Origin: Acidobacteriota bacterium
GTDB lineage: Bacteria; Acidobacteriota; Terriglobia; Terriglobales; Acidobacteriaceae
DNA length: 64,000 bases
Direction: 5' to 3'
Assembly: GCA_021779935.1 (NCBI GenBank)
Contig: JAJXZT010000064.1
Location: forward strand, 126,461 to 190,460
The translations under genes and the position numbers were made by a program. The number at the start of each line of letters is the position of its first letter. The first letter of the stretch is position 1. Shown here one piece after another: positions 1 to 64,000 of the stretch. The notes under the pieces are model-generated. The model was given only the letters and a program-made list of their open reading frames with translations. It did no database searches and was not told the origin of the DNA.

Positions 1-2
1 CG

Positions 3-1943
3 TGGCTGGACCATCTGCGGCTGGGTTCGGTGCGCTTCAACAACGGCGGGTCCGGGTCGTTCGTTTCGCCGGACGGGCTGACCTTCACGAACCATCACGT
101 GGGGCGAGTTTGCCTGCAACAGCTTTCGACAGACAAAGTGGATTACATCAAGACCGGTTTCTACGCGAAGACGGAAGCGGAAGAAGCCAAGTGTCCTGAC
201 CTTGAACTGAACGTGCTGATGAACATCAAGGACGTGACGGCCGAGGTACACGACGCGGCGACGAAAGGCATGACCGCAGCAGAGGCGGGCAAGGCGGAAC
301 GCGAAAAGATCTCCGAGATTGAGACGAACTGCGCGAAAACAACCGGGCTGCGTTGCGACGTGGTGACGCTGTATTCGGGCGGCATGTACAACCTCTACGA
401 GTACAAGAAATACACGGACGTGCGGCTGGTGTTTGCGCCGGAAGCATCAACGGCATTCTTCGGCGGCGATCCGGACAATTTTGAATTTCCAAGGTACGAC
501 CTGGACATTACGTTCTTCCGCGTCTACGAAAACGGCAAGCCGGTGCAACTGGGCAACGACTACCTGCGCTGGGCGAAACAGGGCGTGAAGGAAGGCGACC
601 TGGTGTTCGTCTCGGGGAATCCGGGCGGCACGGACCGCACAATGACGATGGCGCAATTGGGTTTCATGCGCGATGTTTCGTATCCGTTCGCGGTGGAGTT
701 CCTGACGCATCGCGACAACCTGCTGAAGAAATTCTCGGCGGAGTCGGAAGAGAACGCGCGAGTGGCGGCGGACGACATCTTCGGAATTGAGAATTCGCTG
801 AAGGTGTATCACGGGCGGGTTCGCGGACTGGCGGACGCCAAGCTGATGGAGACAAAGCAAGCGGAAGAAGATGCGCTGCGCAAGGCCGTGGATGCAAATC
901 CCGAGCTGAAAGCGAAGTACGGCGACGCGTGGGACAAGCTGGCAGCGGTGAGCGCGGTGGAGCGGAAGCTCTATCTGCCGTATGCACTGGAAGAGCGCGG
1001 CATCGGTTTCTCAGGCGAACTGGCCGGGATAGCGCGCAACCTGGTGAGAGTGGCGGCGGAAAAAGAAAAGCCGAGCGCACTGCGAATGCGCGAATACAGC
1101 GATGCGCGGTTGCCTTCGCTGGAGCAGGGATTGTTTTCTTCGGCGCCGATTTATAAGTCGATGGAAGAGACGCTGCTGACGGATTCGCTGACGATGCTGA
1201 GGGACAAGCTGGGCGCGGAGAGCGAAGTGGTGAAGGCCGCGCTGAATGGCAAGACTCCGGCGGAAGTGGCGACGAACGCAGTGGACAATACGAAGCTGTA
1301 TGACGTGGCGTTCCGCAAGGAACTTTTCAACGGCGGAGAAAAGGCAATCGCAGAGAGCACGGACCCGATGATCGTGCTGATGCGGTCGGTTGATCCGGAA
1401 GCGCGCGCGGTCCGCAAACAGTGGCAGGACGAAGTGGAGTCGGTCGTCCGGCAGAATGCAACGCGCATTGCACAAGCGCGGTTTGCGGTGCAGGGAACGG
1501 ATTCGTATCCGGACGCGACGTTTACCCTGCGGCTGGCATATGGAACGGTAAAAGGCTACGAACAGGACGGAAAGAAGATTCCGGCGTGGACGACGATGGG
1601 CGCGACATATAAATATGCCGCGGAACACGGAGACAAAGATCCTTACAAGCTGGAGGAGACATGGGTGAAAGCGAAATCAGCAATCAATCCCAAAACGCCA
1701 TTTGACTTTGTTTCGACGGCGGACATCATCGGCGGAAACTCGGGCTCTCCCACGGTGGACAAGAACGGAAACGTGGTGGGAATCGTGTTCGACATGAACG
1801 AGCCGTCACTGGTGTGGGACTTTGCCTACGACAGCCGGCAGGGACGGTGCGTACACGTGGATTCGCGGGCGATTATCGAGGCGCTGCGGAATATCTACCA
1901 CGCGAACGGACTGGCTAATGAGCTGGAAGGAATCAAGAAGTAG
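3..1943 (+). CDS. S46 family dipeptidyl-peptidase (DPP7/DPP11-like), 5' truncated
   Basis: Serine exopeptidase that removes dipeptides from peptide N-termini in the periplasm, in the chymotrypsin-fold S46 family. The reading frame is open to the window edge, so the true start, signal peptide and first residues are missing; 646 residues are visible. The His pair of the triad is in TNHHVG (visible residues 29-33), the acidic member probably in FPRYDLDITF, and the nucleophile in GGNSGSPT (Ser580). Family members usually have NHHCGY, whereas this one has NHHVGR. The residue 18 after the nucleophile sets specificity in characterised enzymes (Gly in DPP7, Arg in DPP11); here it is Met598. A hairpin terminator follows the stop. 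The family is clear; the substrate class is not. Confidence 0.92.
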   Translation, partial: WLDHLRLGSVRFNNGGSGSFVSPDGLTFTNHHVGRVCLQQLSTDKVDYIKTGFYAKTEAEEAKCPDLELNVLMNIKDVTAEVHDAATKGMTAAEAGKAEREKISEIETNCAKTTGLRCDVVTLYSGGMYNLYEYKKYTDVRLVFAPEASTAFFGGDPDNFEFPRYDLDITFFRVYENGKPVQLGNDYLRWAKQGVKEGDLVFVSGNPGGTDRTMTMAQLGFMRDVSYPFAVEFLTHRDNLLKKFSAESEENARVAADDIFGIENSLKVYHGRVRGLADAKLMETKQAEEDALRKAVDANPELKAKYGDAWDKLAAVSAVERKLYLPYALEERGIGFSGELAGIARNLVRVAAEKEKPSALRMREYSDARLPSLEQGLFSSAPIYKSMEETLLTDSLTMLRDKLGAESEVVKAALNGKTPAEVATNAVDNTKLYDVAFRKELFNGGEKAIAESTDPMIVLMRSVDPEARAVRKQWQDEVESVVRQNATRIAQARFAVQGTDSYPDATFTLRLAYGTVKGYEQDGKKIPAWTTMGATYKYAAEHGDKDPYKLEETWVKAKSAINPKTPFDFVSTADIIGGNSGSPTVDKNGNVVGIVFDMNEPSLVWDFAYDSRQGRCVHVDSRAIIEALRNIYHANGLANELEGIKK

Positions 1944-1962
1944 AGAAACTGCGTTGCAGGGA

Positions 1963-1990
1963 AGGGCTGCCTGAGGGCGGCCCTTTTTTT
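1963..1990 (+). terminator. Rho-independent terminator after the S46 peptidase
   Basis: A 9-bp stem (AGGGCTGCC with GGCGGCCCT, one G-T pair) closes a TGAG loop and runs into seven T. It lies 20 bases after the S46 stop and before dinB, so the two genes are probably separate transcripts. Confidence 0.85.
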
Positions 1991-2047
1991 GGTGCAAGCT
2001 ACAAGTCACGAGTGGATGGCTTAGAATCTGCGAAGAGGAACCTGGAG

Positions 2048-3313
2048 ATGGAGCGTACGTACTTCCACGTCGATATGGACGCGTTTTTCGTGTCGGTGGA
2101 AGAGTTGTATGACCCGTCGCTGAAGGGCAAGCCGGTGGTGGTCGGCGGGAAGCCGAACGAGCGCGGTGTGGTGGCGGCAGCCTCGTATGCGGCGAGGAAG
2201 TTTGGCGTGCACTCGGCGATGCCACTGCGGACAGCGGCAAAGATGTGTCCGCAGGCAGTGTTCGTGGAAGGGCATCCGGAGAGGTACAGGGAATACTCGG
2301 GGCGTGTGCATACGGTGCTGGAGAAGTTTTCGCCGCTGGTGGAGATGGCATCGATCGACGAAGCGTACCTGGACATGACGGGGACGGAGCGCCTGCACGG
2401 GCCGGCGTTGCGCGCGGCGCATCTGCTGCATGAAACGATGAAGCGCGAGACAAACCTGAACTGCTCGATTGGAATTGCGGGGGCGCGCGTGGTGGCGAAA
2501 ATCTGCTCGGACCAGGCGAAACCGAACGGTGTGCTGTGGATTGTGCCGGGAGCGGAGGCGGCATTCCTGGCGCCGCTGGAGATTCGGCGGATGCCGGGCG
2601 TGGGTAAGGTTACAGAACAAAAGTTGCAGGAGATGGGCATTCGACTGGTGGGCGAGCTGGCGAAATGGGACGTAGAAAAAGTCCGCGAGGAGCTGGGCGA
2701 GTGGGCGGCGACACTGGCGGAAAAGGCTCGGGGGACGGACGCGGGCGGATGGTATGACACGGCAATCGGCGAGAACAGCGATGCGAAATCGATCAGCCAT
2801 GAACATACGTTTTCGCGCGACGAGGGCGATACACAGGCGCTGGAGTCGATGCTGGCGCGGCTGTCAGAGATGGTGTGCCGGAGATTGCGCGAACAGAAAT
2901 TGCACGCACGGAAGATCGAACTGAAGCTGAGGTTTGCGGACTTCACGACGATTACGCGCGGACGAACGGTGGAACATCCGACGCAACTCGATACGGAAGT
3001 GTTTGGCATCGTGCGAGAACTGTTTCGCGCGAACCGCAAGGCGGGAAGCATGATTCGGCTGCTGGGAGTGAAAGTGGCGTCGTTCGAAGACGCTCCGGCG
3101 GAACAGCTTGCCCTGCTGGACGCTGGGCGCGACGACAGGATGCGTACGGCGCTGACGACAATGGACAAGCTGCGGGATAAGTTCGGCGAGAACGCAGTGT
3201 CACTGGCGACAGGAATGAAGGCGCGGTTCCGCGAAAAGACACATGACAATCCGGCGGCGTTGCCGGGAAAGAAGAAGAGTCGCGAGTCACGAGACTCGGG
3301 TCACAAGAAATAA
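2048..3313 (+). CDS. dinB: DNA polymerase IV (Y-family translesion polymerase)
   Basis: Error-prone polymerase for bypass synthesis past damaged bases. The N-terminus has the Y-family palm motif YFHVDMDAFFVSVE (residues 4-17) and the catalytic SIDEAYLDMTG near residues 102-112, followed by the thumb helix-hairpin-helix (RRMPGVGKVTEQKLQ) and the little-finger domain. The length, 421 residues, is usual. I chose the ATG at 2048 because an AGAGGAA ribosome site lies 7 bases upstream; an in-frame ATG at 2012 has none and would add 12 unconserved residues. The last dozen residues are a Lys/Ser/Arg tail encoded by sequence of the same kind as the extragenic repeats nearby (AGTCACGAG, GTCACAAG). No LexA box is obvious. 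Confidence 0.95.
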   Translation: MERTYFHVDMDAFFVSVEELYDPSLKGKPVVVGGKPNERGVVAAASYAARKFGVHSAMPLRTAAKMCPQAVFVEGHPERYREYSGRVHTVLEKFSPLVEMASIDEAYLDMTGTERLHGPALRAAHLLHETMKRETNLNCSIGIAGARVVAKICSDQAKPNGVLWIVPGAEAAFLAPLEIRRMPGVGKVTEQKLQEMGIRLVGELAKWDVEKVREELGEWAATLAEKARGTDAGGWYDTAIGENSDAKSISHEHTFSRDEGDTQALESMLARLSEMVCRRLREQKLHARKIELKLRFADFTTITRGRTVEHPTQLDTEVFGIVRELFRANRKAGSMIRLLGVKVASFEDAPAEQLALLDAGRDDRMRTALTTMDKLRDKFGENAVSLATGMKARFREKTHDNPAALPGKKKSRESRDSGHKK

Positions 3314-3351
3314 GGACAGTTTCGAGTTTCAAGTTTCGAGTTTCGAGAAAG
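3277..3351. repeat. Extragenic repeat tract running into the dinB 3' end
   Basis: Two repeat types are adjacent. A GAGTCACGAG/GGTCACAAG-type tract covers the last codons of dinB (3277-3313). A tract built on GTTTCGA and GTTTCAA heptads then fills 3318-3351. The heptad tract recurs at 4836-4861, 6071-6086, 7481-7514 and 63761-63797, always between genes. Function unknown. Confidence 0.7.
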
Positions 3352-3367
3352 AACAAAATCAACTTCG

Positions 3368-4663
3368 TTACATGGGCAGGTCGCTGTTGGCCTTGATGGC
3401 GCGGGTCCAGACGAGCGCTTCGGAGTAAGCCTCCCAGGTGGTGGAATCCTTAAGATTCAGGTCGGCGCAAAGCTCGCGGAGGGCGGGCCAGTCGCCGCGT
3501 TCGCAGGCGACGGCGAGGCTTAGCGCCTGAGCGATGCGGTTGTCGCCTCCCTGGAGCGCGTCACGACAGGGCGCGGAGAGCGGCAGGCGCGAGAGCACGT
3601 TGGACATCGGCTGGTCGAGAATGGCGTCGATGAGCGAAAGCATACCGGCGAGGAAAAGATCAGTATCGTTCTCGCGGATTTCAGGGGCGAGGAGTTCGCA
3701 GAAGCGTCCGCGGGCGAGCGCGGTGACGAGGAGCTCCGAAGAACGGCGTCCGGCGAGCGTGACGGCGGCGACGATGGCGGTCCATTTGCGGATTTCATTC
3801 TGCCCAAGCATGGTCAAGGCGTGGCGAATGGAACGGATGGGGTAGACGCCAAAGGCGGCCGAGTTGAGATAACGGAGGAGACGATAACAAAGCGCGGGCT
3901 CCTGCTTGATGACGCGTTCGATGAAGACGACGTTGTACTCGGGCTCGAAGACGGTCTGCAGGATGCGCAGCACGTTCATCTGAAGGCATGGCAGGTCACG
4001 AGCCACGACGGTGACGGGCCGGCAGAAAAAATATCCCTGGAAATAGTGATAGCCCATGTCGAGAGCGGCCTTGAACTGGTCGTGGGTCTCGATTTTTTCG
4101 GCAACCATGGCGATGCCGCGGCGCGAATAATCGCGGGCGAGGCGCTCCTGTTGATCGGGCGTGGTGGTGCGGAAGTCGACCTTGATGATGTCGGCAAGAT
4201 CGGTGAGGGCGAGGCGCTGGTCGCCTCCCTCGAAATCGTCGAGCGCGAGAAGGTACCCGGCGCGACGGAGACGATGGCAGGCGTCGATGACCTGCTGGTC
4301 GGCGGGGACATCCTCGAGGATCTCAAGCACGGAAAGATCGCGCGGCAGGACGGTGACAAGCTCTTCGACAAGGAGGTTGCGCGTGCAATTGATGAAAGCG
4401 CGGCGGCCGTCGGTGAGGGAGTCAGTGCCGATGAGCAGCGAGGTGTCGATGGTGCTGCGAGTGGCTTCGTCGCCGTCGCCGGTCATGAACCAGGCGTCGG
4501 CACCGGCGCGGAAGAGAAGCTCGTAGCCGTAGACGCGCTCGTGGCGGTCGAGAATGGGCTGGCGCGCAACAAAGCGTACCTCACCGATTTCGCTGGTTTG
4601 GGGACCGCGGTCGGAGAGCAGCTCAAGGCGGACAGGCTGATTGGGTTCGGCGTGCAGACGCAT
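3368..4663 (-). CDS. EAL-HDOD (YuxH-type) signalling protein
   Basis: Two-domain protein of the YuxH group: an EAL domain (c-di-GMP phosphodiesterase fold) followed by an HDOD domain. EAL landmarks are YELLFR (the EAL signature itself), EILED, LALDDFEGG, IKVDF, AEKIET and FQGYFFCRP, so most metal- and substrate-binding acidic residues and the lysine are present; the usual DDFG has become DDFE. The HDOD part starts near residue 215 (LQMNVLRILQ) with the typical RLLRYLNSAAFG. I chose the ATG at 4663 (431 residues); the frame is open to 4789, but that extension is coded by low-complexity repeat sequence. Activity on c-di-GMP cannot be decided from sequence; these proteins may act by binding partners. 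Confidence 0.85.
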   Translation of the reverse strand: MRLHAEPNQPVRLELLSDRGPQTSEIGEVRFVARQPILDRHERVYGYELLFRAGADAWFMTGDGDEATRSTIDTSLLIGTDSLTDGRRAFINCTRNLLVEELVTVLPRDLSVLEILEDVPADQQVIDACHRLRRAGYLLALDDFEGGDQRLALTDLADIIKVDFRTTTPDQQERLARDYSRRGIAMVAEKIETHDQFKAALDMGYHYFQGYFFCRPVTVVARDLPCLQMNVLRILQTVFEPEYNVVFIERVIKQEPALCYRLLRYLNSAAFGVYPIRSIRHALTMLGQNEIRKWTAIVAAVTLAGRRSSELLVTALARGRFCELLAPEIRENDTDLFLAGMLSLIDAILDQPMSNVLSRLPLSAPCRDALQGGDNRIAQALSLAVACERGDWPALRELCADLNLKDSTTWEAYSEALVWTRAIKANSDLPM

Positions 4664-5021
4664 ACAGTACTGGGTTACACCTTTGTGGGGATGGTGTGGA
4701 AAAAGAGTGAGGAGTGTTTTGCGTCGGGAAACGCATACGGGACGGGGATTCAGAATGGGAAGAGGGAAGAAGCAGTCAGCCGTCAGCACTCAGCATTCAG
4801 CCAGTCGAGGGTCGGCTGCGAGCGAGCCGGGAATAGTTTCGAGTTTCAAGTTTCGAGAAAGGGCAGAAGCAAAATACGGAGGAAAGAGGTTTCGAAGGTT
4901 TCGGAAGTTGCGGAGGTTTCGAAAAGCAGAAGCTATTTTGCAGGACGGAATGAGTGGGGCGGCCCCACGGCCTCGGCAGGTAAGGCCACGAAAGCCGTGG
5001 TGGTCCTCGATGGAGCTGGGC
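4664..5021. repeat. Gene-free repeat-rich interval
   Basis: No gene seen in 358 bases. It holds three different degenerate tracts: a CAGCCGTCAGCACTCAGCATT-like octamer tract (4771-4809, echoed at 35368-35390), the GTTTCGAG heptad tract (4836-4861), and a GGTTTCGAAGGTTTCGG-type tract (4887-4925). A GC-rich block with GGCCACGAAAGCC follows. The flanking genes are both on the minus strand. Confidence 0.6.
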
Positions 5022-6017
5022 CTACACGGGGGAGGATTGAGGCTGGTGGTTGTGGAGGGAGGTGCGGGTGTAGTCGACGACGTCGGCGATGATCTGGTCG
5101 AGCGAGCGCGTTGGGTTGAAGCCGAAATACTCGCGGGCCTTGGAGATGTCCGGGACGCGGCGGTTCATGTCCTCGAAGCCGGGGGCGTAGGCCTCGGAGT
5201 AAGGGGTGTAGGTGATGGCGCTGGTGGAGCCGGTGAAGTCGATGATCTGCCGGGCAAGGCCGTTGATGGAAATTTCCGTGGTGTTGCCGAGGTTGAAGAT
5301 CTGGCCGATGGTGCGGTCGCAATTGAGGATCTGGACGAAGCCGTCAACGATGTCATGAACGTGTCCGAAGCAGCGGGATTGCTCGCCGGTACCGTAGACG
5401 GTGATGGGCTGAGTGGTGAGCGCTTGGCGCACGAATGTGGGCAGGACCATGCCGTATTGGCCAGTCTGGCGCGGGCCGACGGTGTTGAAGAGGCGGACGA
5501 TGGTGACAGGGAGGTGGCGCTCGCGGTGATAGGCGAGCGAAAGAAATTCATCGATGGCCTTGGAACAGGCGTATCCCCAGCGCGAGTTGACGGTGGGGCC
5601 GAGAACGAGGTCGTCGGTCTCAGAGAAAGGAAGCTTGGTGGATTTTCCGTAGACCTCGGAGGTGGAAGTGATGAGGACGCGCTTGTGCTTCTTGGAGGCG
5701 AGTGCGAGGACGATTTCGGAGCCAGCGACGTTGGTCTCGATGGTCTGGACAGGGAATTCGACGATGCGCTTTACGCCGACGGCAGCGGCGAGATGGATGA
5801 CGACATCGGCCATGTCGACAAGTTCGGCCATGAGATGGCGGTTGAAGATGGAATCGGCATGGAAGGTGTAAGCCGGGTGAGAGCGGAAAGAAGCGATGTT
5901 GGCGACACTGCCGGTGGAGAGATCGTCGATGGCGACGACGTGGTGATCGAGCGAAAGCAAACGTTCCGTGAGATGAGAACCGATAAAGCCTGCTCCACCG
6001 GTGATGAGGATGTGCAT
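5022..6017 (-). CDS. NAD-dependent sugar-nucleotide epimerase/dehydratase
   Basis: Extended short-chain dehydrogenase acting on a nucleotide sugar, probably for cell-surface polysaccharide. The Rossmann glycine motif is at the N-terminus (ITGGAGFIGSHL, residues 4-15). The active-site Thr/Ser region is ITSTSEVYG, the catalytic Tyr and Lys are in WGYACSK, and RLFNTVGPRQ and VYGTGEQSRCFGHVHD are the usual substrate-domain motifs. At 331 residues it has full length. It resembles UDP-glucuronate decarboxylases and GalE-like epimerases; the exact substrate is not decidable here. It stands alone among repeat tracts. Confidence 0.88.
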   Translation of the reverse strand: MHILITGGAGFIGSHLTERLLSLDHHVVAIDDLSTGSVANIASFRSHPAYTFHADSIFNRHLMAELVDMADVVIHLAAAVGVKRIVEFPVQTIETNVAGSEIVLALASKKHKRVLITSTSEVYGKSTKLPFSETDDLVLGPTVNSRWGYACSKAIDEFLSLAYHRERHLPVTIVRLFNTVGPRQTGQYGMVLPTFVRQALTTQPITVYGTGEQSRCFGHVHDIVDGFVQILNCDRTIGQIFNLGNTTEISINGLARQIIDFTGSTSAITYTPYSEAYAPGFEDMNRRVPDISKAREYFGFNPTRSLDQIIADVVDYTRTSLHNHQPQSSPV

Positions 6018-6070
6018 TCAGGGCTCCAATGATGTGCGGTCATTATAAAGGGAAGGTAGAAGAGGAAGAA

Positions 6071-6118
6071 GTTTCAAGTTTCGAGAATCCCACCTTTCGC
6101 CAAGTTCAGGATGGAGCA
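6071..6118. repeat. Heptad tract plus degenerate CCCACC palindrome
   Basis: A short GTTTCAAGTTTCGAGA tract is followed directly by CCCACCTTTCGCC and a CAGGATGG arm. This is a decayed copy of the composite seen more cleanly at 63761-63852. Confidence 0.5.
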
Positions 6119-6150
6119 CGCGAGGCAGGTGGTGGGAATAGAATGCAGAG

Positions 6151-6951
6151 ATGATTCTGAAGCGAGATGATGCGGAGATTTATTACGAAGTGAGGGGAGA
6201 GGGCCCGGACGTGGTGCTGGTGCATCCATTTCCCTCGTGCGGCGAATTCTGGGCGCCTATGGCGGAGCGGCTGGAGGCGCGGTTTCGGGTGGTGATTCCC
6301 GATTTGCGCGGACACGGGCGGTCGGGGGCGGGCGAAGGCTCGGCGACGATGCGGAAACACGCGCAGGACCTGGCAGCGCTGTGCGACGAGACGGGAGTGG
6401 GACGCGCGGCGTTTGTGGGCTGCTCGATTGGCGGATATGTGCTGTTCGAGTTCTGGCGAGAGTTTCGCGAGAGAGTGCGGGCGCTGGTGCTGTGTGACAC
6501 GAAGGCCGGGGCAGACACGGATGAGGCGAGAACGAATCGTCTGCGGATAGCGGAAGACGTGCTGCTGAAGGGGCCGGAGACGGTGATCGATGGAATGATG
6601 GAAAAGTTGCTGGGCGAGTCGACGAGAAGGAACCGCCTGGACGTGGCGCGGGCGGCGCGGGAGACGATGGCGCGGTCGACGGCGCAAGGGATTGCGGCGG
6701 TGCAGAGAGGAATGGCGGAGAGGCCGGATTCGACAAATACATTGATGACTATCGATGTTCCGGCGCTGGTGGCGGGCGGAGAGGAAGACACGCTGGCTCC
6801 GAGGGAAGAACTGGAAAAAATGGCGAGGGGGATTCACGGGGCAGAACTGAAGATGGTGGCGCAGGCGGGACACTATGCGCCGTTTGAGCAGGCTGAAGAA
6901 GTGGCCCGAATGGTACGGCAGTTTCTGGAGAAGAACGCGGGAAGGGCTTGA
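6151..6951 (+). CDS. Alpha/beta-hydrolase fold protein
   Basis: Small cytoplasmic serine hydrolase of 266 residues. The oxyanion region is VHPFPSCGEFW, strand 4 carries DLRGHGRSG, and the nucleophile elbow is GCSIGG (Ser near residue 93). The acid is probably the Asp of GGEEDTLAP and the histidine that of AGHYAPFEQ, so the triad is complete. The family includes 3-oxoadipate enol-lactonases, haloperoxidases and esterases; nothing nearby points to a pathway. The ATG at 6151 fits the conserved N-terminus although no strong ribosome site precedes it. Confidence 0.85.
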   Translation: MILKRDDAEIYYEVRGEGPDVVLVHPFPSCGEFWAPMAERLEARFRVVIPDLRGHGRSGAGEGSATMRKHAQDLAALCDETGVGRAAFVGCSIGGYVLFEFWREFRERVRALVLCDTKAGADTDEARTNRLRIAEDVLLKGPETVIDGMMEKLLGESTRRNRLDVARAARETMARSTAQGIAAVQRGMAERPDSTNTLMTIDVPALVAGGEEDTLAPREELEKMARGIHGAELKMVAQAGHYAPFEQAEEVARMVRQFLEKNAGRA

Positions 6952-6970
6952 CCGGGCGGTGCGTGAGACC

Positions 6971-7055
6971 TGAAGCTACAAGCGGTGAGCAAAATCAACA
7001 GCAAAGGCAACAACCCCACCCTGTCGCGAAAAACTTGCGACAAGGGTAGGGCACA
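6971..7055. repeat. Composite extragenic element (AAGCTACAAG + AGCAA tract + palindrome)
   Basis: The order is AAGCTACAAG, then a purine-rich AGCAAAATCAACAGC tract, then a long hairpin. One arm reads CCCACCCTGTCGC and the other GCGACAAGGGTAGGG around a short A-rich loop, ending GGGCACA. The hairpin sits just after the alpha/beta-hydrolase gene and could act as a 3' stabiliser; it is not followed by a T run. Confidence 0.6.
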
Positions 7056-7080
7056 TTGGCAGAGGAGGCTTTGAGCGGCG

Positions 7081-7467
7081 ATGGTGGACAACTATCTGAT
7101 TCCTGAAGGTACGGTGATGAAGGCGAACGGTGACGGCGAAGCGGTGGCGATCGGCGGCGCACAGAACAGGGTGTTCCTGTTGGGATTGAAGATTGCGGAA
7201 GTGGTGGAGCAGGAGTCGCTGGATGTGTCGATCTATGCCTCGGTGGATGGTCAGGCATGGGAGGCGAAGCCGGTGATGAAGTTTCCGCAACACTTCTATG
7301 CGGGCGAGAGTCCGATGCTGCTGGATTTGACGGGGCGTCCCGAGGTGAAGTGGGTGCGGGCGCACTGGGAAGTGGCGCGCTGGGGGCGCGGGTCGGAACA
7401 GCCACGCTTTGTGGCGAGTCTGAGAGTGAGGGAAGTGTCGAGAGAGGTTTTAGGTACCAGGGACTAG
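7081..7467 (+). CDS. Hypothetical protein, 128 residues
   Basis: I do not recognise this protein. It is a soluble, beta-rich-looking product with no signal peptide or membrane segment; the most distinctive stretches are NRVFLLGLKIAEVVEQESLDVSIYAS and WVRAHWEVARWGRG. A GAGGAGG ribosome site lies about 12 bases before the ATG, and purine-rich codon use matches the neighbours, so it is probably real. The last six codons (VLGTRD, then TAG) fall inside a TTAGGTACCAGGGACTAGG-type repeat, so the natural C-terminus may have been replaced by repeat sequence. Confidence 0.6.
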   Translation: MVDNYLIPEGTVMKANGDGEAVAIGGAQNRVFLLGLKIAEVVEQESLDVSIYASVDGQAWEAKPVMKFPQHFYAGESPMLLDLTGRPEVKWVRAHWEVARWGRGSEQPRFVASLRVREVSREVLGTRD

Positions 7468-7612
7468 GTGTTAGGGAAGAAGTTTCGAGTTTCAAGTTTC
7501 GAGTTTCGAGAAAAAGCATAAAGATAAGCGGCAAGTGAAGAAGTCACAAGCTACAAGCAAGAAAGCGACAGCAACAGCAACGACCCCACGCGAGCAAATT
7601 TTGGATGGGACA
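7449..7612. repeat. Stacked extragenic repeats between the hypothetical gene and aroA
   Basis: Four repeat types follow one another: a TTAGGTACCAGGGACTAGG tract (7449-7475, shared with 32918-33008), the GTTTCGAG heptad tract (7481-7514), AGTCACAAGCTACAAGCAAG (7546-7562), and an AGCAACAGCAACGACCCCAC block (7563-7595). It shows the modular order of these elements in one place. Confidence 0.65.
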
Positions 7613-7656
7613 CCCGACAAAGTGTTTCCATTAATAAAGGCCCGGTAAGGATTGGA

Positions 7657-8952
7657 ATGAATAAGACCGAAACGGTGACGATATATCCGGCGAAGAACAT
7701 TACGGGCGGGGTGAGCCTGCCGGGAGACAAGTCGATTTCGCATCGCTATGCGATGCTGGCGGGGATTGCCGAGGGGACGACGAAGCTTAAGAACTTTTCA
7801 AGCGCGGCGGATTGCGCGAGTACGCTGAGCTGCATGGAAGCCCTGGGATGCGCGGTGCGGCGCACGGGCGGAGAAGTGGAGATCGACGGAGCGGCGAGAA
7901 AGTTGCGCGCACCGGCGGCGGTGCTGGACTGCGGAAACTCGGGTTCGACAATGCGGATGCTGTCGGGGATGGTGGCGGCACAGGAGTTCGCGAGCGAACT
8001 GACGGGCGACGACTCGCTGCGGAAGCGTCCGATGAAAAGGATTATGGACCCGCTGCGGCAGATGGGCGCGGAGATTGAGGCCAAGGGCGAAGGCGACCGG
8101 CCACCGCTGCGGATTACCGGCCGCAAGCTGAAAGGGATGACCTACAAGATGCCGCTGGCGAGCGCGCAGGTGAAGAGCTGCGTGCTGTTCGCGGGACTGT
8201 TTGCCGAAGGCGAAACGACGGTGGAAGAGACGGTGGCGACGCGCGACCACACGGAACAGGCGCTGCGGGCTTTTGGCGTGACGGTGAAACGCGAGAAGGG
8301 CCGAGCGACGGTGGCGGGCGGGCAACGGCTGAAGTCGATTGAGGCGTATGTACCGGGCGATATTTCGTCGGCAACATTCTTCCTGTGCGCGGCGGGAATT
8401 TTTGCGGGATCGAACGTGGTGTTCGACAGCGTGCTGCTGAATCCGACGCGGGCGGCGCTGCTGGACGTGATGACACAGATGGGGATGAAGCTGAACTTCC
8501 TGAAAGTGGAGGAACAGTTCGGCGAACTGATTGGGACGGTGCAAGCACAGGCGGCGGGGCTGAAGGGCGCGACGATCAAGGGCGGACTGACGGCGGCGCT
8601 GATCGATGAACTGCCGGCGCTGGCGGCGATCGCACCGTACACGCGGGAAGGAATCGAGATTCGCGATGCGAAAGAGCTGCGGGTGAAGGAGTCTGACCGG
8701 ATTGCCGCAGTGGCGGAAAACCTGCGAAGGATGGGCGCGACGGTGGAAGAGTTCGAGGACGGGCTGCGGGTTCCGGGTGGACAGAAACTGCACGGAGCCG
8801 AGATTGAGACGTATGGCGATCATCGAATCGCAATGGCGTTCAGTGTGGCGGCACTAAGAGCCGAGGGCGAAACGAAGATCGTGGGATCAGAGGCGGTGGC
8901 AGTGTCGTACCCGGAATTTTTCGAGACACTGGAACGGATGGTGGAGAGGTAA
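7657..8952 (+). CDS. aroA: 3-phosphoshikimate 1-carboxyvinyltransferase (EPSP synthase)
   Basis: Sixth shikimate-pathway enzyme: joins phosphoenolpyruvate to shikimate-3-phosphate. The signature LPGDKSISHRYAML (residues 21-34) binds both substrates, LDCGNSGSTMRML is the conserved glycine-rich loop, and KESDRIAAVAENLRRMG (about residues 345-361) holds the catalytic region. The length, 431 residues, is normal. The glycine loop reads GNSGST rather than the GNAGTA of enterobacterial class I enzymes. It is transcribed alone between two repeat-rich intervals. Confidence 0.96.
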   Translation: MNKTETVTIYPAKNITGGVSLPGDKSISHRYAMLAGIAEGTTKLKNFSSAADCASTLSCMEALGCAVRRTGGEVEIDGAARKLRAPAAVLDCGNSGSTMRMLSGMVAAQEFASELTGDDSLRKRPMKRIMDPLRQMGAEIEAKGEGDRPPLRITGRKLKGMTYKMPLASAQVKSCVLFAGLFAEGETTVEETVATRDHTEQALRAFGVTVKREKGRATVAGGQRLKSIEAYVPGDISSATFFLCAAGIFAGSNVVFDSVLLNPTRAALLDVMTQMGMKLNFLKVEEQFGELIGTVQAQAAGLKGATIKGGLTAALIDELPALAAIAPYTREGIEIRDAKELRVKESDRIAAVAENLRRMGATVEEFEDGLRVPGGQKLHGAEIETYGDHRIAMAFSVAALRAEGETKIVGSEAVAVSYPEFFETLERMVER

Positions 8953-9341
8953 GGGATTTTCGAATTGAAAAGCAAAGAATTGAACGCAGAGGTCGCAGAG
9001 GTACGCGGGGAAAAACGGCAGCCGAGGGAGACTGCCGCTAGAAGAGCGGGGCGGATGAGAGACGGGTCGCGCATGTTCCCACGTTATCGTCCAACAACGG
9101 GACGTGAACGCGGGGCACCCACTGCGGAGGCCCGGAAAGTCCGAAAGTTGGAAGGTCTGAAGGGCCGAAAGTCGTAAGGCAAACACGGGAGCAAATTCTT
9201 CGAATCGTAATTGTTGGCGGCGGCGAGATCGATTAGAATCCCCCCTCAATGAAGTTCCATCTGCGTGGATTTACCTGACAGAAGCACCTATAACGCCCGT
9301 CGGTCGTTAACGGACACAGGTGTCTTTTGCCAGGAGGGTTT
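8953..9341. repeat. Gene-free interval with three repeat types
   Basis: No gene in 389 bases. It contains a GAACGCAGAGGTCGCAGAGG tract (8979-9014), a palindromic element reading CCCACGTTATCG...GAACGCGGGGCACCC (9078-9120, closely matched at 63713-63755), and a GGAAAGTCCGAAAGTTGGAAGG tract (9131-9178). The last 130 bases are unique and lead into the next gene's ribosome site. Confidence 0.6.
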
Positions 9342-10346
9342 ATGTCACGCAGTGTGCGCGCCGCGATGATGGCGCTGGTTGTCTTCTCATCTCTTATGGT
9401 TGCCGCACAGACGCGGCAGCGTCATTTCCGATTTACATATGCATTCACGGTTCGCAACCTGCCGGTGGGAAAGCCGGTGCGGGTGTGGTTTCCGATGGCG
9501 ACGAGCGACGCGTGGCAGACGGTGAAAGTGGTTTCGGCCACGGGCGACCTGCCGCTGCGGGAGACGCGCGAGCCGGAGTATGGCGACCGGATGTTCTACG
9601 CCGAAGCGAAAAAGGCGACGAAGGCGGAGTACCACTTCGCGGTGACGTACGACGTGGTGCGTCGCGAGCGCGTGGGATACAGGGACGGGCATTTTGTCGG
9701 ACCGGCGGTGTATCCGCAGAGCGCGGTACTGCGGCGGCTCCTTGAGCCGGACCGGTTGGTGCCGACGACGGGAAAGCTGGCGGAGCTGGCGAAAGTACAG
9801 ACGCAGGGCGATACGACGCCAATGGCGAAGGCGCGCGCGATCTATGACTACGTTTTCCGCACGATGCGCTACGACAAGAGCGGAACAGGATGGGGGCGCG
9901 GCGACGCGGAGTGGGCTTGCGATGCGAAGCACGGCAACTGCACGGACTTCCACTCACTGTTTATCTCGATGGCGCGGTCGCAGGGGATTCCGTCGCGATT
10001 TGCAATCGGGTTTCCGATCCCGGAGAACACTCATGCGGGAGAGATTCCGGGATATCACTGCTGGGTGGATTTCTACGCGGACAAGCATTGGGTGCCGATC
10101 GATATTTCCGAGGCATGGCTGGATAAGGCGAAGAAGGATTACTACTTCGGATCGCGCGGCGACAATCGCGTGCAATTCAGCGTGGGACGCGACATACGGC
10201 TGAGTCCGGCACAGGCGGGAGAGCCGGTGAATTACTTCGTGTATCCATACGTGGAAGTGGAAGGAAAGGCATTTCCAAATGTGCGAAATGAATTCAGCTT
10301 TGCCGATGTGATGGGGCCGAAGAAGACAAAGATCGCGAAGAAGTAG
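9342..10346 (+). CDS. Secreted transglutaminase-like cysteine protein
   Basis: Exported protein with a transglutaminase-core fold. A signal peptide (basic start, then AAMMALVVFSSLMVAAQT) ends near residue 24. The triad is visible as Cys in HGNCTDFHS, His in GYHCWVDFY and Asp in PIDISEAW. In bacteria these domains are usually proteases, peptidases or amide-transfer enzymes acting in the periplasm; the substrate is unknown. I used the ATG at 9342 because AGGAGGG lies 4-10 bases upstream; an in-frame TTG at 9327 is unlikely. tRNA-Lys follows 30 bases after the stop. Confidence 0.85.
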   Translation: MSRSVRAAMMALVVFSSLMVAAQTRQRHFRFTYAFTVRNLPVGKPVRVWFPMATSDAWQTVKVVSATGDLPLRETREPEYGDRMFYAEAKKATKAEYHFAVTYDVVRRERVGYRDGHFVGPAVYPQSAVLRRLLEPDRLVPTTGKLAELAKVQTQGDTTPMAKARAIYDYVFRTMRYDKSGTGWGRGDAEWACDAKHGNCTDFHSLFISMARSQGIPSRFAIGFPIPENTHAGEIPGYHCWVDFYADKHWVPIDISEAWLDKAKKDYYFGSRGDNRVQFSVGRDIRLSPAQAGEPVNYFVYPYVEVEGKAFPNVRNEFSFADVMGPKKTKIAKK

Positions 10347-10376
10347 ACCAGGGGAATTGTGCTAAAGTAAGAGTGT

Positions 10377-10452
10377 GGGCGCGTAGCTCAGTTGGTAGAG
10401 CAACGCCCTTTTAAGGCGTGGGTCCTGGGTTCGAGTCCCAGCGCGCTCACCA
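10377..10452 (+). tRNA. tRNA-Lys (TTT)
   Basis: Full cloverleaf of 76 bases with encoded CCA. The acceptor arms are GGGCGCG and CGCGCTC, the D arm starts GCTC, the anticodon stem ACGCC/GGCGT holds loop CTTTTAA (anticodon TTT), and the T arm is CTGGG TTCGAGT CCCAG. No duplicated 3' end is seen nearby, so there is no sign of integration here. Confidence 0.97.
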
Positions 10453-10505
10453 AGATTCCGAAAGACTTACGCCGAATTGGATAAGCAAGTTTCAGACGCC
10501 ATAAG

Positions 10506-10534
10506 AGGCTGGGATGATGATCCCGGCCTTTTCT
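10506..10534 (+). terminator. Terminator after tRNA-Lys
   Basis: A 10-bp stem (AGGCTGGGAT with ATCCCGGCCT, one T-G pair) closes a GATG loop and runs into TTTTCT. It is 54 bases after the tRNA end. Confidence 0.8.
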
Positions 10535-11252
10535 ATTGGCCGCCAGATTGAATCTTATTTTTGAGCTTCTTCGACAACGCCTTTAGTAAAAGCATCTGGA
10601 CAACCCTGGCGTGGGCACTGGCCGGGAAACAGAAGTCTGCACCTAAATGAATGAATCCCCTGCGCGCCCGGCAGCGCGGAACACCAGCCTGAACATCGGT
10701 GTTACGCGAAGGTGATACGGCGGGTACACGGAAGGGTACCGTGGTAACCCTCGGCAATAACGAGAGTGGTATTCCCATGGATCAGGTTCCGGGGTAAACT
10801 TCCCTCCAACTTGTGCAGTGGACATTTGTAAATGCGAAGCACTTGTCCTTAAGGACACGCTTGCCAAGCACAGCTGCGCAGGGCACACGAAGTCGATAAG
10901 CCAAACGGCAGAGTACCGGGCGGCGAAGTGGCGGAAGTAGTCTTGCAGTTGGCAGAAGGTTTTGTTCGAGCGGCGCCGGTTAAAGATTCGCGAAGTTGGG
11001 CATTATAGAGCGAATGAGCCGGCGGAAGGGCGCTTGTCACGTGAAGGGGAAAGGTACTGGGGCCGTGAAGCATGGGTCCTGGGCTGGTTCATCAGCAATC
11101 GGCAATATTCGCCGGACCAATCTCCCGACACAAAGAATCTGCGACGCAAGTGCGAGCCGAGACTTCTCGACGGCGGAGCCCCAACCCCGTAGCGGGTTCT
11201 GATGGGCGGCAAAGGCTCCCCTTTTGCCATGGCCCAACATGGTAGGAAGCAG
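10535..11252. other. Gene-free stretch with several hairpins, possible RNA
   Basis: No convincing gene in about 720 bases; small frames on both strands have no family resemblance or ribosome sites. Hairpins are frequent: GGGTACC with GGTAACCC, CTCG with CGAG around 10763-10777, and a perfect TGTCCTTAAGGACA at 10844-10857 flanked by AAGC and GCTT. A strong hairpin terminator closes the region at 11253-11285. I looked for tmRNA, RNase P, SRP RNA and group II intron domain V hallmarks and did not find them. It may be an unrecognised structured RNA or a decayed element. Confidence 0.3.
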
Positions 11253-11285
11253 AACGGCTGGAGCCACTACTCCAGCCGTTTTTAT
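11253..11285. terminator. Bidirectional hairpin terminator
   Basis: An 11-bp perfect stem (AACGGCTGGAG with CTCCAGCCGTT) closes a CCACTA loop and runs into TTTTATTTT on the plus strand. It lies just past the 3' end of the minus-strand acyl-CoA ligase fusion and would end any transcript from the gene-free stretch to its left. Confidence 0.8.
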
Positions 11286-11301
11286 TTTGAGTGAGAGCGC
11301 T

Positions 11302-14106
11302 CTAATGCCGCGGCGGTGATGCTTCGGCGGCTGCATGAGCGGAGTGCATTTCCTCCCACATCTCGACGACACGGTTGCGAAGTTCGCGGGTGAGACGATC
11401 ATAGGCGACCTCGGGCGGTTCATTGGGGTCGGGATAGATGGGCTTGCCGATGCGAATCTTTAGCGGAGCAAATTTCTGGAATTTATGATTGCGCGGCCAT
11501 GCATCGTAGAAGCCGTCGTGTGCGACGGGAACGATGGGGACGTTGAGATGGCGCGCGAGGATGGCCGCACCCTTCTTGAAGACACGCGGTGTACCGTCGA
11601 TGCTGCGCTCGCCCTCGGGGTAAAGCACGAGGATCTGATCGTGACGCAAGCCATAGGCTCCGGCACGCATGGCAGGGACGAGGTTGGCATCAGGATCGAC
11701 GGGGATGAGGCGGAGGAAGCGCGCGAAACGGCGCATGAGGCCCTCGCCAAAAATCTCACTGGTGCCGACATAGAAGAGCCGATGGAAGACACTCCAAGGC
11801 ATGAGCGCGGTGAGGATGGGAGCGTCGAGGAAACTCTGGTGGTTGGGGCTGAGGATGAACGGTCCTTCGAGCGGGACGTTTTCCAGGCCCTCGACCTTGA
11901 GGTGGAAGGCATCGCTGGCAAAGATGGTGACGAGTTTTCCGAAGATAAACCAGAAGCGGAAGACGATGCGAATGGCGAGGCTGCGACGCTCGGACAGCGC
12001 GAGAACCTCTGGATCGGTCATCTCGCCGGCGAGAAGGTTTTCCCAGCCGGCACCGTTGGCGACGCCGCGTCCGGCGTGGGAGCGCACGAGGTCGATGAGT
12101 TCGCGGACGGTGTAGACCTCGGCGGCGGCAGTGTCATCAACATCGGCATCGAGGTTGTGTTCGAGCTCGACGAGGAGCTCGACACGCTCCATGGAGTCGA
12201 GGCCAAGATCGAGTTCGAGATTGTCGTCGGGGTGGACGTCACCACCCTGCCTCTTGGAAGCCTTGCGGACGAGGGAGAGCGCGCGCTGAACATCGGACTC
12301 GGCGAGCCACTGTTGGTCGGCTTCAGTAAGCTTGCGGGCGGTAACGATGTCGGGCTGCTCAACCTGGGCGTTGGCCATTAAGTCGCGCACGCGGCGCTCA
12401 ATTTCAAAACGGCGCAGCTTGCGCGTAGTGGTGCGCGGAAGATCCTCCTGCCAGATGTCGTAGCTGAGAATGCGCTTGGTGGCGGGCAGGTGGGTGGAGA
12501 TGTTCTCGATGTCGTAACGGATGACTTCGCGGGTGTTGACGATCTTCTTCTGACGAAGGAGGTCGAAGTTGGGGACGATGACGGCGTGGAGGCGCTCGCT
12601 GAAAGGCTCGCCGGGCCGGCTCTCCAGTCCCATGACGCAGATGTCCTTGATCCACGGCGACTTTAGGTAGTAGCCCTCGATCTCCTCGGGGTAGATGTTT
12701 TTGCCGGAGCTGAGGACGATGACTTCCTTGGCGCGGCCGGTGATGAAGTAGTGGCCGGCATGATCGACGTAGGCGAGGTCTCCGGTGTGGAGCCAGCCGT
12801 CCTTGAGCACGGCATCGGTGGCGTCAGGGCGGTTGTAATAGCCCTTCATGATGATGTCGCCCCGAATGGCGATTTCTCCAACGGCCTGTCCGGAGGTGTC
12901 GACGCCAACCTTGGGATCGAGGAGCTTGGCCTCGACGGTGGGAAGCGGCTTGCCGATGGAGCCCATGACGTTGTCGCCAAGACGCGTGACGAAGCCTCCG
13001 CCGGTGCACTCGGTGAGGCCATAGGCCTGCAAAATCTCAAAACCGAGGGCCTGGAAGTCGCGGCCAATGGCGGGGTCGAAGCGCGAACCGCCGGTGACGA
13101 AGAAACGCACGTTGGGGCCAAGCATCTGGTGAATCTTGCCGAAGAAAACCTTGCCGAGATTGATGTGGAACTTGTGAGCGGCGCGCGAGAGGAGCATGAG
13201 CGCCTTGAAAGCGCGTTGCGCCATGAGGCCGCGTTTCTTGACTTCGCTGAAGACGCGCTCGTGGATGAGGTAATAGAACTGCGGGACGCAGCAGAAGATG
13301 GTGATGCCGCGGTCGCGCAAGGCGGTCATGAGCTCGGTGGTGTTGAGCGAGTCGAGATAGACGACGCGCATGCCGCTGGCGAGAGCGAGCAGCAGGTTGG
13401 CCATCTGAGCGAGGGCGTGGAAGAGCGGCAGTACGCCAAGGATTGCGTCCGTGGGGCCGAGGTCGAAGGTAGAAAAGACGGCTTCCATCTCGCCGCGCAG
13501 ATTGTTCTGCGTGAGCATGACGCCCTTGGGGTCGCTGGTGGTGCCGGACGTATAGAGGATGCAGGCGACATCGTCAGGGCCGGTGACGGTGTGGGCAAAG
13601 CCTTCGGCCGAAGTGTTGCGGAAGATGTCGTCGAAGCTGGGAAGGCCGTCGATGTGAGCGTCGAGAAGGACGAGAGCGACATCGCGCCCGGAGACAGCTT
13701 CGCGGGCGTGAGCAAGGTTGCGTTCGTCGACGAAAAGAAGGCGCGCGCCGCAGTCGTCGAGGAGCTTGGCCACCTGATCGGGGTGGAAGGCGGTGTCGAG
13801 CGGAACGGCGGTGTTGCCGCTGGCGACGACGCCAAGATAAGCGGCTACCCAGCGCGGACTGTTGGCGGCGAGGACAGCGCAACGGGTTCCGGCGGAAAAG
13901 CCACTGCGCTGGAGCCACGCTCCAACGCGCTCGGCCATCTGGCGGAGCTGGGAAAGGGTGTAGCTCTCGATGACGTGTCCGTCGGCAGCGGTGGTGACAC
14001 TGGACGGGTAAAGCCGGGGGACTTCAGACCCCGGTTGGCGCTGGATCTCAACCGCGATGACATCGGGCCAGCGCTCTACGGACTCCAGGAAGCGGCTGTA
14101 GAACAT
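11302..14106 (-). CDS. Acyl-CoA/acyl-ACP ligase - carrier domain - acyltransferase fusion
   Basis: A 934-residue three-domain lipid enzyme. Residues 1-600 form an AMP-binding fatty-acid ligase with the P-loop-like ILYTSGTTSDPKG (about 184-196), the YGLTECTGG motif and HTGDLAYVD. Residues about 620-690 form an acyl-carrier domain with the phosphopantetheine serine in LGLDSMERVEL. Residues about 715-920 form a PlsC-type acyltransferase with NHQSFLD and YPEGERS. Such a protein could activate a fatty acid, hold it on its own carrier and transfer it to lysophospholipid, as Aas does with a separate ACP. That scheme is inference. The gene is monocistronic and ends at a bidirectional terminator. Confidence 0.9.
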   Translation of the reverse strand: MFYSRFLESVERWPDVIAVEIQRQPGSEVPRLYPSSVTTAADGHVIESYTLSQLRQMAERVGAWLQRSGFSAGTRCAVLAANSPRWVAAYLGVVASGNTAVPLDTAFHPDQVAKLLDDCGARLLFVDERNLAHAREAVSGRDVALVLLDAHIDGLPSFDDIFRNTSAEGFAHTVTGPDDVACILYTSGTTSDPKGVMLTQNNLRGEMEAVFSTFDLGPTDAILGVLPLFHALAQMANLLLALASGMRVVYLDSLNTTELMTALRDRGITIFCCVPQFYYLIHERVFSEVKKRGLMAQRAFKALMLLSRAAHKFHINLGKVFFGKIHQMLGPNVRFFVTGGSRFDPAIGRDFQALGFEILQAYGLTECTGGGFVTRLGDNVMGSIGKPLPTVEAKLLDPKVGVDTSGQAVGEIAIRGDIIMKGYYNRPDATDAVLKDGWLHTGDLAYVDHAGHYFITGRAKEVIVLSSGKNIYPEEIEGYYLKSPWIKDICVMGLESRPGEPFSERLHAVIVPNFDLLRQKKIVNTREVIRYDIENISTHLPATKRILSYDIWQEDLPRTTTRKLRRFEIERRVRDLMANAQVEQPDIVTARKLTEADQQWLAESDVQRALSLVRKASKRQGGDVHPDDNLELDLGLDSMERVELLVELEHNLDADVDDTAAAEVYTVRELIDLVRSHAGRGVANGAGWENLLAGEMTDPEVLALSERRSLAIRIVFRFWFIFGKLVTIFASDAFHLKVEGLENVPLEGPFILSPNHQSFLDAPILTALMPWSVFHRLFYVGTSEIFGEGLMRRFARFLRLIPVDPDANLVPAMRAGAYGLRHDQILVLYPEGERSIDGTPRVFKKGAAILARHLNVPIVPVAHDGFYDAWPRNHKFQKFAPLKIRIGKPIYPDPNEPPEVAYDRLTRELRNRVVEMWEEMHSAHAAAEASPPRH

Positions 14107-14516
14107 AGTTGGGGCGATGATACAGGAGGCCGGAAGATGCTACGAGAAGTTTTGGGAGGAGAGAATCAGGTGCTGAAGTGCGTGTGCAGGAGCGCAAAAA
14201 GTCCCGAAAGCAGCGAAAACAGGACTTGAATGATGGATGGAGAAATGTCGTAGTGCGATATACCAGCATCCGGAATGGCGGCACGAATGGAGGATACGGA
14301 TTTCTGGACCCCCCATATTTGCACTACGGAATTTCGTAAGTCGGCACTAACATGCCACGAATGCCGATAAGCACGAAAGTTTTATAGTCACATATCTTTA
14401 AGTAAATGCATGGAGTCGGCGGGCTTGATGGAACCCGGACACGAGCGCGGCGGCGGGTGAACGCGTCAGCGTTGGCCAAAGCAAATTGGATATCTCCTGA
14501 ATTCCATACATCGACG

Positions 14517-14537
14517 TAAGGCGATATGATCGCCTTA
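14517..14537. promoter_or_regulatory. Perfect inverted repeat, likely operator
   Basis: Nine-base arms TAAGGCGAT and ATCGCCTTA are separated by ATG. The repeat ends two bases before a candidate -35 box, a usual place for an activator or repressor dimer. The recognised protein is unknown. Confidence 0.5.
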
Positions 14538-14539
14538 AA

Positions 14540-14567
14540 TTCACAAAAGTCAATATTTACATATAGA
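14540..14567 (+). promoter_or_regulatory. Candidate sigma-70 promoter of the TonB receptor gene
   Basis: TTCACA and TATAGA are separated by 16 bases in an AT-rich setting directly behind the inverted repeat. The match is moderate. Confidence 0.4.
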
Positions 14568-14699
14568 TATCAGGGGCGGATTGGCTTGGTCTCCCAGTTG
14601 CAGCAGCAGGGACAAGCTTGGGGACTGTTGTGTGTTGTGTTCGACCGTTTCTCTTGAAGTGAGTGAAGTCTACGCGACTATTCACCGTGCTCATTAGGT

Positions 14700-14725
14700 C
14701 TCGCTGGAAGGAGAAATCCAGCGAG
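14700..14725 (+). other. Leader hairpin before the TonB receptor gene
   Basis: Perfect 9-bp stem CTCGCTGGA with TCCAGCGAG around AGGAGAAA, followed by GTTTATCC. It lies 66 bases before the start codon. It could be an attenuator or an mRNA-stabilising structure; the purine loop resembles a ribosome site. Confidence 0.4.
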
Positions 14726-14791
14726 GTTTATCCACTGCGTAGATGCCGGATTCTCCCGGTATTTCACAAAAAGAGAAAAGGATACGACACG

Positions 14792-17700
14792 ATGAGTGAT
14801 GCAAGGCTAGCTCCCAGTCTGCGAACACTATTCGCGGTTTTCGCGTTTCTGATAGCCGCGACAATCATTACGTTGCCCGTGTTTGGCCAGGCAACGGTAG
14901 CTTCGGGAAATATCACAGGAGTAGTTACGGACCAGACAGGCGCGGTGGTACCTGGCGCCAAGGTCACGATTACCAACACTGCAACCGGGCAGGCGATTAC
15001 GCGCACGAGCAATTCAGCCGGCAACTACAGCTCCGGTGGACTGCAACCGAGTGTGTATAAAATTCGCGTGGAAGCGAAAGGCTTCCAGACAGCGCAATTG
15101 ACGGTATCCGTGCAGGTCGGCGTCAATGCGTCCGGCAACGTCAAGATGTCCGTGGGTGCGGCGAACCAGGTGGTTGAAGTTTCGACTTCGACCGCGCAGG
15201 TGAACACGGAACAGCCGATGATACAAGGCGTTCTGACCAGCAAACAGATTGAAAATCTCCCCGTCAATGGCCGCAACTTCCTCGATCTGGCGCAGCTCGA
15301 ACCGGGCGTGCAGATCCAGGACGGCGGCAACTTTGATCCGACGAAAAACGGATTCTCATCGATCTCGTTCGGCAGCCGCGCGGGCCGCACTGCGCGCATT
15401 ACGCTGGACGGCATTGACATCTCGGACGAAACAGTAGGCACGACGACGCAGAATGTCTCTGCGAGCGCGATTTCGGAATTCCAGCTAAGCCAGTCGTCGC
15501 TGGACCTTTCGACGGAACTGACTTCTTCGGGCGCGGTGAACGTGGTGACGAAGTCGGGCACGAACGCGGTGCACGGCGGCGGTTTCTATAACTTCCGCGA
15601 CCAGCGCGCTGGATTTGCGGCGTTCCCGGGAGGGAAGAGCACTCCGTTCCAGCGCAACCAGTTCGGCGGCAACATCGGCGGACCGATCATCAAGAACGAC
15701 CTGTTCTTCTTCGCGAGCGCAGAGCGCGTGAAGCAGGACCTGATGGTTCCACTGTCGCCGGAAAAACCGTTCCAGAACCTGCCGAGCGGATATCCTTCAC
15801 CGTTCCGTGACAACACGCTTTTTGGACGGTTGGACTGGATTGCTCCACACAACGTCCGGCTGTTCTATCACTTCAATTACAACTGGAACAATGACACATC
15901 GGCCTACGGCCAGACGTATCAACCATTCGCGAACCGGGACAATACTCCAGGGCACGGAGTGGGTGCGGACTGGACAACGGGAAATTTCTCGCATTCGGTA
16001 CGCTTCGGCTGGTTCAAATTCCAGAACCACATTTCGGATGCAGTAGCGCAGACGGGCGTTTATAACCCGGGCTCCCCGTGGGATGTCGCGATCCGCATTG
16101 GCGGAGCGGGCACACAGGAGCGCTTTGGCCCCTCTCGTCTGGCTCCGCAGGCGACATTCCAGCAAAACACCCAGATCAAGTATGACGGTAGCTGGGTGAA
16201 GGGCTCGCACATCATCCGTTACGGCGTGGACTTCAACCGCATCATGGGCGGAGGATTTGCGTCGTTCTATGGACTGGCCCCGGAAATCCGCACAAACAAC
16301 AACGCGGCGGCGCAGGCTGCGGCTGCCGGTGGGCCCTTCCCCGGCGGAGCTTCCAATCCGCTGAACTACATGATGAGCTATGCACTGGTTGGCAACGGTC
16401 AGGGCTATTTCACGGAAACTCCGGCGTTCAATTACCCGGCTGGCGGACAGCACGACAAGCGGCTGGGCCTCTACATTGGCGATACGTGGAAGATCACCCC
16501 GCGGTTGACGGTGACATACGGCGTCCGCTACTCGCACGACACGGGACGTTCAGACAGCGACCTGGCGCCTCCGACGTGCGACCAGATCACCACGGGCCTC
16601 AATCCTGGGACGCTGCCGCCGTGCACGGGCAAGAGCCTGTTGATGAACGCATTCGGCGATGGTTTGGGTGGCCGCGTGAACCAGCCGTCCATGGACTTCG
16701 GTCCACAGGTTGGATTTGCGTGGGACCCGACGGGCAGCGGCAAGACTGTCATCCGTGGCGGTGCCGGCCTGTACTACGAAAATGCGATCTTCAACAACGT
16801 GCTATTTGACCGTCCGGGACGCCTGGCGCAGGGCCTCTTCTGGGGTTACACGCTGGTGTGCTCCGCGGGCAACCCGACGCTGCAGACACCGCAGGGGCCG
16901 GTAACGACGTTTACGTACGGCGGCAAGAGCTACAACCTTGCCGACGCCTGCGGCCAGCCGGTAGGCGTTGCGGCACCGATCATTGGCGCCGCGCAGAAGT
17001 ACTATCAGCAACAGATCAAAGCAGCAGGAGCACAGGGGAACCCGAATTTTATTGGGAATACGCTGGCGAATGGACCGAACTCGACGGGCAACAACTTCTA
17101 CTCTCCCAACTATCACACTCCGCAGTCGTGGCAGATGAACCTCGGGTTCCAGCATCAGCTTCGTCAAGGGATGATTCTGAGCGTGGACTTCCTGCGGAAC
17201 GTATCGCTGCACTACCTTCTGGGTTATGACACGAACCACGTGGGCGATGCGCGCTTCCTGAACGTTCCGGCAGCACAAAATGCGATCGCGCAGACGCTGG
17301 CAGCGTGCGGCGTGTCAACGATCAATCAAGCAATTGCTGCTTGCCCGGGGCTGCATCCGGCAACGAGTACATCTCCGGTGGGAGGAGCGACGATCGACGA
17401 TTTTGCGGGGTGGGGACTTGATTCAGGCACTTCGTACATGTACGGATTCCCCGCGTCATTGAGCGTGGACCAGAATGGCAATCCGCTAACAGTGTCGACT
17501 GGCGCGGCGTTTGGAGGCATCAACCCGGCGGTGGGAGAGAACGTCATGCTGTTCCCAATAGGACGTTCGACCTATACGGCACTGCAAACGAAGTTGACGG
17601 GTACATGGCAGACGCCGTTCACGGGAGTGGACAACGCCAACATGCAGGTGTCGTACTCGTTTTCGCGCTTCAATACGATGGCGGGCGACCAGGACTTTGT

Positions 17701-18421
17701 GAACAGTTCGCTCGACTATCGCAACCCGGGCCGGTACTTCGGACCAGGTGGACTGGACCGCACGCACCAGCTCTCGTTTGGCAGCTCGTTCACGATCAAG
17801 CATGGACCGCAGATCAGCCTGATCGGTCACTTCTTCTCACCGCTGGCGGTAACGCCTACGCTGCTCAACCAAGGCCGCGCGGGAGAAATCTTCCACACGG
17901 ACATGACTGGTGACGGCACGGTGGGCGACGTCCTGCCGGGCGCAAACGTTGGGTCGTATGGGAGAAGTGTGACAGGGAGCGGACTTAACAGCCTGATCAA
18001 CGCCTACAACAGCACGTATGCGGGCAAGCTGACGCCAGCAGGGCAGGCGCTGGTGAATGCCGGACTGTTTTCGACGGCGCAGTTAATCGCGCTGGGCGCA
18101 ACGGCAGACACGGTGAGTGCGGCGCCGAGCAATCAAGTGAACCTTGGCTGGCTGAAGGTGTTTGACCTGAAGCTGGATTACCCGGTGAAGATGGGTGAGC
18201 GCGTCTCGCTGCATCCATCCATCGGGTTCTATAACCTGTTCAACTTTGCGAACTTCGACAGCCCGAGCAATGCACTGTCGGGCCAGTTGACGGGTACGGC
18301 TGGAGCGATCAACGGCACAGGCCCGGCGGACCATAACTCGAACCGCATTGGACTGGGTACGGGCGTAAATACGATCGGCTCTCCACGTGAGATTGAATTT
18401 GGGTTGCGGCTGGTGTTCTAA
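14792..18421 (+). CDS. Oar-like TonB-dependent outer-membrane receptor
   Basis: Large outer-membrane beta-barrel of 1209 residues for import of bulky substrates, a type expanded in Acidobacteria and usually linked to carbohydrate or peptide uptake. A signal peptide (FAVFAFLIAATIITLPVFGQA) precedes a carboxypeptidase-regulatory-like Ig domain (GNITGVVTDQTGAVVPGAKVTITN, about residues 37-120). The plug follows (VLTSKQIENLPVNGRNFLDLAQLEPG) and then the barrel, ending in the aromatic-terminated GLRLVF. I chose the ATG at 14792 because AAAAGGA lies 9 bases upstream and the signal peptide then starts correctly; the frame is open to 14663. A terminator follows. No TonB box can be named with confidence. 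Confidence 0.93.
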   Translation: MSDARLAPSLRTLFAVFAFLIAATIITLPVFGQATVASGNITGVVTDQTGAVVPGAKVTITNTATGQAITRTSNSAGNYSSGGLQPSVYKIRVEAKGFQTAQLTVSVQVGVNASGNVKMSVGAANQVVEVSTSTAQVNTEQPMIQGVLTSKQIENLPVNGRNFLDLAQLEPGVQIQDGGNFDPTKNGFSSISFGSRAGRTARITLDGIDISDETVGTTTQNVSASAISEFQLSQSSLDLSTELTSSGAVNVVTKSGTNAVHGGGFYNFRDQRAGFAAFPGGKSTPFQRNQFGGNIGGPIIKNDLFFFASAERVKQDLMVPLSPEKPFQNLPSGYPSPFRDNTLFGRLDWIAPHNVRLFYHFNYNWNNDTSAYGQTYQPFANRDNTPGHGVGADWTTGNFSHSVRFGWFKFQNHISDAVAQTGVYNPGSPWDVAIRIGGAGTQERFGPSRLAPQATFQQNTQIKYDGSWVKGSHIIRYGVDFNRIMGGGFASFYGLAPEIRTNNNAAAQAAAAGGPFPGGASNPLNYMMSYALVGNGQGYFTETPAFNYPAGGQHDKRLGLYIGDTWKITPRLTVTYGVRYSHDTGRSDSDLAPPTCDQITTGLNPGTLPPCTGKSLLMNAFGDGLGGRVNQPSMDFGPQVGFAWDPTGSGKTVIRGGAGLYYENAIFNNVLFDRPGRLAQGLFWGYTLVCSAGNPTLQTPQGPVTTFTYGGKSYNLADACGQPVGVAAPIIGAAQKYYQQQIKAAGAQGNPNFIGNTLANGPNSTGNNFYSPNYHTPQSWQMNLGFQHQLRQGMILSVDFLRNVSLHYLLGYDTNHVGDARFLNVPAAQNAIAQTLAACGVSTINQAIAACPGLHPATSTSPVGGATIDDFAGWGLDSGTSYMYGFPASLSVDQNGNPLTVSTGAAFGGINPAVGENVMLFPIGRSTYTALQTKLTGTWQTPFTGVDNANMQVSYSFSRFNTMAGDQDFVNSSLDYRNPGRYFGPGGLDRTHQLSFGSSFTIKHGPQISLIGHFFSPLAVTPTLLNQGRAGEIFHTDMTGDGTVGDVLPGANVGSYGRSVTGSGLNSLINAYNSTYAGKLTPAGQALVNAGLFSTAQLIALGATADTVSAAPSNQVNLGWLKVFDLKLDYPVKMGERVSLHPSIGFYNLFNFANFDSPSNALSGQLTGTAGAINGTGPADHNSNRIGLGTGVNTIGSPREIEFGLRLVF

Positions 18422-18446
18422 CCACAATCTCCTTAGTAACCAACTT

Positions 18447-18480
18447 GGGCTACCGGCATGGGCTGGTAGCCCGTTTTTTT
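18447..18480 (+). terminator. Terminator after the TonB receptor
   Basis: An 8-bp stem GGGCTACC with GGTAGCCC closes a 10-base loop and is followed by G and a run of T. It starts 26 bases after the receptor stop. Confidence 0.85.
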
Positions 18481-18726
18481 GTCAGGATGTGGCGGAAGCG
18501 AATGTTGATGGGGTCGGGATGTGGTGGAAATTCAGCGAGTTGAGAGACTTTCGCGGACGGGAACCGAGGGCGGAACTCTGACCAACGAGCGGCATCCAAT
18601 ATGGTAGGCTTGGTATGACGATCCACAGGCCCAAGGGATGGAATTCCGGCCAGTGGCGTGGCTGAAGATGGCCCGCCGAAAGCCGGAAGCTCCCTGTCCC
18701 GGACCGAATGAAGAGGGTTCAGAGCT
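18481..18726. other. Upstream region of secA
   Basis: No gene in about 245 bases. A possible -10 (TATGGT near 18600) is visible but no convincing -35; I see no known riboswitch or secM-like arrest gene. Confidence 0.35.
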
Positions 18727-21714
18727 TTGATCAACAAGCTACTTGGCAAGGTGTTTGGCACCCAGAACGAGCGCGAACTCAAGCGTTTGAGGCCGCGCGT
18801 ACAGCGGATCAACGACCTGGAGCCGCAGATGCGCGAGCTGACCGATGAACAGCTTCGCGCCAAAACCGACGAGTTCCGGAAGTTTGTACAGGAGCGCCTG
18901 GCGGCAGTGCAGGACGAACCGGATGCGGACATCGACCGGCGCAAACAGATTGAGAACGATAAGAAGCAAGCCATCGAAGAAGCGCTCGACGAGATTCTGG
19001 AAGAAGCGTTTGCGGTGGTGCGCGAGGCAGGCCGCCGCGTACTCAACATGCGGCACTTCGACGTGCAACTGATTGGCGGCATGGTGCTGCACAAGGGCAC
19101 AATCTCCGAGATGAAAACCGGTGAAGGTAAGACGCTGGTTGCGACCCTGCCGGTGTACCTGAATGCGCTCTCCGGACGCGGTGTGCACGTGGTGACGGTG
19201 AACGATTACCTGGCTAAGCGCGACTCGGAGTGGATGGGCAAGCTGTACAGCTTCCTGGGACTTTCGGTAGGCGTCATCATCCACGACCTGGACGACGATC
19301 AGCGGCGCGAAGCATACGCGGCCGACGTGACCTACGGCACGAACAACGAATTCGGATTCGACTACCTGCGCGACAACATGAAGTTCGACCTGAACGACTG
19401 CGTGCAGCGCGGACACAACTTCTCGATCGTCGACGAAGTGGACTCGATCCTGATCGACGAAGCGCGTACCCCGCTGATCATCAGCGGCGCAAGCGAGGAG
19501 TCGACCGACAAATACGCCAAGGTAAACAAGATCATCCCGAACCTGGTGGCGGGCGAAGAACTGGATGGCCCCGAACCGAACGAGAAGATCCTGACGGGCG
19601 ACTTCGTGATCGACGAAAAGCACAAGACGGTGGCAGTCACCGAAGAGGGTTGGGAAAAAGTCGAGAAGATGCTTGGCATCGACAACATTGCCGATCCGGA
19701 GAACTGGGCGCTGAAGCATCACGTGGAAACCGCGGTGAAGGCGCACCACCTCTACAAGCGCGACGTGGACTACGTGGTGAAGGACGGCGAAGTCATCATC
19801 GTGGATGAGTTCACGGGACGCCTGATGCCGGGACGGCGCTGGTCGGACGGACTGCACCAGTCGGTGGAAGCGAAGGAGAACGTAAAAGTCGAACGCGAGA
19901 ACCAGACGCTGGCGACGATCACGTTCCAGAATTACTTCCGCATGTACAAGAAGCTGGCGGGCATGACCGGTACGGCCGAGACGGAAGCGGCGGAGTTCGG
20001 AAAAATCTACAACCTCGACGTGATGGTGATTCCGACGAACCGGCAACTGTTGCGCGTGGAGAACCCGGACATTGTCTACCGCACGGAAAAGGAAAAGTAC
20101 CACGCGGCGGCGGACGACATTGCGAAGCTGACGGAAACGGGCCAGCCGGTGCTGGTGGGCACGACATCGATCGAAAAGTCGGAACGGCTGTCGGAGCTGC
20201 TGAAGAAAAAAGGCGTGAAGCACGTGGTGCTGAACGCGAAGTTCCACGAAAAGGAAGCGGAATACGTGGCACAGGCAGGACGCTTCCGTGCGGTGACCAT
20301 TGCAACGAACATGGCCGGCCGCGGCACCGACATTCTGCTGGGCGGCAACCCGGACTTCATGGCGAAACAGGAGTGCGTGAAGAAAGGGCTGGCGCAACTT
20401 GTGCATGAGGCGGCGGGCGCAGTGGAAGCGCGTCCGGACGATCCGACGACGACCTACTGGTATTACCAGGGCAATGAATATCGTGTCCCGACAGAACAGT
20501 GGACGGAGATCTTCACGAAGTACAAGGCGGAAACGGACGCCGAACACATCAACGTAATTAATGCGGGCGGACTGTTCATCCTGGGCACGGAACGGCACGA
20601 GGCACGGCGCATCGACAACCAGTTGCGAGGCCGCGCAGGCCGCCAGGGAGACCCGGGCGCATCGCGCTTCTACCTGTCGCTGGAAGACGACTTGATGCGC
20701 ATCTTCGCCAAGGAGTGGGTGAGCACGCTGCTGCAACGACTGGGCATGGAAGAGGGCGTGCCGATCGAGTCGAAGATGATTTCGCGCCGGATTGAAGCCG
20801 CGCAGCAAGCAGTGGAAGGGCAGAACTTCGAAGCCCGCAAACACCTGCTGGAATACGACGACGTGATGAACAAGCAGCGCGAGGCGGTCTATGGACTGCG
20901 CCGGCGTCTGCTGGAAGGACTGGACCAGAAAGATCTCATCCTGGAAGACTACGTCCGCGACATGCTGGGAACGCAACTGGATAAGTTCGCGGCGGAGAAC
21001 GTACATCCGGAAGACTGGGACATCGAAGGCCTGAAGAGCGAAGTGTTCACGCGCTTCGGCGTGGACTTTGTCGCCGAGGGAGTGAAGGCCGAAACACTGA
21101 ACCGGCAGGAACTGGGCGATGCGATCTTCGACAAACTGGTGGAACGGTACGAGGCAAAGGAAAAACTGATCGGACCGGAAGCGATGCGTCACCACGAGCG
21201 GGTGATCATGCTGAGCGTGATCGACCAGTTGTGGAAGGACCACCTGCTGGGAATGGACCACCTGAAAGAAGGAATCGGACTGCGCGGCTACGGGCAGCAC
21301 GATCCACTGGTGGAATACAAGCGGGAATCGTTCGAGATGTTCGAGGCGATGATGGCAGGCTTCGAAGAGCAGACGGTGCGCTACCTGTACCTGATGCAGA
21401 TCATCGACGAAGCCGGGACGAACATCACGCCGGGACGGACGTCGGCGCCGCCACAGACGATCGAAGGAGAGTTCGAGCCGGAAGTGCCGGTGGTCTCCGG
21501 CGGAGACGGCGGACGCAGGCGCGCGGTGACTTCGCTGGACGACGTGGAGCAGGAATTCCAGCGCAAGAAACGGCGTGAACTGGAAGAAGCCCGGATGGCC
21601 GGTGCGGGCGAAATGGAAAAAGTGCAACAGGTCGTCCGCGGCGACAAGGTGGGACGCAACGATCCGTGTCCGTGCGGCAGCGGAAAGAAATATAAGAAGT
21701 GCTGCGGCGCCTGA
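18727..21714 (+). CDS. secA: Preprotein translocase ATPase SecA
   Basis: Motor ATPase that drives unfolded preproteins through SecYEG. Walker A is [14 protein letters not shown] (about residues 127-140), Walker B/DEAD is [16 protein letters not shown], and [17 protein letters not shown] is the second ATPase domain. The extreme C-terminus is the zinc-binding SEC-C tail, [16 protein letters not shown], which contacts SecB and lipids. At 995 residues it is about 90 longer than the E. coli protein, from internal insertions and a longer linker. It starts at TTG, supported by AGAGGG about 8 bases upstream and by the conserved start [10 protein letters not shown]. Transcribed alone, with a strong terminator. 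Confidence 0.98.
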
Positions 21715-21740
21715 GCAAAGCGGCAAACCAAGGAAACAAT

Positions 21741-21771
21741 AAAACCCCGGGGGCGACCACCCCGGGGTTTT
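21741..21771. terminator. Terminator after secA (symmetrical)
   Basis: A 12-bp perfect stem, AAAACCCCGGGG with CCCCGGGGTTTT, closes a GCGACCA loop. With A on one side and T on the other it should work in both directions. Confidence 0.9.
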
Positions 21772-21812
21772 CCGTTAGCGGAGTGTCCCACTCGCATTGC
21801 GAGGAGACTCAC

Positions 21813-21950
21813 ATGAACGAACTGGAAAATATCGTATCACGATATGGTGCGGAGGCAAGCGATTTGTCGCGTCAATGCACGGCATCGGAATTATTGTTGA
21901 CTGACGCGGGTTTTCCGGGTGCGGAGGCAGGTAACTCCTGCAACAAATGA
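21813..21950 (+). CDS. Possible small protein, 45 residues
   Basis: I do not recognise it. A clean GAGGAG ribosome site ends 6 bases before the ATG, and the frame MNELENIVSRYGAEASDLSRQ... runs 45 codons to TGA. The first half is charged and could be helical; the second half contains two cysteines. It lies between the secA terminator and the RsbRD-like gene and may be co-transcribed with the latter. The ribosome site is the main support. Confidence 0.4.
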   Translation: MNELENIVSRYGAEASDLSRQCTASELLLTDAGFPGAEAGNSCNK

Positions 21951-22023
21951 AATCACACGGTGTTGTGACATATTGCGACCGTAATTCGGGCAGCATGGCA
22001 TTTATGTGGAATGGAGGCCAAGG

Positions 22024-22473
22024 ATGTTAGGACTGAAGTTTGCACGACTTATCGAGAAGCACTCACAACGTCTGGGCGAAGGTCTTGCGCACAAGCTGCG
22101 CACGTCGGAGCGTACGGAGGGATTCCGGATCATTCCGGAAGAGGAGCTGGCTCGCGACATCGTGCGGCTCTATGCGAACCTGGCGGACTGGATTGGAATG
22201 CGCACGGAACAGGATGTGGAAAAACGGTACAGGGAGATCGGACGACGCCGCGCGGAACAGGGGATACCGGCAGAAGAACTGGTGTGGGCATTGGTATTGA
22301 GCAAGGAACATCTCTGGCACTTTTTGCAGCGCGAATCAACGGCGGATGGAGCACTGGAGCTGTTCGGTGAACTCGACTTCCTGCTGTCGCTGGAACAATT
22401 CTTCGACCGCGCGACGTATCACGCGATGGCAGGATACAGCGGAGCGAAGAAGAAGAAGGAAGCGGCAGCGTAG
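22024..22473 (+). CDS. RsbRD N-terminal-domain-like protein
   Basis: All-helical cytoplasmic protein of 149 residues resembling the N-terminal domain of RsbR/RsbRD stress sensors (globin-like fold), with the typical pattern YREIGRRRAEQGIPAEELVWALVLSKEHLW in the centre. The STAS domain that transmits the signal in RsbR is absent, so it is a stand-alone sensor domain. The C-terminus is a lysine/alanine tail (GAKKKKEAAA). I used the ATG at 22024 (GGAGG upstream); an earlier in-frame ATG at 22006 is possible. Family assignment is by motif and moderately sure; function is not known. Confidence 0.65.
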   Translation: MLGLKFARLIEKHSQRLGEGLAHKLRTSERTEGFRIIPEEELARDIVRLYANLADWIGMRTEQDVEKRYREIGRRRAEQGIPAEELVWALVLSKEHLWHFLQRESTADGALELFGELDFLLSLEQFFDRATYHAMAGYSGAKKKKEAAA

Positions 22474-22478
22474 GAAAG

Positions 22479-22569
22479 AAGTTACTAAGCTGCTGAGCTA
22501 GAAGCAGAAGCAAAGGCAGAAGCAGAAGCCCCACTCAGGCAATAGAAGTCTGAATGGGGCATGTTTTTT
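22479..22569 (+). terminator. Repeat tract ending in a hairpin terminator
   Basis: TTACTAAGCTGCTGAGCTA (22481-22500, echoed at 24561-24587) is followed by an AGAAGCAGAAGC tract. The hairpin then reads CCCCACTCAGGC with GTCTGAATGGGG (22529-22559), followed by CATG and six T. Here the composite extragenic element seems to serve as the terminator for the RsbRD-like gene. Confidence 0.6.
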
Positions 22570-22575
22570 GCTTAC

Positions 22576-23082
22576 TTACTTGGCCTGCTGTTTGGCCATG
22601 TGGGTGGGATTGTCGACCCAGGCCATGGTTTGATCGTCGGGGACACGGACGCGCACGAGTGTGAGTTCATTGTCTTCAGCGGTGACAATGAATAAGCGCA
22701 TTCGCTGACTGGTGCTGGCGGTGTCCATGTAGACGAGGGTGATCTCGTGATCCTTCCTGGAGAAGACTCGCACAAATGGACGCCAGTTCGAGGGCAGCGA
22801 ACGGTTGACGGTGTTCTCGAAGTCAACCGGTTCGAAGCGTCCGGGCTGGATGTTTTCGAACGTTGCGACCTCGACCTCGGTTTTCCGAGCGTCCCCGGAG
22901 TGACGGGCGAGAGCCATCATCGGTCCCATGAAGATGCCGCGCAGCGGATACTCGGGACGCGGCAGCGAATAGTGATGCCGCAGGGTGTTGACGAGCGAAT
23001 CGAACTCCTTGTCGGCGGCGCGGGCCGGGAGAGCCACGACGACGGCAAGAAGCAAACCAAGGGCGAACGCAGCGCGCTTCAT
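22576..23082 (-). CDS. Secreted DUF4252-like protein, last gene of ECF sigma operon
   Basis: Exported 168-residue protein with signal peptide AFALGLLLAVVVALPARAA. The C-terminal half (WRPFVRVFSRKDHEITLVY ... MRLFIVTAEDNELTLVRVRV) has the beta pattern of DUF4252 proteins, like its upstream neighbour, although overall similarity is low. Its start overlaps the previous gene's stop by 4 bases, indicating translational coupling in the operon 24483-22576. DUF4252 proteins commonly sit beside sigma/anti-sigma pairs; their role is unknown. Confidence 0.7.
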   Translation of the reverse strand: MKRAAFALGLLLAVVVALPARAADKEFDSLVNTLRHHYSLPRPEYPLRGIFMGPMMALARHSGDARKTEVEVATFENIQPGRFEPVDFENTVNRSLPSNWRPFVRVFSRKDHEITLVYMDTASTSQRMRLFIVTAEDNELTLVRVRVPDDQTMAWVDNPTHMAKQQAK

Positions 23083-23645
23083 TTCGGCACCGCCTTGGGA
23101 GCGGGCTTCGCCTTCGGCCGGGTTTCCATCTTTGGAATGCCGAAGTTCCCGCCGAGTTTCTCAAGCTGGCTGGGATTGATGGGGCCATCTAGATTGACGA
23201 ATGTCAATTCACGGGGTTCCTCGACCAGAACGACCATGCCCATCATCTTGCCGTTAACGTTGCGAACGTAGACTGCGACGTGCTCATTGTCTTTCCTGCT
23301 CTCGACGCCGACAATGCGAGTCCACTCGGGCGAACGGAGCTGGGCGCGGATTTCCTCAACGTCGGCAGAGTTATATTCGTTATCCTTGTCGAACTCGAAG
23401 CTCTTCACGTAAATGCCATTCAAGTTCTGAATGAGCTCGCGGCCTTCCTTGTCGTCCTTCTCGCTGGAATCCTGCGACATGAACTGACTTGCCATCCCGA
23501 GCATCTTCTTGTCGAGCTGGACGTCGACGACCTGGCTGGCCTTGGCGGCAAGCTTGTCGAGCTTGACGGGCCACTGGATCTGCTGCGCCATGGCACAGCC
23601 GGCGAAAAAGAGTGCGATGAGTGCTACACGAAGTGGTGCTTTCAT
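23079..23645 (-). CDS. DUF4252 domain lipoprotein-like protein
   Basis: Exported 188-residue protein. The N-terminus RVALIALFFAGCAMAQQ contains a lipobox-like FAGC, so it may be a lipoprotein, although AMA-QQ also fits signal peptidase I. The body matches DUF4252: VQLDKKMLGMASQFM, LNGIYVKSFEFDKDNEYN and a closing MMGMVVLVEEPRELTFVNLDGPI. The tail is Lys/Pro-rich. It overlaps both neighbours by 4 bases. Probably made under control of the ECF sigma factor encoded in the same operon. Confidence 0.8.
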   Translation of the reverse strand: MKAPLRVALIALFFAGCAMAQQIQWPVKLDKLAAKASQVVDVQLDKKMLGMASQFMSQDSSEKDDKEGRELIQNLNGIYVKSFEFDKDNEYNSADVEEIRAQLRSPEWTRIVGVESRKDNEHVAVYVRNVNGKMMGMVVLVEEPRELTFVNLDGPINPSQLEKLGGNFGIPKMETRPKAKPAPKAVPK

Positions 23646-23989
23646 TGTTCACGAGCCTCCCGGTCTCGATTCAACTGCCGTACTTTCCACTGCACCTGCT
23701 GGAGCTTTTCAGAAGTGATGCGCAGGGCGAGCATGACCTGCTGCTTTGCACGTTCGCCTTCCCGCCGCTCCTGAACCTGCTTGTGATATTCGAAGCCTCC
23801 ACCGGCGGCGATGATGATGACGGCCGCGGCCGCCCATCGCAGGACGGGCATGGCAAACCAGCGACGGCTCCGTTGCCGCTGGCGCTCGTGCCCGGCGACG
23901 CGGGCGAGCACGCGATCCGAGAAGCCCTCGGGTGGTTCCTCGCGCCGCAATGCGGATTTCAGTTCTTCTTCCAACCTGTTCATACGCAA
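23642..23989 (-). CDS. Putative anti-sigma factor (single-pass membrane protein)
   Basis: A 115-residue protein with an acidic/basic cytoplasmic N-terminus (RLEEELKSALRREEPPEGFSDRVLARV), one membrane segment (WAAAAVIIIAAGGGFEY, about residues 52-68) and a coiled-coil-prone exported tail rich in Arg, Gln and Glu. No zinc HxxxCxxC motif is present, so it is not a ZAS-type anti-sigma. The position directly after the sigma gene, overlapping it by 10 bases, supports the role; sequence alone does not prove it. Confidence 0.7.
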   Translation of the reverse strand: MRMNRLEEELKSALRREEPPEGFSDRVLARVAGHERQRQRSRRWFAMPVLRWAAAAVIIIAAGGGFEYHKQVQERREGERAKQQVMLALRITSEKLQQVQWKVRQLNRDREAREQ

Positions 23990-24483
23990 CTCATTCCTGT
24001 AACGCGTTCGAGTTTTTCGCGCAAGACGGCGAGCGAACGATGCAAGCGACTCTTGACGGTGGCGAGCGGCATGGCCAGCACGCGCGCGATCTCCTCCACG
24101 TCCATCTCTTCCTGGAAGCGGAGGATGACGACGATGCGCTGCTTCTCGGGCAGAGAGGCAACGACCTGCTGCAATCGGCGGCGGAGCATCGGGTCGCCAA
24201 AGTCCTGCGGCGGCGACGAAGGCTCGGCAACATCTTCGAGCGGCAAGGGATCATGCTTGTGCCGCCGAATGTAGTCGATGCAGCGGTGACCGGTCACCCG
24301 GCGAAGCCAGAAACGGACATGATCGGGCGTCTCAAGGCCGGGCAGGGCATCGTGCAATTGCAGGAAGACATCCTGTGCGAGCTCCTCGGCGGCCATGCGG
24401 TCGCGAAGAAAATGGAGTGCGACGCTAAACACCATGGACTGATGTTCGGTGACCAGCGTTGCGAAGTCTTTCCAGTTCTCCAA
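23980..24483 (-). CDS. ECF RNA polymerase sigma factor
   Basis: A 167-residue sigma-70 family group 4 factor. Region 2 runs over about residues 10-75 (EELAQDVFLQLHDAL and FWLRRVTGHRCIDYIRR), and region 4 over about 105-160 (LPEKQRIVVILRFQEEMDVEEIARVLAMPLATVKSRLHRSLAVLREKL). It heads a four-gene operon with a membrane anti-sigma candidate and two DUF4252 proteins, all with overlapping ends, which suggests envelope-stress control. Autoregulation is usual for such operons, but I cannot name the recognition sequence. Confidence 0.92.
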   Translation of the reverse strand: MENWKDFATLVTEHQSMVFSVALHFLRDRMAAEELAQDVFLQLHDALPGLETPDHVRFWLRRVTGHRCIDYIRRHKHDPLPLEDVAEPSSPPQDFGDPMLRRRLQQVVASLPEKQRIVVILRFQEEMDVEEIARVLAMPLATVKSRLHRSLAVLREKLERVTGMSCV

Positions 24484-24560
24484 GCAGCGCTCCCAGTACT
24501 GCGTTTCCTGCCTTCACACGGTATATACGGAAGTGGAGAGAGAAGCGGTTGCAAAAAAAA

Positions 24561-24600
24561 GCTACCTAAGCTGCTGAGCTACTGAGCAAGAGCAAAGCGA
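24561..24600. repeat. CTGAGCTAC-type extragenic tract
   Basis: GCTACCTAAGCTGCTGAGCT and ACTGAGCAAGAGCAAAGC follow each other between two minus-strand genes. Related to 22481-22500. Confidence 0.5.
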
Positions 24601-24659
24601 TCCGGAGGCGCAAGAACGGAGCGCGATGGTTAAGTGACGAATCAATAAATGACGGCTAA

Positions 24660-26237
24660 CTAATTGAAATGCTTGATCGTAGGCCAGACGTCTTTTAGCG
24701 GCCATTTGAGTCCTATGCAGTGATAAATGGGAATGTTTTCGTCGGGGCGCGCCCAGGGATCGTCGAGCGTGGTAATGACCTTGACGGTGGTGCATTCCTG
24801 CCGGAGCTTCACCGGGTCACCTTCGCCGAGGACGATGAGGCTCTCTCCGGTGTAGCCGCGCGGGCCCCAGTAGTAATAGTTCTGGTGGGTGCTGATGGCG
24901 GGAGGGAGACCATATTTCGGACCGAAGAAGTCAATGGCTCCAGCCTCACCGTAGTTGTTGCCGAAGATCCCGGTTTTGGCGCGAAGGTCGGGGGGAAGGC
25001 TGTTGTAGTAGGTGGCGACGGCGCGCGTCATGTTTCGCCAACCATGCATGTCGGCAAAGAGCTGCGGCAGAGAACCCTGTGGTTGGTTCTCGAACCTGGG
25101 GAGCTGAATGTGCATGAGCTTCGCGTATTGGATGAAGTGCTGCTCGGAAAGAAAAGGAATGGCGGCAGGAACCGAGACGATTCCAAGGAGCGCTATGAGC
25201 GCGGCATAAACCGGGCGAGACCAGCGCAAGGAGCGGCGTTCGGTCCAGTGCTCGAAGGCAACGGCGCCGGCGGCGAACATCATGGGATAGACCGGGGCGA
25301 GATAGTAGTTCTTCCCCTTGAGGAACATCATCGTCAGGAAGGTGACAAGGAATCCCCAGCCGAGGACACGATAGGGTTTACCGATGCGCGTAAAGAAGAA
25401 GACGACGGCGGCGAATACGAGCAGGTAGGCAAGGAAGTTCATCATGCCGGCCTGCTGTCCGACGAAGGGGAGCGGCGAGAGACGGACATCGCGACCGGAG
25501 CGGCGGATGTTCTCCATAAGAATAAGGAAGGGGAAGCCGCGATGGAGCTGCCAGAGGAAGTTGGGCAGGGCCATGAGGCCGGCGATGACGATGCCGATCC
25601 AGATCCACGGGCGGGCGAGCGAGCGGCGCAACGGCGTGAGAAGGATTCCGGAGAAGAGTCCGATGGCGAAGAAAAGGATGTCGTACTTGCTGAGTATGCC
25701 GATGCCGAGGAGGACTCCGAACCAGAGCCAGAGTTTTTGATTGCCGGTCTTGAGAATGCGGATGATGACCAGTGCGCAACCCATCCAGAGAAGCGGCGTC
25801 CAGGCGTTCATGGTGAAGAGATGTCCCATGGCGAGGTAGACGGGCGCGGCAAAGATGGCGAGAGCGGCAAGCCACGGCGCAATGCGCCGGCCGCCGAACT
25901 CAACGGCAAACCAGCCGGTCATCCAGACAATGACGGCAGCGCTGAGAGCGGGAATGAGACGCAGGGCATAAAGCGAGGTGCCGATGGTGTGCTCGAGCAG
26001 CCAGGCAATCCACGGAGCGACGGGCGGCTGATCGACATAACCCCACGCGGGATGACGTCCGCAGGCAAGGTAGTAGAGCTCATCGCGAAAGTAGCCGTAA
26101 CGGGGATCGACGCAGATGTGAAGGATGAGATTGGCGGCGGCTAGTATGGTGACGGCAGCCATGGCGCCGGTGAACCAGCGTGAGCCAGAGGAAAATTCAG
26201 ACTCTGGAGCAGGGGTGAGCGATTCCTGGGTGCTCAT
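24660..26237 (-). CDS. GT39/ArnT-type membrane glycosyltransferase
   Basis: Integral membrane protein of 525 residues with about 10-12 hydrophobic segments and a soluble C-terminal domain. The first exported loop has the acidic pattern VDPRYGYFRDELYYLACGRH typical of the dolichyl/undecaprenyl-phosphate-mannose transferase (PMT, ArnT) superfamily, followed by GYVDQPPVAPWIAWL. Such enzymes move a sugar from a polyprenyl-phosphate donor to lipid or protein on the outer face of the inner membrane. The acceptor is unknown. I chose the ATG at 26237, which gives a short cytoplasmic start; the frame is open to 26321. Confidence 0.85.
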   Translation of the reverse strand: MSTQESLTPAPESEFSSGSRWFTGAMAAVTILAAANLILHICVDPRYGYFRDELYYLACGRHPAWGYVDQPPVAPWIAWLLEHTIGTSLYALRLIPALSAAVIVWMTGWFAVEFGGRRIAPWLAALAIFAAPVYLAMGHLFTMNAWTPLLWMGCALVIIRILKTGNQKLWLWFGVLLGIGILSKYDILFFAIGLFSGILLTPLRRSLARPWIWIGIVIAGLMALPNFLWQLHRGFPFLILMENIRRSGRDVRLSPLPFVGQQAGMMNFLAYLLVFAAVVFFFTRIGKPYRVLGWGFLVTFLTMMFLKGKNYYLAPVYPMMFAAGAVAFEHWTERRSLRWSRPVYAALIALLGIVSVPAAIPFLSEQHFIQYAKLMHIQLPRFENQPQGSLPQLFADMHGWRNMTRAVATYYNSLPPDLRAKTGIFGNNYGEAGAIDFFGPKYGLPPAISTHQNYYYWGPRGYTGESLIVLGEGDPVKLRQECTTVKVITTLDDPWARPDENIPIYHCIGLKWPLKDVWPTIKHFN

Positions 26238-26371
26238 GAAAATTCTGGCCCTTCCTTTTGTTGGATCAAGAGTTGAGCGCTCCGAGATGGCGCCGAACGC
26301 TTGAAGAGATATCGCAAGCAAGTACGAATGAGCAACCGCAAAAGTTCAAAAGCTCACGACGAGTGGCACTT

Positions 26372-26968
26372 TCAGGGAATCCGGCGCGGGAGGCGGGGTT
26401 TGCGCGTGCCACACTCGCGGAAGGTCATGTGGAGGGCGGAGCTGCGGGTGCGACGCTTCCAGGCGAAGAAAAGTTCGACATAGGAGTCGGTGATGTATTG
26501 ATCGCGGCGAATGCCCAGCTTGCGGGCGGTCTGGTCGATCCAGCGCGGGGAGCCTTCGATCTCGGCGACGTTGCCGATGGGAGTGCGATCAACGACGATT
26601 TCGCCGTGAGAGTCGGTCCACTGGGAGCGGAATTTTTCATAGACGAAAGCGGGCTGGTAGCCGAGAGCGCGCAGGATGCTGTCCATGCGCTCGCCATCGG
26701 TGAGAGAAGTTTCGTGCTCGATGCGCGACTTGTGACGTCCGGTGGAACCCTTGGATTTGTGCGTGACGGTCCAGCGGTCGCCATAGAGACGAATGCGGAG
26801 GACTTCGCGCTTGCCACGAAGCGTGCCGATGGGAGTGTCGTAGAGCGTATTGCGCTCGAAGGTGGGCACGGTTGTCTGACGGAAGCCGAGATCGAGAAGT
26901 TGTCGCTCCAGCTCAGCGGGATCAGCGACGAGGAACTTGATTTCAACTTCGGTATGTTTGCGGGTCAT
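26372..26968 (-). CDS. CYTH-domain (triphosphate tunnel metalloenzyme) protein
   Basis: A 198-residue CYTH protein. The signature ExExK is EVEIKF at residues 7-12. The alternating charged strands of the tunnel are visible (LRIRLYGDRWTVTHKSK, SRIEHET, EKFRSQW, GEIVVDRTPIGNVAEIEGS). Bacterial members are class IV adenylate cyclases, inorganic triphosphatases or thiamine-triphosphatase-like enzymes; sequence does not separate these. I took the ATG at 26968, just before the signature; a second in-frame ATG at 26989 lacks a ribosome site as well. Confidence 0.85.
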   Translation of the reverse strand: MTRKHTEVEIKFLVADPAELERQLLDLGFRQTTVPTFERNTLYDTPIGTLRGKREVLRIRLYGDRWTVTHKSKGSTGRHKSRIEHETSLTDGERMDSILRALGYQPAFVYEKFRSQWTDSHGEIVVDRTPIGNVAEIEGSPRWIDQTARKLGIRRDQYITDSYVELFFAWKRRTRSSALHMTFRECGTRKPRLPRRIP

Positions 26969-27071
26969 GGGGCACCGATCGCCGTTCAATGGACAACGGA
27001 CGTAGCGATTGTAACGGCGCGGAGGTGAAAGCGTAAGGGATGAATGAGGGGCGGCACGTTACAATAAATAC

Positions 27072-27935
27072 GTGGCACTTTTCAGAAATATTGGAACCAC
27101 CCTGGAAATGATCAAGTGGGAGCACTCGTTCCTGACGCTCCCATTTGGATTGACGGGCGCGGTGATTGCCGCGAACGGAATACCGACGCTGCACCAGTCA
27201 CTGTGGATCGTGGTGGCACTGGTGGCGGCACGATCGGCGGCAATGGCCTTCAACCGGCTGGCCGATGCGCAGATCGACGCGGGGAATCCGCGGACGGCGA
27301 CGCGCGCTCTGCCGGCGGGACTGCTGACGCGGCAATTCGTCTTCTGGTTCGTGGTGATCACGTCGGTCATACTGATTTTTGCGGCGCGGCAATTGAATCC
27401 GCTGGCGTTCTATCTTTCGCCGGTGGCGTTGGCGATCGTCTTCGCGTACTCGTACATGAAGCGGTTTACGCGGTGGGCGCACCTGTTCCTGGGATTGGCG
27501 ATGGGCATTGCTCCGGCGGCGGCGTGGGTGGCGATACGGGGGAACCTCGACCCGCGCATCTTTATTATTACGTCGGCCGTGATGTTCTGGGGCGGAGGAT
27601 TCGATGTGCTCTATAGCTGCCAGGATTACGAATATGACGTGCGGGAGGGGCTGCACTCGGTTCCCAGCCGCTTTGGGATTGCAAAAGCGCTGATGATTGC
27701 GCGCGGATTCCACGTGATCGCGTTTGCGCTGTTCGTGTGGATGGTGCCGGCGTTCGGGCTGGGCAGGCTGGCGCTGGCAGGCGTGATCGTGGTGGGAGCG
27801 CTGCTGGTTTACGAGCACTCGCTGGTGCATGCGAAGGACTTGAGCCGGCTGAACGCGGCGTTCTTTACGACAAACGGAATGATCTCGATGCTGCTGTTTT
27901 TTACGATCCTGGCGGACCGGGTGTTCCTGCGGTAG
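27072..27935 (+). CDS. UbiA-family prenyltransferase (probable menaquinone type, MqnP-like)
   Basis: Membrane prenyltransferase of 287 residues with 8-9 hydrophobic segments. The first Asp-rich motif is NRLADAQIDAGNPRTATRALPAG (about residues 57-79) and the second lies in YSCQDYEYDVREG. It attaches a polyprenyl chain to an aromatic or futalosine-derived acid. The start is GTG at 27072, giving ALFRNIGTTLEMIKWEHSFLTLPF, the conserved family beginning. The gene directly downstream is MqnE-like, which points to the futalosine route of menaquinone synthesis, but that partner is degenerate. Confidence 0.88.
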   Translation: MALFRNIGTTLEMIKWEHSFLTLPFGLTGAVIAANGIPTLHQSLWIVVALVAARSAAMAFNRLADAQIDAGNPRTATRALPAGLLTRQFVFWFVVITSVILIFAARQLNPLAFYLSPVALAIVFAYSYMKRFTRWAHLFLGLAMGIAPAAAWVAIRGNLDPRIFIITSAVMFWGGGFDVLYSCQDYEYDVREGLHSVPSRFGIAKALMIARGFHVIAFALFVWMVPAFGLGRLALAGVIVVGALLVYEHSLVHAKDLSRLNAAFFTTNGMISMLLFFTILADRVFLR

Positions 27936-27971
27936 ATATTCATCTCAGCAAGACAGGTAAAATTGATCGAT

Positions 27972-28841
27972 ATGTCTCAATCTAATTCCATGCCGACGAC
28001 GCGGCATGAATTCCACACGGACGATGCGCGGCTGCGCACGATTCACGGCAAAGTGATGGCGGGAGAGTCGCTGACGCGGGAAGACGCCCTGGCGCTCTAC
28101 AAGACGACGGATATCCTGGCGCTGGGATGGATGGCGAATTCCGTTCGCGAGCGGATGCACGGCAACCGGACGACGTTTGGAGCGGCGGTGGAGTTGACGG
28201 CACATGCGGATGGCTGTGCGTGGTGCGGAGCGAAGAATCCGCGCGAGGCAGCGGAGGCCGCGGTAAAAAAACTGCCGGAGACGGGCACGGTGCAGATCGT
28301 GCTCGGCGGGCATCCGGAGATTGCGGAAGAAGCGATGGCGGGAGTGATGGAGGAACTGGCGCGGAAGAAACCGGGAGTCGCGGCGAGAGCGGTAGCGATC
28401 GGGAGCCAGTTGAGCTCGGACGAGAAGCGAGTGGAGTTCCTGCTGCAGGTAAGGGCGATGCAGGAAAGATTCAAATGTGTCGATGCATACGCGCCGAGAG
28501 TGATGCCGCGAATCGGCGTGGAGGGAGTGTTCTCTTCGACGGGAATGCAGGAGATGAAACATATTGCGGTGGCACGGCTGGTGCTGCATAACGTGGCACA
28601 TATCAGTGCGTCATGGGAGTTGCTGGCGATGAAGGTGGCGCAGATCGCGCTGCGCTTTGGAGCGGATGACGTGGAAAGCACGACGCTGCGGAGCAACCCG
28701 CTGGCGGAGTTCGGGCCGAAAAAGACATTCCGAGAGGAGTTGGTGCGCTTTGTGGAAGCTGCCGGCCGGGTGCCGGTTGAGCGGGGCGAAAGTTACGGTG
28801 CAATGGAATCGAAGGTAACTGCAGGAAGGTTACAGATTTAA
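27972..28841 (+). CDS. Degenerate MqnE (aminofutalosine synthase)-like protein
   Basis: A 289-residue homologue of MqnE, the radical-SAM aminofutalosine synthase. The N-terminus (GKVMAGESLTREDALALY, about residues 24-41) and C-terminus (IAVARLVLHNVAHISASWELLAMKVAQIALRFGADDVEST and AGRVPVER) match the family clearly. The CX3CX2C cluster motif after HGNR..F is reduced to GCAWCGA, so only two of the three iron-sulfur cysteines remain. About 75 residues of the central barrel between LGGHPE and EKRVEFLLQ are missing. The frame is intact and starts 37 bases after ubiA. Enzymatic radical-SAM chemistry is unlikely; it could be a retained non-catalytic paralogue. ATG at 27972 chosen over TTG at 27963. 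Confidence 0.75.
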   Translation: MSQSNSMPTTRHEFHTDDARLRTIHGKVMAGESLTREDALALYKTTDILALGWMANSVRERMHGNRTTFGAAVELTAHADGCAWCGAKNPREAAEAAVKKLPETGTVQIVLGGHPEIAEEAMAGVMEELARKKPGVAARAVAIGSQLSSDEKRVEFLLQVRAMQERFKCVDAYAPRVMPRIGVEGVFSSTGMQEMKHIAVARLVLHNVAHISASWELLAMKVAQIALRFGADDVESTTLRSNPLAEFGPKKTFREELVRFVEAAGRVPVERGESYGAMESKVTAGRLQI

Positions 28842-28880
28842 CGGTAAGCAAGTATCGCGCCAAATCGCAAAGTGAAACTG

Positions 28881-28917
28881 CCGCTGCGTGGGGAGAACCC
28901 GGCAGCGGTTTTGTTTT
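28881..28917 (+). terminator. Terminator after the MqnE-like gene
   Basis: A 7-bp stem CCGCTGC with GCAGCGG spans a 14-base loop and is followed by TTTTGTTTT, 40 bases after the stop. Confidence 0.75.
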
Positions 28918-29136
28918 CAGCGATCAAGAGGGGATGGAAAAATATACCGATAGCGGCCGGGGCGACGGACTCTGAAAAAACGGGTTGGGTGCGGGAGGGG
29001 CAATTGGCATGCCGTGAAAATGAATGGGGCGAGGCAACCGCCCATTTAGTAGTTGCTTCCGAGTAGTCAGGTGTAGAATGCGACGCAAGAGGAACGTACT
29101 GCAAGGTGCATCGGTTGTAGTGTCCGAGGCTCGAGC
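28918..29136 (+). promoter_or_regulatory. Upstream region of the HPF-sigma gene
   Basis: No gene in 219 bases. TAGAAT at 29074-29079 is a fair -10 box with a weak AGTTGC 17 bases upstream. A 58-base leader would follow. Confidence 0.3.
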
Positions 29137-30180
29137 ATGAACGTCCATATTACCTACAAACTCTCTAAAACTTCCGACGTAGAACAAGCAATCCAACAAC
29201 AAGTAGAGAAGCTGCGTAAACGGCTGCACGTGTTCAAGCCGGACATGGTGTCGCTGCATGGCACGGTTGAGGAGGGCAACAAGCGGGGATTCATCGTCTC
29301 GCTGAACCTCCGGTTGCCAACTGGGCAGATTGCGGCACGAAGTTCGACGGAGACACTGGCGCCGGCGATCAAGAGCAGCTTCGACGACCTGATCGAGCAG
29401 GTGACGAAACACAAGGATCACCTGCGAAACCATCACAAGTGGCCACGGAACAAACGGATGGAGCGCGGACGCTACCAATCGCAGGTTCCGTTTGAGAAAA
29501 CGCTGGCGGCGGTGCAGACGCCGACGATCTCGGAAGACGATATTACTGGATTCGTAAATGTAAATCTACAAAAGCTGGAACGATTCGTGTCGAACGAGTT
29601 GCGATTCCGCATCAGCAGCGGACAGCCGAACCTGGAAAGAATCGCGACGGAAGAAGTGATCGACGAAGTAATTGCGAATGCACTGGACGATAGAAAGGAG
29701 CGTCCGGAGAAAGTGGCGCTGGAGCCGTGGCTCTACAGGCTGGCGCGCAGGGCAATGGACCGGTTGGCGAACCAGAGCCGTCCCGAGGCCCCGTCGATTT
29801 CGGTGAACCTGCTGGTGCCACGAGAAAAGGATGACGGACACGATGAGGTAATCCAGGAGTATGACCAGCCGGATGAAATGCTGACCAACGAAAACCTGAT
29901 CGCAGACGGACGCACGGCGACGCCGGAAGACATTGCCTCCAATGATGAAGTGGTGGCGATGGTGGACGCGGCGCTGCTCCATACGCGGCACGAAGACAGG
30001 GAAGCATTCATCCTGAACACGATGGAAGGTTTTACGGTGCAGGAAATCGGGGCGATCACAGAGCGTCCCGAACAGGAGGTGAGAGAGTCAATCCGCAGAG
30101 CGAGAGAACATCTGCGGAAGGTGATTCCAGTCCCGGACAACATGAAGAACAAATCGACAGTACGGTCGGAATCTGCGTGA
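29137..30180 (+). CDS. Ribosome hibernation factor domain fused to a sigma-factor-like module
   Basis: An unusual 347-residue fusion. Residues 1-105 resemble HPF/RaiA, which binds the small ribosomal subunit in resting cells (MNVHITYKLSKTSDVEQAIQ ... VSLNLRLPTGQIAARSSTE). Residues about 125-215 resemble ECF sigma region 2, including EPWLYRLARRAMDRLANQ. Residues about 280-335 resemble sigma region 4, DREAFILNTMEGFTVQEIGAITERPEQEVRESIRRAREHLRK. A acidic linker separates the two sigma parts. The protein might link ribosome state to transcription, or the sigma-like part may be structural only. The next gene, 43 bases on, encodes an eRF1-like protein, supporting a translation-stress role. The start follows GAGG. 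Confidence 0.8.
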   Translation: MNVHITYKLSKTSDVEQAIQQQVEKLRKRLHVFKPDMVSLHGTVEEGNKRGFIVSLNLRLPTGQIAARSSTETLAPAIKSSFDDLIEQVTKHKDHLRNHHKWPRNKRMERGRYQSQVPFEKTLAAVQTPTISEDDITGFVNVNLQKLERFVSNELRFRISSGQPNLERIATEEVIDEVIANALDDRKERPEKVALEPWLYRLARRAMDRLANQSRPEAPSISVNLLVPREKDDGHDEVIQEYDQPDEMLTNENLIADGRTATPEDIASNDEVVAMVDAALLHTRHEDREAFILNTMEGFTVQEIGAITERPEQEVRESIRRAREHLRKVIPVPDNMKNKSTVRSESA

Positions 30181-30223
30181 AGCATTTTGTAATCGAACAG
30201 CATTTCACGATTGAGAGGTGTTC

Positions 30224-31390
30224 ATGATCACTCGAGAAGCAATCCGCGAATTGGCCGAATACGAATCTCCACATGGATGCGCGCTGACGTTCTACTACCA
30301 GCCGACAGCGCCGAAAGACCAGTCACATCGCGAGGAAGCGATTGTATTGAAGGACGTAGTGCGAGGGGCGATGCGCGAAGCAGAGAAGCAGGGACGCAAC
30401 GAATGCGCGCGCGCCGACCTGAAACGCATACTCGAGATGGCTGACAAGATCCAGAAAAACGGAGGCAGAGCGAAGGCAATATTCGCGGACTCATCAACCG
30501 GCTTCTGGCGGGAGTTCGACCTGCCGGCGAAGCTGGAAGGGACAAAATTGATCGTGAACCGGCGATTCCACCTGAAGCACATGGCACCGGTGCTGGAGTG
30601 GAAGCCGCGGGTGATGGCATGCCTGGTGGACCGTTCGCGGGCACGGCTCTTCCGATACGAGAACGACACGGTGGAGGAAGTTGTGGGCTTCCATCATGAA
30701 TTGCCGCGGCTCGGAGAGAGCGACGGATTCCTGGGCTATGACGCCGGGCACAATGAACGTCACGTGGCGGAAGCGGCAAAGCAGCATTACAAGGCGGTGG
30801 CCGATGCGCTGCGAAAGATGTATGAGCGCGACGCGTGGGAGTCGCTGGCGGTGGGATGCCGCGAAGAAACGTGGCCGGAGTTTGAAGGGGTGATGCATCG
30901 CTACCTGCGGGAGAACCTGCTGGGCCGCTTCCGGATCGATCCGGTGGCGGCGAACGGCGATGCCGTGCGCGACGGAATAAGAAAGCTGTTGCGCGAGCAG
31001 GAGACGATGCGTCGCGACGACCTGGTGAGGGAAGTGATTGGAGAGGCGCACCGAAACGGACGTGGAGCAATCGGACTGCGGCGCGTGCTGCGGTCGCTGC
31101 AAAACGGCGAGGTGCAGACGCTGTTGATCGGCGACCGGTTCGACGCACCGGGAACGCAGTGCGGTCATTGCCGGCACGTTGACCTGAAGATGTCCGCGAT
31201 ATGCGCGGCCTGCGGGCAGAAGACGGTCGAGATGGATGACATCGCGGATGCAATCATCGGCAACGCGCTGAAGAACAGCATCGGCGTGGTCTACGTGAAG
31301 GGCGATGTGAAACTGGAAAAAGCCGGAAACATCGCAGCGCTACTGCGCTTCCGCGCCGACCAGAACACGGCCGTGAGGCAAGCGTCCTAG
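30224..31390 (+). CDS. Bacterial eRF1-like (baeRF) protein
   Basis: A 388-residue protein of the bacterial archaeo-eukaryotic release-factor-like class. Landmarks are the central domain VMACLVDRSRARLFRYENDTVEEVVGFHHELPRLGESDGFLGYDAGHNERHVAEAAKQHYKAVADAL in order, and a C-terminal L7Ae-like domain with a zinc pair CGHC...CAACG and SIGVVYVKGD. The position where eRF1 carries GGQ has GYDAGHNERH instead, so peptide release by the GGQ mechanism is not expected. Its family is known to occur with hibernation factors; here an HPF-fusion gene precedes it. ATG at 30224 has AGAGG upstream. A strong terminator follows. Confidence 0.75.
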   Translation: MITREAIRELAEYESPHGCALTFYYQPTAPKDQSHREEAIVLKDVVRGAMREAEKQGRNECARADLKRILEMADKIQKNGGRAKAIFADSSTGFWREFDLPAKLEGTKLIVNRRFHLKHMAPVLEWKPRVMACLVDRSRARLFRYENDTVEEVVGFHHELPRLGESDGFLGYDAGHNERHVAEAAKQHYKAVADALRKMYERDAWESLAVGCREETWPEFEGVMHRYLRENLLGRFRIDPVAANGDAVRDGIRKLLREQETMRRDDLVREVIGEAHRNGRGAIGLRRVLRSLQNGEVQTLLIGDRFDAPGTQCGHCRHVDLKMSAICAACGQKTVEMDDIADAIIGNALKNSIGVVYVKGDVKLEKAGNIAALLRFRADQNTAVRQAS

Positions 31391-31423
31391 ATAAAAAACG
31401 AAGACCGTCTACGTGCAGTTGTT

Positions 31424-31458
31424 TGCCAGCCGGACAGAGATTCGGCTGGCATTTCTTT
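31424..31458 (+). terminator. Terminator after the eRF1-like gene
   Basis: A 9-bp perfect stem, TGCCAGCCG with CGGCTGGCA, closes a 10-base loop and runs into TTTCTTT. It closes the HPF-fusion/eRF1-like operon. Confidence 0.85.
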
Positions 31459-31606
31459 GGAAAAGTGCGGATCGCTGTTTAACGATAAGCCGCTGGGCTT
31501 CCCGCCGATTCCGAGGATGCGGCGCAGAGGGTCAATGTCTGAAAAACGAGAGGGCGCAGAAGCGGCAATTCGTTGTAAACTAAGCGCATTCCCGTTTGAG
31601 GCATGT

Positions 31607-32134
31607 ATGCGCACCCTAGCTATCGGCCTGATCGTCGCTACTCTCTGCACCATTGCCATGGCGGAATCGCGTGGACCTTCCACGCCGCAGGAGCGCAAGC
31701 GCGCGCTGCAGGTGATTGAGAAACTGGAGCAAGACCCGATGAGTCCCGCGTTGAAAGAGGACAGGGATTGGGTGTTCCAGTGGGTCAAGGAAGTTCCGGA
31801 TATTCACGCGCAGGCGTGCATGTCGATCGTGGGGCCACTGATGGACGAGAAACTTTCTCCGGCGCGAAACGCCCTAACGCTGCAGAACATCCTGGCAAGC
31901 GCGGCGTTCGTGATGCAGCACCCTGAGAAGTCCAACGATATGTTTGCGGTCTACCTGGCGGGGACGCAGGGAATGCTGCGGGCGTACTGCAACATCGTGA
32001 AAGTGGATCCGTCAAAGAAAGACGCATTCCTGGAATCACTGCTAAAAAAGCAGACGGACGGAACGCTGGAGGAATTCGTCCGCAAAGGTACGGAAGAGTG
32101 CCGGTTGCATCCGGCGACGACACTGAAACCGTAA
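31607..32134 (+). CDS. Secreted helical protein of unknown function
   Basis: I do not recognise a family. With the ATG at 31607 the product has 175 residues and a clear signal peptide, RTLAIGLIVATLCTIAMAES. The mature part is mostly helical and contains three cysteines (QACMS, AYCNI, EECRL), of which two could pair. The open frame extends upstream to 31457, but that part has no conserved look. It has its own terminator. Probably a periplasmic protein. Confidence 0.7.
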   Translation: MRTLAIGLIVATLCTIAMAESRGPSTPQERKRALQVIEKLEQDPMSPALKEDRDWVFQWVKEVPDIHAQACMSIVGPLMDEKLSPARNALTLQNILASAAFVMQHPEKSNDMFAVYLAGTQGMLRAYCNIVKVDPSKKDAFLESLLKKQTDGTLEEFVRKGTEECRLHPATTLKP

Positions 32135-32157
32135 TCCTGCCGGGAAGACTTTGACGC

Positions 32158-32184
32158 AGCCGCCTTGAGGGGCGGCTTTCGCTT
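32158..32184 (+). terminator. Terminator after the secreted helical protein
   Basis: A 7-bp stem AGCCGCC with GGCGGCT closes a 6-base loop and is followed by TTCGCTTT. The T run is interrupted, so efficiency may be moderate. Confidence 0.65.
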
Positions 32185-32226
32185 TATAAATATCGTTGAA
32201 GTGGGTTACGACAGGAGTTGGAGAGC

Positions 32227-32907
32227 ATGTTTATTCCGACAGAAGCTGCAAAACTACATTCCTTCTTCTCGTCGATGACCGAGTTTTCGGTGGTGGCGTT
32301 TACATCGGTCTTCTTCCTGGTGGATCCATTTGCGGCGATTCCGGCATTCCTGGTGATGACGGTGGATGCAGACGCGGTGGGACGTCGCAGGATGGCGAAG
32401 CGCGCGGCATGGACGTGCTTCATCGTGTTGAGCGCGTTTGCGGCGGCGGGTTCGCTGATCTTCAAGATGTTTGGTATCACGCTGCCCGCGTTTGAAATTG
32501 CCGGAGGACTGATCCTGCTGCTGATTGGACTGGAGATGCTTCAGGCAAAGCGCTCGACGCAGGAAGGCCCGAGCGAAACCGAAGAGGGCGCGCACAAGGA
32601 AGACGTTGGCATCACGCCGCTGGGGATTCCTCTGCTGGCGGGGCCGGGCGCGATTTCGACGGTGATGGTGCTGATGGGCGCATCTCCGACGTGGGCGCAT
32701 GTGATCCCGATCTACGTGGCAATCGCAGTGACTGCGCTTGCGAGCTACTGGGTGCTGGCATCGGCGGACAAGGTGCGGAAACGCATAGGCGACACGGGCA
32801 TTCGCATCATGATGCGAATCATGGGATTGCTGCTGACGGCAATTGCGATTCAGTTTGTACTGAACGGGTTGGCGCTGATTGGGTTGGTGAATTTGAGCGG
32901 GCAGTAG
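32227..32907 (+). CDS. MarC family membrane protein
   Basis: Inner-membrane protein of 226 residues with six hydrophobic segments. The family hallmarks are FFLVDPFAAIPAFLVMT near residue 35 and TPLGIPLLAGPGAISTVMVLM near residue 130. A charged cytoplasmic loop (QAKRSTQEGPSETEEGAHKED) separates the two halves. MarC proteins are widespread but have no settled function; the early link to multidrug resistance was not confirmed. ATG at 32227 follows AGGAG and GGAGAG. Confidence 0.9.
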   Translation: MFIPTEAAKLHSFFSSMTEFSVVAFTSVFFLVDPFAAIPAFLVMTVDADAVGRRRMAKRAAWTCFIVLSAFAAAGSLIFKMFGITLPAFEIAGGLILLLIGLEMLQAKRSTQEGPSETEEGAHKEDVGITPLGIPLLAGPGAISTVMVLMGASPTWAHVIPIYVAIAVTALASYWVLASADKVRKRIGDTGIRIMMRIMGLLLTAIAIQFVLNGLALIGLVNLSGQ

Positions 32908-32917
32908 GAAAGGTGCT

Positions 32918-33008
32918 TGGTACTGGGTATTAGGTACTAGGGGGCTGTGCGGAATTTTCGAACGTTATGCGCAATCCCCGAACGCCTAAAACCCAGTACC
33001 TAATACCC
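32918..33008. repeat. Inverted pair of GGTACTGGGTATTAGG-type repeats
   Basis: GGTACTGGGTATTAGGTACT at 32920-32939 is met by its inverted copy, CCTAAAACCCAGTACCTAAT, at 32985-33004, with about 45 bases between. The transcript could form a long hairpin between the convergent marC and glpX genes. A related direct copy is at 7449-7475. Confidence 0.65.
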
Positions 33009-33021
33009 CGCGACTGCCTTT

Positions 33022-34038
<1,017 letters not shown>

Positions 34039-34178
34039 CGTCTCTGTTGCGCCTCCAAGTCGATCAATGCTTCCCAACAAAAACAGGACGCCCACAGCCT
34101 AGCTACCGGGGCCGAGGGCATGTCCCGCGAAATGTATGAAACCGCGGCTCACCGGAGCGGCACATCATGCCCCGTATT

Positions 34179-35357
34179 TCAGAATGCGTCAATCCCCGTG
34201 ATCGCGGAGCCGACGATCAAGGTGTGAATGTCGTGCGTTCCTTCGTAGGTCTTCACCGATTCGAGGTTCGCCATGTGGCGGAAGATCGGGTACTCATCGG
34301 CGATGCCATTCGCTCCCAGGATGTCGCGCGCCATGCGAGCGCACTCCAGGGCCATCCAGACGTTGTTCCGCTTGACCAGCGAAATATGTTCGGGACGAAC
34401 CTTGTCCTGATCCTTGAGGCGGCCAACCTGCAACAGCATGAACTGCGCCTTGGTGATCTCGTTGATCATCCAGACCAGCTTCTGCTGCACGAGCTGGTGC
34501 GAGGCGATGGGCTGGTCACGGAACTGCTTGCGGAACTGCGCGTATTGCAAGGCGCAATCGTAACAGGCCATGGCCGCGCCGACGGCTCCCCAGGCGATGC
34601 CGTAGCGCGCCTGGTTGAGGCACATCAGCGCAGACTTCAATCCCGAAGACTTGGGCAGCAGGTTTTCAGCCGGGATGCGAACGTCCTGCATGGAGAGCGA
34701 GGAGGTGACGGAAGCGCGCAGCGACCACTTGCCGTGGATGTCCTTGGCGACGAAGCCGGGACGGTCGGTTTCGACGAGGAAGCCGCGGACCTTGCCGCCG
34801 TGTTCGTCGCTCTTGGCCCAGATGACGGCGACGTCGGCGATGGAGCCGGAGGTGATCCACATCTTCTCGCCGCTGAGGACATACTCGGTTCCTTCGCGAC
34901 GGGCGCGGGTGCGCATACTGCCAGGGTTGGAGCCGGAGTCGGGTTCGGTGAGTCCGAAGCATCCGAGCTTATCGCCCTTGGCCATGCCGGGCAGCCAGCG
35001 GTCCTTCTGCTCGTCACTGCCGAAGGCATAGATGGGGTACATGACGAGTCCGGACTGAACGCTGGCGAAGGAGCGGAGACCACTGTCACCCCGCTCGAGC
35101 TCCTGCATGATGAGTCCGTACTCGACGTTATTCATTTCGGCGCAGCCATAGCCCCTGAGCGTGGGACCGAAGAAGCCGAGTTCGCCCATTGGCTTGACGA
35201 GCTCGCGCGGGAAGCGGCCGTCGCGGTTGCACTGCTCGATGATGGGCAGAAGGTTATCTTCGATGAACTCGCGGGTGGTGGCGCGCACCATGCGCTCTTC
35301 ATCGGAAAGAAGGGTATCGAATTCGAGAAAATCAACGCCTTTGAATTTGATTGCCAT
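34179..35357 (-). CDS. Acyl-CoA dehydrogenase, glutaryl-CoA dehydrogenase-like
   Basis: FAD-dependent dehydrogenase of 392 residues. Family motifs are GCFGLTEPDSGSNPGSM (FAD-binding), WITSGSIADVAVIWAK, and the C-terminal YEGTHDIHTLIVG with the catalytic Glu. The combination RSFASVQSGLVMYPIYAFGSDEQK with QYAQFRKQFRDQPIASHQLVQQKL closely resembles glutaryl-CoA dehydrogenases of lysine and tryptophan breakdown, but no partner gene lies nearby, so other short-chain acyl-CoAs remain possible. The upstream gap carries a CAGTCGTCAGC-type repeat. Confidence 0.88.
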   Translation of the reverse strand: MAIKFKGVDFLEFDTLLSDEERMVRATTREFIEDNLLPIIEQCNRDGRFPRELVKPMGELGFFGPTLRGYGCAEMNNVEYGLIMQELERGDSGLRSFASVQSGLVMYPIYAFGSDEQKDRWLPGMAKGDKLGCFGLTEPDSGSNPGSMRTRARREGTEYVLSGEKMWITSGSIADVAVIWAKSDEHGGKVRGFLVETDRPGFVAKDIHGKWSLRASVTSSLSMQDVRIPAENLLPKSSGLKSALMCLNQARYGIAWGAVGAAMACYDCALQYAQFRKQFRDQPIASHQLVQQKLVWMINEITKAQFMLLQVGRLKDQDKVRPEHISLVKRNNVWMALECARMARDILGANGIADEYPIFRHMANLESVKTYEGTHDIHTLIVGSAITGIDAF

Positions 35358-35424
35358 AAGAAAGCCGTTGGTCGTCAGTCGTCAGCAAACGCTGCCGGCA
35401 GACAGATGAAGTTTTGTGGGAACC

Positions 35425-35462
35425 AAAATCGCCCTGCCGCGGACGATGACTGCGGCAGGGCG
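35425..35462 (-). terminator. Terminator of the DinB-like gene
   Basis: An 11-bp perfect stem, CGCCCTGCCGC with GCGGCAGGGCG, spans 11 bases. On the minus strand it runs into GATTTTGG. It ends the DinB-like transcript before the acyl-CoA dehydrogenase gene. Confidence 0.7.
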
Positions 35463-35520
35463 AAGGGGAACTATCGACAGTATCAAACGATGGAAGCGAT
35501 GGTCAAACAGGGAATTCCGA

Positions 35521-36060
35521 TTACCAGCCGTTCCGCTTTCTTAACTCAGTGATGTGGGCGACGTGGTGGCGCGAGTGCCAGGCGTAAATAGCAAGGTTGG
35601 CGTCGAGGGACATGACTCCGCGCTCGGGGTGGCGAACGGTGCGTGCCCAATCTTCAAGCTTAAGAGTACGAAGCAGAGCGACCCAGCGCGCGTGGAGGCT
35701 ATCAAGCAAGGCGAGAGAGACTTCAACGGGCGTTGACTGATTTTCGGGCGTAGTGGCCCAAGCGGCCTCGTCGTAGGGCTTGATGGTCGGCTCGTTTTCG
35801 GTGAGCGCGAGCTTGAAGCGCACATAGCTGTTGAGGTGGCTGTCCGGAAGGTGATGTATGACCTGGCGGACGGTCCAGCCTTCGGGACGGTAGGGGGTGT
35901 CGAGCTGCCCGGGAGTGAGGCCGCGAACGGCTTCGCGCAGACGGGCAGGGGCGTCGGCGATGATCTGGATGTATTGCTGGCGGTCGGCATCGGTGTTGGA
36001 GCCGGACCACTGGAGCTTGCCGATGGGATAACGAAGATCGACGGCGGGCGACGAAGACAT
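35521..36060 (-). CDS. DinB/YfiT-fold metal-dependent protein
   Basis: Four-helix-bundle protein of 179 residues in the DinB/YfiT superfamily, unrelated to polymerase IV. Three histidine positions of the metal site are visible in QVIHHLPDSHLNSY (about residue 75) and YAWHSRHHVAHI near the C-terminus. Members are thiol transferases (bacillithiol or mycothiol S-transferases) or putative hydrolases. A bshA gene elsewhere in the window makes a bacillithiol role conceivable, but this is inference. ATG at 36060 has CGGAG 8 bases upstream. Confidence 0.85.
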   Translation of the reverse strand: MSSSPAVDLRYPIGKLQWSGSNTDADRQQYIQIIADAPARLREAVRGLTPGQLDTPYRPEGWTVRQVIHHLPDSHLNSYVRFKLALTENEPTIKPYDEAAWATTPENQSTPVEVSLALLDSLHARWVALLRTLKLEDWARTVRHPERGVMSLDANLAIYAWHSRHHVAHITELRKRNGW

Positions 36061-36159
36061 AAACGAACTCCGGGATGAGATTAGGTTACAGGGAATTAGA
36101 GAGTGGACATGGTAGCGGGGATTCAGACAATGCCGCAAGGACAGTATCGGCGGGCGTTG

Positions 36160-36354
36160 TGTAGAATAGAGAAGCTACCCGGTAAATGCGCTTGGAAACG
36201 AGCGTATCCCCCGCGCCGTTTCCGGTGCGGGACCAGCAAAGATATCCCCGGGTTCCGGAAGAAGAAACGCTTCCTGGGTGGTTTCCGGGCAGAAGCCCTT
36301 GCGGTGCAAGGTGTCCCATGTCCGGCCAGAGCAGATTAAAATCAGGAGACTTCC
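36160..36354 (+). ncRNA. Strongly structured leader RNA before a zinc-ribbon gene
   Basis: Four hairpins stand in a row. First, a 9-bp stem with GAAA tetraloop (36186-36207); second, a 9-bp stem CCCGCGCCG/CGGTGCGGG with TTTC loop (36210-36231); third, GGAAG/CTTCC (36257-36274). Last come GGGC-AGAA-GCCC (36287-36298) and CCTTGC-GGT-GCAAGG (36297-36311), which share two bases and so compete. A possible -10, TAGAAT, is at 36162-36167. The spacing to the AGGAGA ribosome site (36343) fits a riboswitch or a small RNA read through into the gene. It matches no riboswitch consensus I know. Confidence 0.4.
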
Positions 36355-36534
36355 ATGGCGAAGATCGCAAAGACAGCAGATCGTAAGAAGGTAATGGACA
36401 CGTCGAAGAGTACGGACTGTCCAAAATGCGGCAAACCGACGCGTATCGTCAAGCGGGTGAAAGACCGCGAACGCAATGTTCCGGGCGGAGTGTACATCTC
36501 TTGCTCAGCCTGTGAGTTCTACGAAAAGCTGTAA
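36355..36534 (+). CDS. Small zinc-ribbon protein, 59 residues
   Basis: A 59-codon frame with AGGAGA 6 bases before ATG. The product is very basic at its start (MAKIAKTADRKKVMD) and holds two cysteine pairs, CPKCGKP and CSACEF, separated by 27 residues, forming a probable zinc ribbon. It could bind RNA, DNA or protein; I do not recognise a named family. The long hairpin-rich leader in front and a clean terminator behind indicate a real, regulated gene. Confidence 0.8.
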   Translation: MAKIAKTADRKKVMDTSKSTDCPKCGKPTRIVKRVKDRERNVPGGVYISCSACEFYEKL

Positions 36535-36587
36535 GCAGACGCTTAACTTGCCGGGCTAAAACCACAGGTCCGGCAAATCGACACAGG

Positions 36588-36612
36588 ACGCGCCTTTCGG
36601 GGCGCGTTTTTG
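36588..36612. terminator. Terminator after the zinc-ribbon gene
   Basis: A 7-bp stem ACGCGCC with GGCGCGT closes TTTCGG and runs into TTTTT. It lies between the convergent zinc-ribbon and pyrF genes. Confidence 0.85.
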
Positions 36613-36616
36613 CTGC

Positions 36617-37336
36617 CTAGAAGGAAGCGGCCGGACTGGACTGCATTTCGCGAAGGATGGCTTCGGCGGCCTCGGCGGGATTCGGAGCGGCAGTGATCGG
36701 ACGGCCGACGACGATGTGGGAAGCGCCGGCATCGATGGCCTCCGCCGGGGTGACGACGCGAGCCTGGTCTCCATGGCTGGAACCAGCCGGACGGACTCCC
36801 GGGGTGACGATGGCAAAGCCGGTGCCCAAGGCTCGCCGGATCTCGCGGGCTTCATGCGCCGAGGCGACAATCCCTCCGCAACCTGACTGGATCGCCAGGT
36901 CGGCGAGGCGTAACACCTGTGACTGGAGAGTCCCGCAGACGCCAACCTCGTCGATATCCGCCTGCGACATGGAGGTCAGGACGGTGACACCGAGGATCAT
37001 GGGACGGGCGTCGAAGGAACTGACGGCTTCGACGGCGGCACGGAGCATCTTGCTGCCGCCGGAGGTGTGAACCGTGAGCATGGCGACCTTGAGTTCGGCG
37101 GCCGAGCGAACGGCTCCGGCGACGGTGTTGGGGATGTCGTGGAATTTGAGGTCGAGGAAGACCTTGCGGCCGGAGGCAATGAGGTCGCGGACGATCTGCG
37201 GGCCTTCGGCGGTAAAAAGTTGCTTACCGACCTTGAAGGTGGAGATCGAAGTTCCGATGGATTGAACAATCTGGCGGGCCTCGGCGGCGGTGGAGACGTC
37301 GAGAGCGACGATCAGGCGATCGCGAGTGTGCAGCAT
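36617..37336 (-). CDS. pyrF: Orotidine 5'-phosphate decarboxylase
   Basis: Last step of UMP synthesis. The 239-residue protein has the catalytic lysine-aspartate motif DLKFHDIPNT (about residues 60-69), the start LIVALDVSTAAEA, and the phosphate-binding IVTPGVRP and ASHIVVGRPI. It is a type I enzyme. I chose the ATG at 37336; a TTG one codon earlier is possible. No other pyrimidine gene is adjacent. Confidence 0.96.
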   Translation of the reverse strand: MLHTRDRLIVALDVSTAAEARQIVQSIGTSISTFKVGKQLFTAEGPQIVRDLIASGRKVFLDLKFHDIPNTVAGAVRSAAELKVAMLTVHTSGGSKMLRAAVEAVSSFDARPMILGVTVLTSMSQADIDEVGVCGTLQSQVLRLADLAIQSGCGGIVASAHEAREIRRALGTGFAIVTPGVRPAGSSHGDQARVVTPAEAIDAGASHIVVGRPITAAPNPAEAAEAILREMQSSPAASF

Positions 37337-37449
37337 CAAGGGCAGTGTACTACGCTGATTTGCCCTGAAGCAGGCAATTCCCGGAGATTTTTGGGGAGAA
37401 AGTAACGGGTTGAAGCTCCGCCGGATGTCCGTCCGGCGGAGACAGGGAG

Positions 37450-37944
37450 CTAGCGAGACCCAATCCCAACTTGTGGCAGTCTCTGTTCAGCCATCACTGA
37501 CACACTCTCAGAGTCCTTAACCAGGTCAAGGCGCACTTTAGCGATACCGCGCTGGCTCATCTGCAGAGACTTGGCCGCGTTATAGGACAGATCAATGATC
37601 CGTCCGGGAACTATGGGGCCACGGTCGTTGATTCTTACGATGATCGACCGTTGGTTCTTCAGGTTCGTTACGCGAACCCAGGTTCCCAGCGGTAGAGTCG
37701 GATGAGCGGCCGTATAGTCGTACATATCGTAGGCCTCACCGCTGGCGGTCGGCTTCCCTTGGAAAATATCCCCGTACCAGGATGCCTTCCCCACCTGGTA
37801 GGGTTTGGACACGTTATCTTGAACTTTCTGACTGGATACCGGGGTAACCTTTGCCTTGGAGTCCGATGTTATCTGGCCGGGTGCCGCTCCCAGGGTGCTG
37901 GCCAACAGAATAGCCAGCGTCGACAGGGTCAGTACTCGTCGCAT
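37450..37944 (-). CDS. rlpA: RlpA-like septal lytic transglycosylase domain protein
   Basis: Exported 164-residue protein with signal peptide TLSTLAILLASTLGAAPG. The double-psi beta-barrel is complete: GKASWYGDIFQGKPTASGEAYD, AAHPTLPLGTWVRVTNL, and VRINDRGPIVPGRIIDLSYNAA with the catalytic Asp. RlpA cleaves peptidoglycan lacking stem peptides, or binds it, at the division site. The SPOR domain of the E. coli protein is absent, and there is no lipobox. It stands alone, with a long AT-rich upstream region. Confidence 0.9.
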   Translation of the reverse strand: MRRVLTLSTLAILLASTLGAAPGQITSDSKAKVTPVSSQKVQDNVSKPYQVGKASWYGDIFQGKPTASGEAYDMYDYTAAHPTLPLGTWVRVTNLKNQRSIIVRINDRGPIVPGRIIDLSYNAAKSLQMSQRGIAKVRLDLVKDSESVSVMAEQRLPQVGIGSR

Positions 37945-38438
37945 TCAAACACCTCTCTTCAATCTCAAAGTTTTTGCCCCTCCTGGGGACTAGGTTGGAA
38001 CCGAATGATCGTCCTGAATGGATGGTCCCCTTGAAACGTTGAAGCCCGGGATGTCCCCCAGGCCGCGTCTCTGTAATTGTATGAAACTGCGGCAATTAGG
38101 GTCAACCCCAAAGAAAATAAATAGAATTTTCCTGTTGCATTTTAGACCCACCCATGGTACGCCGCCGGAGGGGGCTTTCCGACGTGGCAGGGAGGGGGAC
38201 TGGCCCTGAAATTTTGACCCGGAGGAAACCTCCTGCGGATTCCAATGCCTTGAAGAGGGCCTATCCGGCGAGCCGGGAAAGTCCATCCTTAGCAAACATG
38301 TATATTCACTGGCATTACGAAGGTACCCAATTTGCGGAGCACGGTCCAAACCCGCGACTGGCAAGGGTTTCCCAACTTTGCCAAGGGGTACTTGGGTTGT
38401 ATCTATTCAGGGGGGAAGGATTGGTTTAGCGTGCGGGT
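37945..38438. other. Divergent promoter region between rlpA and thiD
   Basis: No gene in 494 bases. An AT-rich block at 38108-38140 is the likely promoter area. The right half has the short hairpin GGAGG-AAA-CCTCC (38221-38233) and a GGGACTGGCCCTGA stretch (38196-38209). The latter recalls part of the SAM-I riboswitch core, but other elements are missing. No TPP riboswitch is visible before thiD. Confidence 0.4.
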
Positions 38439-39266
38439 ATGGCAGAGAAGAACGGCCTAACCCGGAACAATACTCCTATCGTACTGACCATCGCCGGATT
38501 CGATCCCTCGTCGGGGGCAGGCATTACGGCGGACGTGAAGACGGCGGCCGCGCACGGGTGTTTCGCAGTCTGCTGCATTACGGGCCTGACGGTGCAGTCG
38601 ACCCAGGGGGTGCAGTCGGTACACCCGGTTCGCGGAAGTGTGATTCGGATGACCCTGGAGGAGCTGGCGAGGGACCTGCCGATTGTGGCCATAAGGCTGG
38701 GGATGCTGGGGTCGGCCGAGGCGGCCGAGGCGGTGGCTGACTTTCTGGACCGATTCCGACCGGCAATGGTCGTCACGGACCCGGTCATACGGGCGTCGTC
38801 CGGCGCGGCTCTGCTCGACGAGGCGGGAGTGACGATCCTGAAAAACAGGATTCTGCCGCTGTCGGCAGTAGTGACCCCGAACGTGGCGGAGGCGGAAGAA
38901 CTGACGGGAGTAAAGGTGGAGACGCCGGAGGACCAGAGCCGGTCAGCCCAGGCGCTGCTGGCGCTGGGGGTAGGGGCGGCGGTGGTGACGGGAGGCCATC
39001 TGGCGGAGGCGGTCGACCTGCTGGCTTGGCGCGGAGGCGATGAGATACACAAGGAATGCTTTGCTGGAGAACATCTGGACTCGCGGTCGACCCACGGGAC
39101 GGGTTGTGCGTTCGCGATGTCGCTGGCGTGCAGGCTGGCCAAAGGAGTGCCGCTGGTATCGGCAGTGGCCGAAGCCAAGGCATACGTCCGCCGAGCCATC
39201 GAGACAGCCCACCCGATGGGAAAGGGTATTGGGCCGGTGAACCACCTCTGGCCGTTCGAGCGATAG
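38439..39266 (+). CDS. thiD: Hydroxymethylpyrimidine/phosphomethylpyrimidine kinase
   Basis: Phosphorylates the pyrimidine precursor of thiamine twice. The ribokinase-like fold is shown by TIAGFDPSSGAGITADVKTAAAHGCFAV (about residues 17-44), ITGLTVQSTQGV, VVTDPVIRASSG, VVTPNVAEAEELTG and the anion-hole/catalytic STHGTGCAFAMSLA (about 226-239). The 275-residue length is usual. No other thi gene lies nearby. It is possible, but less likely, that it acts on pyridoxal. Confidence 0.95.
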   Translation: MAEKNGLTRNNTPIVLTIAGFDPSSGAGITADVKTAAAHGCFAVCCITGLTVQSTQGVQSVHPVRGSVIRMTLEELARDLPIVAIRLGMLGSAEAAEAVADFLDRFRPAMVVTDPVIRASSGAALLDEAGVTILKNRILPLSAVVTPNVAEAEELTGVKVETPEDQSRSAQALLALGVGAAVVTGGHLAEAVDLLAWRGGDEIHKECFAGEHLDSRSTHGTGCAFAMSLACRLAKGVPLVSAVAEAKAYVRRAIETAHPMGKGIGPVNHLWPFER

Positions 39267-39284
39267 TACTTCCGCTATCCCGGG

Positions 39285-39725
39285 CTACTCCTCCGGCGGC
39301 GGTGAAGTTCGTCGCTGGAAGAGCTCGGCGCCAAGCAGTGCCACGATTGCGCCGAGGAGCCACTCCATCCGCCAGACTTGCACGGCCTGCCATTGTACGA
39401 GCGTAGCCGCCTTGTTCAGGAAGCCGGTGAGGATGGCTCCGATGGCACATCCAAAGCCGCAGACGAAAAGCACAAAACTCATCGGCGTAAGGCCGGACCT
39501 CAACTGAAGCTTGCGCACATCGAAGAGATGGCCGAGCCAGATCAGGGCCCTTGTGGGTGCGATGGACTCACGGCCATTGCCACAAACATGGCAGAAACGC
39601 GCACCGTCGGCGAGGCGGTTGCCACAGTTGGTGCAAAAGTGGATCGCTGGCGCATCCGGCGAAGCGTCGTCCAGTTGGATCGGCTTCCAATATTGGTGAG
39701 GGATTTCCTTCTGCATGTCGGACAT
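39285..39725 (-). CDS. Zinc-ribbon membrane protein
   Basis: A 146-residue protein with a zinc ribbon (FCTNCGNRLADGARFCHVCG, about residues 30-49) and two hydrophobic segments, MSFVLFVCGFGCAIGAILTGFL and a second one near MEWLLGAIVALLGAEL. The zinc ribbon should face the cytoplasm. No function can be assigned. Its 3' end meets thiD's end with 18 bases between and no clear terminator. Confidence 0.8.
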   Translation of the reverse strand: MSDMQKEIPHQYWKPIQLDDASPDAPAIHFCTNCGNRLADGARFCHVCGNGRESIAPTRALIWLGHLFDVRKLQLRSGLTPMSFVLFVCGFGCAIGAILTGFLNKAATLVQWQAVQVWRMEWLLGAIVALLGAELFQRRTSPPPEE

Positions 39726-39968
39726 CGATAATCCTCCATAACAGGGAATGGCATGTCCACTTCCAAACGGGGGTACGCCGGAAGTTTTACTGTTGGCGGG
39801 GTTTACGGGGGATGCCGCCGCACCGACTCGGGGCCGGAAGGGAAGGAATTACGGGGAGAGTGAAAGAACTGCCTATACGCCAATCGGGTGATGCGAGAAA
39901 CGGGTTTTCCCGTGACTCCGCTTCGGTAAGTCCGGAAGATCGGGTAAACTTCTGCGTAGTACAAGACC

Positions 39969-41219
39969 ATGAAACCGAACCGAAGTCTTTCCGTCCGCTG
40001 GATAGTTCTCGCATGCCTATTGCTGATTTGCCTGCCAGTATTTGCCGCGTCCAACGAAAACGAAGGGTGTGCCTATAACCCGGACGGATTCGTCAGCCCG
40101 CTCAATAATCCGATTGCGAAGCGAGGGTTTGACGAGTTCTACAACATGGACTACGACAAGTCGATCCATGACTTCGAGACGCTGGTGAGGGAACATCCTG
40201 ACGACCCGTACGCGAATAACTATCTGCTCTCGTCGGTGGTGTTCAAGGAACTTTACCGAATTGGAGCGATGGACGCGGAGAGTTACGCGGACGACAGTTT
40301 CCTGGACCGCAAGGCCAAGCGGCCCCTGGACCCGGTAGTACAGAAGCGGATCCACGACCTGATTGCGCGATCGGTGGCGCTCTCGGACGCGCTGCTACAG
40401 AAGAATCCCAACGACATACAGGCGCTCTATGCGCGGGGCGTGGCGCGGGGGATGCGCTCGACCTACATGGGGATGGGCGAAAAGGCCTGGCTGGCGGCGA
40501 TTCGCTCGGCACTGGCGGCCCGGCACGACCACGACCGCGTACTGCAACTGGACCCGTATTACACCGACGCCATGATGATCGTTGGAGTACACAACTACAT
40601 CATTGGAAGCCTGAGCTGGCCGGTGAAGATCGCGGCGTCGATCGTGGGAATCAGCGGCAGCAAGCAGAAAGGGCTCCAATACCTACGCCTGTCGGCGCGC
40701 TCCAACTGTCCCGCCAGCATGGACGCCAAGATCGCGCTGGCGCTGTTCCTCCGCCGCGAGGAGAAATACCCCGAAGCGCTGGAGCTGGTGAAGGAAATGA
40801 CGCAGCAGTATCCCCGCAGCTTCCTGCTGGCGGTGGAGTACGGTGAACTGCTCAATGCAGCCGGGCATGGATCGGAAGCCATCGCGCAATATCACGCCAT
40901 GCTGAAGAACTACAAGGAAGGCAAATACTCGCTGCCGGAACCGGCGTCGGCGGCGTGGGGCCTGGGAGTGGCGTTGCGCGGACAGCGGCGGTTCGAAGAA
41001 GCAGCGCAGGCGTTCGATATGGTCGGAACGTTTCCGAACGCCGACAAGGAACTTGTCCAGCGTGCGAACCTGGCCTCGGGACAAATGTACGACACGCTGT
41101 TGATGCGCGACGCCGCATTGAAACGGTATCAACTGGTACTCGCCTACAACAACTCCGATACCGAGGCTGACCTGGCGCGCCAGTATCTTAAGAAGGCATA
41201 CAAGTACCGGCCGCAGTAG
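39969..41219 (+). CDS. Secreted TPR-repeat protein
   Basis: Exported 416-residue protein. The signal peptide is WIVLACLLLICLPVFAAS. Helical repeat units follow throughout: an early one at FDEFYNMDYDKSIHDFETLVREHPDDP, a middle one at DALLQKNPNDIQALYARGVARG, and clear TPRs at KYPEALELVKEMTQQYPRSF, AGHGSEAIAQYHAMLKNYKE and RRFEEAAQAFDMVGTFP. It is likely a periplasmic scaffold; partner unknown. A strong terminator follows. Confidence 0.85.
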   Translation: MKPNRSLSVRWIVLACLLLICLPVFAASNENEGCAYNPDGFVSPLNNPIAKRGFDEFYNMDYDKSIHDFETLVREHPDDPYANNYLLSSVVFKELYRIGAMDAESYADDSFLDRKAKRPLDPVVQKRIHDLIARSVALSDALLQKNPNDIQALYARGVARGMRSTYMGMGEKAWLAAIRSALAARHDHDRVLQLDPYYTDAMMIVGVHNYIIGSLSWPVKIAASIVGISGSKQKGLQYLRLSARSNCPASMDAKIALALFLRREEKYPEALELVKEMTQQYPRSFLLAVEYGELLNAAGHGSEAIAQYHAMLKNYKEGKYSLPEPASAAWGLGVALRGQRRFEEAAQAFDMVGTFPNADKELVQRANLASGQMYDTLLMRDAALKRYQLVLAYNNSDTEADLARQYLKKAYKYRPQ

Positions 41220-41236
41220 AGACCGATAAGACGGAG

Positions 41237-41263
41237 AAGCCCGCTGCGATGGCGGGCTTTTTC
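41237..41263. terminator. Bidirectional terminator between TPR gene and ctaA operon
   Basis: An 8-bp perfect stem, AAGCCCGC with GCGGGCTT, closes TGCGATG and runs into TTTCT. It separates convergent transcripts. Confidence 0.85.
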
Positions 41264-41285
41264 TATTGGGAACAAATGTTCGCGA

Positions 41286-41711
41286 TCAAGCGCGGAACCA
41301 ACGGAAGAGCATGAAGTAGACAATGACGCCGGTGACGGAGACGTACATCCATATCGGATAGGTCCAGCGGGCAATCACCCGGTGGCGCTCGTCGCGGCGC
41401 TTGAGGCCCCGGTAGAGCGTCGTCAGCACGAGAGGCACGATGACGATAGCGAGGATGGTGTGCGTGATGAGGATGGTGAAGTAGACGGGGCGCGTCCAGC
41501 CTTGTCCCTTGAAATAGATGATTCCGGCGTGCGCGTGAAAGTAAAGATACGAGCAGAGAAAGATTGCCGAGGTGGCGACGGCGGAGAGCATGACCCACTT
41601 GTGCGCCACGATCCTGCCGCGCTTGATGAGAGAGCGTCCGGTGAGCAACAAAACCGCACAGGTGCCGTTGAGCACCGCGTTCAGCGCAGGGAGATCGTAG
41701 AGCACTTGCAT
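41286..41711 (-). CDS. DUF420 membrane protein (CtaM/YozB-like)
   Basis: Membrane protein of 141 residues with four hydrophobic segments. Family features are the early YDLPALNAVLNGTCAVLLLTG, HKWVMLSAVATSAIFLCSYLYFH and THTILAIVIVPLVLTTLYRGL with conserved histidines. DUF420 proteins are linked to maturation of heme-copper oxidases (CtaM in Gram-positive bacteria). It is the last gene of the ctaA-ctaB-ABC operon, which strengthens that role. Confidence 0.88.
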   Translation of the reverse strand: MQVLYDLPALNAVLNGTCAVLLLTGRSLIKRGRIVAHKWVMLSAVATSAIFLCSYLYFHAHAGIIYFKGQGWTRPVYFTILITHTILAIVIVPLVLTTLYRGLKRRDERHRVIARWTYPIWMYVSVTGVIVYFMLFRWFRA

Positions 41712-41737
41712 GGATCTGGCTTTCGCAACTCCTCTGC

Positions 41738-42565
41738 CTAAGCCGCGGGCTTCGTCGTCCGACGATTCGCGACGACGAAGGCGATGGTAAACAGCAACAC
41801 GGTGAATACGCCAAGGACGATGAGATCAAGGCCCAGTGGGAACTTCGGCGAGGCAGTGGCCGGGAACATCAGTGCGCGCAGAGCCTCCGTACCGTAGGTA
41901 AGCGGATTGATGCGCATGAGGAAGCGAATCCAGAAGGACGCGCCGGTAATGGGGAAGAGCGATCCCGAGAGCAGCCAGAGCGGAATCAGGAACAGATTGA
42001 TGATGGCGTGGAAGCCGGAGGTGGAATCCATGGGCCAGGCAATGATGAAGCCGAGCGCGGTAAGCGAGAAGGCCACGAGGAAGATATCGAGCACGATCAG
42101 CAGGAAGCTGAGCACGGTGAAGTGCACGCCGACAAGCGGCGCGAAGACCAGGAAGATGATGCCCTGTAGCGTGGCCAGCGTTGTGCCGCCAAGCACCTTG
42201 CCGAGCACGATCACTGAACGGTTCACCGGAGCGACGAGCACGGAGAGCAAGAAGCCTTCATTTCGATCTTCAATCAGCGACATCATGGCGAAGATCGAAG
42301 TGAAGAGGACGATCATGATGAGTGCGCCGGGGAAGAAGAAGTCGAGGTAATGCTGCGACGCTCCGTTGGCGCCGTTGCGGAAGGAGGTGCCGAAGCCGGA
42401 GCCGATGACGATCCAGAAGAGCAGGGGCGAAGCAATGACGCCGACGACGCGGCTGATGTTGCGATAGAAGCGGACGACTTCGCGCTGCCAGAGCGAAAAC
42501 GCTGGCAACAAGCTGAAGGTGTTGCCGGCGACGGGACGTGTAATGACGTTGGATTGCGTAGCCAT
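41738..42565 (-). CDS. ABC-2 type transporter permease
   Basis: Membrane permease of 275 residues with six hydrophobic segments. Family motifs include FWIVIGSGFGTSFRNG, the conserved EDRNEGFLLSVLVAPVNR amphipathic helix, and the late PLTYGTEALRALMF. It pairs with the ATPase encoded 46 bases upstream. Cargo is unknown; placement between heme A synthesis genes and DUF420 suggests a role in cytochrome oxidase assembly, for instance metal, heme or lipid handling. That is inference from context only. Confidence 0.9.
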   Translation of the reverse strand: MATQSNVITRPVAGNTFSLLPAFSLWQREVVRFYRNISRVVGVIASPLLFWIVIGSGFGTSFRNGANGASQHYLDFFFPGALIMIVLFTSIFAMMSLIEDRNEGFLLSVLVAPVNRSVIVLGKVLGGTTLATLQGIIFLVFAPLVGVHFTVLSFLLIVLDIFLVAFSLTALGFIIAWPMDSTSGFHAIINLFLIPLWLLSGSLFPITGASFWIRFLMRINPLTYGTEALRALMFPATASPKFPLGLDLIVLGVFTVLLFTIAFVVANRRTTKPAA

Positions 42566-42611
42566 GAAGCGTTACTTTCTCCGGGGCCGAAGCCCGGTTA
42601 TGACGACCGTA

Positions 42612-43649
42612 TTAATGTTTCTTCTTCTTGTCCGCTTCGGCGCGTTCCTGCTTTGCCGCCAAATCTTCATTCCAGAAGCGATGACCGGTGCGATGGATGA
42701 ACACGTCTTCCAGCGTTGGCTTGGCGATGGAGATTGCGTCGATGGCGCCGGGAAAAGCTTCGACCAGGTCGGTGACGAAGCGATGGCCGCCCTCGCGTTC
42801 GAGGCGCACCTGGGTGTCGACGATCTTGGTCTCAATGCCGAAGCGCTGCTGAATTTTCTGTGCGAGCGCGTCGGGAGCCTTCGTCTCAAGCGCGATGACA
42901 TCGCCACCGATCTCCGACTTCAACTCGGTGGGCGTGCCGAGCGCGACAAGATGTCCGTGGCTGAGAATCGCCAACCGGTCGCACTTCTCGGCCTCTTCCA
43001 TCAGGTGAGTGGTGACGATGACGGTCACGCCCTCCTGATCGCGCAACACCTGGAGATATTGCCAGAGGTCGCGCCGCGCGCCGGGATCGAGGCCGGTGGT
43101 GGGCTCGTCGAGCAGAAGCACCGAGGGATGATGCAACAGTCCCTTGGCGAGTTCGAGGCGGCGCTGCATGCCGCCGGAGAAAGTTTCAGCGCGATCGCCA
43201 GCACGGTCGTCGAGCGCCACGCGGCGCAGCATCTCGCTGACGCGCTGCTTGAGCGCGGAACCGCTGAGCCCGTAGAGGTGCCCGACATGTGTCAGATTTT
43301 CAGCGGCGGTCAGCTTGACGTCAATGCTCTGCGCCTGGAAGACGACGCCGATCTCGCGACGAACGCCGGAAGGATCCGTGGCAGTGTCGTGTCCCATGAT
43401 GACGGCACGGCCGCCGCTGGGAATCATCAGCGTCGAAAGGATGCGGAACATCGTCGTCTTGCCGCTGCCGTTCGGACCAAGCAGGCCGAAGATTTCAGCG
43501 GGATGAACATCGAAGGAAACGCCGTCGAGCGCCTTGCGGTCGCCATATGCGTGACGAAGGTCTTGAACGCTTATGACCGGAGAATTGCCTGCCGGCGCTG
43601 AGTGGATAGAGGATTCAGCCGGAGCGGAAAGTGTACTTTTTGTGGTCAC
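42612..43649 (-). CDS. ABC transporter ATP-binding protein
   Basis: Cytoplasmic ATPase of 345 residues driving the adjacent permease. Walker A is GLLGPNGSGKTT (about residues 54-65), the signature is FSGGMQRRLELAKGLLHHP, Walker B is VLLLDEPTTGLDPG, and the switch His is in VTTHLMEEAEKCD. The C-terminal 100 residues form an accessory domain (VIALETKAPDALAQKIQQRFG ... PTLEDVFIHRTGHRF) found in DrrA/NatA-type exporters. The end is a Lys-rich tail. Part of the ctaA operon, 66 bases after ctaB. Confidence 0.92.
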   Translation of the reverse strand: MTTKSTLSAPAESSIHSAPAGNSPVISVQDLRHAYGDRKALDGVSFDVHPAEIFGLLGPNGSGKTTMFRILSTLMIPSGGRAVIMGHDTATDPSGVRREIGVVFQAQSIDVKLTAAENLTHVGHLYGLSGSALKQRVSEMLRRVALDDRAGDRAETFSGGMQRRLELAKGLLHHPSVLLLDEPTTGLDPGARRDLWQYLQVLRDQEGVTVIVTTHLMEEAEKCDRLAILSHGHLVALGTPTELKSEIGGDVIALETKAPDALAQKIQQRFGIETKIVDTQVRLEREGGHRFVTDLVEAFPGAIDAISIAKPTLEDVFIHRTGHRFWNEDLAAKQERAEADKKKKH

Positions 43650-43715
43650 TATTAGATTGTAACAACGCGGCCGCCGAGTTGGGACTCGCAGCTCGCCGCA
43701 AATCAGCGCGAAAAA

Positions 43716-44648
43716 CTAGACCACGCTGTTGATCATCATAAGAGCGAACAGCAGAGGCAGGTAAATTACAGTCGCCTGTAACAGGTGTCGCGCGAGAACC
43801 TTGGAGCGCGGCGCCGAAGGCGGCAGGACTTCCCGCCAGACCCGTACGCAGAAATAAAATAAGGCCAAACCAAGTACAGAAGAACCCATCAAGTACCATA
43901 CACCGGTCATGCCCATAAGGGTTGGCGCCATGGTGGTGGGTAGCAACGCGCTTCCATAAAGCATGATAGCGCTGGCCGTCGAACGCCCATCGTCTTCCAC
44001 CACGGGCAACATCCGAATGCCGGCGCGCTCGTAGTCTTCACGATAAAGCAGCGCGATGGAATGGAAGTGCGGGAACTGCCAAAAGAAGACGATGGCGAAG
44101 AGCACGAACGATTCCCACTCGAGACGTCCGCGAATCGCCGTCCAGCCGAGGACACCGGGCATGGCGCCAGGGAACGCGCCGATAAAAGTGCAGATTGGCC
44201 CGACTTTCTTGAGCGGCGTGTAGGCGAGCAGGTAGACAAGCGAAGTGGCCAGCGCCAGCGCAGCCGTCAGCCAGTTGCACTCGATGCCGAGGTACACCGC
44301 GCCGCCGAGAATCATCACAAGCGAAACGGTGGTGGCGTGCAGTACGCTCATCGACCGGGTGACAAGCGGACGGATGGCGGTGCGGCGCATGAGCGCGTCG
44401 GTATCGCGTTCGATGACTTCGTTCATGGCCGCGGTTCCGCCGGAGACAAGCCCGATGCCGGCGAGCGCGTGAAAGAGAGTCCACGAAAGTGTCGGAACAC
44501 CCGACTTGAGGGCGCCGAAGTAATAACCGCACCAGGCACTCATCACGATCAACGTGGTGACGCGAACCTTGACCAGCTCGGAGTAGTCCTTGAATAGACC
44601 CGCGACTCCGGTGCGGGGCATGGTGAGTTGCTGCGTGGCTGTACTCAT
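43716..44648 (-). CDS. ctaB: Protoheme IX farnesyltransferase (heme O synthase)
   Basis: Membrane prenyltransferase of 310 residues that converts heme B to heme O for cytochrome oxidases. The UbiA-fold motif is NEVIERDTDALMRRTAIRPLVT (about residues 70-91); the second acidic motif region is HFHSIALLYREDYERAGIRMLPVVEDDGRST. About nine hydrophobic segments. Its ATG overlaps the ctaA stop (ATGA), so the two heme-modifying enzymes are translationally coupled. Confidence 0.95.
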   Translation of the reverse strand: MSTATQQLTMPRTGVAGLFKDYSELVKVRVTTLIVMSAWCGYYFGALKSGVPTLSWTLFHALAGIGLVSGGTAAMNEVIERDTDALMRRTAIRPLVTRSMSVLHATTVSLVMILGGAVYLGIECNWLTAALALATSLVYLLAYTPLKKVGPICTFIGAFPGAMPGVLGWTAIRGRLEWESFVLFAIVFFWQFPHFHSIALLYREDYERAGIRMLPVVEDDGRSTASAIMLYGSALLPTTMAPTLMGMTGVWYLMGSSVLGLALFYFCVRVWREVLPPSAPRSKVLARHLLQATVIYLPLLFALMMINSVV

Positions 44649-45595
44649 GCATGCACCGCCTTTTGCGTGGATGCCACGGGGACCTCGCTGGATACGGCAA
44701 GATGACGCCGTGCCTGAATTGCAAATACAACCGAGGTCGCAAGCACAAGCGCTCCCACGGCAACGTGAGCCACGGTCACAATGACCATGCTGGTGAGCGG
44801 CCGCGGCGCGTTCTTATCCCAGACGACCAGCGTGAGATATGCGCCGAGGCCAAGCGTGAGCTGAATCCAGAGTAGCGAGTGCAACAGCAGGGCCGCTTTG
44901 CGCAACTGCGGAATTCCGCGATAACGGCGAAGCGCCGTGAGAGTCGTCCAGAGAATCATGGTGGTGACCACGCAGGCGCTGATGATGTGCGGGATCAGCT
45001 TGAGCCCGTTGTGCCGGAAGGCCGCGCCGAGGACGAGTTGCACGAACACCGAAAGCACGGTCAGGACGCTGAGCGTCGTGAGGCGAGGACTGGTTGTCTG
45101 CGGCAATTGCTCGGGCGATCCCTCGGTCCAGTCGCGATTGGTAAACAGGGCGATGCTGACGAGGATGCAGAAGAAAATCTGCGCCAGCGTGGCGTGAGCG
45201 GTGGAAATGGCCGGCGGAAGATAGAAGAGTACGGTGATGCCGCCAAGTATCCCCTGCGCGATGACGACGCCGAGCGCGGTCCATCCAAGGGCGCGCATCC
45301 ACGGACGGCGATCCACTTTCTGCGTCCAGACAGCGAGGATGATGGTGAAGATGCCGATGAGTTGGGCGATCATGCGATGGCCGTGTTCATAAAGGACGCC
45401 GCCGACGAGCGGAACTTCAAAATAACGGTACGTGACGGGGAAGCGTCCGAAGGAGGTCGGCCAATCGGGGACGGAAAGGCCCGCATCCTTGCTGGTGACC
45501 ATGGCCCCTATGATGATGAGCAGGAACGTGCAACACGCGGTGAACACCGCAAACCGGTGATGCGCGCGGTTATAGGGTGTGCTGGACGCGTTCGT
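44645..45595 (-). CDS. ctaA: Heme A synthase (CtaA/Cox15 family), apparent ACG start
   Basis: Eight-helix membrane enzyme oxidising heme O to heme A. Heme-ligand histidine motifs are visible (LYEHGHRMIAQ, STAHATLAQIF, FRHNGLKLIPH), with SKDAGLSVPDWPTSFG after the first helix. The first helix needs codons upstream of the only GTG (45547), and the conserved HHRFAVFT lies before it. A perfect AAGGAG (45607-45602) is 6 bases before an ACG at 45595, in frame and after an in-frame stop. So translation may begin at ACG, giving 316 residues, or the base is a sequencing error for ATG. First gene of the operon down to 41286. Confidence 0.85.
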   Translation of the reverse strand, partial: TNASSTPYNRAHHRFAVFTACCTFLLIIIGAMVTSKDAGLSVPDWPTSFGRFPVTYRYFEVPLVGGVLYEHGHRMIAQLIGIFTIILAVWTQKVDRRPWMRALGWTALGVVIAQGILGGITVLFYLPPAISTAHATLAQIFFCILVSIALFTNRDWTEGSPEQLPQTTSPRLTTLSVLTVLSVFVQLVLGAAFRHNGLKLIPHIISACVVTTMILWTTLTALRRYRGIPQLRKAALLLHSLLWIQLTLGLGAYLTLVVWDKNAPRPLTSMVIVTVAHVAVGALVLATSVVFAIQARRHLAVSSEVPVASTQKAVHA

Positions 45596-45601
45596 AGCGG
45601 A

Positions 45602-45607
45602 CTCCTT
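45602..45607 (-). promoter_or_regulatory. Ribosome binding site of ctaA
   Basis: AAGGAG on the minus strand, 6 bases before the in-frame ACG. No ATG, GTG or TTG lies at the proper distance in the ctaA frame. Confidence 0.7.
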
Positions 45608-45707
45608 AATGTATTCGAAAAATAATTATGCCTGGAAAGCGAACCCGGACGGGAAGCATGTCTCCGGGGCCCGCAAGTTCACCCTTCATCACAGCATCAC
45701 CCCACAC

Positions 45708-45723
45708 TGTGATGTAACTCACA
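45708..45723. promoter_or_regulatory. Perfect CRP-type site upstream of the heme A operon
   Basis: TGTGATGTAACTCACA is an exact match to the TGTGA-N6-TCACA consensus of CRP-family regulators. It lies 113 bases before the proposed ctaA start, with a further TGTGA half-site on the minus strand about 25 bases closer. CATAAT on the minus strand at 45630-45625 is a possible -10. The regulator gene is not in the window. Confidence 0.6.
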
Positions 45724-45858
45724 ATCATACCGTACGAGGCTACAGATGCGCACGAGGAGTTCCCCGATGCAGAGATAAAGTTGGAAGAATCCGGCGGTTC
45801 TGATTCGGTACCGGGCCGGAAAAAATGGCCACGAAAGGTCCATGAAAGGGGGAGCAAG

Positions 45859-45885
45859 AAAAACGGCACAGCCGAAGCCGTGCCG
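45859..45885 (-). terminator. Terminator after the isocitrate dehydrogenase gene
   Basis: On the minus strand a 9-bp stem CGGCACGGC with GCTGTGCCG closes a TTCG tetraloop and runs into TTTTT. It lies 18 bases after the stop of the gene at 45903. Confidence 0.85.
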
Positions 45886-45902
45886 CAAGGAATCAAATTT
45901 TC

Positions 45903-46913
45903 CTAAGCCTGTTCGCTCATCTTCGCAATGACGGCATCGGCGAATTCGCTGGTGCTGGCCGTTCCGCCCATGTCCTTCGTCAAGTGCAAACGCTCGGTGT
46001 AGATGGCGTGGATAGCGTGTTTCACGCGGTCGGCTGCTTCGTTCTCGCCGAGATGGCGGAGCATGAGAATTCCCGAGCGGGTGACGGCCGTGGGATTGGC
46101 GATGCCTTTGCCGGCGATGTCCGGGGCAGAGCCGTGGACAGCTTCAAAGACGGCACACTCATGTCCGAAGTTTGCTCCGGGCACAAGGCCGAGTCCGCCG
46201 ACAAACGCTGCGCAGAGATCGCTGACGATGTCGCCGTAGAGGTTCTCCAGCAGCAGCATGTCGTACTGGTAGGGATTGGTCACGAGTTGCATGCAGGTGT
46301 TGTCAACGATGTGTTCGGCGTATGCAATCTCGGGATATTCCTTGGAAATATTGCGAGAGCAGCGAATGAAGAGACCATCGGAAAGCTTCATGATGTTTGC
46401 TTTGTGGATGGCGTGAATCTTCTTGCGTCCCATCTTGCGCGCATAGTCAAACGCCCAGCGCGAGATCCGCGTGGAGGCCTTCTCGGTGATGATCTTCAGG
46501 CTCTCCACCACTCCGGGCACCACCTCGTGCTCGATGCCGGAGTAGAGTCCCTCGGTATTTTCGCGCACGATGATGAGATCGACGCCCGGGTAGTGCGTCG
46601 GCACGTTGGGCAGATTGCGGATGGGGCGGAAGTTTGCGAACAGCTCGAAATGCTTGCGGAGCTGAACGTTGATGCTGCTGAATCCGCCGCCAATCGGCGT
46701 GGTGACCGGGCCCTTGAGCGCCACTCGCGTCCGCTCGACGGAGTCAAGCAGCGGTTTGGGAAGATATTCGTGGTACTTCTCGTAGGCGTCAGCGCCCGCC
46801 TCAAAGCTCTCCCACTCGAACTTGAGGCCAGTCGCTTCCAGAATGCGGACGGCCGCGCCGGTAACTTCCGGCCCGATACCGTCACCGGGAATCAGGGTAA
46901 CTTTATAGGACAT
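45903..46913 (-). CDS. NAD-type isocitrate dehydrogenase (IDH/IPMDH family)
   Basis: Beta-decarboxylating dehydrogenase of 336 residues in the citric-acid cycle. The start is VTLIPGDGIGPEV. Substrate-binding motifs are SINVQLRKHFELFANFRPIRN, VRENTEGLYSGIEHEV (active-site Tyr), AIHKANIMKLSDGLF (Lys) and DMLLLENLYGDIVSDL (metal-binding Asp). The co-factor loop EAVHGSAPDIAGKGIANPTA fits NAD. The SINVQLRKHF segment favours isocitrate over isopropylmalate, but homoisocitrate cannot be excluded. A clean terminator follows. Confidence 0.9.
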   Translation of the reverse strand: MSYKVTLIPGDGIGPEVTGAAVRILEATGLKFEWESFEAGADAYEKYHEYLPKPLLDSVERTRVALKGPVTTPIGGGFSSINVQLRKHFELFANFRPIRNLPNVPTHYPGVDLIIVRENTEGLYSGIEHEVVPGVVESLKIITEKASTRISRWAFDYARKMGRKKIHAIHKANIMKLSDGLFIRCSRNISKEYPEIAYAEHIVDNTCMQLVTNPYQYDMLLLENLYGDIVSDLCAAFVGGLGLVPGANFGHECAVFEAVHGSAPDIAGKGIANPTAVTRSGILMLRHLGENEAADRVKHAIHAIYTERLHLTKDMGGTASTSEFADAVIAKMSEQA

Positions 46914-47063
46914 GATCTTGTTCGTTCGTGCCGTTCGCGCGGAACGGCCGGCTCAGCCCCACCAGGCGAGCCTGAAATGTCAGTGTTGCCGGCGCAGCTT
47001 ACACGATCAAGCCATCTACTCCAGCGACCCATCGCTCCATCGGCCCCACTAGCCGTTAGATGC

Positions 47064-47579
47064 TCAGCGGCCCGCTTTCGACTTGGCGGAAGACAAAAGC
47101 TTCGCGATATCTTTTTCGCGAGGCTCTTTGCTGCGAAGCAGGTCCTGCAACTCCGACATGAATTCGTGTACATCCTTGAAGTCGAGATACACCGAGGCGA
47201 AACGCACGTAGGCAACCTTGTCGAGGTTGCGCAGGCGATTCATGATGAGTTCGCCAATCTCGCTGGTGCGGCGCTCGCGCTCGGGGGAATCGATGACGAA
47301 ACCCTCGGCTTCATTGACGATCTGTTCCAGTTTTCCAATGGAAACGGGGCGTTTTTCGCAAGCGCGCAGCAACCCGTTGAGGACTTTCTGGCGGTCGAAT
47401 TTCTCGCGGCGGCCATCTTTTTTGACGACCATGTACGGTATTTCGTCGATGCGCTCATACGTAGTAAAGCGCTTCTCGCACTTGAGGCATTCGCGGCGGC
47501 GGCGAATCGATGCGCCTTCCTTGCTCTCACGCGAGTCGACTACTTTATCGTTTGCAAAGCCGCAGAATGGACATTTCAT
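47064..47579 (-). CDS. nrdR: Transcriptional repressor NrdR
   Basis: Zinc-ribbon/ATP-cone repressor of ribonucleotide reductase genes, sensing ATP and dATP. The start [19 protein letters not shown] and [16 protein letters not shown] give the four zinc cysteines; the ATP-cone follows ([30 protein letters not shown]). The 171-residue length is usual, with a basic C-terminal extension. No nrd genes or visible NrdR boxes lie in the window. Confidence 0.96.
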
Positions 47580-47728
47580 GGGCTGATCGCGCCAGCGACG
47601 CTCTCCCGCACGGGTAACGGAGTCTGGCAGGAAGTGCTGACTCCCCTGATTGTAACAGGGGATGGGAAGCCCAATGCCGTGGAGTGGGAAAATGCCCGCT
47701 TAAATTTTGCAACAAAAGGAAGCGAGGA

Positions 47729-48865
47729 TTAGAGGGCGGAGGACTCTTCCTTATTTTCTTCTTCCGCCTCGGTTTCGCTTTCGGCGCTCAACTCGCGCAG
47801 GGAAATGCGCTCCCGATGGGCCAGGATGAGTCCCGCCGGAATGACCGACATGAACGTAACCAGCCACAACATGATGCCGCAACTGGTGGCGAGCTCGGGC
47901 GTGATGTTGTAGGGTTCGCCGCGGAAAATCTCAGAGGAGAGGATGCCGATCACGGCGAGCTGCGACCCGCCACCGACTCCCGGCAACTGCACCACGGATC
48001 CCACCATACTGGAACCCATGACGAGGACGACGTCTTCCAGGTGCATCTTGTGGAGGCGGACGGTCCGCATCACGGGCGGCAGCGGGTTACCGTCGCTGTC
48101 CACTCGCGTGACTGTCACCTTCATCTCAGGATAAGAGTGCAGCACCTGGATGTACGCCTGTGCCACGGCCAGCCAGATGAGCATGGAAAGCGCGACGATG
48201 GAGAGGAACGAGCGCAGATCCTTAATGGTGTGAAGTCCTTCGCCGAAGGACTTTACCTTAACGGTGACCGACGCAGCCATCTTGTGGGAGAACTTCGAAA
48301 TCAGCCGGCCAAGCGTGACACAAATGAATTCGGTCCTCCACCAGAGAAGGAAGACGGAAATGGAGAGCACGGCTGCAATCCCAAGCATCGCAAAGCCGAG
48401 CTCGGCGACCTGCGGCACGGCGCGGTACTTGCTTCCCTTGAGCGCGAGGTTGACGCCAAGCAGTACGGCAACGGCGCCAATATCGAAAACGCGTTCGACC
48501 GCCCACACCGCCAGTTGAGAAGAGAACGTGACGTTTTCACGGCGCGCGATGAGAAACGGCCGGACGAGTTCGCCGGGGCGGCCCAGCAGCGCAAGGCCCG
48601 TGAACCCGATGACCTGCGGCGCAAGCAGACGCTTCACGGTGGTGTCGTGCGAGGGCTTGAGGAAGATCATCCAGCGGATGGCGCGCAGGTAGTAGACGAA
48701 ATAAATGAGCCCTATGCCGGCCAGCACGGACCACTTGTTGATTCCGCTGGTGAGGAGCCAGAACTCGTGCCAGTTGAAGGTCCGCCAGTGGCGGAACTGG
48801 AAGTAGACCAGCAGCCCCAGAATAACGAAAACAACTGCGGTGGTGATTGCGTGATGACGTTTCAT
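47729..48865 (-). CDS. Lysylphosphatidylglycerol-synthase-TM (UPF0104) family membrane protein
   Basis: Polytopic membrane protein of 378 residues with about eight hydrophobic segments. Conserved features are YYLRAIRWMIFLKPSHDTTVKRLLAPQVIGFTGLALLGRPGELVRPFL near the start and QLPGVGGGSQLAVIGIL later. The family is the flippase domain of MprF and related proteins of unknown substrate. The C-terminus is a Glu-rich cytoplasmic tail (SAESETEAEEENKEE). ATG at 48865 or GTG at 48889 are both possible starts. Confidence 0.87.
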   Translation of the reverse strand: MKRHHAITTAVVFVILGLLVYFQFRHWRTFNWHEFWLLTSGINKWSVLAGIGLIYFVYYLRAIRWMIFLKPSHDTTVKRLLAPQVIGFTGLALLGRPGELVRPFLIARRENVTFSSQLAVWAVERVFDIGAVAVLLGVNLALKGSKYRAVPQVAELGFAMLGIAAVLSISVFLLWWRTEFICVTLGRLISKFSHKMAASVTVKVKSFGEGLHTIKDLRSFLSIVALSMLIWLAVAQAYIQVLHSYPEMKVTVTRVDSDGNPLPPVMRTVRLHKMHLEDVVLVMGSSMVGSVVQLPGVGGGSQLAVIGILSSEIFRGEPYNITPELATSCGIMLWLVTFMSVIPAGLILAHRERISLRELSAESETEAEEENKEESSAL

Positions 48866-48950
48866 TCGAGGGTCGTTTCGTCCGGCCACTGCGCATGAGC
48901 CGAAATTACAAGGTACTTGACCGTGCGACGCCGGTCAAACTACTGGAGGA

Positions 48951-49622
48951 TCAGTTCGTGGATTTTTGAGCCGCGGTTTCTTTCCGGGCTATCTGCGCCG
49001 CGCGTTCCTTGCGGCGGTTGAATTCTCGAATCACGCGTGCCACGTAGTCGCGAGTCTCAGTGAATGGCGGCACTCCATTGAATTGCTCGACACGGCCCGG
49101 CCCGGCGTTGTATGCGGCCAGGGCCTTGACGGCGTCACCGTTGTAACGCGCCAGCAACTGCCGCAGGTAACGGCTGCCTGCTTCAATGTTTTCCGCGGGA
49201 TCGAACGGGTTGCGCACGCCGAGTCGCGCGGCCGTTTGCGGCATCAGTTGCATCAGCCCCTGCGCACCCTTGGGAGAAATCGCGCGGGGATTGAAGTCAC
49301 TCTCGTTATGAATGACGCTGGCGAGAAAATCCTCGTCGATGCCAGTGGCGTCGCTGGCACGGGAAATATCTTCCCGGACGGTGGCAGGTTTGGGATTGTT
49401 TGCAGTGGCGACCGTGTCGGCTTCACAGTCTGCAATGTCGCTCGTCGGAACATCGACAAAGCTGGCGGAACCGGAGTCGAGGTAAAGCCGGGTGTTTGCG
49501 CCCTGCACTTCCTTGTGATTGAAGCGAAGGTTGAAACCGTTGCGCAGATGCGCGAGTTGCTGGGCACTGGCCGCGGGAAGAAATGCGGCGATCACCAACA
49601 CGATTTGCAGCAGACGCTTCAC
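48951..49622 (-). CDS. Lytic transglycosylase (SLT domain)
   Basis: Exported 223-residue muramidase-type enzyme that cleaves peptidoglycan strands. The signal peptide is LLQIVLVIAAFLPAASAQ. The Slt70-like domain has the catalytic Glu in SVIHNESDFNPRAISPKGAQGLMQLMP (about residues 102-128) and the typical NIEAGSRYLRQLLARYNGDAVKALAAYNAGPGRV. The region before it (about residues 25-80) is unassigned. Its start overlaps the stop of the upstream HAD gene by 4 bases, so the pair is coupled. Confidence 0.92.
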   Translation of the reverse strand: MKRLLQIVLVIAAFLPAASAQQLAHLRNGFNLRFNHKEVQGANTRLYLDSGSASFVDVPTSDIADCEADTVATANNPKPATVREDISRASDATGIDEDFLASVIHNESDFNPRAISPKGAQGLMQLMPQTAARLGVRNPFDPAENIEAGSRYLRQLLARYNGDAVKALAAYNAGPGRVEQFNGVPPFTETRDYVARVIREFNRRKERAAQIARKETAAQKSTN

Positions 49623-50458
49623 GCGTTCAGCACCTTTTCCACGACGTGCGCCACGCCGTCCTGATCGTTGCCCAGGGTCACGGTCCAGCCGGGCTTCTTC
49701 AGATCGTCGGACGCATTGCCCATGATAACCGGCACTCCGGCAAACTCAAGCATCTCAATGTCGTTGTAGTTGTCGCCGATGGCCATGATTTCCGCGCTTG
49801 GAATTTCGCGGTGCTCGGCCCAGCGGCGAAGAGCGTGCCCCTTGGAGCAGCCCTGGTTGAGCACGTCGACGATGCAGAGGTTGCGTGCCTGGTACTGCGT
49901 CTTCAGTACGGTAACTCGTCGCAGCAGTTCCGGCGCGGAAAGCAGATGCGCCTGCGCCTCTTCCATTCTTGCGATGGAGCCGCAGAACATCGCCTGGATG
50001 GGGTCTTCCGTCAGCGAGCGTTCAATGGGGCGGACTTGCTCGATATACTCGGCGTTCTTTTCCATCCAGCGCTGAATGGCTGCATTCAACTCGTCCACGC
50101 TTTCAACGACGAGCGCTCCGCGGACATCTCGATCGAAAGTCAACACGAGATTGTCGCGAAAATTCGTCATGTGAGCGATCAGCGCCGCGGCGGTCTGGTG
50201 AGGCAGTTGATCCTGGTAAAAGAGTTCTCCAGAACTGGAGCGCGTGACGGCGCCATTCGAACTGATGAGCGTGACGTCGAACTGGAGGGCGCGAGCGACC
50301 GGGAGGGCGAAGGCATGGCGACGCCCGGTGACGAGGGCGATTTCGACGTTACGCTCGTGTGCGCGCCGAAGGGCCTGCAGGTTGGCCGCCGAGACCTGGA
50401 ACTGATGGTCGAGCAGCGTGCCGTCAATGTCGATAGCTATAAGGCGAACGCTCGGCAT
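49619..50458 (-). CDS. Cof-type HAD phosphatase
   Basis: HAD-superfamily hydrolase of 279 residues, type IIB cap. Motif I is AIDIDGTLLDHQ (about residues 7-18) with the nucleophile Asp; motif II is LISSNGAV; motifs III and IV are CSKGHALRRWAEHREIPSAEIMAIGDNYNDIEML. Such enzymes dephosphorylate sugar phosphates or FMN-like cofactors; the substrate is unknown. It overlaps the lytic transglycosylase gene, although no functional link is evident. Confidence 0.9.
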   Translation of the reverse strand: MPSVRLIAIDIDGTLLDHQFQVSAANLQALRRAHERNVEIALVTGRRHAFALPVARALQFDVTLISSNGAVTRSSSGELFYQDQLPHQTAAALIAHMTNFRDNLVLTFDRDVRGALVVESVDELNAAIQRWMEKNAEYIEQVRPIERSLTEDPIQAMFCGSIARMEEAQAHLLSAPELLRRVTVLKTQYQARNLCIVDVLNQGCSKGHALRRWAEHREIPSAEIMAIGDNYNDIEMLEFAGVPVIMGNASDDLKKPGWTVTLGNDQDGVAHVVEKVLNA

Positions 50459-50555
50459 CTTTCCCCGATTCTACACTTTCGTGCGAACGGATTCCGGGAA
50501 CATAGTACAAATCGCGATATCGAAATGCGATGTGCGCTGTTAGGATTAGCACGCA

Positions 50556-51296
50556 ATGTTCGGGCTAGGCTCAATCTTCTCTTACGGCATCTTTGGTCTC
50601 GTGCTGGTGGTTGCAGCGCTCATCCACTTCGTGCGCAAACAGCCGAACTGGTGGTGGATCTGGGTCATCCTTTTCCTCGGGCCAATTGGCGCGCTGGTGT
50701 ACCTGGCAGTGGAAGCCGCACCGGAACTTGGCGATCCCGGCACGTTCAAGTTCATGCAGCGCGGACGGCGCATTCGAGAACTGGAGATGGCGGTTCGCGA
50801 CAATCCTTCGGCCGGAAATTACGAAGAACTCGGCCAGCTTTATCTCGACGAAGGTCGCTGGCAGGCCGCGCGCGCGTGCTTTGACCGCTCTATATCGCAG
50901 CGCACGGATTCCCCCGATCCTTTCTATCGGCGCGCCGTGGCGGAAGTTGAGCTGGGAGATTTTGAGGCTGCGCGTGTTGACCTGGAGCGTGTCATCGCCA
51001 AGGATCGCACCTACGATTTCCATCGCGCGATTGGGTTGCTGGCGTATGCCTATGCGAAGACGAACCATCCGGAGCAGGCCAACGCCATGTTCCAGGACGC
51101 GCTGCGGATTTCGACATTGACGGAAACGCAATTGCACTACGCGCAGTTCCTGGCTTCGCAGGGAAGAAACGCCGAGGCGCGCGAGTGGTCACAGCGCATT
51201 CTGCAGAAACGCGCCACGATGCCGGGATTTCTCCGTCGTCGCGAGCGGCCGCTGTTTCGCAGGACGAACTCGCTGCTGCGTGGGTTGCCGCGCTAG
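50556..51296 (+). CDS. TPR protein with PLDc_N-like membrane anchor
   Basis: A 246-residue protein. Two hydrophobic segments at the start (FSYGIFGLVLVVAALIHFV and NWWWIWVILFLGPIGALVYLAVE) match the small phospholipase-D-nuclease N-terminal anchor. A cytoplasmic or periplasmic TPR array follows (NYEELGQLYLDEGRWQAARACFDRSI and later units), with a very basic C-terminus. It begins a run of four plus-strand genes. Role unknown, probably a membrane-tethered scaffold. Confidence 0.8.
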   Translation: MFGLGSIFSYGIFGLVLVVAALIHFVRKQPNWWWIWVILFLGPIGALVYLAVEAAPELGDPGTFKFMQRGRRIRELEMAVRDNPSAGNYEELGQLYLDEGRWQAARACFDRSISQRTDSPDPFYRRAVAEVELGDFEAARVDLERVIAKDRTYDFHRAIGLLAYAYAKTNHPEQANAMFQDALRISTLTETQLHYAQFLASQGRNAEAREWSQRILQKRATMPGFLRRRERPLFRRTNSLLRGLPR

Positions 51297-51354
51297 CCTG
51301 ACATTGTTTGAACGGACTGCATTGCCCGCATGAGTCAAAAGAGGCAGGGAATCA

Positions 51355-52563
51355 ATGGCAAAAATCTCTCATCTTGAGTGCTCCCGCTGCGGCGAAAAAA
51401 CGAGCGCCGCGCAGCCGCAAACCGTCTGTCCAAAGTGCGCCGGGCCGCTTTACGTGCGCTATGACCTTACGCCGCTCGCCCGCAACTTTACGCGCGATTC
51501 GCTCGCCGGTCGCGAGAAATCCATGTGGCGATACCGCGAGGTTCTGCCGGACGCGGAGCCGGTGACGCTTGGCGAAGGCATGACACCGATGCTGCCGAGT
51601 CGGAAATATTCGGGCGCATATATCAAGGATGAGGGCCTGAACCCGACAGGCGCGTTCAAGGCGCGCGGGATGTCGGCGGCGGTGACGATGGCTCGCCACT
51701 ATGGACTGAAGAAGCTGGCGGCGCCTTCTGCGGGAAACGCGGCGAGCGCACTGGCTGCCTATGCAGCGGCAGCGGGACTGGAAGCGCACCTCTTCATGCC
51801 GAAAGATGTGCCGATGGCGAACCGCGTGGAGTGCGAGTCGTACGGCGCGAAGGTCACGCTCGTCGATGGCCTGATCAGCGATTGCGGGCGCATGGTGGCC
51901 GAGCGCAAGGACAAAGAAGGCTGGTTCGACGTGTCCACTCTCAAGGAACCCTATCGCGTGGAAGGCAAGAAAACGATGGGCTACGAGGTGGCCGAACAAC
52001 TCAACTGGCAGGTGCCGGATGCGATCATCTATCCCACGGGCGGCGGCGTGGGCCTGATCGGCATGTGGAAGGCGTTCGAGGAGATGGCGACTCTCGGGTG
52101 GATCGGCTCAAAGCGTCCAAAGATGATCACCGTGCAGGCGGCGGGCTGCGCGCCGATCGTAAAGGCATGGGACGAGAACAAGCCGGCCTCCGAAGCGTGG
52201 CAAAACGCGAGTACGCTGGCTGCCGGATTGCGCGTCCCCAAGGCGTATGGCGATTTCATCTGCCTCGACATTCTGCACAAGAGCAACGGTACTGCCGTCG
52301 CAGTGACCGACGACGAGATCATGCAGGCTTTCCGCGAATGGGCGAGCGACGAAGGTGTCTTCGCGGCGCCGGAAGGCGCGGCCTCGCTGGCCGCTTATCG
52401 CAAACTGCTGGCTTCGGGATTCCTGAAGGAAGGCGACCGCACCGTCCTCTTCAACACCGGCTCTGGATTGAAATATATCGATGTAATCTCGAAGTACCTC
52501 GGAATCGCCGGACCGGAATTACCGAAGGGCCGGAGCATCGGCGGCATCATTCAGCCGTACTAG
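51355..52563 (+). CDS. thrC: Threonine synthase
   Basis: PLP enzyme converting O-phosphohomoserine to threonine. The 402-residue protein begins with a zinc-ribbon-like stretch, CSRCGEKTSAAQPQTVCPKCAGP (about residues 5-27), seen in many class II threonine synthases. The PLP lysine is in NPTGAFKARGMSAAV (about residues 98-112), and the phosphate cup is APSAGNAASALAAYAA. The distinctive VKAWDENKP and late LFNTGSGLKY support the assignment over other fold-II enzymes. AGGGAATCA precedes the ATG. Confidence 0.92.
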   Translation: MAKISHLECSRCGEKTSAAQPQTVCPKCAGPLYVRYDLTPLARNFTRDSLAGREKSMWRYREVLPDAEPVTLGEGMTPMLPSRKYSGAYIKDEGLNPTGAFKARGMSAAVTMARHYGLKKLAAPSAGNAASALAAYAAAAGLEAHLFMPKDVPMANRVECESYGAKVTLVDGLISDCGRMVAERKDKEGWFDVSTLKEPYRVEGKKTMGYEVAEQLNWQVPDAIIYPTGGGVGLIGMWKAFEEMATLGWIGSKRPKMITVQAAGCAPIVKAWDENKPASEAWQNASTLAAGLRVPKAYGDFICLDILHKSNGTAVAVTDDEIMQAFREWASDEGVFAAPEGAASLAAYRKLLASGFLKEGDRTVLFNTGSGLKYIDVISKYLGIAGPELPKGRSIGGIIQPY

Positions 52564-52587
52564 CATCACGGAGCTTGTTGGTTTTTC

Positions 52588-53838
52588 ATGACTGAACGTC
52601 TCTATTACCAGAATTCCTTTCTCTACGACTTTGTCGCGGCTCTGATGGAGACGCGCACGCTTGCGGACGGACGCACCGCACTGGTGCTCGACCGGACGGC
52701 GTTTTATCCGACCAGCGGCGGGCAGACGTTCGATACCGGCTGGATCGAGCTTGAACCGCTGGAGGGCGAGCGCGGGCAGTTCCTGCCGAAGCTGCGAGTG
52801 GCCGAAGTTGCGGAGTGCGAGGACGGCGAGATCCTCCACGTCATCGAGTCGGCGGAAGGGCTGAGCGATGCGCCGACGCGCGTACGTGGATTTATCGATG
52901 TCGATTTACGGCGCGATCACATGCAGCAGCATTCGGGGCAGCATGTACTCTCGGCGGCATTTGTCGAACTCTTTCAGATGCCGACGGTTTCGTTCCACAT
53001 GGGCGAGGAAACCTGCACCATCGACCTCGAAACAAAATCGCTTGCGACGGAGCAGGTGCGCCAGGCGGAGTTGCGCGCCAACCAGGTGATATGGGACGAC
53101 CGTCCTGTGAAGATGCATCTTGCGACAGAAGAGGAAGCCCGCGCGATGGGTGTGCGCAAGATTCCAGCGGCCGATCATGAAAAGCTGCGGCTGATCGACA
53201 TAGAGGGATTCGACCTTTGCGCGTGCGGCGGAACGCATGTGAAATCGACGGGACAGATAGGAGCGATTCTTATTCGCAAGGTTGAGAAGGTGAAGCAGGG
53301 ATTTCGCGTCGAGTTTGTCTGCGGAGCACGCGCCGTGCAACATGCGCGCAAGGATTACGAGACGCTCGCCGATGCCGGATCTCTCTTCTCGACGCATGTA
53401 TGGGATGTGCCGACGCAGATACGCAAGACGACTGACGACAACAAAATCGCGGCGAAGTATGCTCACAAGTTGAACGAAGAAATTGCCGGGCTGCGCGCGG
53501 AGAAGATTCTCGCTGAAACGCCGCCAGTCGATGGGCGCAAGATGGTCGCGCTGGTGATGGCGGATCGCGATGCTGGATTCGTGAAGTTGCTGGCGCAGAA
53601 ACTGGTGGCAGCGGAACAGAATGTAGTAGCGCTGCTGGGCGCAGGTGCGGGGCAGCCGACGCTGGTATTCGCGCAGACGCCGGGAACCGGGCTCGACATG
53701 GGTGTGCTGATGAAGCAGGCGATGAGCGCGCTCGGCGGACGCGGCGGCGGCACTCGCGACATGGCGCAGGGCGGCGCGCCCGATACGTCACGGCTGGCGG
53801 AGGTCATTGAGTTGGCGAAGAGCGCCTGTTCGCGGTAG
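52588..53838 (+). CDS. AlaX-like alanyl-tRNA editing protein with DHHA1 domain
   Basis: Stand-alone editing protein of 416 residues that hydrolyses mischarged tRNA-Ala. Metal-binding motifs are HSGQHVLSAAF (about residues 112-122) and CACGGTHV (about 212-219), as in the editing site of alanyl-tRNA synthetase. A DHHA1-type C-terminal domain follows (VALVMADRDAGFVKLLAQKL ... GGRGGGTRDMAQGG). The aminoacylation domain is absent, so it acts in trans (AlaX-L type). It begins 24 bases after thrC, so the two are probably co-transcribed; serine or glycine removal is the likely task. Confidence 0.9.
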   Translation: MTERLYYQNSFLYDFVAALMETRTLADGRTALVLDRTAFYPTSGGQTFDTGWIELEPLEGERGQFLPKLRVAEVAECEDGEILHVIESAEGLSDAPTRVRGFIDVDLRRDHMQQHSGQHVLSAAFVELFQMPTVSFHMGEETCTIDLETKSLATEQVRQAELRANQVIWDDRPVKMHLATEEEARAMGVRKIPAADHEKLRLIDIEGFDLCACGGTHVKSTGQIGAILIRKVEKVKQGFRVEFVCGARAVQHARKDYETLADAGSLFSTHVWDVPTQIRKTTDDNKIAAKYAHKLNEEIAGLRAEKILAETPPVDGRKMVALVMADRDAGFVKLLAQKLVAAEQNVVALLGAGAGQPTLVFAQTPGTGLDMGVLMKQAMSALGGRGGGTRDMAQGGAPDTSRLAEVIELAKSACSR

Positions 53839-53886
53839 TCTCGTTGCAATTTCAATTCGGCGTATCGAAATACTGGAACGGCTTCC

Positions 53887-55221
53887 ATGGACGAGCGGCT
53901 GATTCTCATTACGTTGCTGATCAAGCTGGGCGTATGCGCAGCGGTCAGCAGTGTGCTCGCCCGTTCGCGACGCTTTCGCGTGTTGCTCTTCCGGGCGAAT
54001 CGTTCGCTCTCCGACCGCCTGGAGATGGTGCTCTTCATTGGAGTGCCGTTCGCGCTCGGAACGGTTGTGCGCGGTTCGGTAAAGAATTTCCTGGCTGCGG
54101 ATTGTACTTTCGAGAGCGCCATCCTGATGGGCGTTATCGCCGGGAGGACCGCCGGGGTTGCCGGTGGAATACTCGTCTCACTGCCTTCGCTGGCGATGCA
54201 TCAGTGGTGGAACCTGCCGTTGAACGTGCTTGCCGGTTTCTGCGCGGGATTTCTCAGCAATCTGGCGCAGGACCGTGAAGCGATATGGTCATTTTCGCCG
54301 CTCTTCGACTTGAGCATCTACCGCTGGATTCGCCGTAGCATCCAGAAATCCTTCATCGACTGGCAGACTTCGTTCTTCTTCATGATTCTGGGACTGGAGT
54401 TCGTGCGGCAGGAATTCTGGCGACTCTTCCATCCGCACGTGTTTGCTCTTGTAAGCCCGGTTTTCCTGGTGAAGGTGGCCACCTACGCGACCACGGTGAT
54501 GTGCGTGGCGATTGCGCTGAAGGTTCTAAATAATACGCGTATTGAGATGAAGCTGGAAGAGCAGGAGCGGCTGCTTTTGCAGACGCGCATGGTGGCCCTG
54601 CAAAGCCAGATCAATCCCCATTTCCTGTTCAACACGCTCAACTCAGTTTCGTCGCTCGTGCGCTTTGACCCCGATACGGCGCGCGACATGATCCAGAAAC
54701 TGGCAAGTATTCTGCGGCGGCTTTTGAGGCAGGGCGACTCGTTCGTGCAACTGCGTGAAGAATTCGCATTTATCGATGATTACCTTGATATTGAAGTCGT
54801 GCGTTTCGGACACGACAAATTGCGGGTGGTGAAAGAGCTGGAACCTGCAAGCCTCGACGTCATGGTGCCGAACATGATTCTGCAGCCGCTGGTGGAGAAT
54901 TCCATCAAGCACGGACTCTCCCCGAAGGTCGAGGGCGGAACCATCTACCTGCGAAGCCGGGTCGTGGATTCCGTGCTGGTGGTGGAAGTGGAAGACGATG
55001 GCGTTGGCATGGTCGAAGGGGGAGGGACGGAGAGCGGCGGAACTGGCATCGGAATGGCCAACATTCGCGAACGTCTCAATGTCCTCTACAACGATGCGGC
55101 GCGCGTGGAACTCGAAAGTCGCAAGCACAGTGGGACGCTGGTGCGCCTTGTGCTTCCCATCCCACACTCGGACGACTACAGCCCGTCCGTCTACGGTTCG
55201 CGCTCCAGCACTCCACGATAG
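53887..55221 (+). CDS. LytS-type sensor histidine kinase
   Basis: Membrane kinase of 444 residues. About six hydrophobic segments form a 5TM-LYT-like sensor (residues 1-200). A short coiled coil leads into the His_kinase domain with phospho-acceptor QSQINPHFLFNTLNSVSSLVRF, followed by an ATP-binding domain with NMILQPLVENSIKHGLSP, DDGVGMVEGGG and GIGMANIRERL. No LytR-type regulator is adjacent; the only receiver nearby (57378) is a single domain on the other strand. Its last ten codons overlap the end of bshA on the opposite strand by 31 bases. Confidence 0.9.
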   Translation: MDERLILITLLIKLGVCAAVSSVLARSRRFRVLLFRANRSLSDRLEMVLFIGVPFALGTVVRGSVKNFLAADCTFESAILMGVIAGRTAGVAGGILVSLPSLAMHQWWNLPLNVLAGFCAGFLSNLAQDREAIWSFSPLFDLSIYRWIRRSIQKSFIDWQTSFFFMILGLEFVRQEFWRLFHPHVFALVSPVFLVKVATYATTVMCVAIALKVLNNTRIEMKLEEQERLLLQTRMVALQSQINPHFLFNTLNSVSSLVRFDPDTARDMIQKLASILRRLLRQGDSFVQLREEFAFIDDYLDIEVVRFGHDKLRVVKELEPASLDVMVPNMILQPLVENSIKHGLSPKVEGGTIYLRSRVVDSVLVVEVEDDGVGMVEGGGTESGGTGIGMANIRERLNVLYNDAARVELESRKHSGTLVRLVLPIPHSDDYSPSVYGSRSSTPR

Positions 55222-56348
55222 AATTCTTCGTACTTCGGAATAATCCTGGTTGTGCAGAAACGAGCCTGTGCTTCGAAGCGCGCCGCTTTTCCCATCTCGC
55301 GCAACCTAGCGTCGTCGCCCAGAACCTCAATGGCACAGCGCGCCATCTCATCCACGGCACCGGCCTCGCACATGAATCCAGTCTGTCCGTGGTCGATCAC
55401 TTCGGGCACGCCGCCAACATTCGTGGCGATGGGAACGGCTTCGCAGGCCATCGCTTCCAGTGCGGCCAGTCCAAAGGATTCCATCTCGCTCGGCAGCAGC
55501 AACGCATCGGCAATGGCGAGCTTCTCATGTACGCGGTCTTGTTTGCCAAGGAACACCACGCGATCGTGGATGCCCTTCTGTTTCGCCAGCCACTCCGCCT
55601 TGACGCGATCGGGGCCGTCCCCAATCATCAACAGTCGTGCGGGAATCTTTTTCAGCAGGCGATCGAAGATCTCAATGCAATCGGTGACGCGCTTGACGGG
55701 CCGGAAGTTCGAGAGGTGCACGAGGAGCCGCTCATCGTCGCGGGCCCACTCGGCGCGATGTGCTTTTGCTGCCGGGTCGCGACGATAAATGTCGCAGTTG
55801 ACGAAGTTGTAGATGACATCGATTGGCGTGGTGATCGAAAACTCTTCGAGCGTCTTCTGCTTGAGGTAGCGCGAGATCGCGGTGACCCCGTTGCTTTGCT
55901 GAATGGAAAAACGCGTAATCGGCAAGTAAGAACGGTCAAGCCCAACGAGCGTGATGTCCGTTCCGTGCAGGGTGGTGATATAGGGCAGGCGGCGGGATTT
56001 TCCGCGCACGCGGTCACAGGCAAGCATCTGCCGCGCAAGCATGGCGCTCACCGAATGTGGAATGGCGTAATGCACGTGCAGCAGGTCGAGGTCGTAAAGC
56101 TCGGCCACCTCGGCCATGCGCGTTGCCAGCGCAAGGTCGTAGGGCGGGTATTCGAACAACGGATACTGCGGAACCTCGACTTCGTGATAGTGGATGTTGG
56201 GATGCGCTTCGGTGAGGCGGATGGGCTGCGAGTACGAGATGAAATGCACCTGGTGTCCGCGCTGCGCCAACTCAATGCCGAGTTCGGTGGCGACGACGCC
56301 GCTGCCGCCGTACGTTGGATAGCATGTGATTCCGATGCGCATGGTCAT
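55191..56348 (-). CDS. bshA: N-acetyl-alpha-D-glucosaminyl L-malate synthase (bacillithiol pathway)
   Basis: GT4 glycosyltransferase of 385 residues, first step of bacillithiol synthesis (UDP-GlcNAc plus malate). The start RIGITCYPTYGGSGVVATELG, then HFISYSQPIRL, YPLFEYPPYDLALATRMAEV, and LHGTDITLVGLDRSY are typical of BshA. The donor site is VHLSNFRPVKRV and EMESFGLAALEAMACEAVPIATNVGGVPEVI. A glycosyltransferase of another pathway is possible but less likely given these BshA-specific blocks. Either ATG at 56348 or at 56342 may start it. The neighbouring YdjC-type deacetylase is not the usual BshB. Confidence 0.92.
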   Translation of the reverse strand: MTMRIGITCYPTYGGSGVVATELGIELAQRGHQVHFISYSQPIRLTEAHPNIHYHEVEVPQYPLFEYPPYDLALATRMAEVAELYDLDLLHVHYAIPHSVSAMLARQMLACDRVRGKSRRLPYITTLHGTDITLVGLDRSYLPITRFSIQQSNGVTAISRYLKQKTLEEFSITTPIDVIYNFVNCDIYRRDPAAKAHRAEWARDDERLLVHLSNFRPVKRVTDCIEIFDRLLKKIPARLLMIGDGPDRVKAEWLAKQKGIHDRVVFLGKQDRVHEKLAIADALLLPSEMESFGLAALEAMACEAVPIATNVGGVPEVIDHGQTGFMCEAGAVDEMARCAIEVLGDDARLREMGKAARFEAQARFCTTRIIPKYEEFYRGVLEREP

Positions 56349-56387
56349 TCCATTGGATCATCCGCGCACGCGGCCGGATTCAAACGC

Positions 56388-57269
56388 TCACGGGAGACGT
56401 GGCAGGGTACGGTAGGAAATGAGGTGAACCTCGTTTTCCTCAAGGATGGTGCGAGCCCCGGCCGACGCGAGCAGTTCGAACTCGACGCCGCGTGAACGTC
56501 TTAGCTGTGTTTGGGCTTTCGCCAGGTCAGCGTCGTTGTAGCCCGGGTGACAAACCAATTCCCATGTCCCATCGGTCATGCGCTTTACCATCTGTTCAAA
56601 CAGCAGGAGGTCGAGGCTGCCAGTGGCGGTTACGCCAAGGCTGCCCTCTGTGGTCGAGAGTCCAAATCGACGAACGTTTCTTAAGAATCTGCGCCGGTAC
56701 AGCAGGCGCAGCGCGGAGACCTGCGAAAACCGCCCCGCAAGTTTCTTGTCGACCATCAGGCTGTGGAGCGGCAGCGTTCCGGCCGGCTCGAATGGATTGC
56801 GAATCGCCCTCACACCGCAATTCGCGGCGGCGCGCAGAATCGGCACAAGCACGGAAGGGAACATGTGCGCGTGTTTATGTGCATCGACGTGCGACACTTC
56901 GATGCCAGCTTCCTGTATCTTGCGGATTTGCGCGGTGGCTTCGGCTTCTATTTCCGCGGGGTTCAACCGATTCATCCACGCGGCATTCGCGAACTCGGCA
57001 ATCGTTGTGCGGAAACGCTCTCGATCATGGCCAAGCAGGCTGCCAACCTCGTTGAGCGGCAACAGCGGTTCGCCATCGACGAGCACGATATGGCATCCCA
57101 CGCCGAGATAAGGTTGCAACTCGGAGGCTCTGATGGCGCCGCTGAACGCCGAACCTGTGGCCATCAGCGTGGTTGATGTGACGATGCCGGCATCGTGCGC
57201 TTCGATGATGGCGGAGTTGATACCCGCCGTCATTCCGAAATCATCCGCGTTGACGATCAAGCGCTTCAC
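56388..57269 (-). CDS. ChbG/HpnK (YdjC) family carbohydrate deacetylase
   Basis: Metal-dependent N-deacetylase of 293 residues. The start LIVNADDFGMTAGINSAI carries the catalytic Asp pair; GCHIVLVDGEPLLP and SHVDAHKHAHMFP give the metal-binding histidines; LVCHPGYND is the late motif. Known members deacetylate chitobiose phosphate or act in hopanoid tailoring (HpnK). It precedes bshA by 39 bases on the same strand, so the two may be co-transcribed; whether it acts on a bacillithiol intermediate is speculation. Confidence 0.88.
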   Translation of the reverse strand: MKRLIVNADDFGMTAGINSAIIEAHDAGIVTSTTLMATGSAFSGAIRASELQPYLGVGCHIVLVDGEPLLPLNEVGSLLGHDRERFRTTIAEFANAAWMNRLNPAEIEAEATAQIRKIQEAGIEVSHVDAHKHAHMFPSVLVPILRAAANCGVRAIRNPFEPAGTLPLHSLMVDKKLAGRFSQVSALRLLYRRRFLRNVRRFGLSTTEGSLGVTATGSLDLLLFEQMVKRMTDGTWELVCHPGYNDADLAKAQTQLRRSRGVEFELLASAGARTILEENEVHLISYRTLPRLP

Positions 57270-57377
57270 CGGATCAGTTTAACAGGAGGAGTGCCGGACT
57301 TGCCGTCCCGCTCAAAGCAGGGGAAGACAGATACGGGATGCGCTGGAAAGTGGCGGCTAGCAAGGCGTTCCGGGGCC

Positions 57378-57755
57378 TTACGCGCTCTTCAGCCGGCATT
57401 CGGTTGCCTCACTCTCGCCGATACAAAGTTTGAGTTGCTCGATGAGAGAAGGGAACAGTTCGCGCTTCTGGAGGCAAACGACGATGTCCTTGTGGCCGCT
57501 GATGGGATCGTACCCGGTAATCAGAATAACGGGCAGATCGGGTTGGCGATGATGGATAAGCGTTGCCAGTTCCAGCCCATCCATTCCGTCCATGCGCAGA
57601 TCGGTGACCACGGCGTCGAATTTTTCCCGATCGAATTTGTCCAGCGCTTCCGCGCCGCTGTTTGCGCTGATGGCGCGGTAACCGTGCATTTCCAGGATCT
57701 CGCAACTCAATTGCGCCAGCATTTCGTGATCATCGACGAACAGAATCGTTTTCAT
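57378..57755 (-). CDS. Single-domain response regulator (receiver)
   Basis: A 125-residue CheY-like receiver with no output domain. The acidic pair is in MKTILFVDDHEML, the phospho-acceptor Asp in VVTDLRMDGMDG (about residue 53), the switch Thr in ILITGYDP; the conserved lysine position reads QKRELF. I chose the ATG at 57755 because GAGGTG lies 6 bases upstream; the open frame continues to 57947 without a ribosome site. It may be a relay partner of an unlinked kinase; the LytS-type kinase 2 kb away normally needs a LytTR output. Confidence 0.9.
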   Translation of the reverse strand: MKTILFVDDHEMLAQLSCEILEMHGYRAISANSGAEALDKFDREKFDAVVTDLRMDGMDGLELATLIHHRQPDLPVILITGYDPISGHKDIVVCLQKRELFPSLIEQLKLCIGESEATECRLKSA

Positions 57756-57939
57756 AAGATCACCTCGGAGCTGTAGCGCGGCGGATGCCGGCTGGGACGG
57801 CCCATGTGATCCCGGGTAGTAAGGTGTCGTGAGACTCGACCGAGGGCCCGGGGCTGGCCGCGAGGAAGCGATAGAATGATGACGGATGGCGACACGGTTT
57901 TCAAGAGGTTTCAGCGAATGGAGCCGGAGCCTCGGCGGT
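57756..57939. other. Non-coding interval before the tRNA promoter
   Basis: About 180 bases between the receiver gene and the tRNA promoter. I see no gene or repeat in it; it probably holds the promoter of the receiver gene. Confidence 0.4.
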
Positions 57940-57968
57940 TTGACCAAAGTGAAAGTCTTTCGTATACT
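57940..57968 (+). promoter_or_regulatory. Strong sigma-70 promoter of the tRNA-Val/tRNA-Asp unit
   Basis: TTGACC and TATACT are separated by exactly 17 bases. The tRNA-Val gene starts about 85 bases after the expected transcription start. Confidence 0.75.
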
Positions 57969-58059
57969 CCAATTGCGAGTTGGTTCCGCTTCGATGCCGC
58001 CCTCGTCGTAGTCGGAGAGTTGCGCCGATGGGCGCGACCGGGTTTCCGACGGTGAGAGG

Positions 58060-58136
58060 GGGCGGTTAGCTCAGCTGGTTAGAGCGCCTGCCTTACAAGC
58101 AGGAGGTCGCAGGTTCGAGTCCTGCACTGCCCACCA
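58060..58136 (+). tRNA. tRNA-Val (TAC)
   Basis: A 77-base cloverleaf with encoded CCA. The acceptor arms are GGGCGGT and ACTGCCC, the anticodon stem CCTGC/GCAGG holds loop CTTACAA (anticodon TAC), and the T loop is TTCGAGT. Confidence 0.97.
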
Positions 58137-58221
58137 TAAAGCTCATCGCCAGAAGGAATCCTAAAGCCGGTCTCCCGGGACCGAGTTGTAAAGTGCGCTC
58201 CAGCGCATTCCGCGAAAACGC

Positions 58222-58298
58222 GGGGACGTAGTTCAGTTGGTTAGAACGCTGCCCTGTCACGGCAGAGGTCGCGAGTTCGAGTCTCGTCGTCCCCGCCA
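58222..58298 (+). tRNA. tRNA-Asp (GTC)
   Basis: A 77-base cloverleaf with encoded CCA and discriminator G. The acceptor arms are GGGGACG and CGTCCCC, the anticodon stem CTGCC/GGCAG holds loop CTGTCAC (anticodon GTC). It follows tRNA-Val by 85 bases and probably shares its transcript. Confidence 0.97.
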
Positions 58299-58317
58299 TT
58301 CTAAAAATGGCTACTCG

Positions 58318-58336
58318 ATGCCCTTCGGGGCATTTT
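58318..58336 (+). terminator. Terminator after tRNA-Asp
   Basis: ATGCCC and GGGCAT flank a TTCG tetraloop and run into TTTG. The stem is short but stable. Confidence 0.65.
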
Positions 58337-58458
58337 GTATGTGCGGTCATTTTTCTCCGTTTCAACTTCTTCCAGTCGAATCGCCATTTGACCTGGCACC
58401 GCGCTATCAAGCAGCATACTGACAAACACTTTTCCGCCACCACGGAACGAGGAGAGCG

Positions 58459-59430
58459 ATGAACTACCGCAAATTCGGACGTACGGGATTCGAGGTCAGC
58501 GACATTGGTTATGGCATGTGGGGCATGAGCGGTTGGAGCGGGTCCGACGATGCGGAGTCAAGGCAATCGTTGCAACTGGCCGTCGACGGTGGCTGCAACT
58601 TCTTCGACACGGCGTGGGCCTACGGACAGGGAAAGAGCGACGGCTTCCTCGGCGAAGCGATTGCGTGCAATTCCGGCAAGCGGCTGTTTGCGGCGTCGAA
58701 GGTTCCTCCTCTCAATCAGAAGTGGCCGGCCGATCCACGTGACAAGTATGCTGACGTCTTTCCCGCCGCCCATGTCTTCAAGATGGCGGACATGATCCGC
58801 GAGAAGTTGCGCTGTGAAACCATCGACCTGCTGCAATTCCACGTGTGGCAAGACAAGTGGACTGACGAGCCGGAGTTCCGCACCACGGTTGAGAAGCTGA
58901 AGCATGACGGCATCGTGCGCAGCTTCGGGCTTAGCCTCAATCGCTGGGAGCCGGCCAATGGACTGCGGGCGATTCGCACCGGGCTGGTGGATGCCGTGCA
59001 GGTCATCTACAACATTTTCGACCAGGCACCGGAGGACGAGCTCTTTCCGCTCTGTCGCGAAATGAATATCGGCGTGATTGCGCGCGTGCCGCTCGACGAG
59101 GGAAGTCTCGGCGGCAAACTCACCCTCGACACGAAGTTTCCCGAGGGCGACTGGCGCGGCAGCTACTTCGGTCCGGAAAATCTCAAGGCAACCGTGGAGC
59201 GCGTCGACAGGCTGAAGGCAATTCTTCCCGTCGGCATGAGTCTTCCGGAGATGGCGTTGCGCTTCATTCTGTCGAACCCGGATGTCAGCACGGCGATTAT
59301 CGGCATGCGCAACCCGGCGCATGTAAAGGCTAATCTCAGCTACAGCGACCTCGGGGCGCTCGATCCGGCGCTGCTCGCGGAACTCAGGAAGCATCGCTGG
59401 GACCGCGCGCCGAAGCGCTGGTCCGATTAA
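58459..59430 (+). CDS. Aldo/keto reductase
   Basis: NADPH-dependent oxidoreductase of 323 residues. The TIM-barrel family markers are GCNFFDTAWAYGQGKSDGFLGEAI (Asp and Tyr of the tetrad), FAASKVPP (Lys), and LLQFHVW in place of the usual DLLQ-H-W (His), with VQVIYNIFDQAPEDELFPLCREMNIGVIARVPLDEG later. The catalytic tetrad appears complete. Substrate unknown; the group includes D-threo-aldose dehydrogenase-like enzymes. AGGAGAG precedes the ATG at good distance. Confidence 0.9.
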   Translation: MNYRKFGRTGFEVSDIGYGMWGMSGWSGSDDAESRQSLQLAVDGGCNFFDTAWAYGQGKSDGFLGEAIACNSGKRLFAASKVPPLNQKWPADPRDKYADVFPAAHVFKMADMIREKLRCETIDLLQFHVWQDKWTDEPEFRTTVEKLKHDGIVRSFGLSLNRWEPANGLRAIRTGLVDAVQVIYNIFDQAPEDELFPLCREMNIGVIARVPLDEGSLGGKLTLDTKFPEGDWRGSYFGPENLKATVERVDRLKAILPVGMSLPEMALRFILSNPDVSTAIIGMRNPAHVKANLSYSDLGALDPALLAELRKHRWDRAPKRWSD

Positions 59431-59462
59431 TATCGCGTCACGATAAAAATGAAAACACGCGG

Positions 59463-60296
59463 CTAGTGCGTGTGCGAATGTCCGCCAGGGCCGTGGACGT
59501 GCGGGTGGGAGTGCGTCACGCCATCGTGGGTGTGGCGGTGCGAGTGCACCAGGTTGGTCCGCAGCAACAGATCGCCATCGGAGAGTATCTCCGCCGGCGT
59601 TCCCGTCGCCATGATTTGCCCCTGCTGCATGACGAAACACTTGTCGGCAATCGCGTCGACGAGTTCCAGTTGATGCGTCGCGGTAATGACCGTCTTGGCG
59701 CCGCTCTTCCAGTCGACCAGAAGATCGATGACCTGGCTCTGGCTCTTCGGGTCGAGCGTGACCGTAGGCTCATCAAGCAGCACAACTTCCGGATCGAGTA
59801 CGAGTACGGAAGCGATTGCCACGCGCTTCTTTTCGCCGCCGGATAAGCGGTGCGGCGCGCGATCCCACAGATGTGCGATCTCCATCCCTTCGAGTGCCCG
59901 GGTTACGGCTTCATTCACTTTGCCGTGTGTCCATCCCATCTGTAGAGGGCCGAACGCGACCTCGTCGAAGACCGTCGGGTTGAAGAGTTGTACGTCGGGA
60001 TTCTGGAAGACCAGGCCCACTTTGCGCCGGAAGTCGTAGGCGAAAGACTCGTCTTCCATGCTCTGCGGCGTCAGCGGCGAGCCGAAGAATTTCACTTCAC
60101 CCTTGTCGCCAAAGGCGAGCGCATCGAGAATGCGGAGCAGCGTGGATTTGCCGGAGCCATTCGCGCCAAGCAGCGCGATGCGCTCACCCCGCCCGATCTT
60201 CAACGACAGGCCATTTAATGCCGGAACCTTGTCGTAGCGGTAGTTGAGCCCGGTGATTTCGAAAACAGCCGTACCCGATGGATTCATATTGATCAA
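59463..60296 (-). CDS. cbiO: Cobalt/nickel ECF transporter ATPase with His-rich tail
   Basis: ATPase of the energy-coupling-factor importer, 277 residues. Walker A is ALLGANGSGKSTLL (about residues 35-48), the signature is LSGGEKKRVAIASVLVLDPEVVLLDEPTVTLD, with VFQNPDVQLFNPTVFDEVAFGPLQMG typical of CbiO-type subunits. The last 30 residues carry eleven histidines (VHSHRHTHDGVTHSHPHVH and onward), a likely metal store or sensor. It overlaps cbiQ by 4 bases in the operon cbiM-cbiQ-cbiO. Confidence 0.93.
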   Translation of the reverse strand: MINMNPSGTAVFEITGLNYRYDKVPALNGLSLKIGRGERIALLGANGSGKSTLLRILDALAFGDKGEVKFFGSPLTPQSMEDESFAYDFRRKVGLVFQNPDVQLFNPTVFDEVAFGPLQMGWTHGKVNEAVTRALEGMEIAHLWDRAPHRLSGGEKKRVAIASVLVLDPEVVLLDEPTVTLDPKSQSQVIDLLVDWKSGAKTVITATHQLELVDAIADKCFVMQQGQIMATGTPAEILSDGDLLLRTNLVHSHRHTHDGVTHSHPHVHGPGGHSHTH

Positions 60297-61111
60297 TGTC
60301 CCACGTACAACGCCGCTGCGGTAATTCCAAGCAGGAGCATCAGCGCGGCATAATCGCGCGTCTCCATACGGAACTGGTCCAACAGCCGGACGTCGCCCCG
60401 AAAGCCGCGCGCCTGCATTGCGAGATGAACTTCTTCACCCAACTGCACCGTTTTGCTCAACAGGACTCCGCCGGTCCTGGTCGCGACTCTGCGCTGTGTT
60501 GCCGCATCCAGCCGCCCAACCATGCGCGACTGGCGCGCGACGAACATTTCATTCGCCGTTTCGATCAACAGGTAAACGTAGCGGTGCGTCATCATCAGGA
60601 TCGCAACGATCTCGACCGGAACGTGCAGGCTGCGAAGCGCCTTCAAAACATGCGTCCAGGGAGTACAGAGGATGAGGAGCGTCGACATTGTTGCAGCGGT
60701 CTCCACGCGCGACACCAGCATGGCCGCGGCGCGCAGACCCGCGTGCGTGACGTGTACTACGCCGAACGGCGAACGCCAGAAGACTTCTCCCGGCGTCAGA
60801 AAGATTGCAGGCACGGCGATGACTCCGGTGAAGCCCAGAACCGGCAGCCACACTCTCGTGAACAATGTCTTCCATTGCACGTGTGACGCCATGGCCATCA
60901 CCAGCGCGACGGCGAAGATCAGCAGGACGACGCTGAGTTTTCTCGACGCGGCAGTGGCCACCACCAGCGCCAACAGTCCCACAAGTTTTACGCGGGGATC
61001 GAGCCGCTGCAGCCAGCCGTCGACGCGCGCCAGCTCTTCCGACTCGAGCGCATGTTGCAGCGCGTGTGTGAATCCGCCGATGGTTCCGGAAAGAAACTTG
61101 TGCTGGCTCAT
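60293..61111 (-). CDS. cbiQ: Cobalt/nickel ECF transporter transmembrane subunit CbiQ
   Basis: T-component of 272 residues that couples the ATPase to CbiM. Features are the start DGWLQRLDPRVKLVGLLALVVATA, several hydrophobic segments, and the coupling-helix motifs SRMVGRLDAATQRR and MQARGFRGD near the C-terminus (Ala-Arg-Gly pattern). The ATG at 61111 overlaps the cbiM stop. The same frame remains open far upstream to 62140, but that part only mirrors cbiM in another frame and is not coding. Confidence 0.93.
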   Translation of the reverse strand: MSQHKFLSGTIGGFTHALQHALESEELARVDGWLQRLDPRVKLVGLLALVVATAASRKLSVVLLIFAVALVMAMASHVQWKTLFTRVWLPVLGFTGVIAVPAIFLTPGEVFWRSPFGVVHVTHAGLRAAAMLVSRVETAATMSTLLILCTPWTHVLKALRSLHVPVEIVAILMMTHRYVYLLIETANEMFVARQSRMVGRLDAATQRRVATRTGGVLLSKTVQLGEEVHLAMQARGFRGDVRLLDQFRMETRDYAALMLLLGITAAALYVGH

Positions 61112-62175
61112 GGTGTGTTCCCGCCACGGAGCAGAAATTTCCTTCCAAGCCAGAGGACCGCAAGAATGATTCCGACGCCAAACATCGCGGAGAGCATGTA
61201 GCCGACCGGTTCGCTCCTGATGAACTGCGGCGCATAGTCGGGGAAAGGCGCCGTCCACGCGGACGAAAGCCTGTGCAATCCCTCGGGCACTCCAGCGGGC
61301 AACGTGCGATGTTGTGAGGCGGCAATGATCTTTTCGCGTGCCGCCGCGTCGGCAAAATCCTTGACCGACCACTCGCCCCAGGCGGTGCCTACGGCGAGCA
61401 CGCCAAGCGGAGTCAGGAGCATGAGGGCAGCGAGACCAGCCCAGAGCCGGCCAAGAATCGAGGTACGCGATTCGGTGGCCGCGCCTTCCACCGTCAGTCC
61501 GCTGAAGGGCGCGAGCAGGGAAGCGTCGGAGCGTTGCAGGTAAGCCACAATGCCGCCGGTGATGATGGCCTCGGCGGCTCCCGCAAACGTCAGGTGGCCG
61601 ATCATCATCGCCGGAATCGCAACGCTCAGGGGATAGGGCGCATAGAGCGGAGCACCCATTGCGTCCTTGAAGAGCAACGGTTGGACGCCAAACTCCACTG
61701 CCGCGAACAGGGCCGCGGTGTTGATCGCTACGTAGCCGGCAATCGCCGCCGAAAACATTCGTCTTCGCGACGTCAACGGCGAACGTCCGGCAATCCATCG
61801 GTAGACGAGATATGTCACCAGCGACCCGACAATCGCCATGTTGAAACAATTCGCGCCAAGTGCGGTGATGCCGCCGTCGCCGAAGAAGAACGCCTGGATC
61901 GTGAGCGCCACGGAGATTGCGAGGATGGAACCCCAGGGGCCGAGCACGACGGTGGTCACCCCCATGCCGACGGCATGGCCTGTGGTGCCGCCGGGCAGCG
62001 GCAAGTTGAACATCATGATGACAAAACTGAATGCGGAGAAAACCGAAATCAGGGGAATAACCCGCGTATGAAGCTGTCGCCGAATCTTCCGCAGGGACAC
62101 ATACCAGAACGGAGCCGCTCCGCCGTAAAGTACGACGCAAGTTGCCGGGCTCAGGTATCCATCGGGAATGTGCAT
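61108..62175 (-). CDS. cbiM: Cobalt/nickel-binding S-component CbiM with fused CbiN/PDGLE-like tail
   Basis: Substrate-binding membrane subunit of 355 residues. The N-terminus MHIPDGYLSP supplies the metal-binding amino group and His2, and further ligands lie in GTTGHAVGMG. About seven hydrophobic segments form the CbiM core (to about residue 215). The C-terminal 100 residues (VPEGLHRLSSAWTAPFPDYA, then a last membrane segment) resemble the PDGLE/CbiN part normally made as a separate protein. No cobalamin riboswitch is visible upstream, so nickel is as likely as cobalt. Confidence 0.92.
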   Translation of the reverse strand: MHIPDGYLSPATCVVLYGGAAPFWYVSLRKIRRQLHTRVIPLISVFSAFSFVIMMFNLPLPGGTTGHAVGMGVTTVVLGPWGSILAISVALTIQAFFFGDGGITALGANCFNMAIVGSLVTYLVYRWIAGRSPLTSRRRMFSAAIAGYVAINTAALFAAVEFGVQPLLFKDAMGAPLYAPYPLSVAIPAMMIGHLTFAGAAEAIITGGIVAYLQRSDASLLAPFSGLTVEGAATESRTSILGRLWAGLAALMLLTPLGVLAVGTAWGEWSVKDFADAAAREKIIAASQHRTLPAGVPEGLHRLSSAWTAPFPDYAPQFIRSEPVGYMLSAMFGVGIILAVLWLGRKFLLRGGNTP

Positions 62176-62202
62176 GATCGTTTTGTCCTGATACGAATTC
62201 TA

Positions 62203-62244
62203 AATATACAGACTGTTCGTGTGCGACACGTGAGTTACTTCACG
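62203..62244 (-). promoter_or_regulatory. cbiM promoter with GTGA-N6-TCAC site
   Basis: On the minus strand TATATT (62208-62203) is a good -10, 28 bases before the cbiM ATG. The palindrome CGTGAGTTACTTCACG (62229-62244) is centred about 40 bases before the expected start, the class II position for a CRP-family activator. A second small palindrome, ACAGACTGT (62208-62216), overlaps the -10 edge and could be a BlaI-type operator. Confidence 0.45.
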
Positions 62245-62290
62245 CGATACGGTTGCGGAGGTTGCCCGCGAACCCATACAATCTGTGCCC

Positions 62291-62731
62291 ATGCACAGTT
62301 GGCGCGGTCCCTGGGGCCGCAAGGACAAATACGGCAAGCTCTCCGGGGTGCAGCTTGGCGAACTGGAGAAGGCCGTCATGGAGTTGATGTGGACGCGCGG
62401 CGAATGCACGGTCCGCGATCTGCACGCGGGGTTTGCGCAATCACACGCGTACACAACGATCATGACGACGCTCGACCGGCTGCACAAAAAGGGCCTGCTC
62501 GATCGCCATAAGCAGGGCAAGGCGTTCTGCTATTCGGCGCGGCTCACGAAGCCCGAGCTCGAAGAGGCGATGGCGCGCGACCTGGTCAACATGCTGCTGA
62601 CCGAAGGCAGCGCGCAGAGCCTGCTCTCGTGTTTTGTCGACGCCATCGGCGAGCATGATGCCGAGTTGCTGCGCGAACTGGAAGAGGAAGTTCGCCGCCG
62701 CCGCGCCGGTCTTGAAGAGGAGGGCAAATGA
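62291..62731 (+). CDS. BlaI/MecI/CopY family repressor
   Basis: Winged-helix repressor of 146 residues. Family motifs are LGELEKAVMELMWTRGECTVRDL (about residues 22-44) and SHAYTTIMTTLDRLHKKGLLDRHKQGKAFCYSA (recognition helix and wing), with a dimerisation helix at the C-terminus. It is inactivated by cleavage after a signal from the BlaR1-type protease, whose gene overlaps its stop by 4 bases. Targets in non-resistance settings are often unknown. ATG at 62291 or GTG at 62285 may be the start. Confidence 0.92.
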   Translation: MHSWRGPWGRKDKYGKLSGVQLGELEKAVMELMWTRGECTVRDLHAGFAQSHAYTTIMTTLDRLHKKGLLDRHKQGKAFCYSARLTKPELEEAMARDLVNMLLTEGSAQSLLSCFVDAIGEHDAELLRELEEEVRRRRAGLEEEGK

Positions 62732-63711
62732 CGATGTACACGTTGATCGGCATCTTCATGGCCCTGACTTGCTCCATGTGCTTCGCACTCTGCGTCAGCC
62801 TGCTGCTGAACGCCGCGTGGCCGCTGCTGCGGCGCCTCGGCGGATCGCTCGGGCCGGTGGCCGAGTCGCGCTTCTGGTTTCTTGTCGCCGCCACTCCGGC
62901 GATGGCCGCCGTGATGGCCGCGCTGCTTACGGCGCTTCCTTCTTATATCCGCTACGAACCGCAACCGGCAGAGCGCGAATTGGGCGCGCTGCTGTGGCTG
63001 ACGACGGCGATTGCCATCGGCATCATGCTGCGAGCCGCGTGGAACTTCACGCGGTCGGCATGGCTGCTCAGCCGGATGCCGGCGGTGATGGCGGACGATT
63101 GCTCCGCAAGCGGACGCGCGCGCAAGGCTTCTTACACGCTGGTCAGCAAAAGCGGCGTGCTGGCCGTGTTTGGACTCTTCCGCCAGCGCATCCTCGTCTC
63201 GGAGCAGATCGAACGGATGCTGCATGACGACGAACTGGCGGCCGCGCTGGCGCATGAAGACGCTCACGCGGAGGCGCATCATAACTTTGTCCGGCTGCTG
63301 CTCTGCTTCGCGCTCGATCTCGCGGCCTTCGCGCCGTTCAAGCGCCGGGTGGAACAGGCGTGGCGCGAGGCAATCGAGATGGCCGCCGACCTGACGGCGA
63401 TCCGACGGGGCAACAGCGCCATTTCACTCTCGTCGGCGCTGGTGAAGGTCTCGCGGCAACGGATGCCGGGAGAGATATCTGCGCACCTGGTCTCCGCGTT
63501 CGCACCACAGCGCTGCTCTCATCTCGAACGGCGCGTGCGCAGCCTGCTGGCCTACTGCGGAGACGAACCGAAAGCCTCGTCTCCACGATTCGGAGTGACG
63601 CTACTTGGGTTCGCCGTCGGCCCGGTGTTCCTGCTGACTCTGGCGTTCTTCCTGAGCCGCACGCCAGTGCTCGCCGGAGCGCATCATGTGCTGGAAGCGA
63701 TGATGCGGTAG
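62728..63711 (+). CDS. BlaR1-like M56 family membrane metalloprotease
   Basis: Membrane zinc protease of 327 residues. The active site is HEDAHAEAHHNF, an HExxH motif near residue 177, preceded by the typical VFGLFRQRILVSEQ. Four hydrophobic segments (two early, one around the active site, one near the C-terminus). The penicillin-binding sensor domain of true BlaR1 is absent, so the input signal differs. Together with the overlapping BlaI-type gene it forms a signal-controlled derepression pair, divergent from cbiM. Confidence 0.9.
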   Translation: MTMYTLIGIFMALTCSMCFALCVSLLLNAAWPLLRRLGGSLGPVAESRFWFLVAATPAMAAVMAALLTALPSYIRYEPQPAERELGALLWLTTAIAIGIMLRAAWNFTRSAWLLSRMPAVMADDCSASGRARKASYTLVSKSGVLAVFGLFRQRILVSEQIERMLHDDELAAALAHEDAHAEAHHNFVRLLLCFALDLAAFAPFKRRVEQAWREAIEMAADLTAIRRGNSAISLSSALVKVSRQRMPGEISAHLVSAFAPQRCSHLERRVRSLLAYCGDEPKASSPRFGVTLLGFAVGPVFLLTLAFFLSRTPVLAGAHHVLEAMMR

Positions 63712-63712
63712 A

Positions 63713-63852
63713 CCCACGTTATCGGCCAACAGAAGGCCGCGAACGTGGGGCATCCGAAAGAAGTTTCGAGTTTCCAGTTTCGAGTCTCGAGAAAAGCAAG
63801 GACAACAGCAAAAGCAAAATACCCCACCCTTCGCGATGCTCAGGGTGGGGCA
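63713..63852. repeat. Two palindromic elements and a heptad tract in series
   Basis: First comes CCCACGTTATCG...GAACGTGGGGCATCC (63713-63755), matching 9078-9120 at about 34 of 43 positions. Then the GTTTCGAG heptad tract (63761-63797), then an ACAACAGCAAAAGCAAAA tract. Last is the palindrome CCCCACCCT with AGGGTGGGG (63823-63849). This is the clearest example of the composite extragenic element. Confidence 0.7.
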
Positions 63853-63863
63853 GCCGCAGCAAC

Positions 63864-64000
63864 TTAATAGACGTAAGGCACAAGGCAGCGCGTTGAGCGG
63901 CGATACTCTGCGTATTCCTGCCCGAAGGCTTCCATCAGAGCCGACTCTTCCACGCGAATCCTGTACAACACCACCGCCGTAATCGGCACGACGACCACGA
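63864..64000 (-). CDS. C-terminal end of an isoprenylcysteine methyltransferase-like (ICMT) protein
   Basis: Only the last 44 codons lie in the window, ending in TAA at 63864. The visible end, LYRIRVEESALMEAFGQEYAEYRR, is the conserved C-terminal motif of ICMT/phospholipid methyltransferase-like membrane proteins, with the S-adenosylmethionine-contacting RIRVEE and YAEYRR. The rest of the gene lies beyond the right edge. The bacterial family is mostly uncharacterised. Confidence 0.75.
   Translation of the reverse strand, partial: VVVVPITAVVLYRIRVEESALMEAFGQEYAEYRRSTRCLVPYVY

Follow-up and report, generated by a model that had tools for sequence, protein, structure and literature searches.

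Organization of the locus

The window, a stretch of 64,000 nucleotides from an acidobacterial contig, carries a gene in which a domain of the hibernation-promoting factor HPF/RaiA is joined to a long sigma-like tail, followed by a gene for a Balon-like ribosome hibernation factor (Table 1). In the Pfam scan, the N-terminal part matches Ribosomal_S30AE (PF02482; residues 9-96, E 1e-8, 36.2 bits, cut-off 23.7), and the C-terminal part matches Sigma70_r4_2 (PF08281; residues 286-326, E 4e-7, 30.0 bits, cut-off 25.7) as well as PhyR_sigma-like (PF22233; residues 287-324, E 1.1e-6, 28.7 bits, cut-off 27). The NCBIfam model TIGR02937 for sigma70-ECF proteins spans residues 161-328 with a score just over its cut-off (43.7 and 42.9 bits), Sigma70_r2 falls under its own at residues 171-214 (E 0.015, 15.5 bits, cut-off 24), and two further NCBIfam models score below threshold, yfiA TIGR00741 (27.4 bits, cut-off 40.9) and, far below, the PhyR model NF006623 (30.7, cut-off 240). 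Neither PF16321, the C-terminal domain of long HPFs, nor a receiver (response regulator) domain was matched in the fusion by Pfam. The preliminary description of this DNA had read an HPF/RaiA-like domain and sigma regions 2 and 4 into one intact frame; profile searches and the predicted folds described below bear out both halves, region 2 being weak in the profiles and recognizable as a predicted fold. A chance or assembly fusion can be dismissed because the identical joint occurs in many genomes.

Table 1. Coordinates of the fusion gene, its parts and the flanking features in the window
Feature	Position	Strand	Basis or remark
HPF-sigma-mimic fusion gene	29137..30180	+	single intact frame, 347 aa
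HPF/RaiA (S30AE) domain, residues 1-105	29137..29451	+	PF02482, RaiA fold match, net charge +8
sigma2-like region, residues 132-215, Asp176 at ECF Gln position	29530..29781	+	TIGR02937, AF2, alignment
YDQPDE motif, residues 242-247, sigma2-sigma4 linker	29860..29877	+	alignment of 26 members
sigma4-like helix-turn-helix, residues 263-331	29923..30129	+	PF08281 4e-7, PF22233 1.1e-6
-10-like element GTGTAGAAT, pattern GTGTAn[AG]AT	29071..29079	+	starts 66 nt before start codon
CCGAGG, putative ribosome-binding site	29124..29129	+	GAGG kept in at least 90% of 30 leaders; role inferred from position
Balon-like ribosome hibernation factor (baeRF family 10)	30218..31390	+	37 nt downstream of fusion; PF18854

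Distribution and conservation of the fusion

The survey of acidobacterial genomes called for in the preliminary description found that the architecture recurs across the Acidobacteriota and on proteobacterial plasmids; outside the phylum it covered plasmid records and E. coli records. Of 396 genomes of the phylum, 24 encode the fusion protein according to a single-sequence search. A family profile matched these 24 strongly, the protein being a fragment or in pieces in three cases among the matches listed. Raw profile matches are near-universal (392/396 phylum genomes, 298/298 genomes of the window's own order) since the C-terminal half is also recognized in ordinary sigma factors; the count, made by hand, was restricted to matches that extend into both halves. 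Among the matches listed, which run down into far weaker scores, such a match is present in 109 of the 298 order genomes, a number that includes one genome with two pieces of one frame (G520) and a few proteins incomplete at an end; three additional genomes (G408, G622 and G562) hold fragments only. Members are 21-51% identical to the window protein and can be aligned with it end to end. Both parts align in unchanged order in 26 representatives, in which M1, L85, D176, P245, P263, R288 and A322 are invariant. The linker motif QPDE is found in most fusions, with Q244 and D246 kept in at least 90% of these 26 beside the invariant P245, and has diverged in members of f88, another family of the order. 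Stand-alone S30AE ORFs of ~100 residues, close in sequence to the HPF domain of the fusion and without a tail, occur in genomes of one genus (L184:2358-2657 (-), L185:2345-2656 (+) and L186:2585-2884 (+)).

Upstream region and gene neighborhood

The pattern GTGTAn[AG]AT, which was derived from the very sequences scored, is found within 130 nt upstream of the gene at 38 of 40 loci of the order, compared with 0.4% of mononucleotide-shuffled upstream regions. At the same number of loci (38/40) the TAnAAT element, with GTG before it, lies 59-78 nt upstream of the start codon, and one ECF-like promoter pattern was found in just one of the 40 upstream regions. Together, these counts argue against ECF autoregulation, which we reject for the one pattern type searched, and for a promoter of the housekeeping type. 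The leader between the -10-like element and GAGG was compared for the window (29080-29130) and 30 loci: an inverted pair, CACGGG...CCCG in many leaders and CACAGG...CCTGTG in others, is visible by eye and absent from the window, and RNAalifold returned no consensus pair for 18 leaders.

The gene next to the fusion matches PF18854 over its cut-off (E 6.7e-16, 59.3 bits) and NF052287 far under its cut-off of 330 (E 1.6e-15, 57.4 bits). Adjacency was judged on the 30 loci of the order with the best scores (109 of its genomes have the fusion): of the 29 with downstream sequence, 27 have a Balon-like gene directly after the fusion, one of these being cut off by a contig end; one exception (G210) has a different gene, the other (G476, locus L146) a frame-broken Balon-like piece, and L150 has no downstream sequence. 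The piece in L146 (1-319 (-)), a Balon-like start that follows the fusion at the contig end, could reflect real decay or an assembly error. A separate set of ten named loci contains six full Balon-like genes and one partial gene, with none in L027 and L028, while L029 ends too early. According to the available part of PMC10901736, Balon binds ribosomes together with RaiA, its most frequent gene neighbor, and the other neighbors given there include alternative sigma70 factors; that part of the source mentions no fusion, whereas here the neighbor is one fused protein. MarC is also among the Balon neighbors listed there (PMC10901736), and a MarC family membrane protein is encoded in the window two genes past the Balon-like gene, at 32218-32907 (+).

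In other Acidobacteriota the neighbors vary. L045 has the order FtsH, fusion, Balon and then a 739-aa frame (L045:2542-4758 (-)) that combines a phosphoglycerate kinase domain with one of the universal stress protein type. A STAS gene lies near the fusion in L054, where Hsp20 then comes, and in L058; no stress gene was present among the few neighbors scanned in L053 and L048. An aminotransferase gene is downstream in all five loci scanned for it (L047, L049, L050, L055 and L057). A gene with OB and HD domains, which we take to be YhaM-like, is upstream in four of six (L049, L050, L052 and L057; not L047 or L055). YhaM trims hpf mRNA in S. aureus, as reported in the available text of PMC11347170. 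The Pfam-scanned neighbors of fusion loci include no anti-sigma factor, several small ones having no match of any kind, and no gene related to RNA polymerase was recognized among the neighbors scanned. A search for NepR gave no match in the window's own genome and was positive in the Caulobacter control. Upstream of the fusion, an MqnC/CofH-like gene (window 27963-28841 (+)) has no detectable radical SAM domain, which is present in three relatives found upstream of fusions; the ends of this 292-aa frame align with its relative in L028 (384 aa), leaving L028 residues ~153-224 unmatched.

Predicted structure

The structure prediction proposed in the preliminary description yielded an HPF fold and a tail resembling sigma2 and sigma4. 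The AlphaFold2 models were built from 10 sequences each; in the full-length model (pTM 0.31, linker pLDDT < 50), residues 1-90 adopt the HPF fold with a block pLDDT of 76-88 and the sigma4 fold is also formed, and when the tail (residues 118-347) is modeled alone, the sigma2-like region reaches a pLDDT of mostly 77-89. Foldseek matched the full model to the HPF 4hei_A (E 2.8e-6) and to sigmaH 6jcx_F (E 1.9e-5), and the tail model alone most closely to a sigma factor (E 5.6e-4). In VIA-align, the best N-terminal match superimposes residues 1-101 on RaiA from the Balon/RaiA ribosome structure (8rd8_D; Z 15.7, rmsd 1.4 over 97 residues), and residues 263-337 align with region 4 of sigmaE (1or7_B; Z 10.2, rmsd 3.8, 71 residues). 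The best matches for the whole tail are EcfG/RpoE bound to NepR (5uxx_C; Z 10.0, rmsd 4.8, 151 residues) and the PhyR-NepR complex (2lfw; Z 9.7, rmsd 9.6, 146 residues), both within Z 1 of several ECF sigmas; Z values of ~10 for helical folds are middling by the aligner's own scale.

A sigma fold with degenerate contacts

To compare the tail with bona fide sigma factors, we aligned 50 fusion members (the 26 representatives and 24 further order loci) with 19 ECF sigmas of related genomes, taken from 30 loci after 11 RpoD-like loci (matches of ~675 bases) were left out. The region 2.2 Gln, present in 19/19 controls, is replaced in all 50 fusions, by Asp in 48 and by Asn in 2. The mean net charge is +0.86 in fusions versus +3.95 in controls for region 2.4, and +0.62 versus +3.11 for the 4.2 helix, in which an Arg found in 19/19 controls is kept in 3/50 fusions. 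Test values for these contrasts are not independent because the 50 members are related to each other. An earlier comparison with controls from the window's own genome (19 of 24 found, some of them not ECF, used for the helix; only 6 covered region 2) points in the same direction. Across the family, the residues through which ECF factors contact core and promoter (the 2.2 Gln and the basic 2.4 and 4.2 helices) are largely lost. The window's own fusion is among the less degenerate, with region 2.4 at net +4 and the recognition helix at +2, and some binding to DNA or core may have survived for this reason.

As judged from these alignments, the sigma part is a retained fold that has lost much of its promoter-contact chemistry. 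The tail therefore probably does not direct promoter recognition, a reading that follows from the loss of DNA contacts, and the label "sigma factor" is probably wrong for the fusion. A genuine ECF sigma factor with the HPF domain as its regulator, sequestered by idle ribosomes until its release turns on a regulon, would account for the TIGR02937 score, the fold matches to ECF sigmas and the residual positive charge of the window's DNA-contact regions; we consider it improbable given the family-wide loss of that charge and of the region 2.2 Gln, the subthreshold Sigma70_r2 match and upstream regions in which the one ECF-like pattern searched gave no sign of autoregulation. The preliminary description had suggested that a sigma part held on hibernating ribosomes could report ribosome status to transcription. 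A link between ribosomes and transcription is conceivable on the present data, but a promoter-directing sigma factor is not its likeliest form because the contact positions are degenerate and the operon promoter is housekeeping-like.

The tail could instead bind core RNA polymerase through an acidic sigma2 domain that does not open promoters, and so tether or park the enzyme on hibernating ribosomes or compete with sigma factors. Region 2.2 is more acidic in the fusions than in the controls (mean net charge -3.2 versus -1.6), and core binding may persist since this acidity is kept or increased; the sigma2 fold is predicted with fair confidence, the linker carries a conserved acidic motif, and an acidic DAED motif forms a core contact in ECFs, according to the available part of PMC8103513. 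Yet the Gln-to-Asp change affects the same region, the acidic pair ahead of that position is missing in some members, and the scanned neighborhoods offer no polymerase-related gene, so that we regard a polymerase tether as rather unlikely.

A precedent for a sigma fold turned to another use is PhyR, the anti-anti-sigma factor of Alphaproteobacteria, which likewise contains a degenerate sigma2/sigma4 module with the fold kept and one of whose models, PF22233, passes its cut-off with the fusion, while NF006623 stays far below. The available text of PMC8103513 describes PhyR as having the right fold with degenerate promoter and core contacts. PhyR combines this module with a receiver domain and has NepR as its partner, whereas the fusion has an HPF domain and its genome lacks NepR; the absence of NepR leads us to reject the PhyR/NepR pathway as such. 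Sigma factors with extra domains share with the fusion a sigma2-sigma4 core to which a domain has been added, and differ from it in that the contact residues of the fusion are degenerate; the main text of a review of such proteins contains neither "ribosom" nor "hibernation".

Three genomes that encode the fusion also encode relatives of the tail without an HPF domain (L181:481-1575 (-), L182:1477-2298 (+) and L183:965-1753 (-)). All three have Asp in region 2.2 (LDEV/LDDV) and lie directly downstream of an Hsp70 gene, with a small ORF possibly between in two. Their existence at these sites suggests that the tail module has a job apart from HPF and also works without it.

The HPF half

HPF/RaiA/YfiA, long HPF and the fusion have in common an N-terminal S30AE domain, its predicted fold and a similar net positive charge. 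Over aligned columns, the net charge of the domain ranges from +3 to +14 among 26 fusions, compared with +8 to +11 for 12 canonical HPFs from relatives, and the position of K91 is basic in 96% of the fusions and 100% of the canonical proteins. Fusions do not keep several other basic positions: those at 16, 61, 95, 100 and 101 of the window protein are basic in 83-100% of canonical HPFs versus 4-35% of fusions. In f88, the sole S30AE match at E <= 0.001 coincides with the fusion coordinates in 8/8 genomes examined, which are 89-98% complete; the fusion is thus the only HPF found there. The HPF half is probably functional. We further think it quite probable that the fusion binds ribosomes, as family membership, fold, charge and gene company would predict, an estimate that we lowered slightly because several canonical basic positions are lost. 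The window's own genome also encodes a canonical long HPF with PF16321, whose gene adjoins that for sigma-54 and lies near the RapZ gene (L188:1233-1856, 2128-3501 and 135-1088, all (-)).

Where long HPF has the PF16321 domain, the fusion has its 230-residue sigma-like tail, and the tail could have been reused simply as a ribosome-binding or dimerization domain with no role in transcription. Its position, the occurrence of PF16321 in the canonical HPF of the same genome and not in the fusion, the f88 genomes in which the fusion provides the only S30AE match, and the partnership of RaiA with Balon in the available account (PMC10901736) all fit such a role; the HPF-less tail relatives downstream of Hsp70 genes do not, and we judge it unlikely. 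Among the three alternatives, this plain ribosome-binding tail ranks first, followed by the polymerase tether and then by a true sigma factor.

Plasmid relatives and orf11 of the heat-resistance island

A protein search found a relative of the fusion in 21 of 72,556 plasmid records. The relatives are annotated "sigma-70", "sigma-28" or "FliA", which is probably misleading. Seven of nine plasmid regions that we opened have stress genes within 7 kb, coding for Hsp20, an AAA (Clp-like) ATPase, FtsH, HdeD, YfdX or a chaperone; of the remaining two, one has no gene table and a predicted yfdX1, and in the other (L071) the relative is annotated as two frames, a transposase is nearby and no stress gene appears. 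In locus L069, the PhyR model PF22029 scores under its cut-off. The relatives in Pseudomonas fragi and E. coli G3/10 are flanked by hdeD (DUF308) and trx, a location that corresponds to orf11 of the heat-resistance island, whose hdeD/orf11/trx gene order is given in the available part of PMC8290217. On islands of Klebsiella, Enterobacter, Acinetobacter and E. coli, orf11 is annotated "hypothetical protein".

The tLST/LHR orf11 product is a full-length homolog of the acidobacterial fusion, but a far diverged one. An HMM of 20 acidobacterial members matches E. coli orf11 with an E value of 4.7e-38, and with 1.7e-6 and 3.2e-26 for its N and C halves, compared with 0.024 (full), 0.059 (N half) and 0.012 (C half) for the best of 2,000 shuffled sequences. 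The P. fragi copy, near-identical to orf11, yields S30AE at only E 0.06 and no sigma match in Pfam, and NCBIfam gave no match to the orf11 copy up to 0.01; orf11 may have stayed unnamed owing to these weak matches. Of the 72,556 plasmid records, 303 contain its relatives, which in 263 cover 80% or more of the orf11 length; among them are 127 in Klebsiella, 74 in Enterobacter, 32 in Acinetobacter and 31 in Escherichia. Megablast, which finds near copies only, detected orf11 in 15 of 5,426 E. coli genomes, 4 at full length. In a tLST2 island of E. coli (L073:4456-7560), two genes, one for a mechanosensitive channel and one hypothetical, interrupt the orf11 relative, an interruption in the second island type that was reported earlier (available part of PMC5383660). 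No Balon gene is annotated in the 19 kb shown around orf11. Published data on orf11 do not point to a function in heat resistance or in hibernation. The accessible portion of PMC8290217 states that the module discussed with orf11 is needed for resistance to chlorine, not to heat or pressure, and that of PMC8407380 that orf11 deletion left membrane-lipid oxidation unchanged.

A proposed sigma mimic on hibernating ribosomes

We propose that the fusion acts as a hibernation factor in times of stress and that its tail is a PhyR-like sigma mimic used for protein binding, a model to which we give an even chance. The HPF domain would dock on the 30S subunit of idle ribosomes, as its fold, charge and gene company imply, and the sigma mimic would take the place of the usual C-terminal domain of a hibernation factor. 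Having kept the sigma2/sigma4 fold and lost most DNA contacts, the tail would not direct RNA polymerase to promoters and would serve instead as a protein-binding module, most plausibly by PhyR-like capture of an anti-sigma factor that partners a genuine sigma factor; stress transcription could then be tuned during ribosome hibernation. That the tail works specifically by binding an anti-sigma, a proposal made by analogy with PhyR, is tentative, possible rather than probable. More doubtful is a direct switch, in which HPF docking exposes or hides the tail, which then captures anti-sigma or RNA polymerase, so that stress transcription would depend on how many ribosomes are idle, with a diverged version of the module traveling on islands as orf11.

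HPF fusions are now seen to extend beyond long HPF and the archaeal HibA. HibA joins HPF/RaiA to CBS, with HPF C-terminal and CBS N-terminal (PMC13324472, available part), whereas the present fusion is bacterial and has HPF at its N terminus; the HibA authors also surveyed domains fused to bacterial HPF, and the available text names no sigma-like one (PMC13324472). A literature search, with subscription journals and supplements largely outside its scope, found no description of an HPF-sigma fusion. The archaeal HPF-CBS fusion is already known; the fusion reported here appears not to have been described before.

For orf11, which belongs to a mobile stress-tolerance island and is frequent on clinical and environmental plasmids, the relationship provides a first testable idea. 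More broadly, a widespread, unnamed family joins translation shutdown to a sigma-shaped module, and the fusion may supply a connection, missing until now, between dormant ribosomes and the control of stress.
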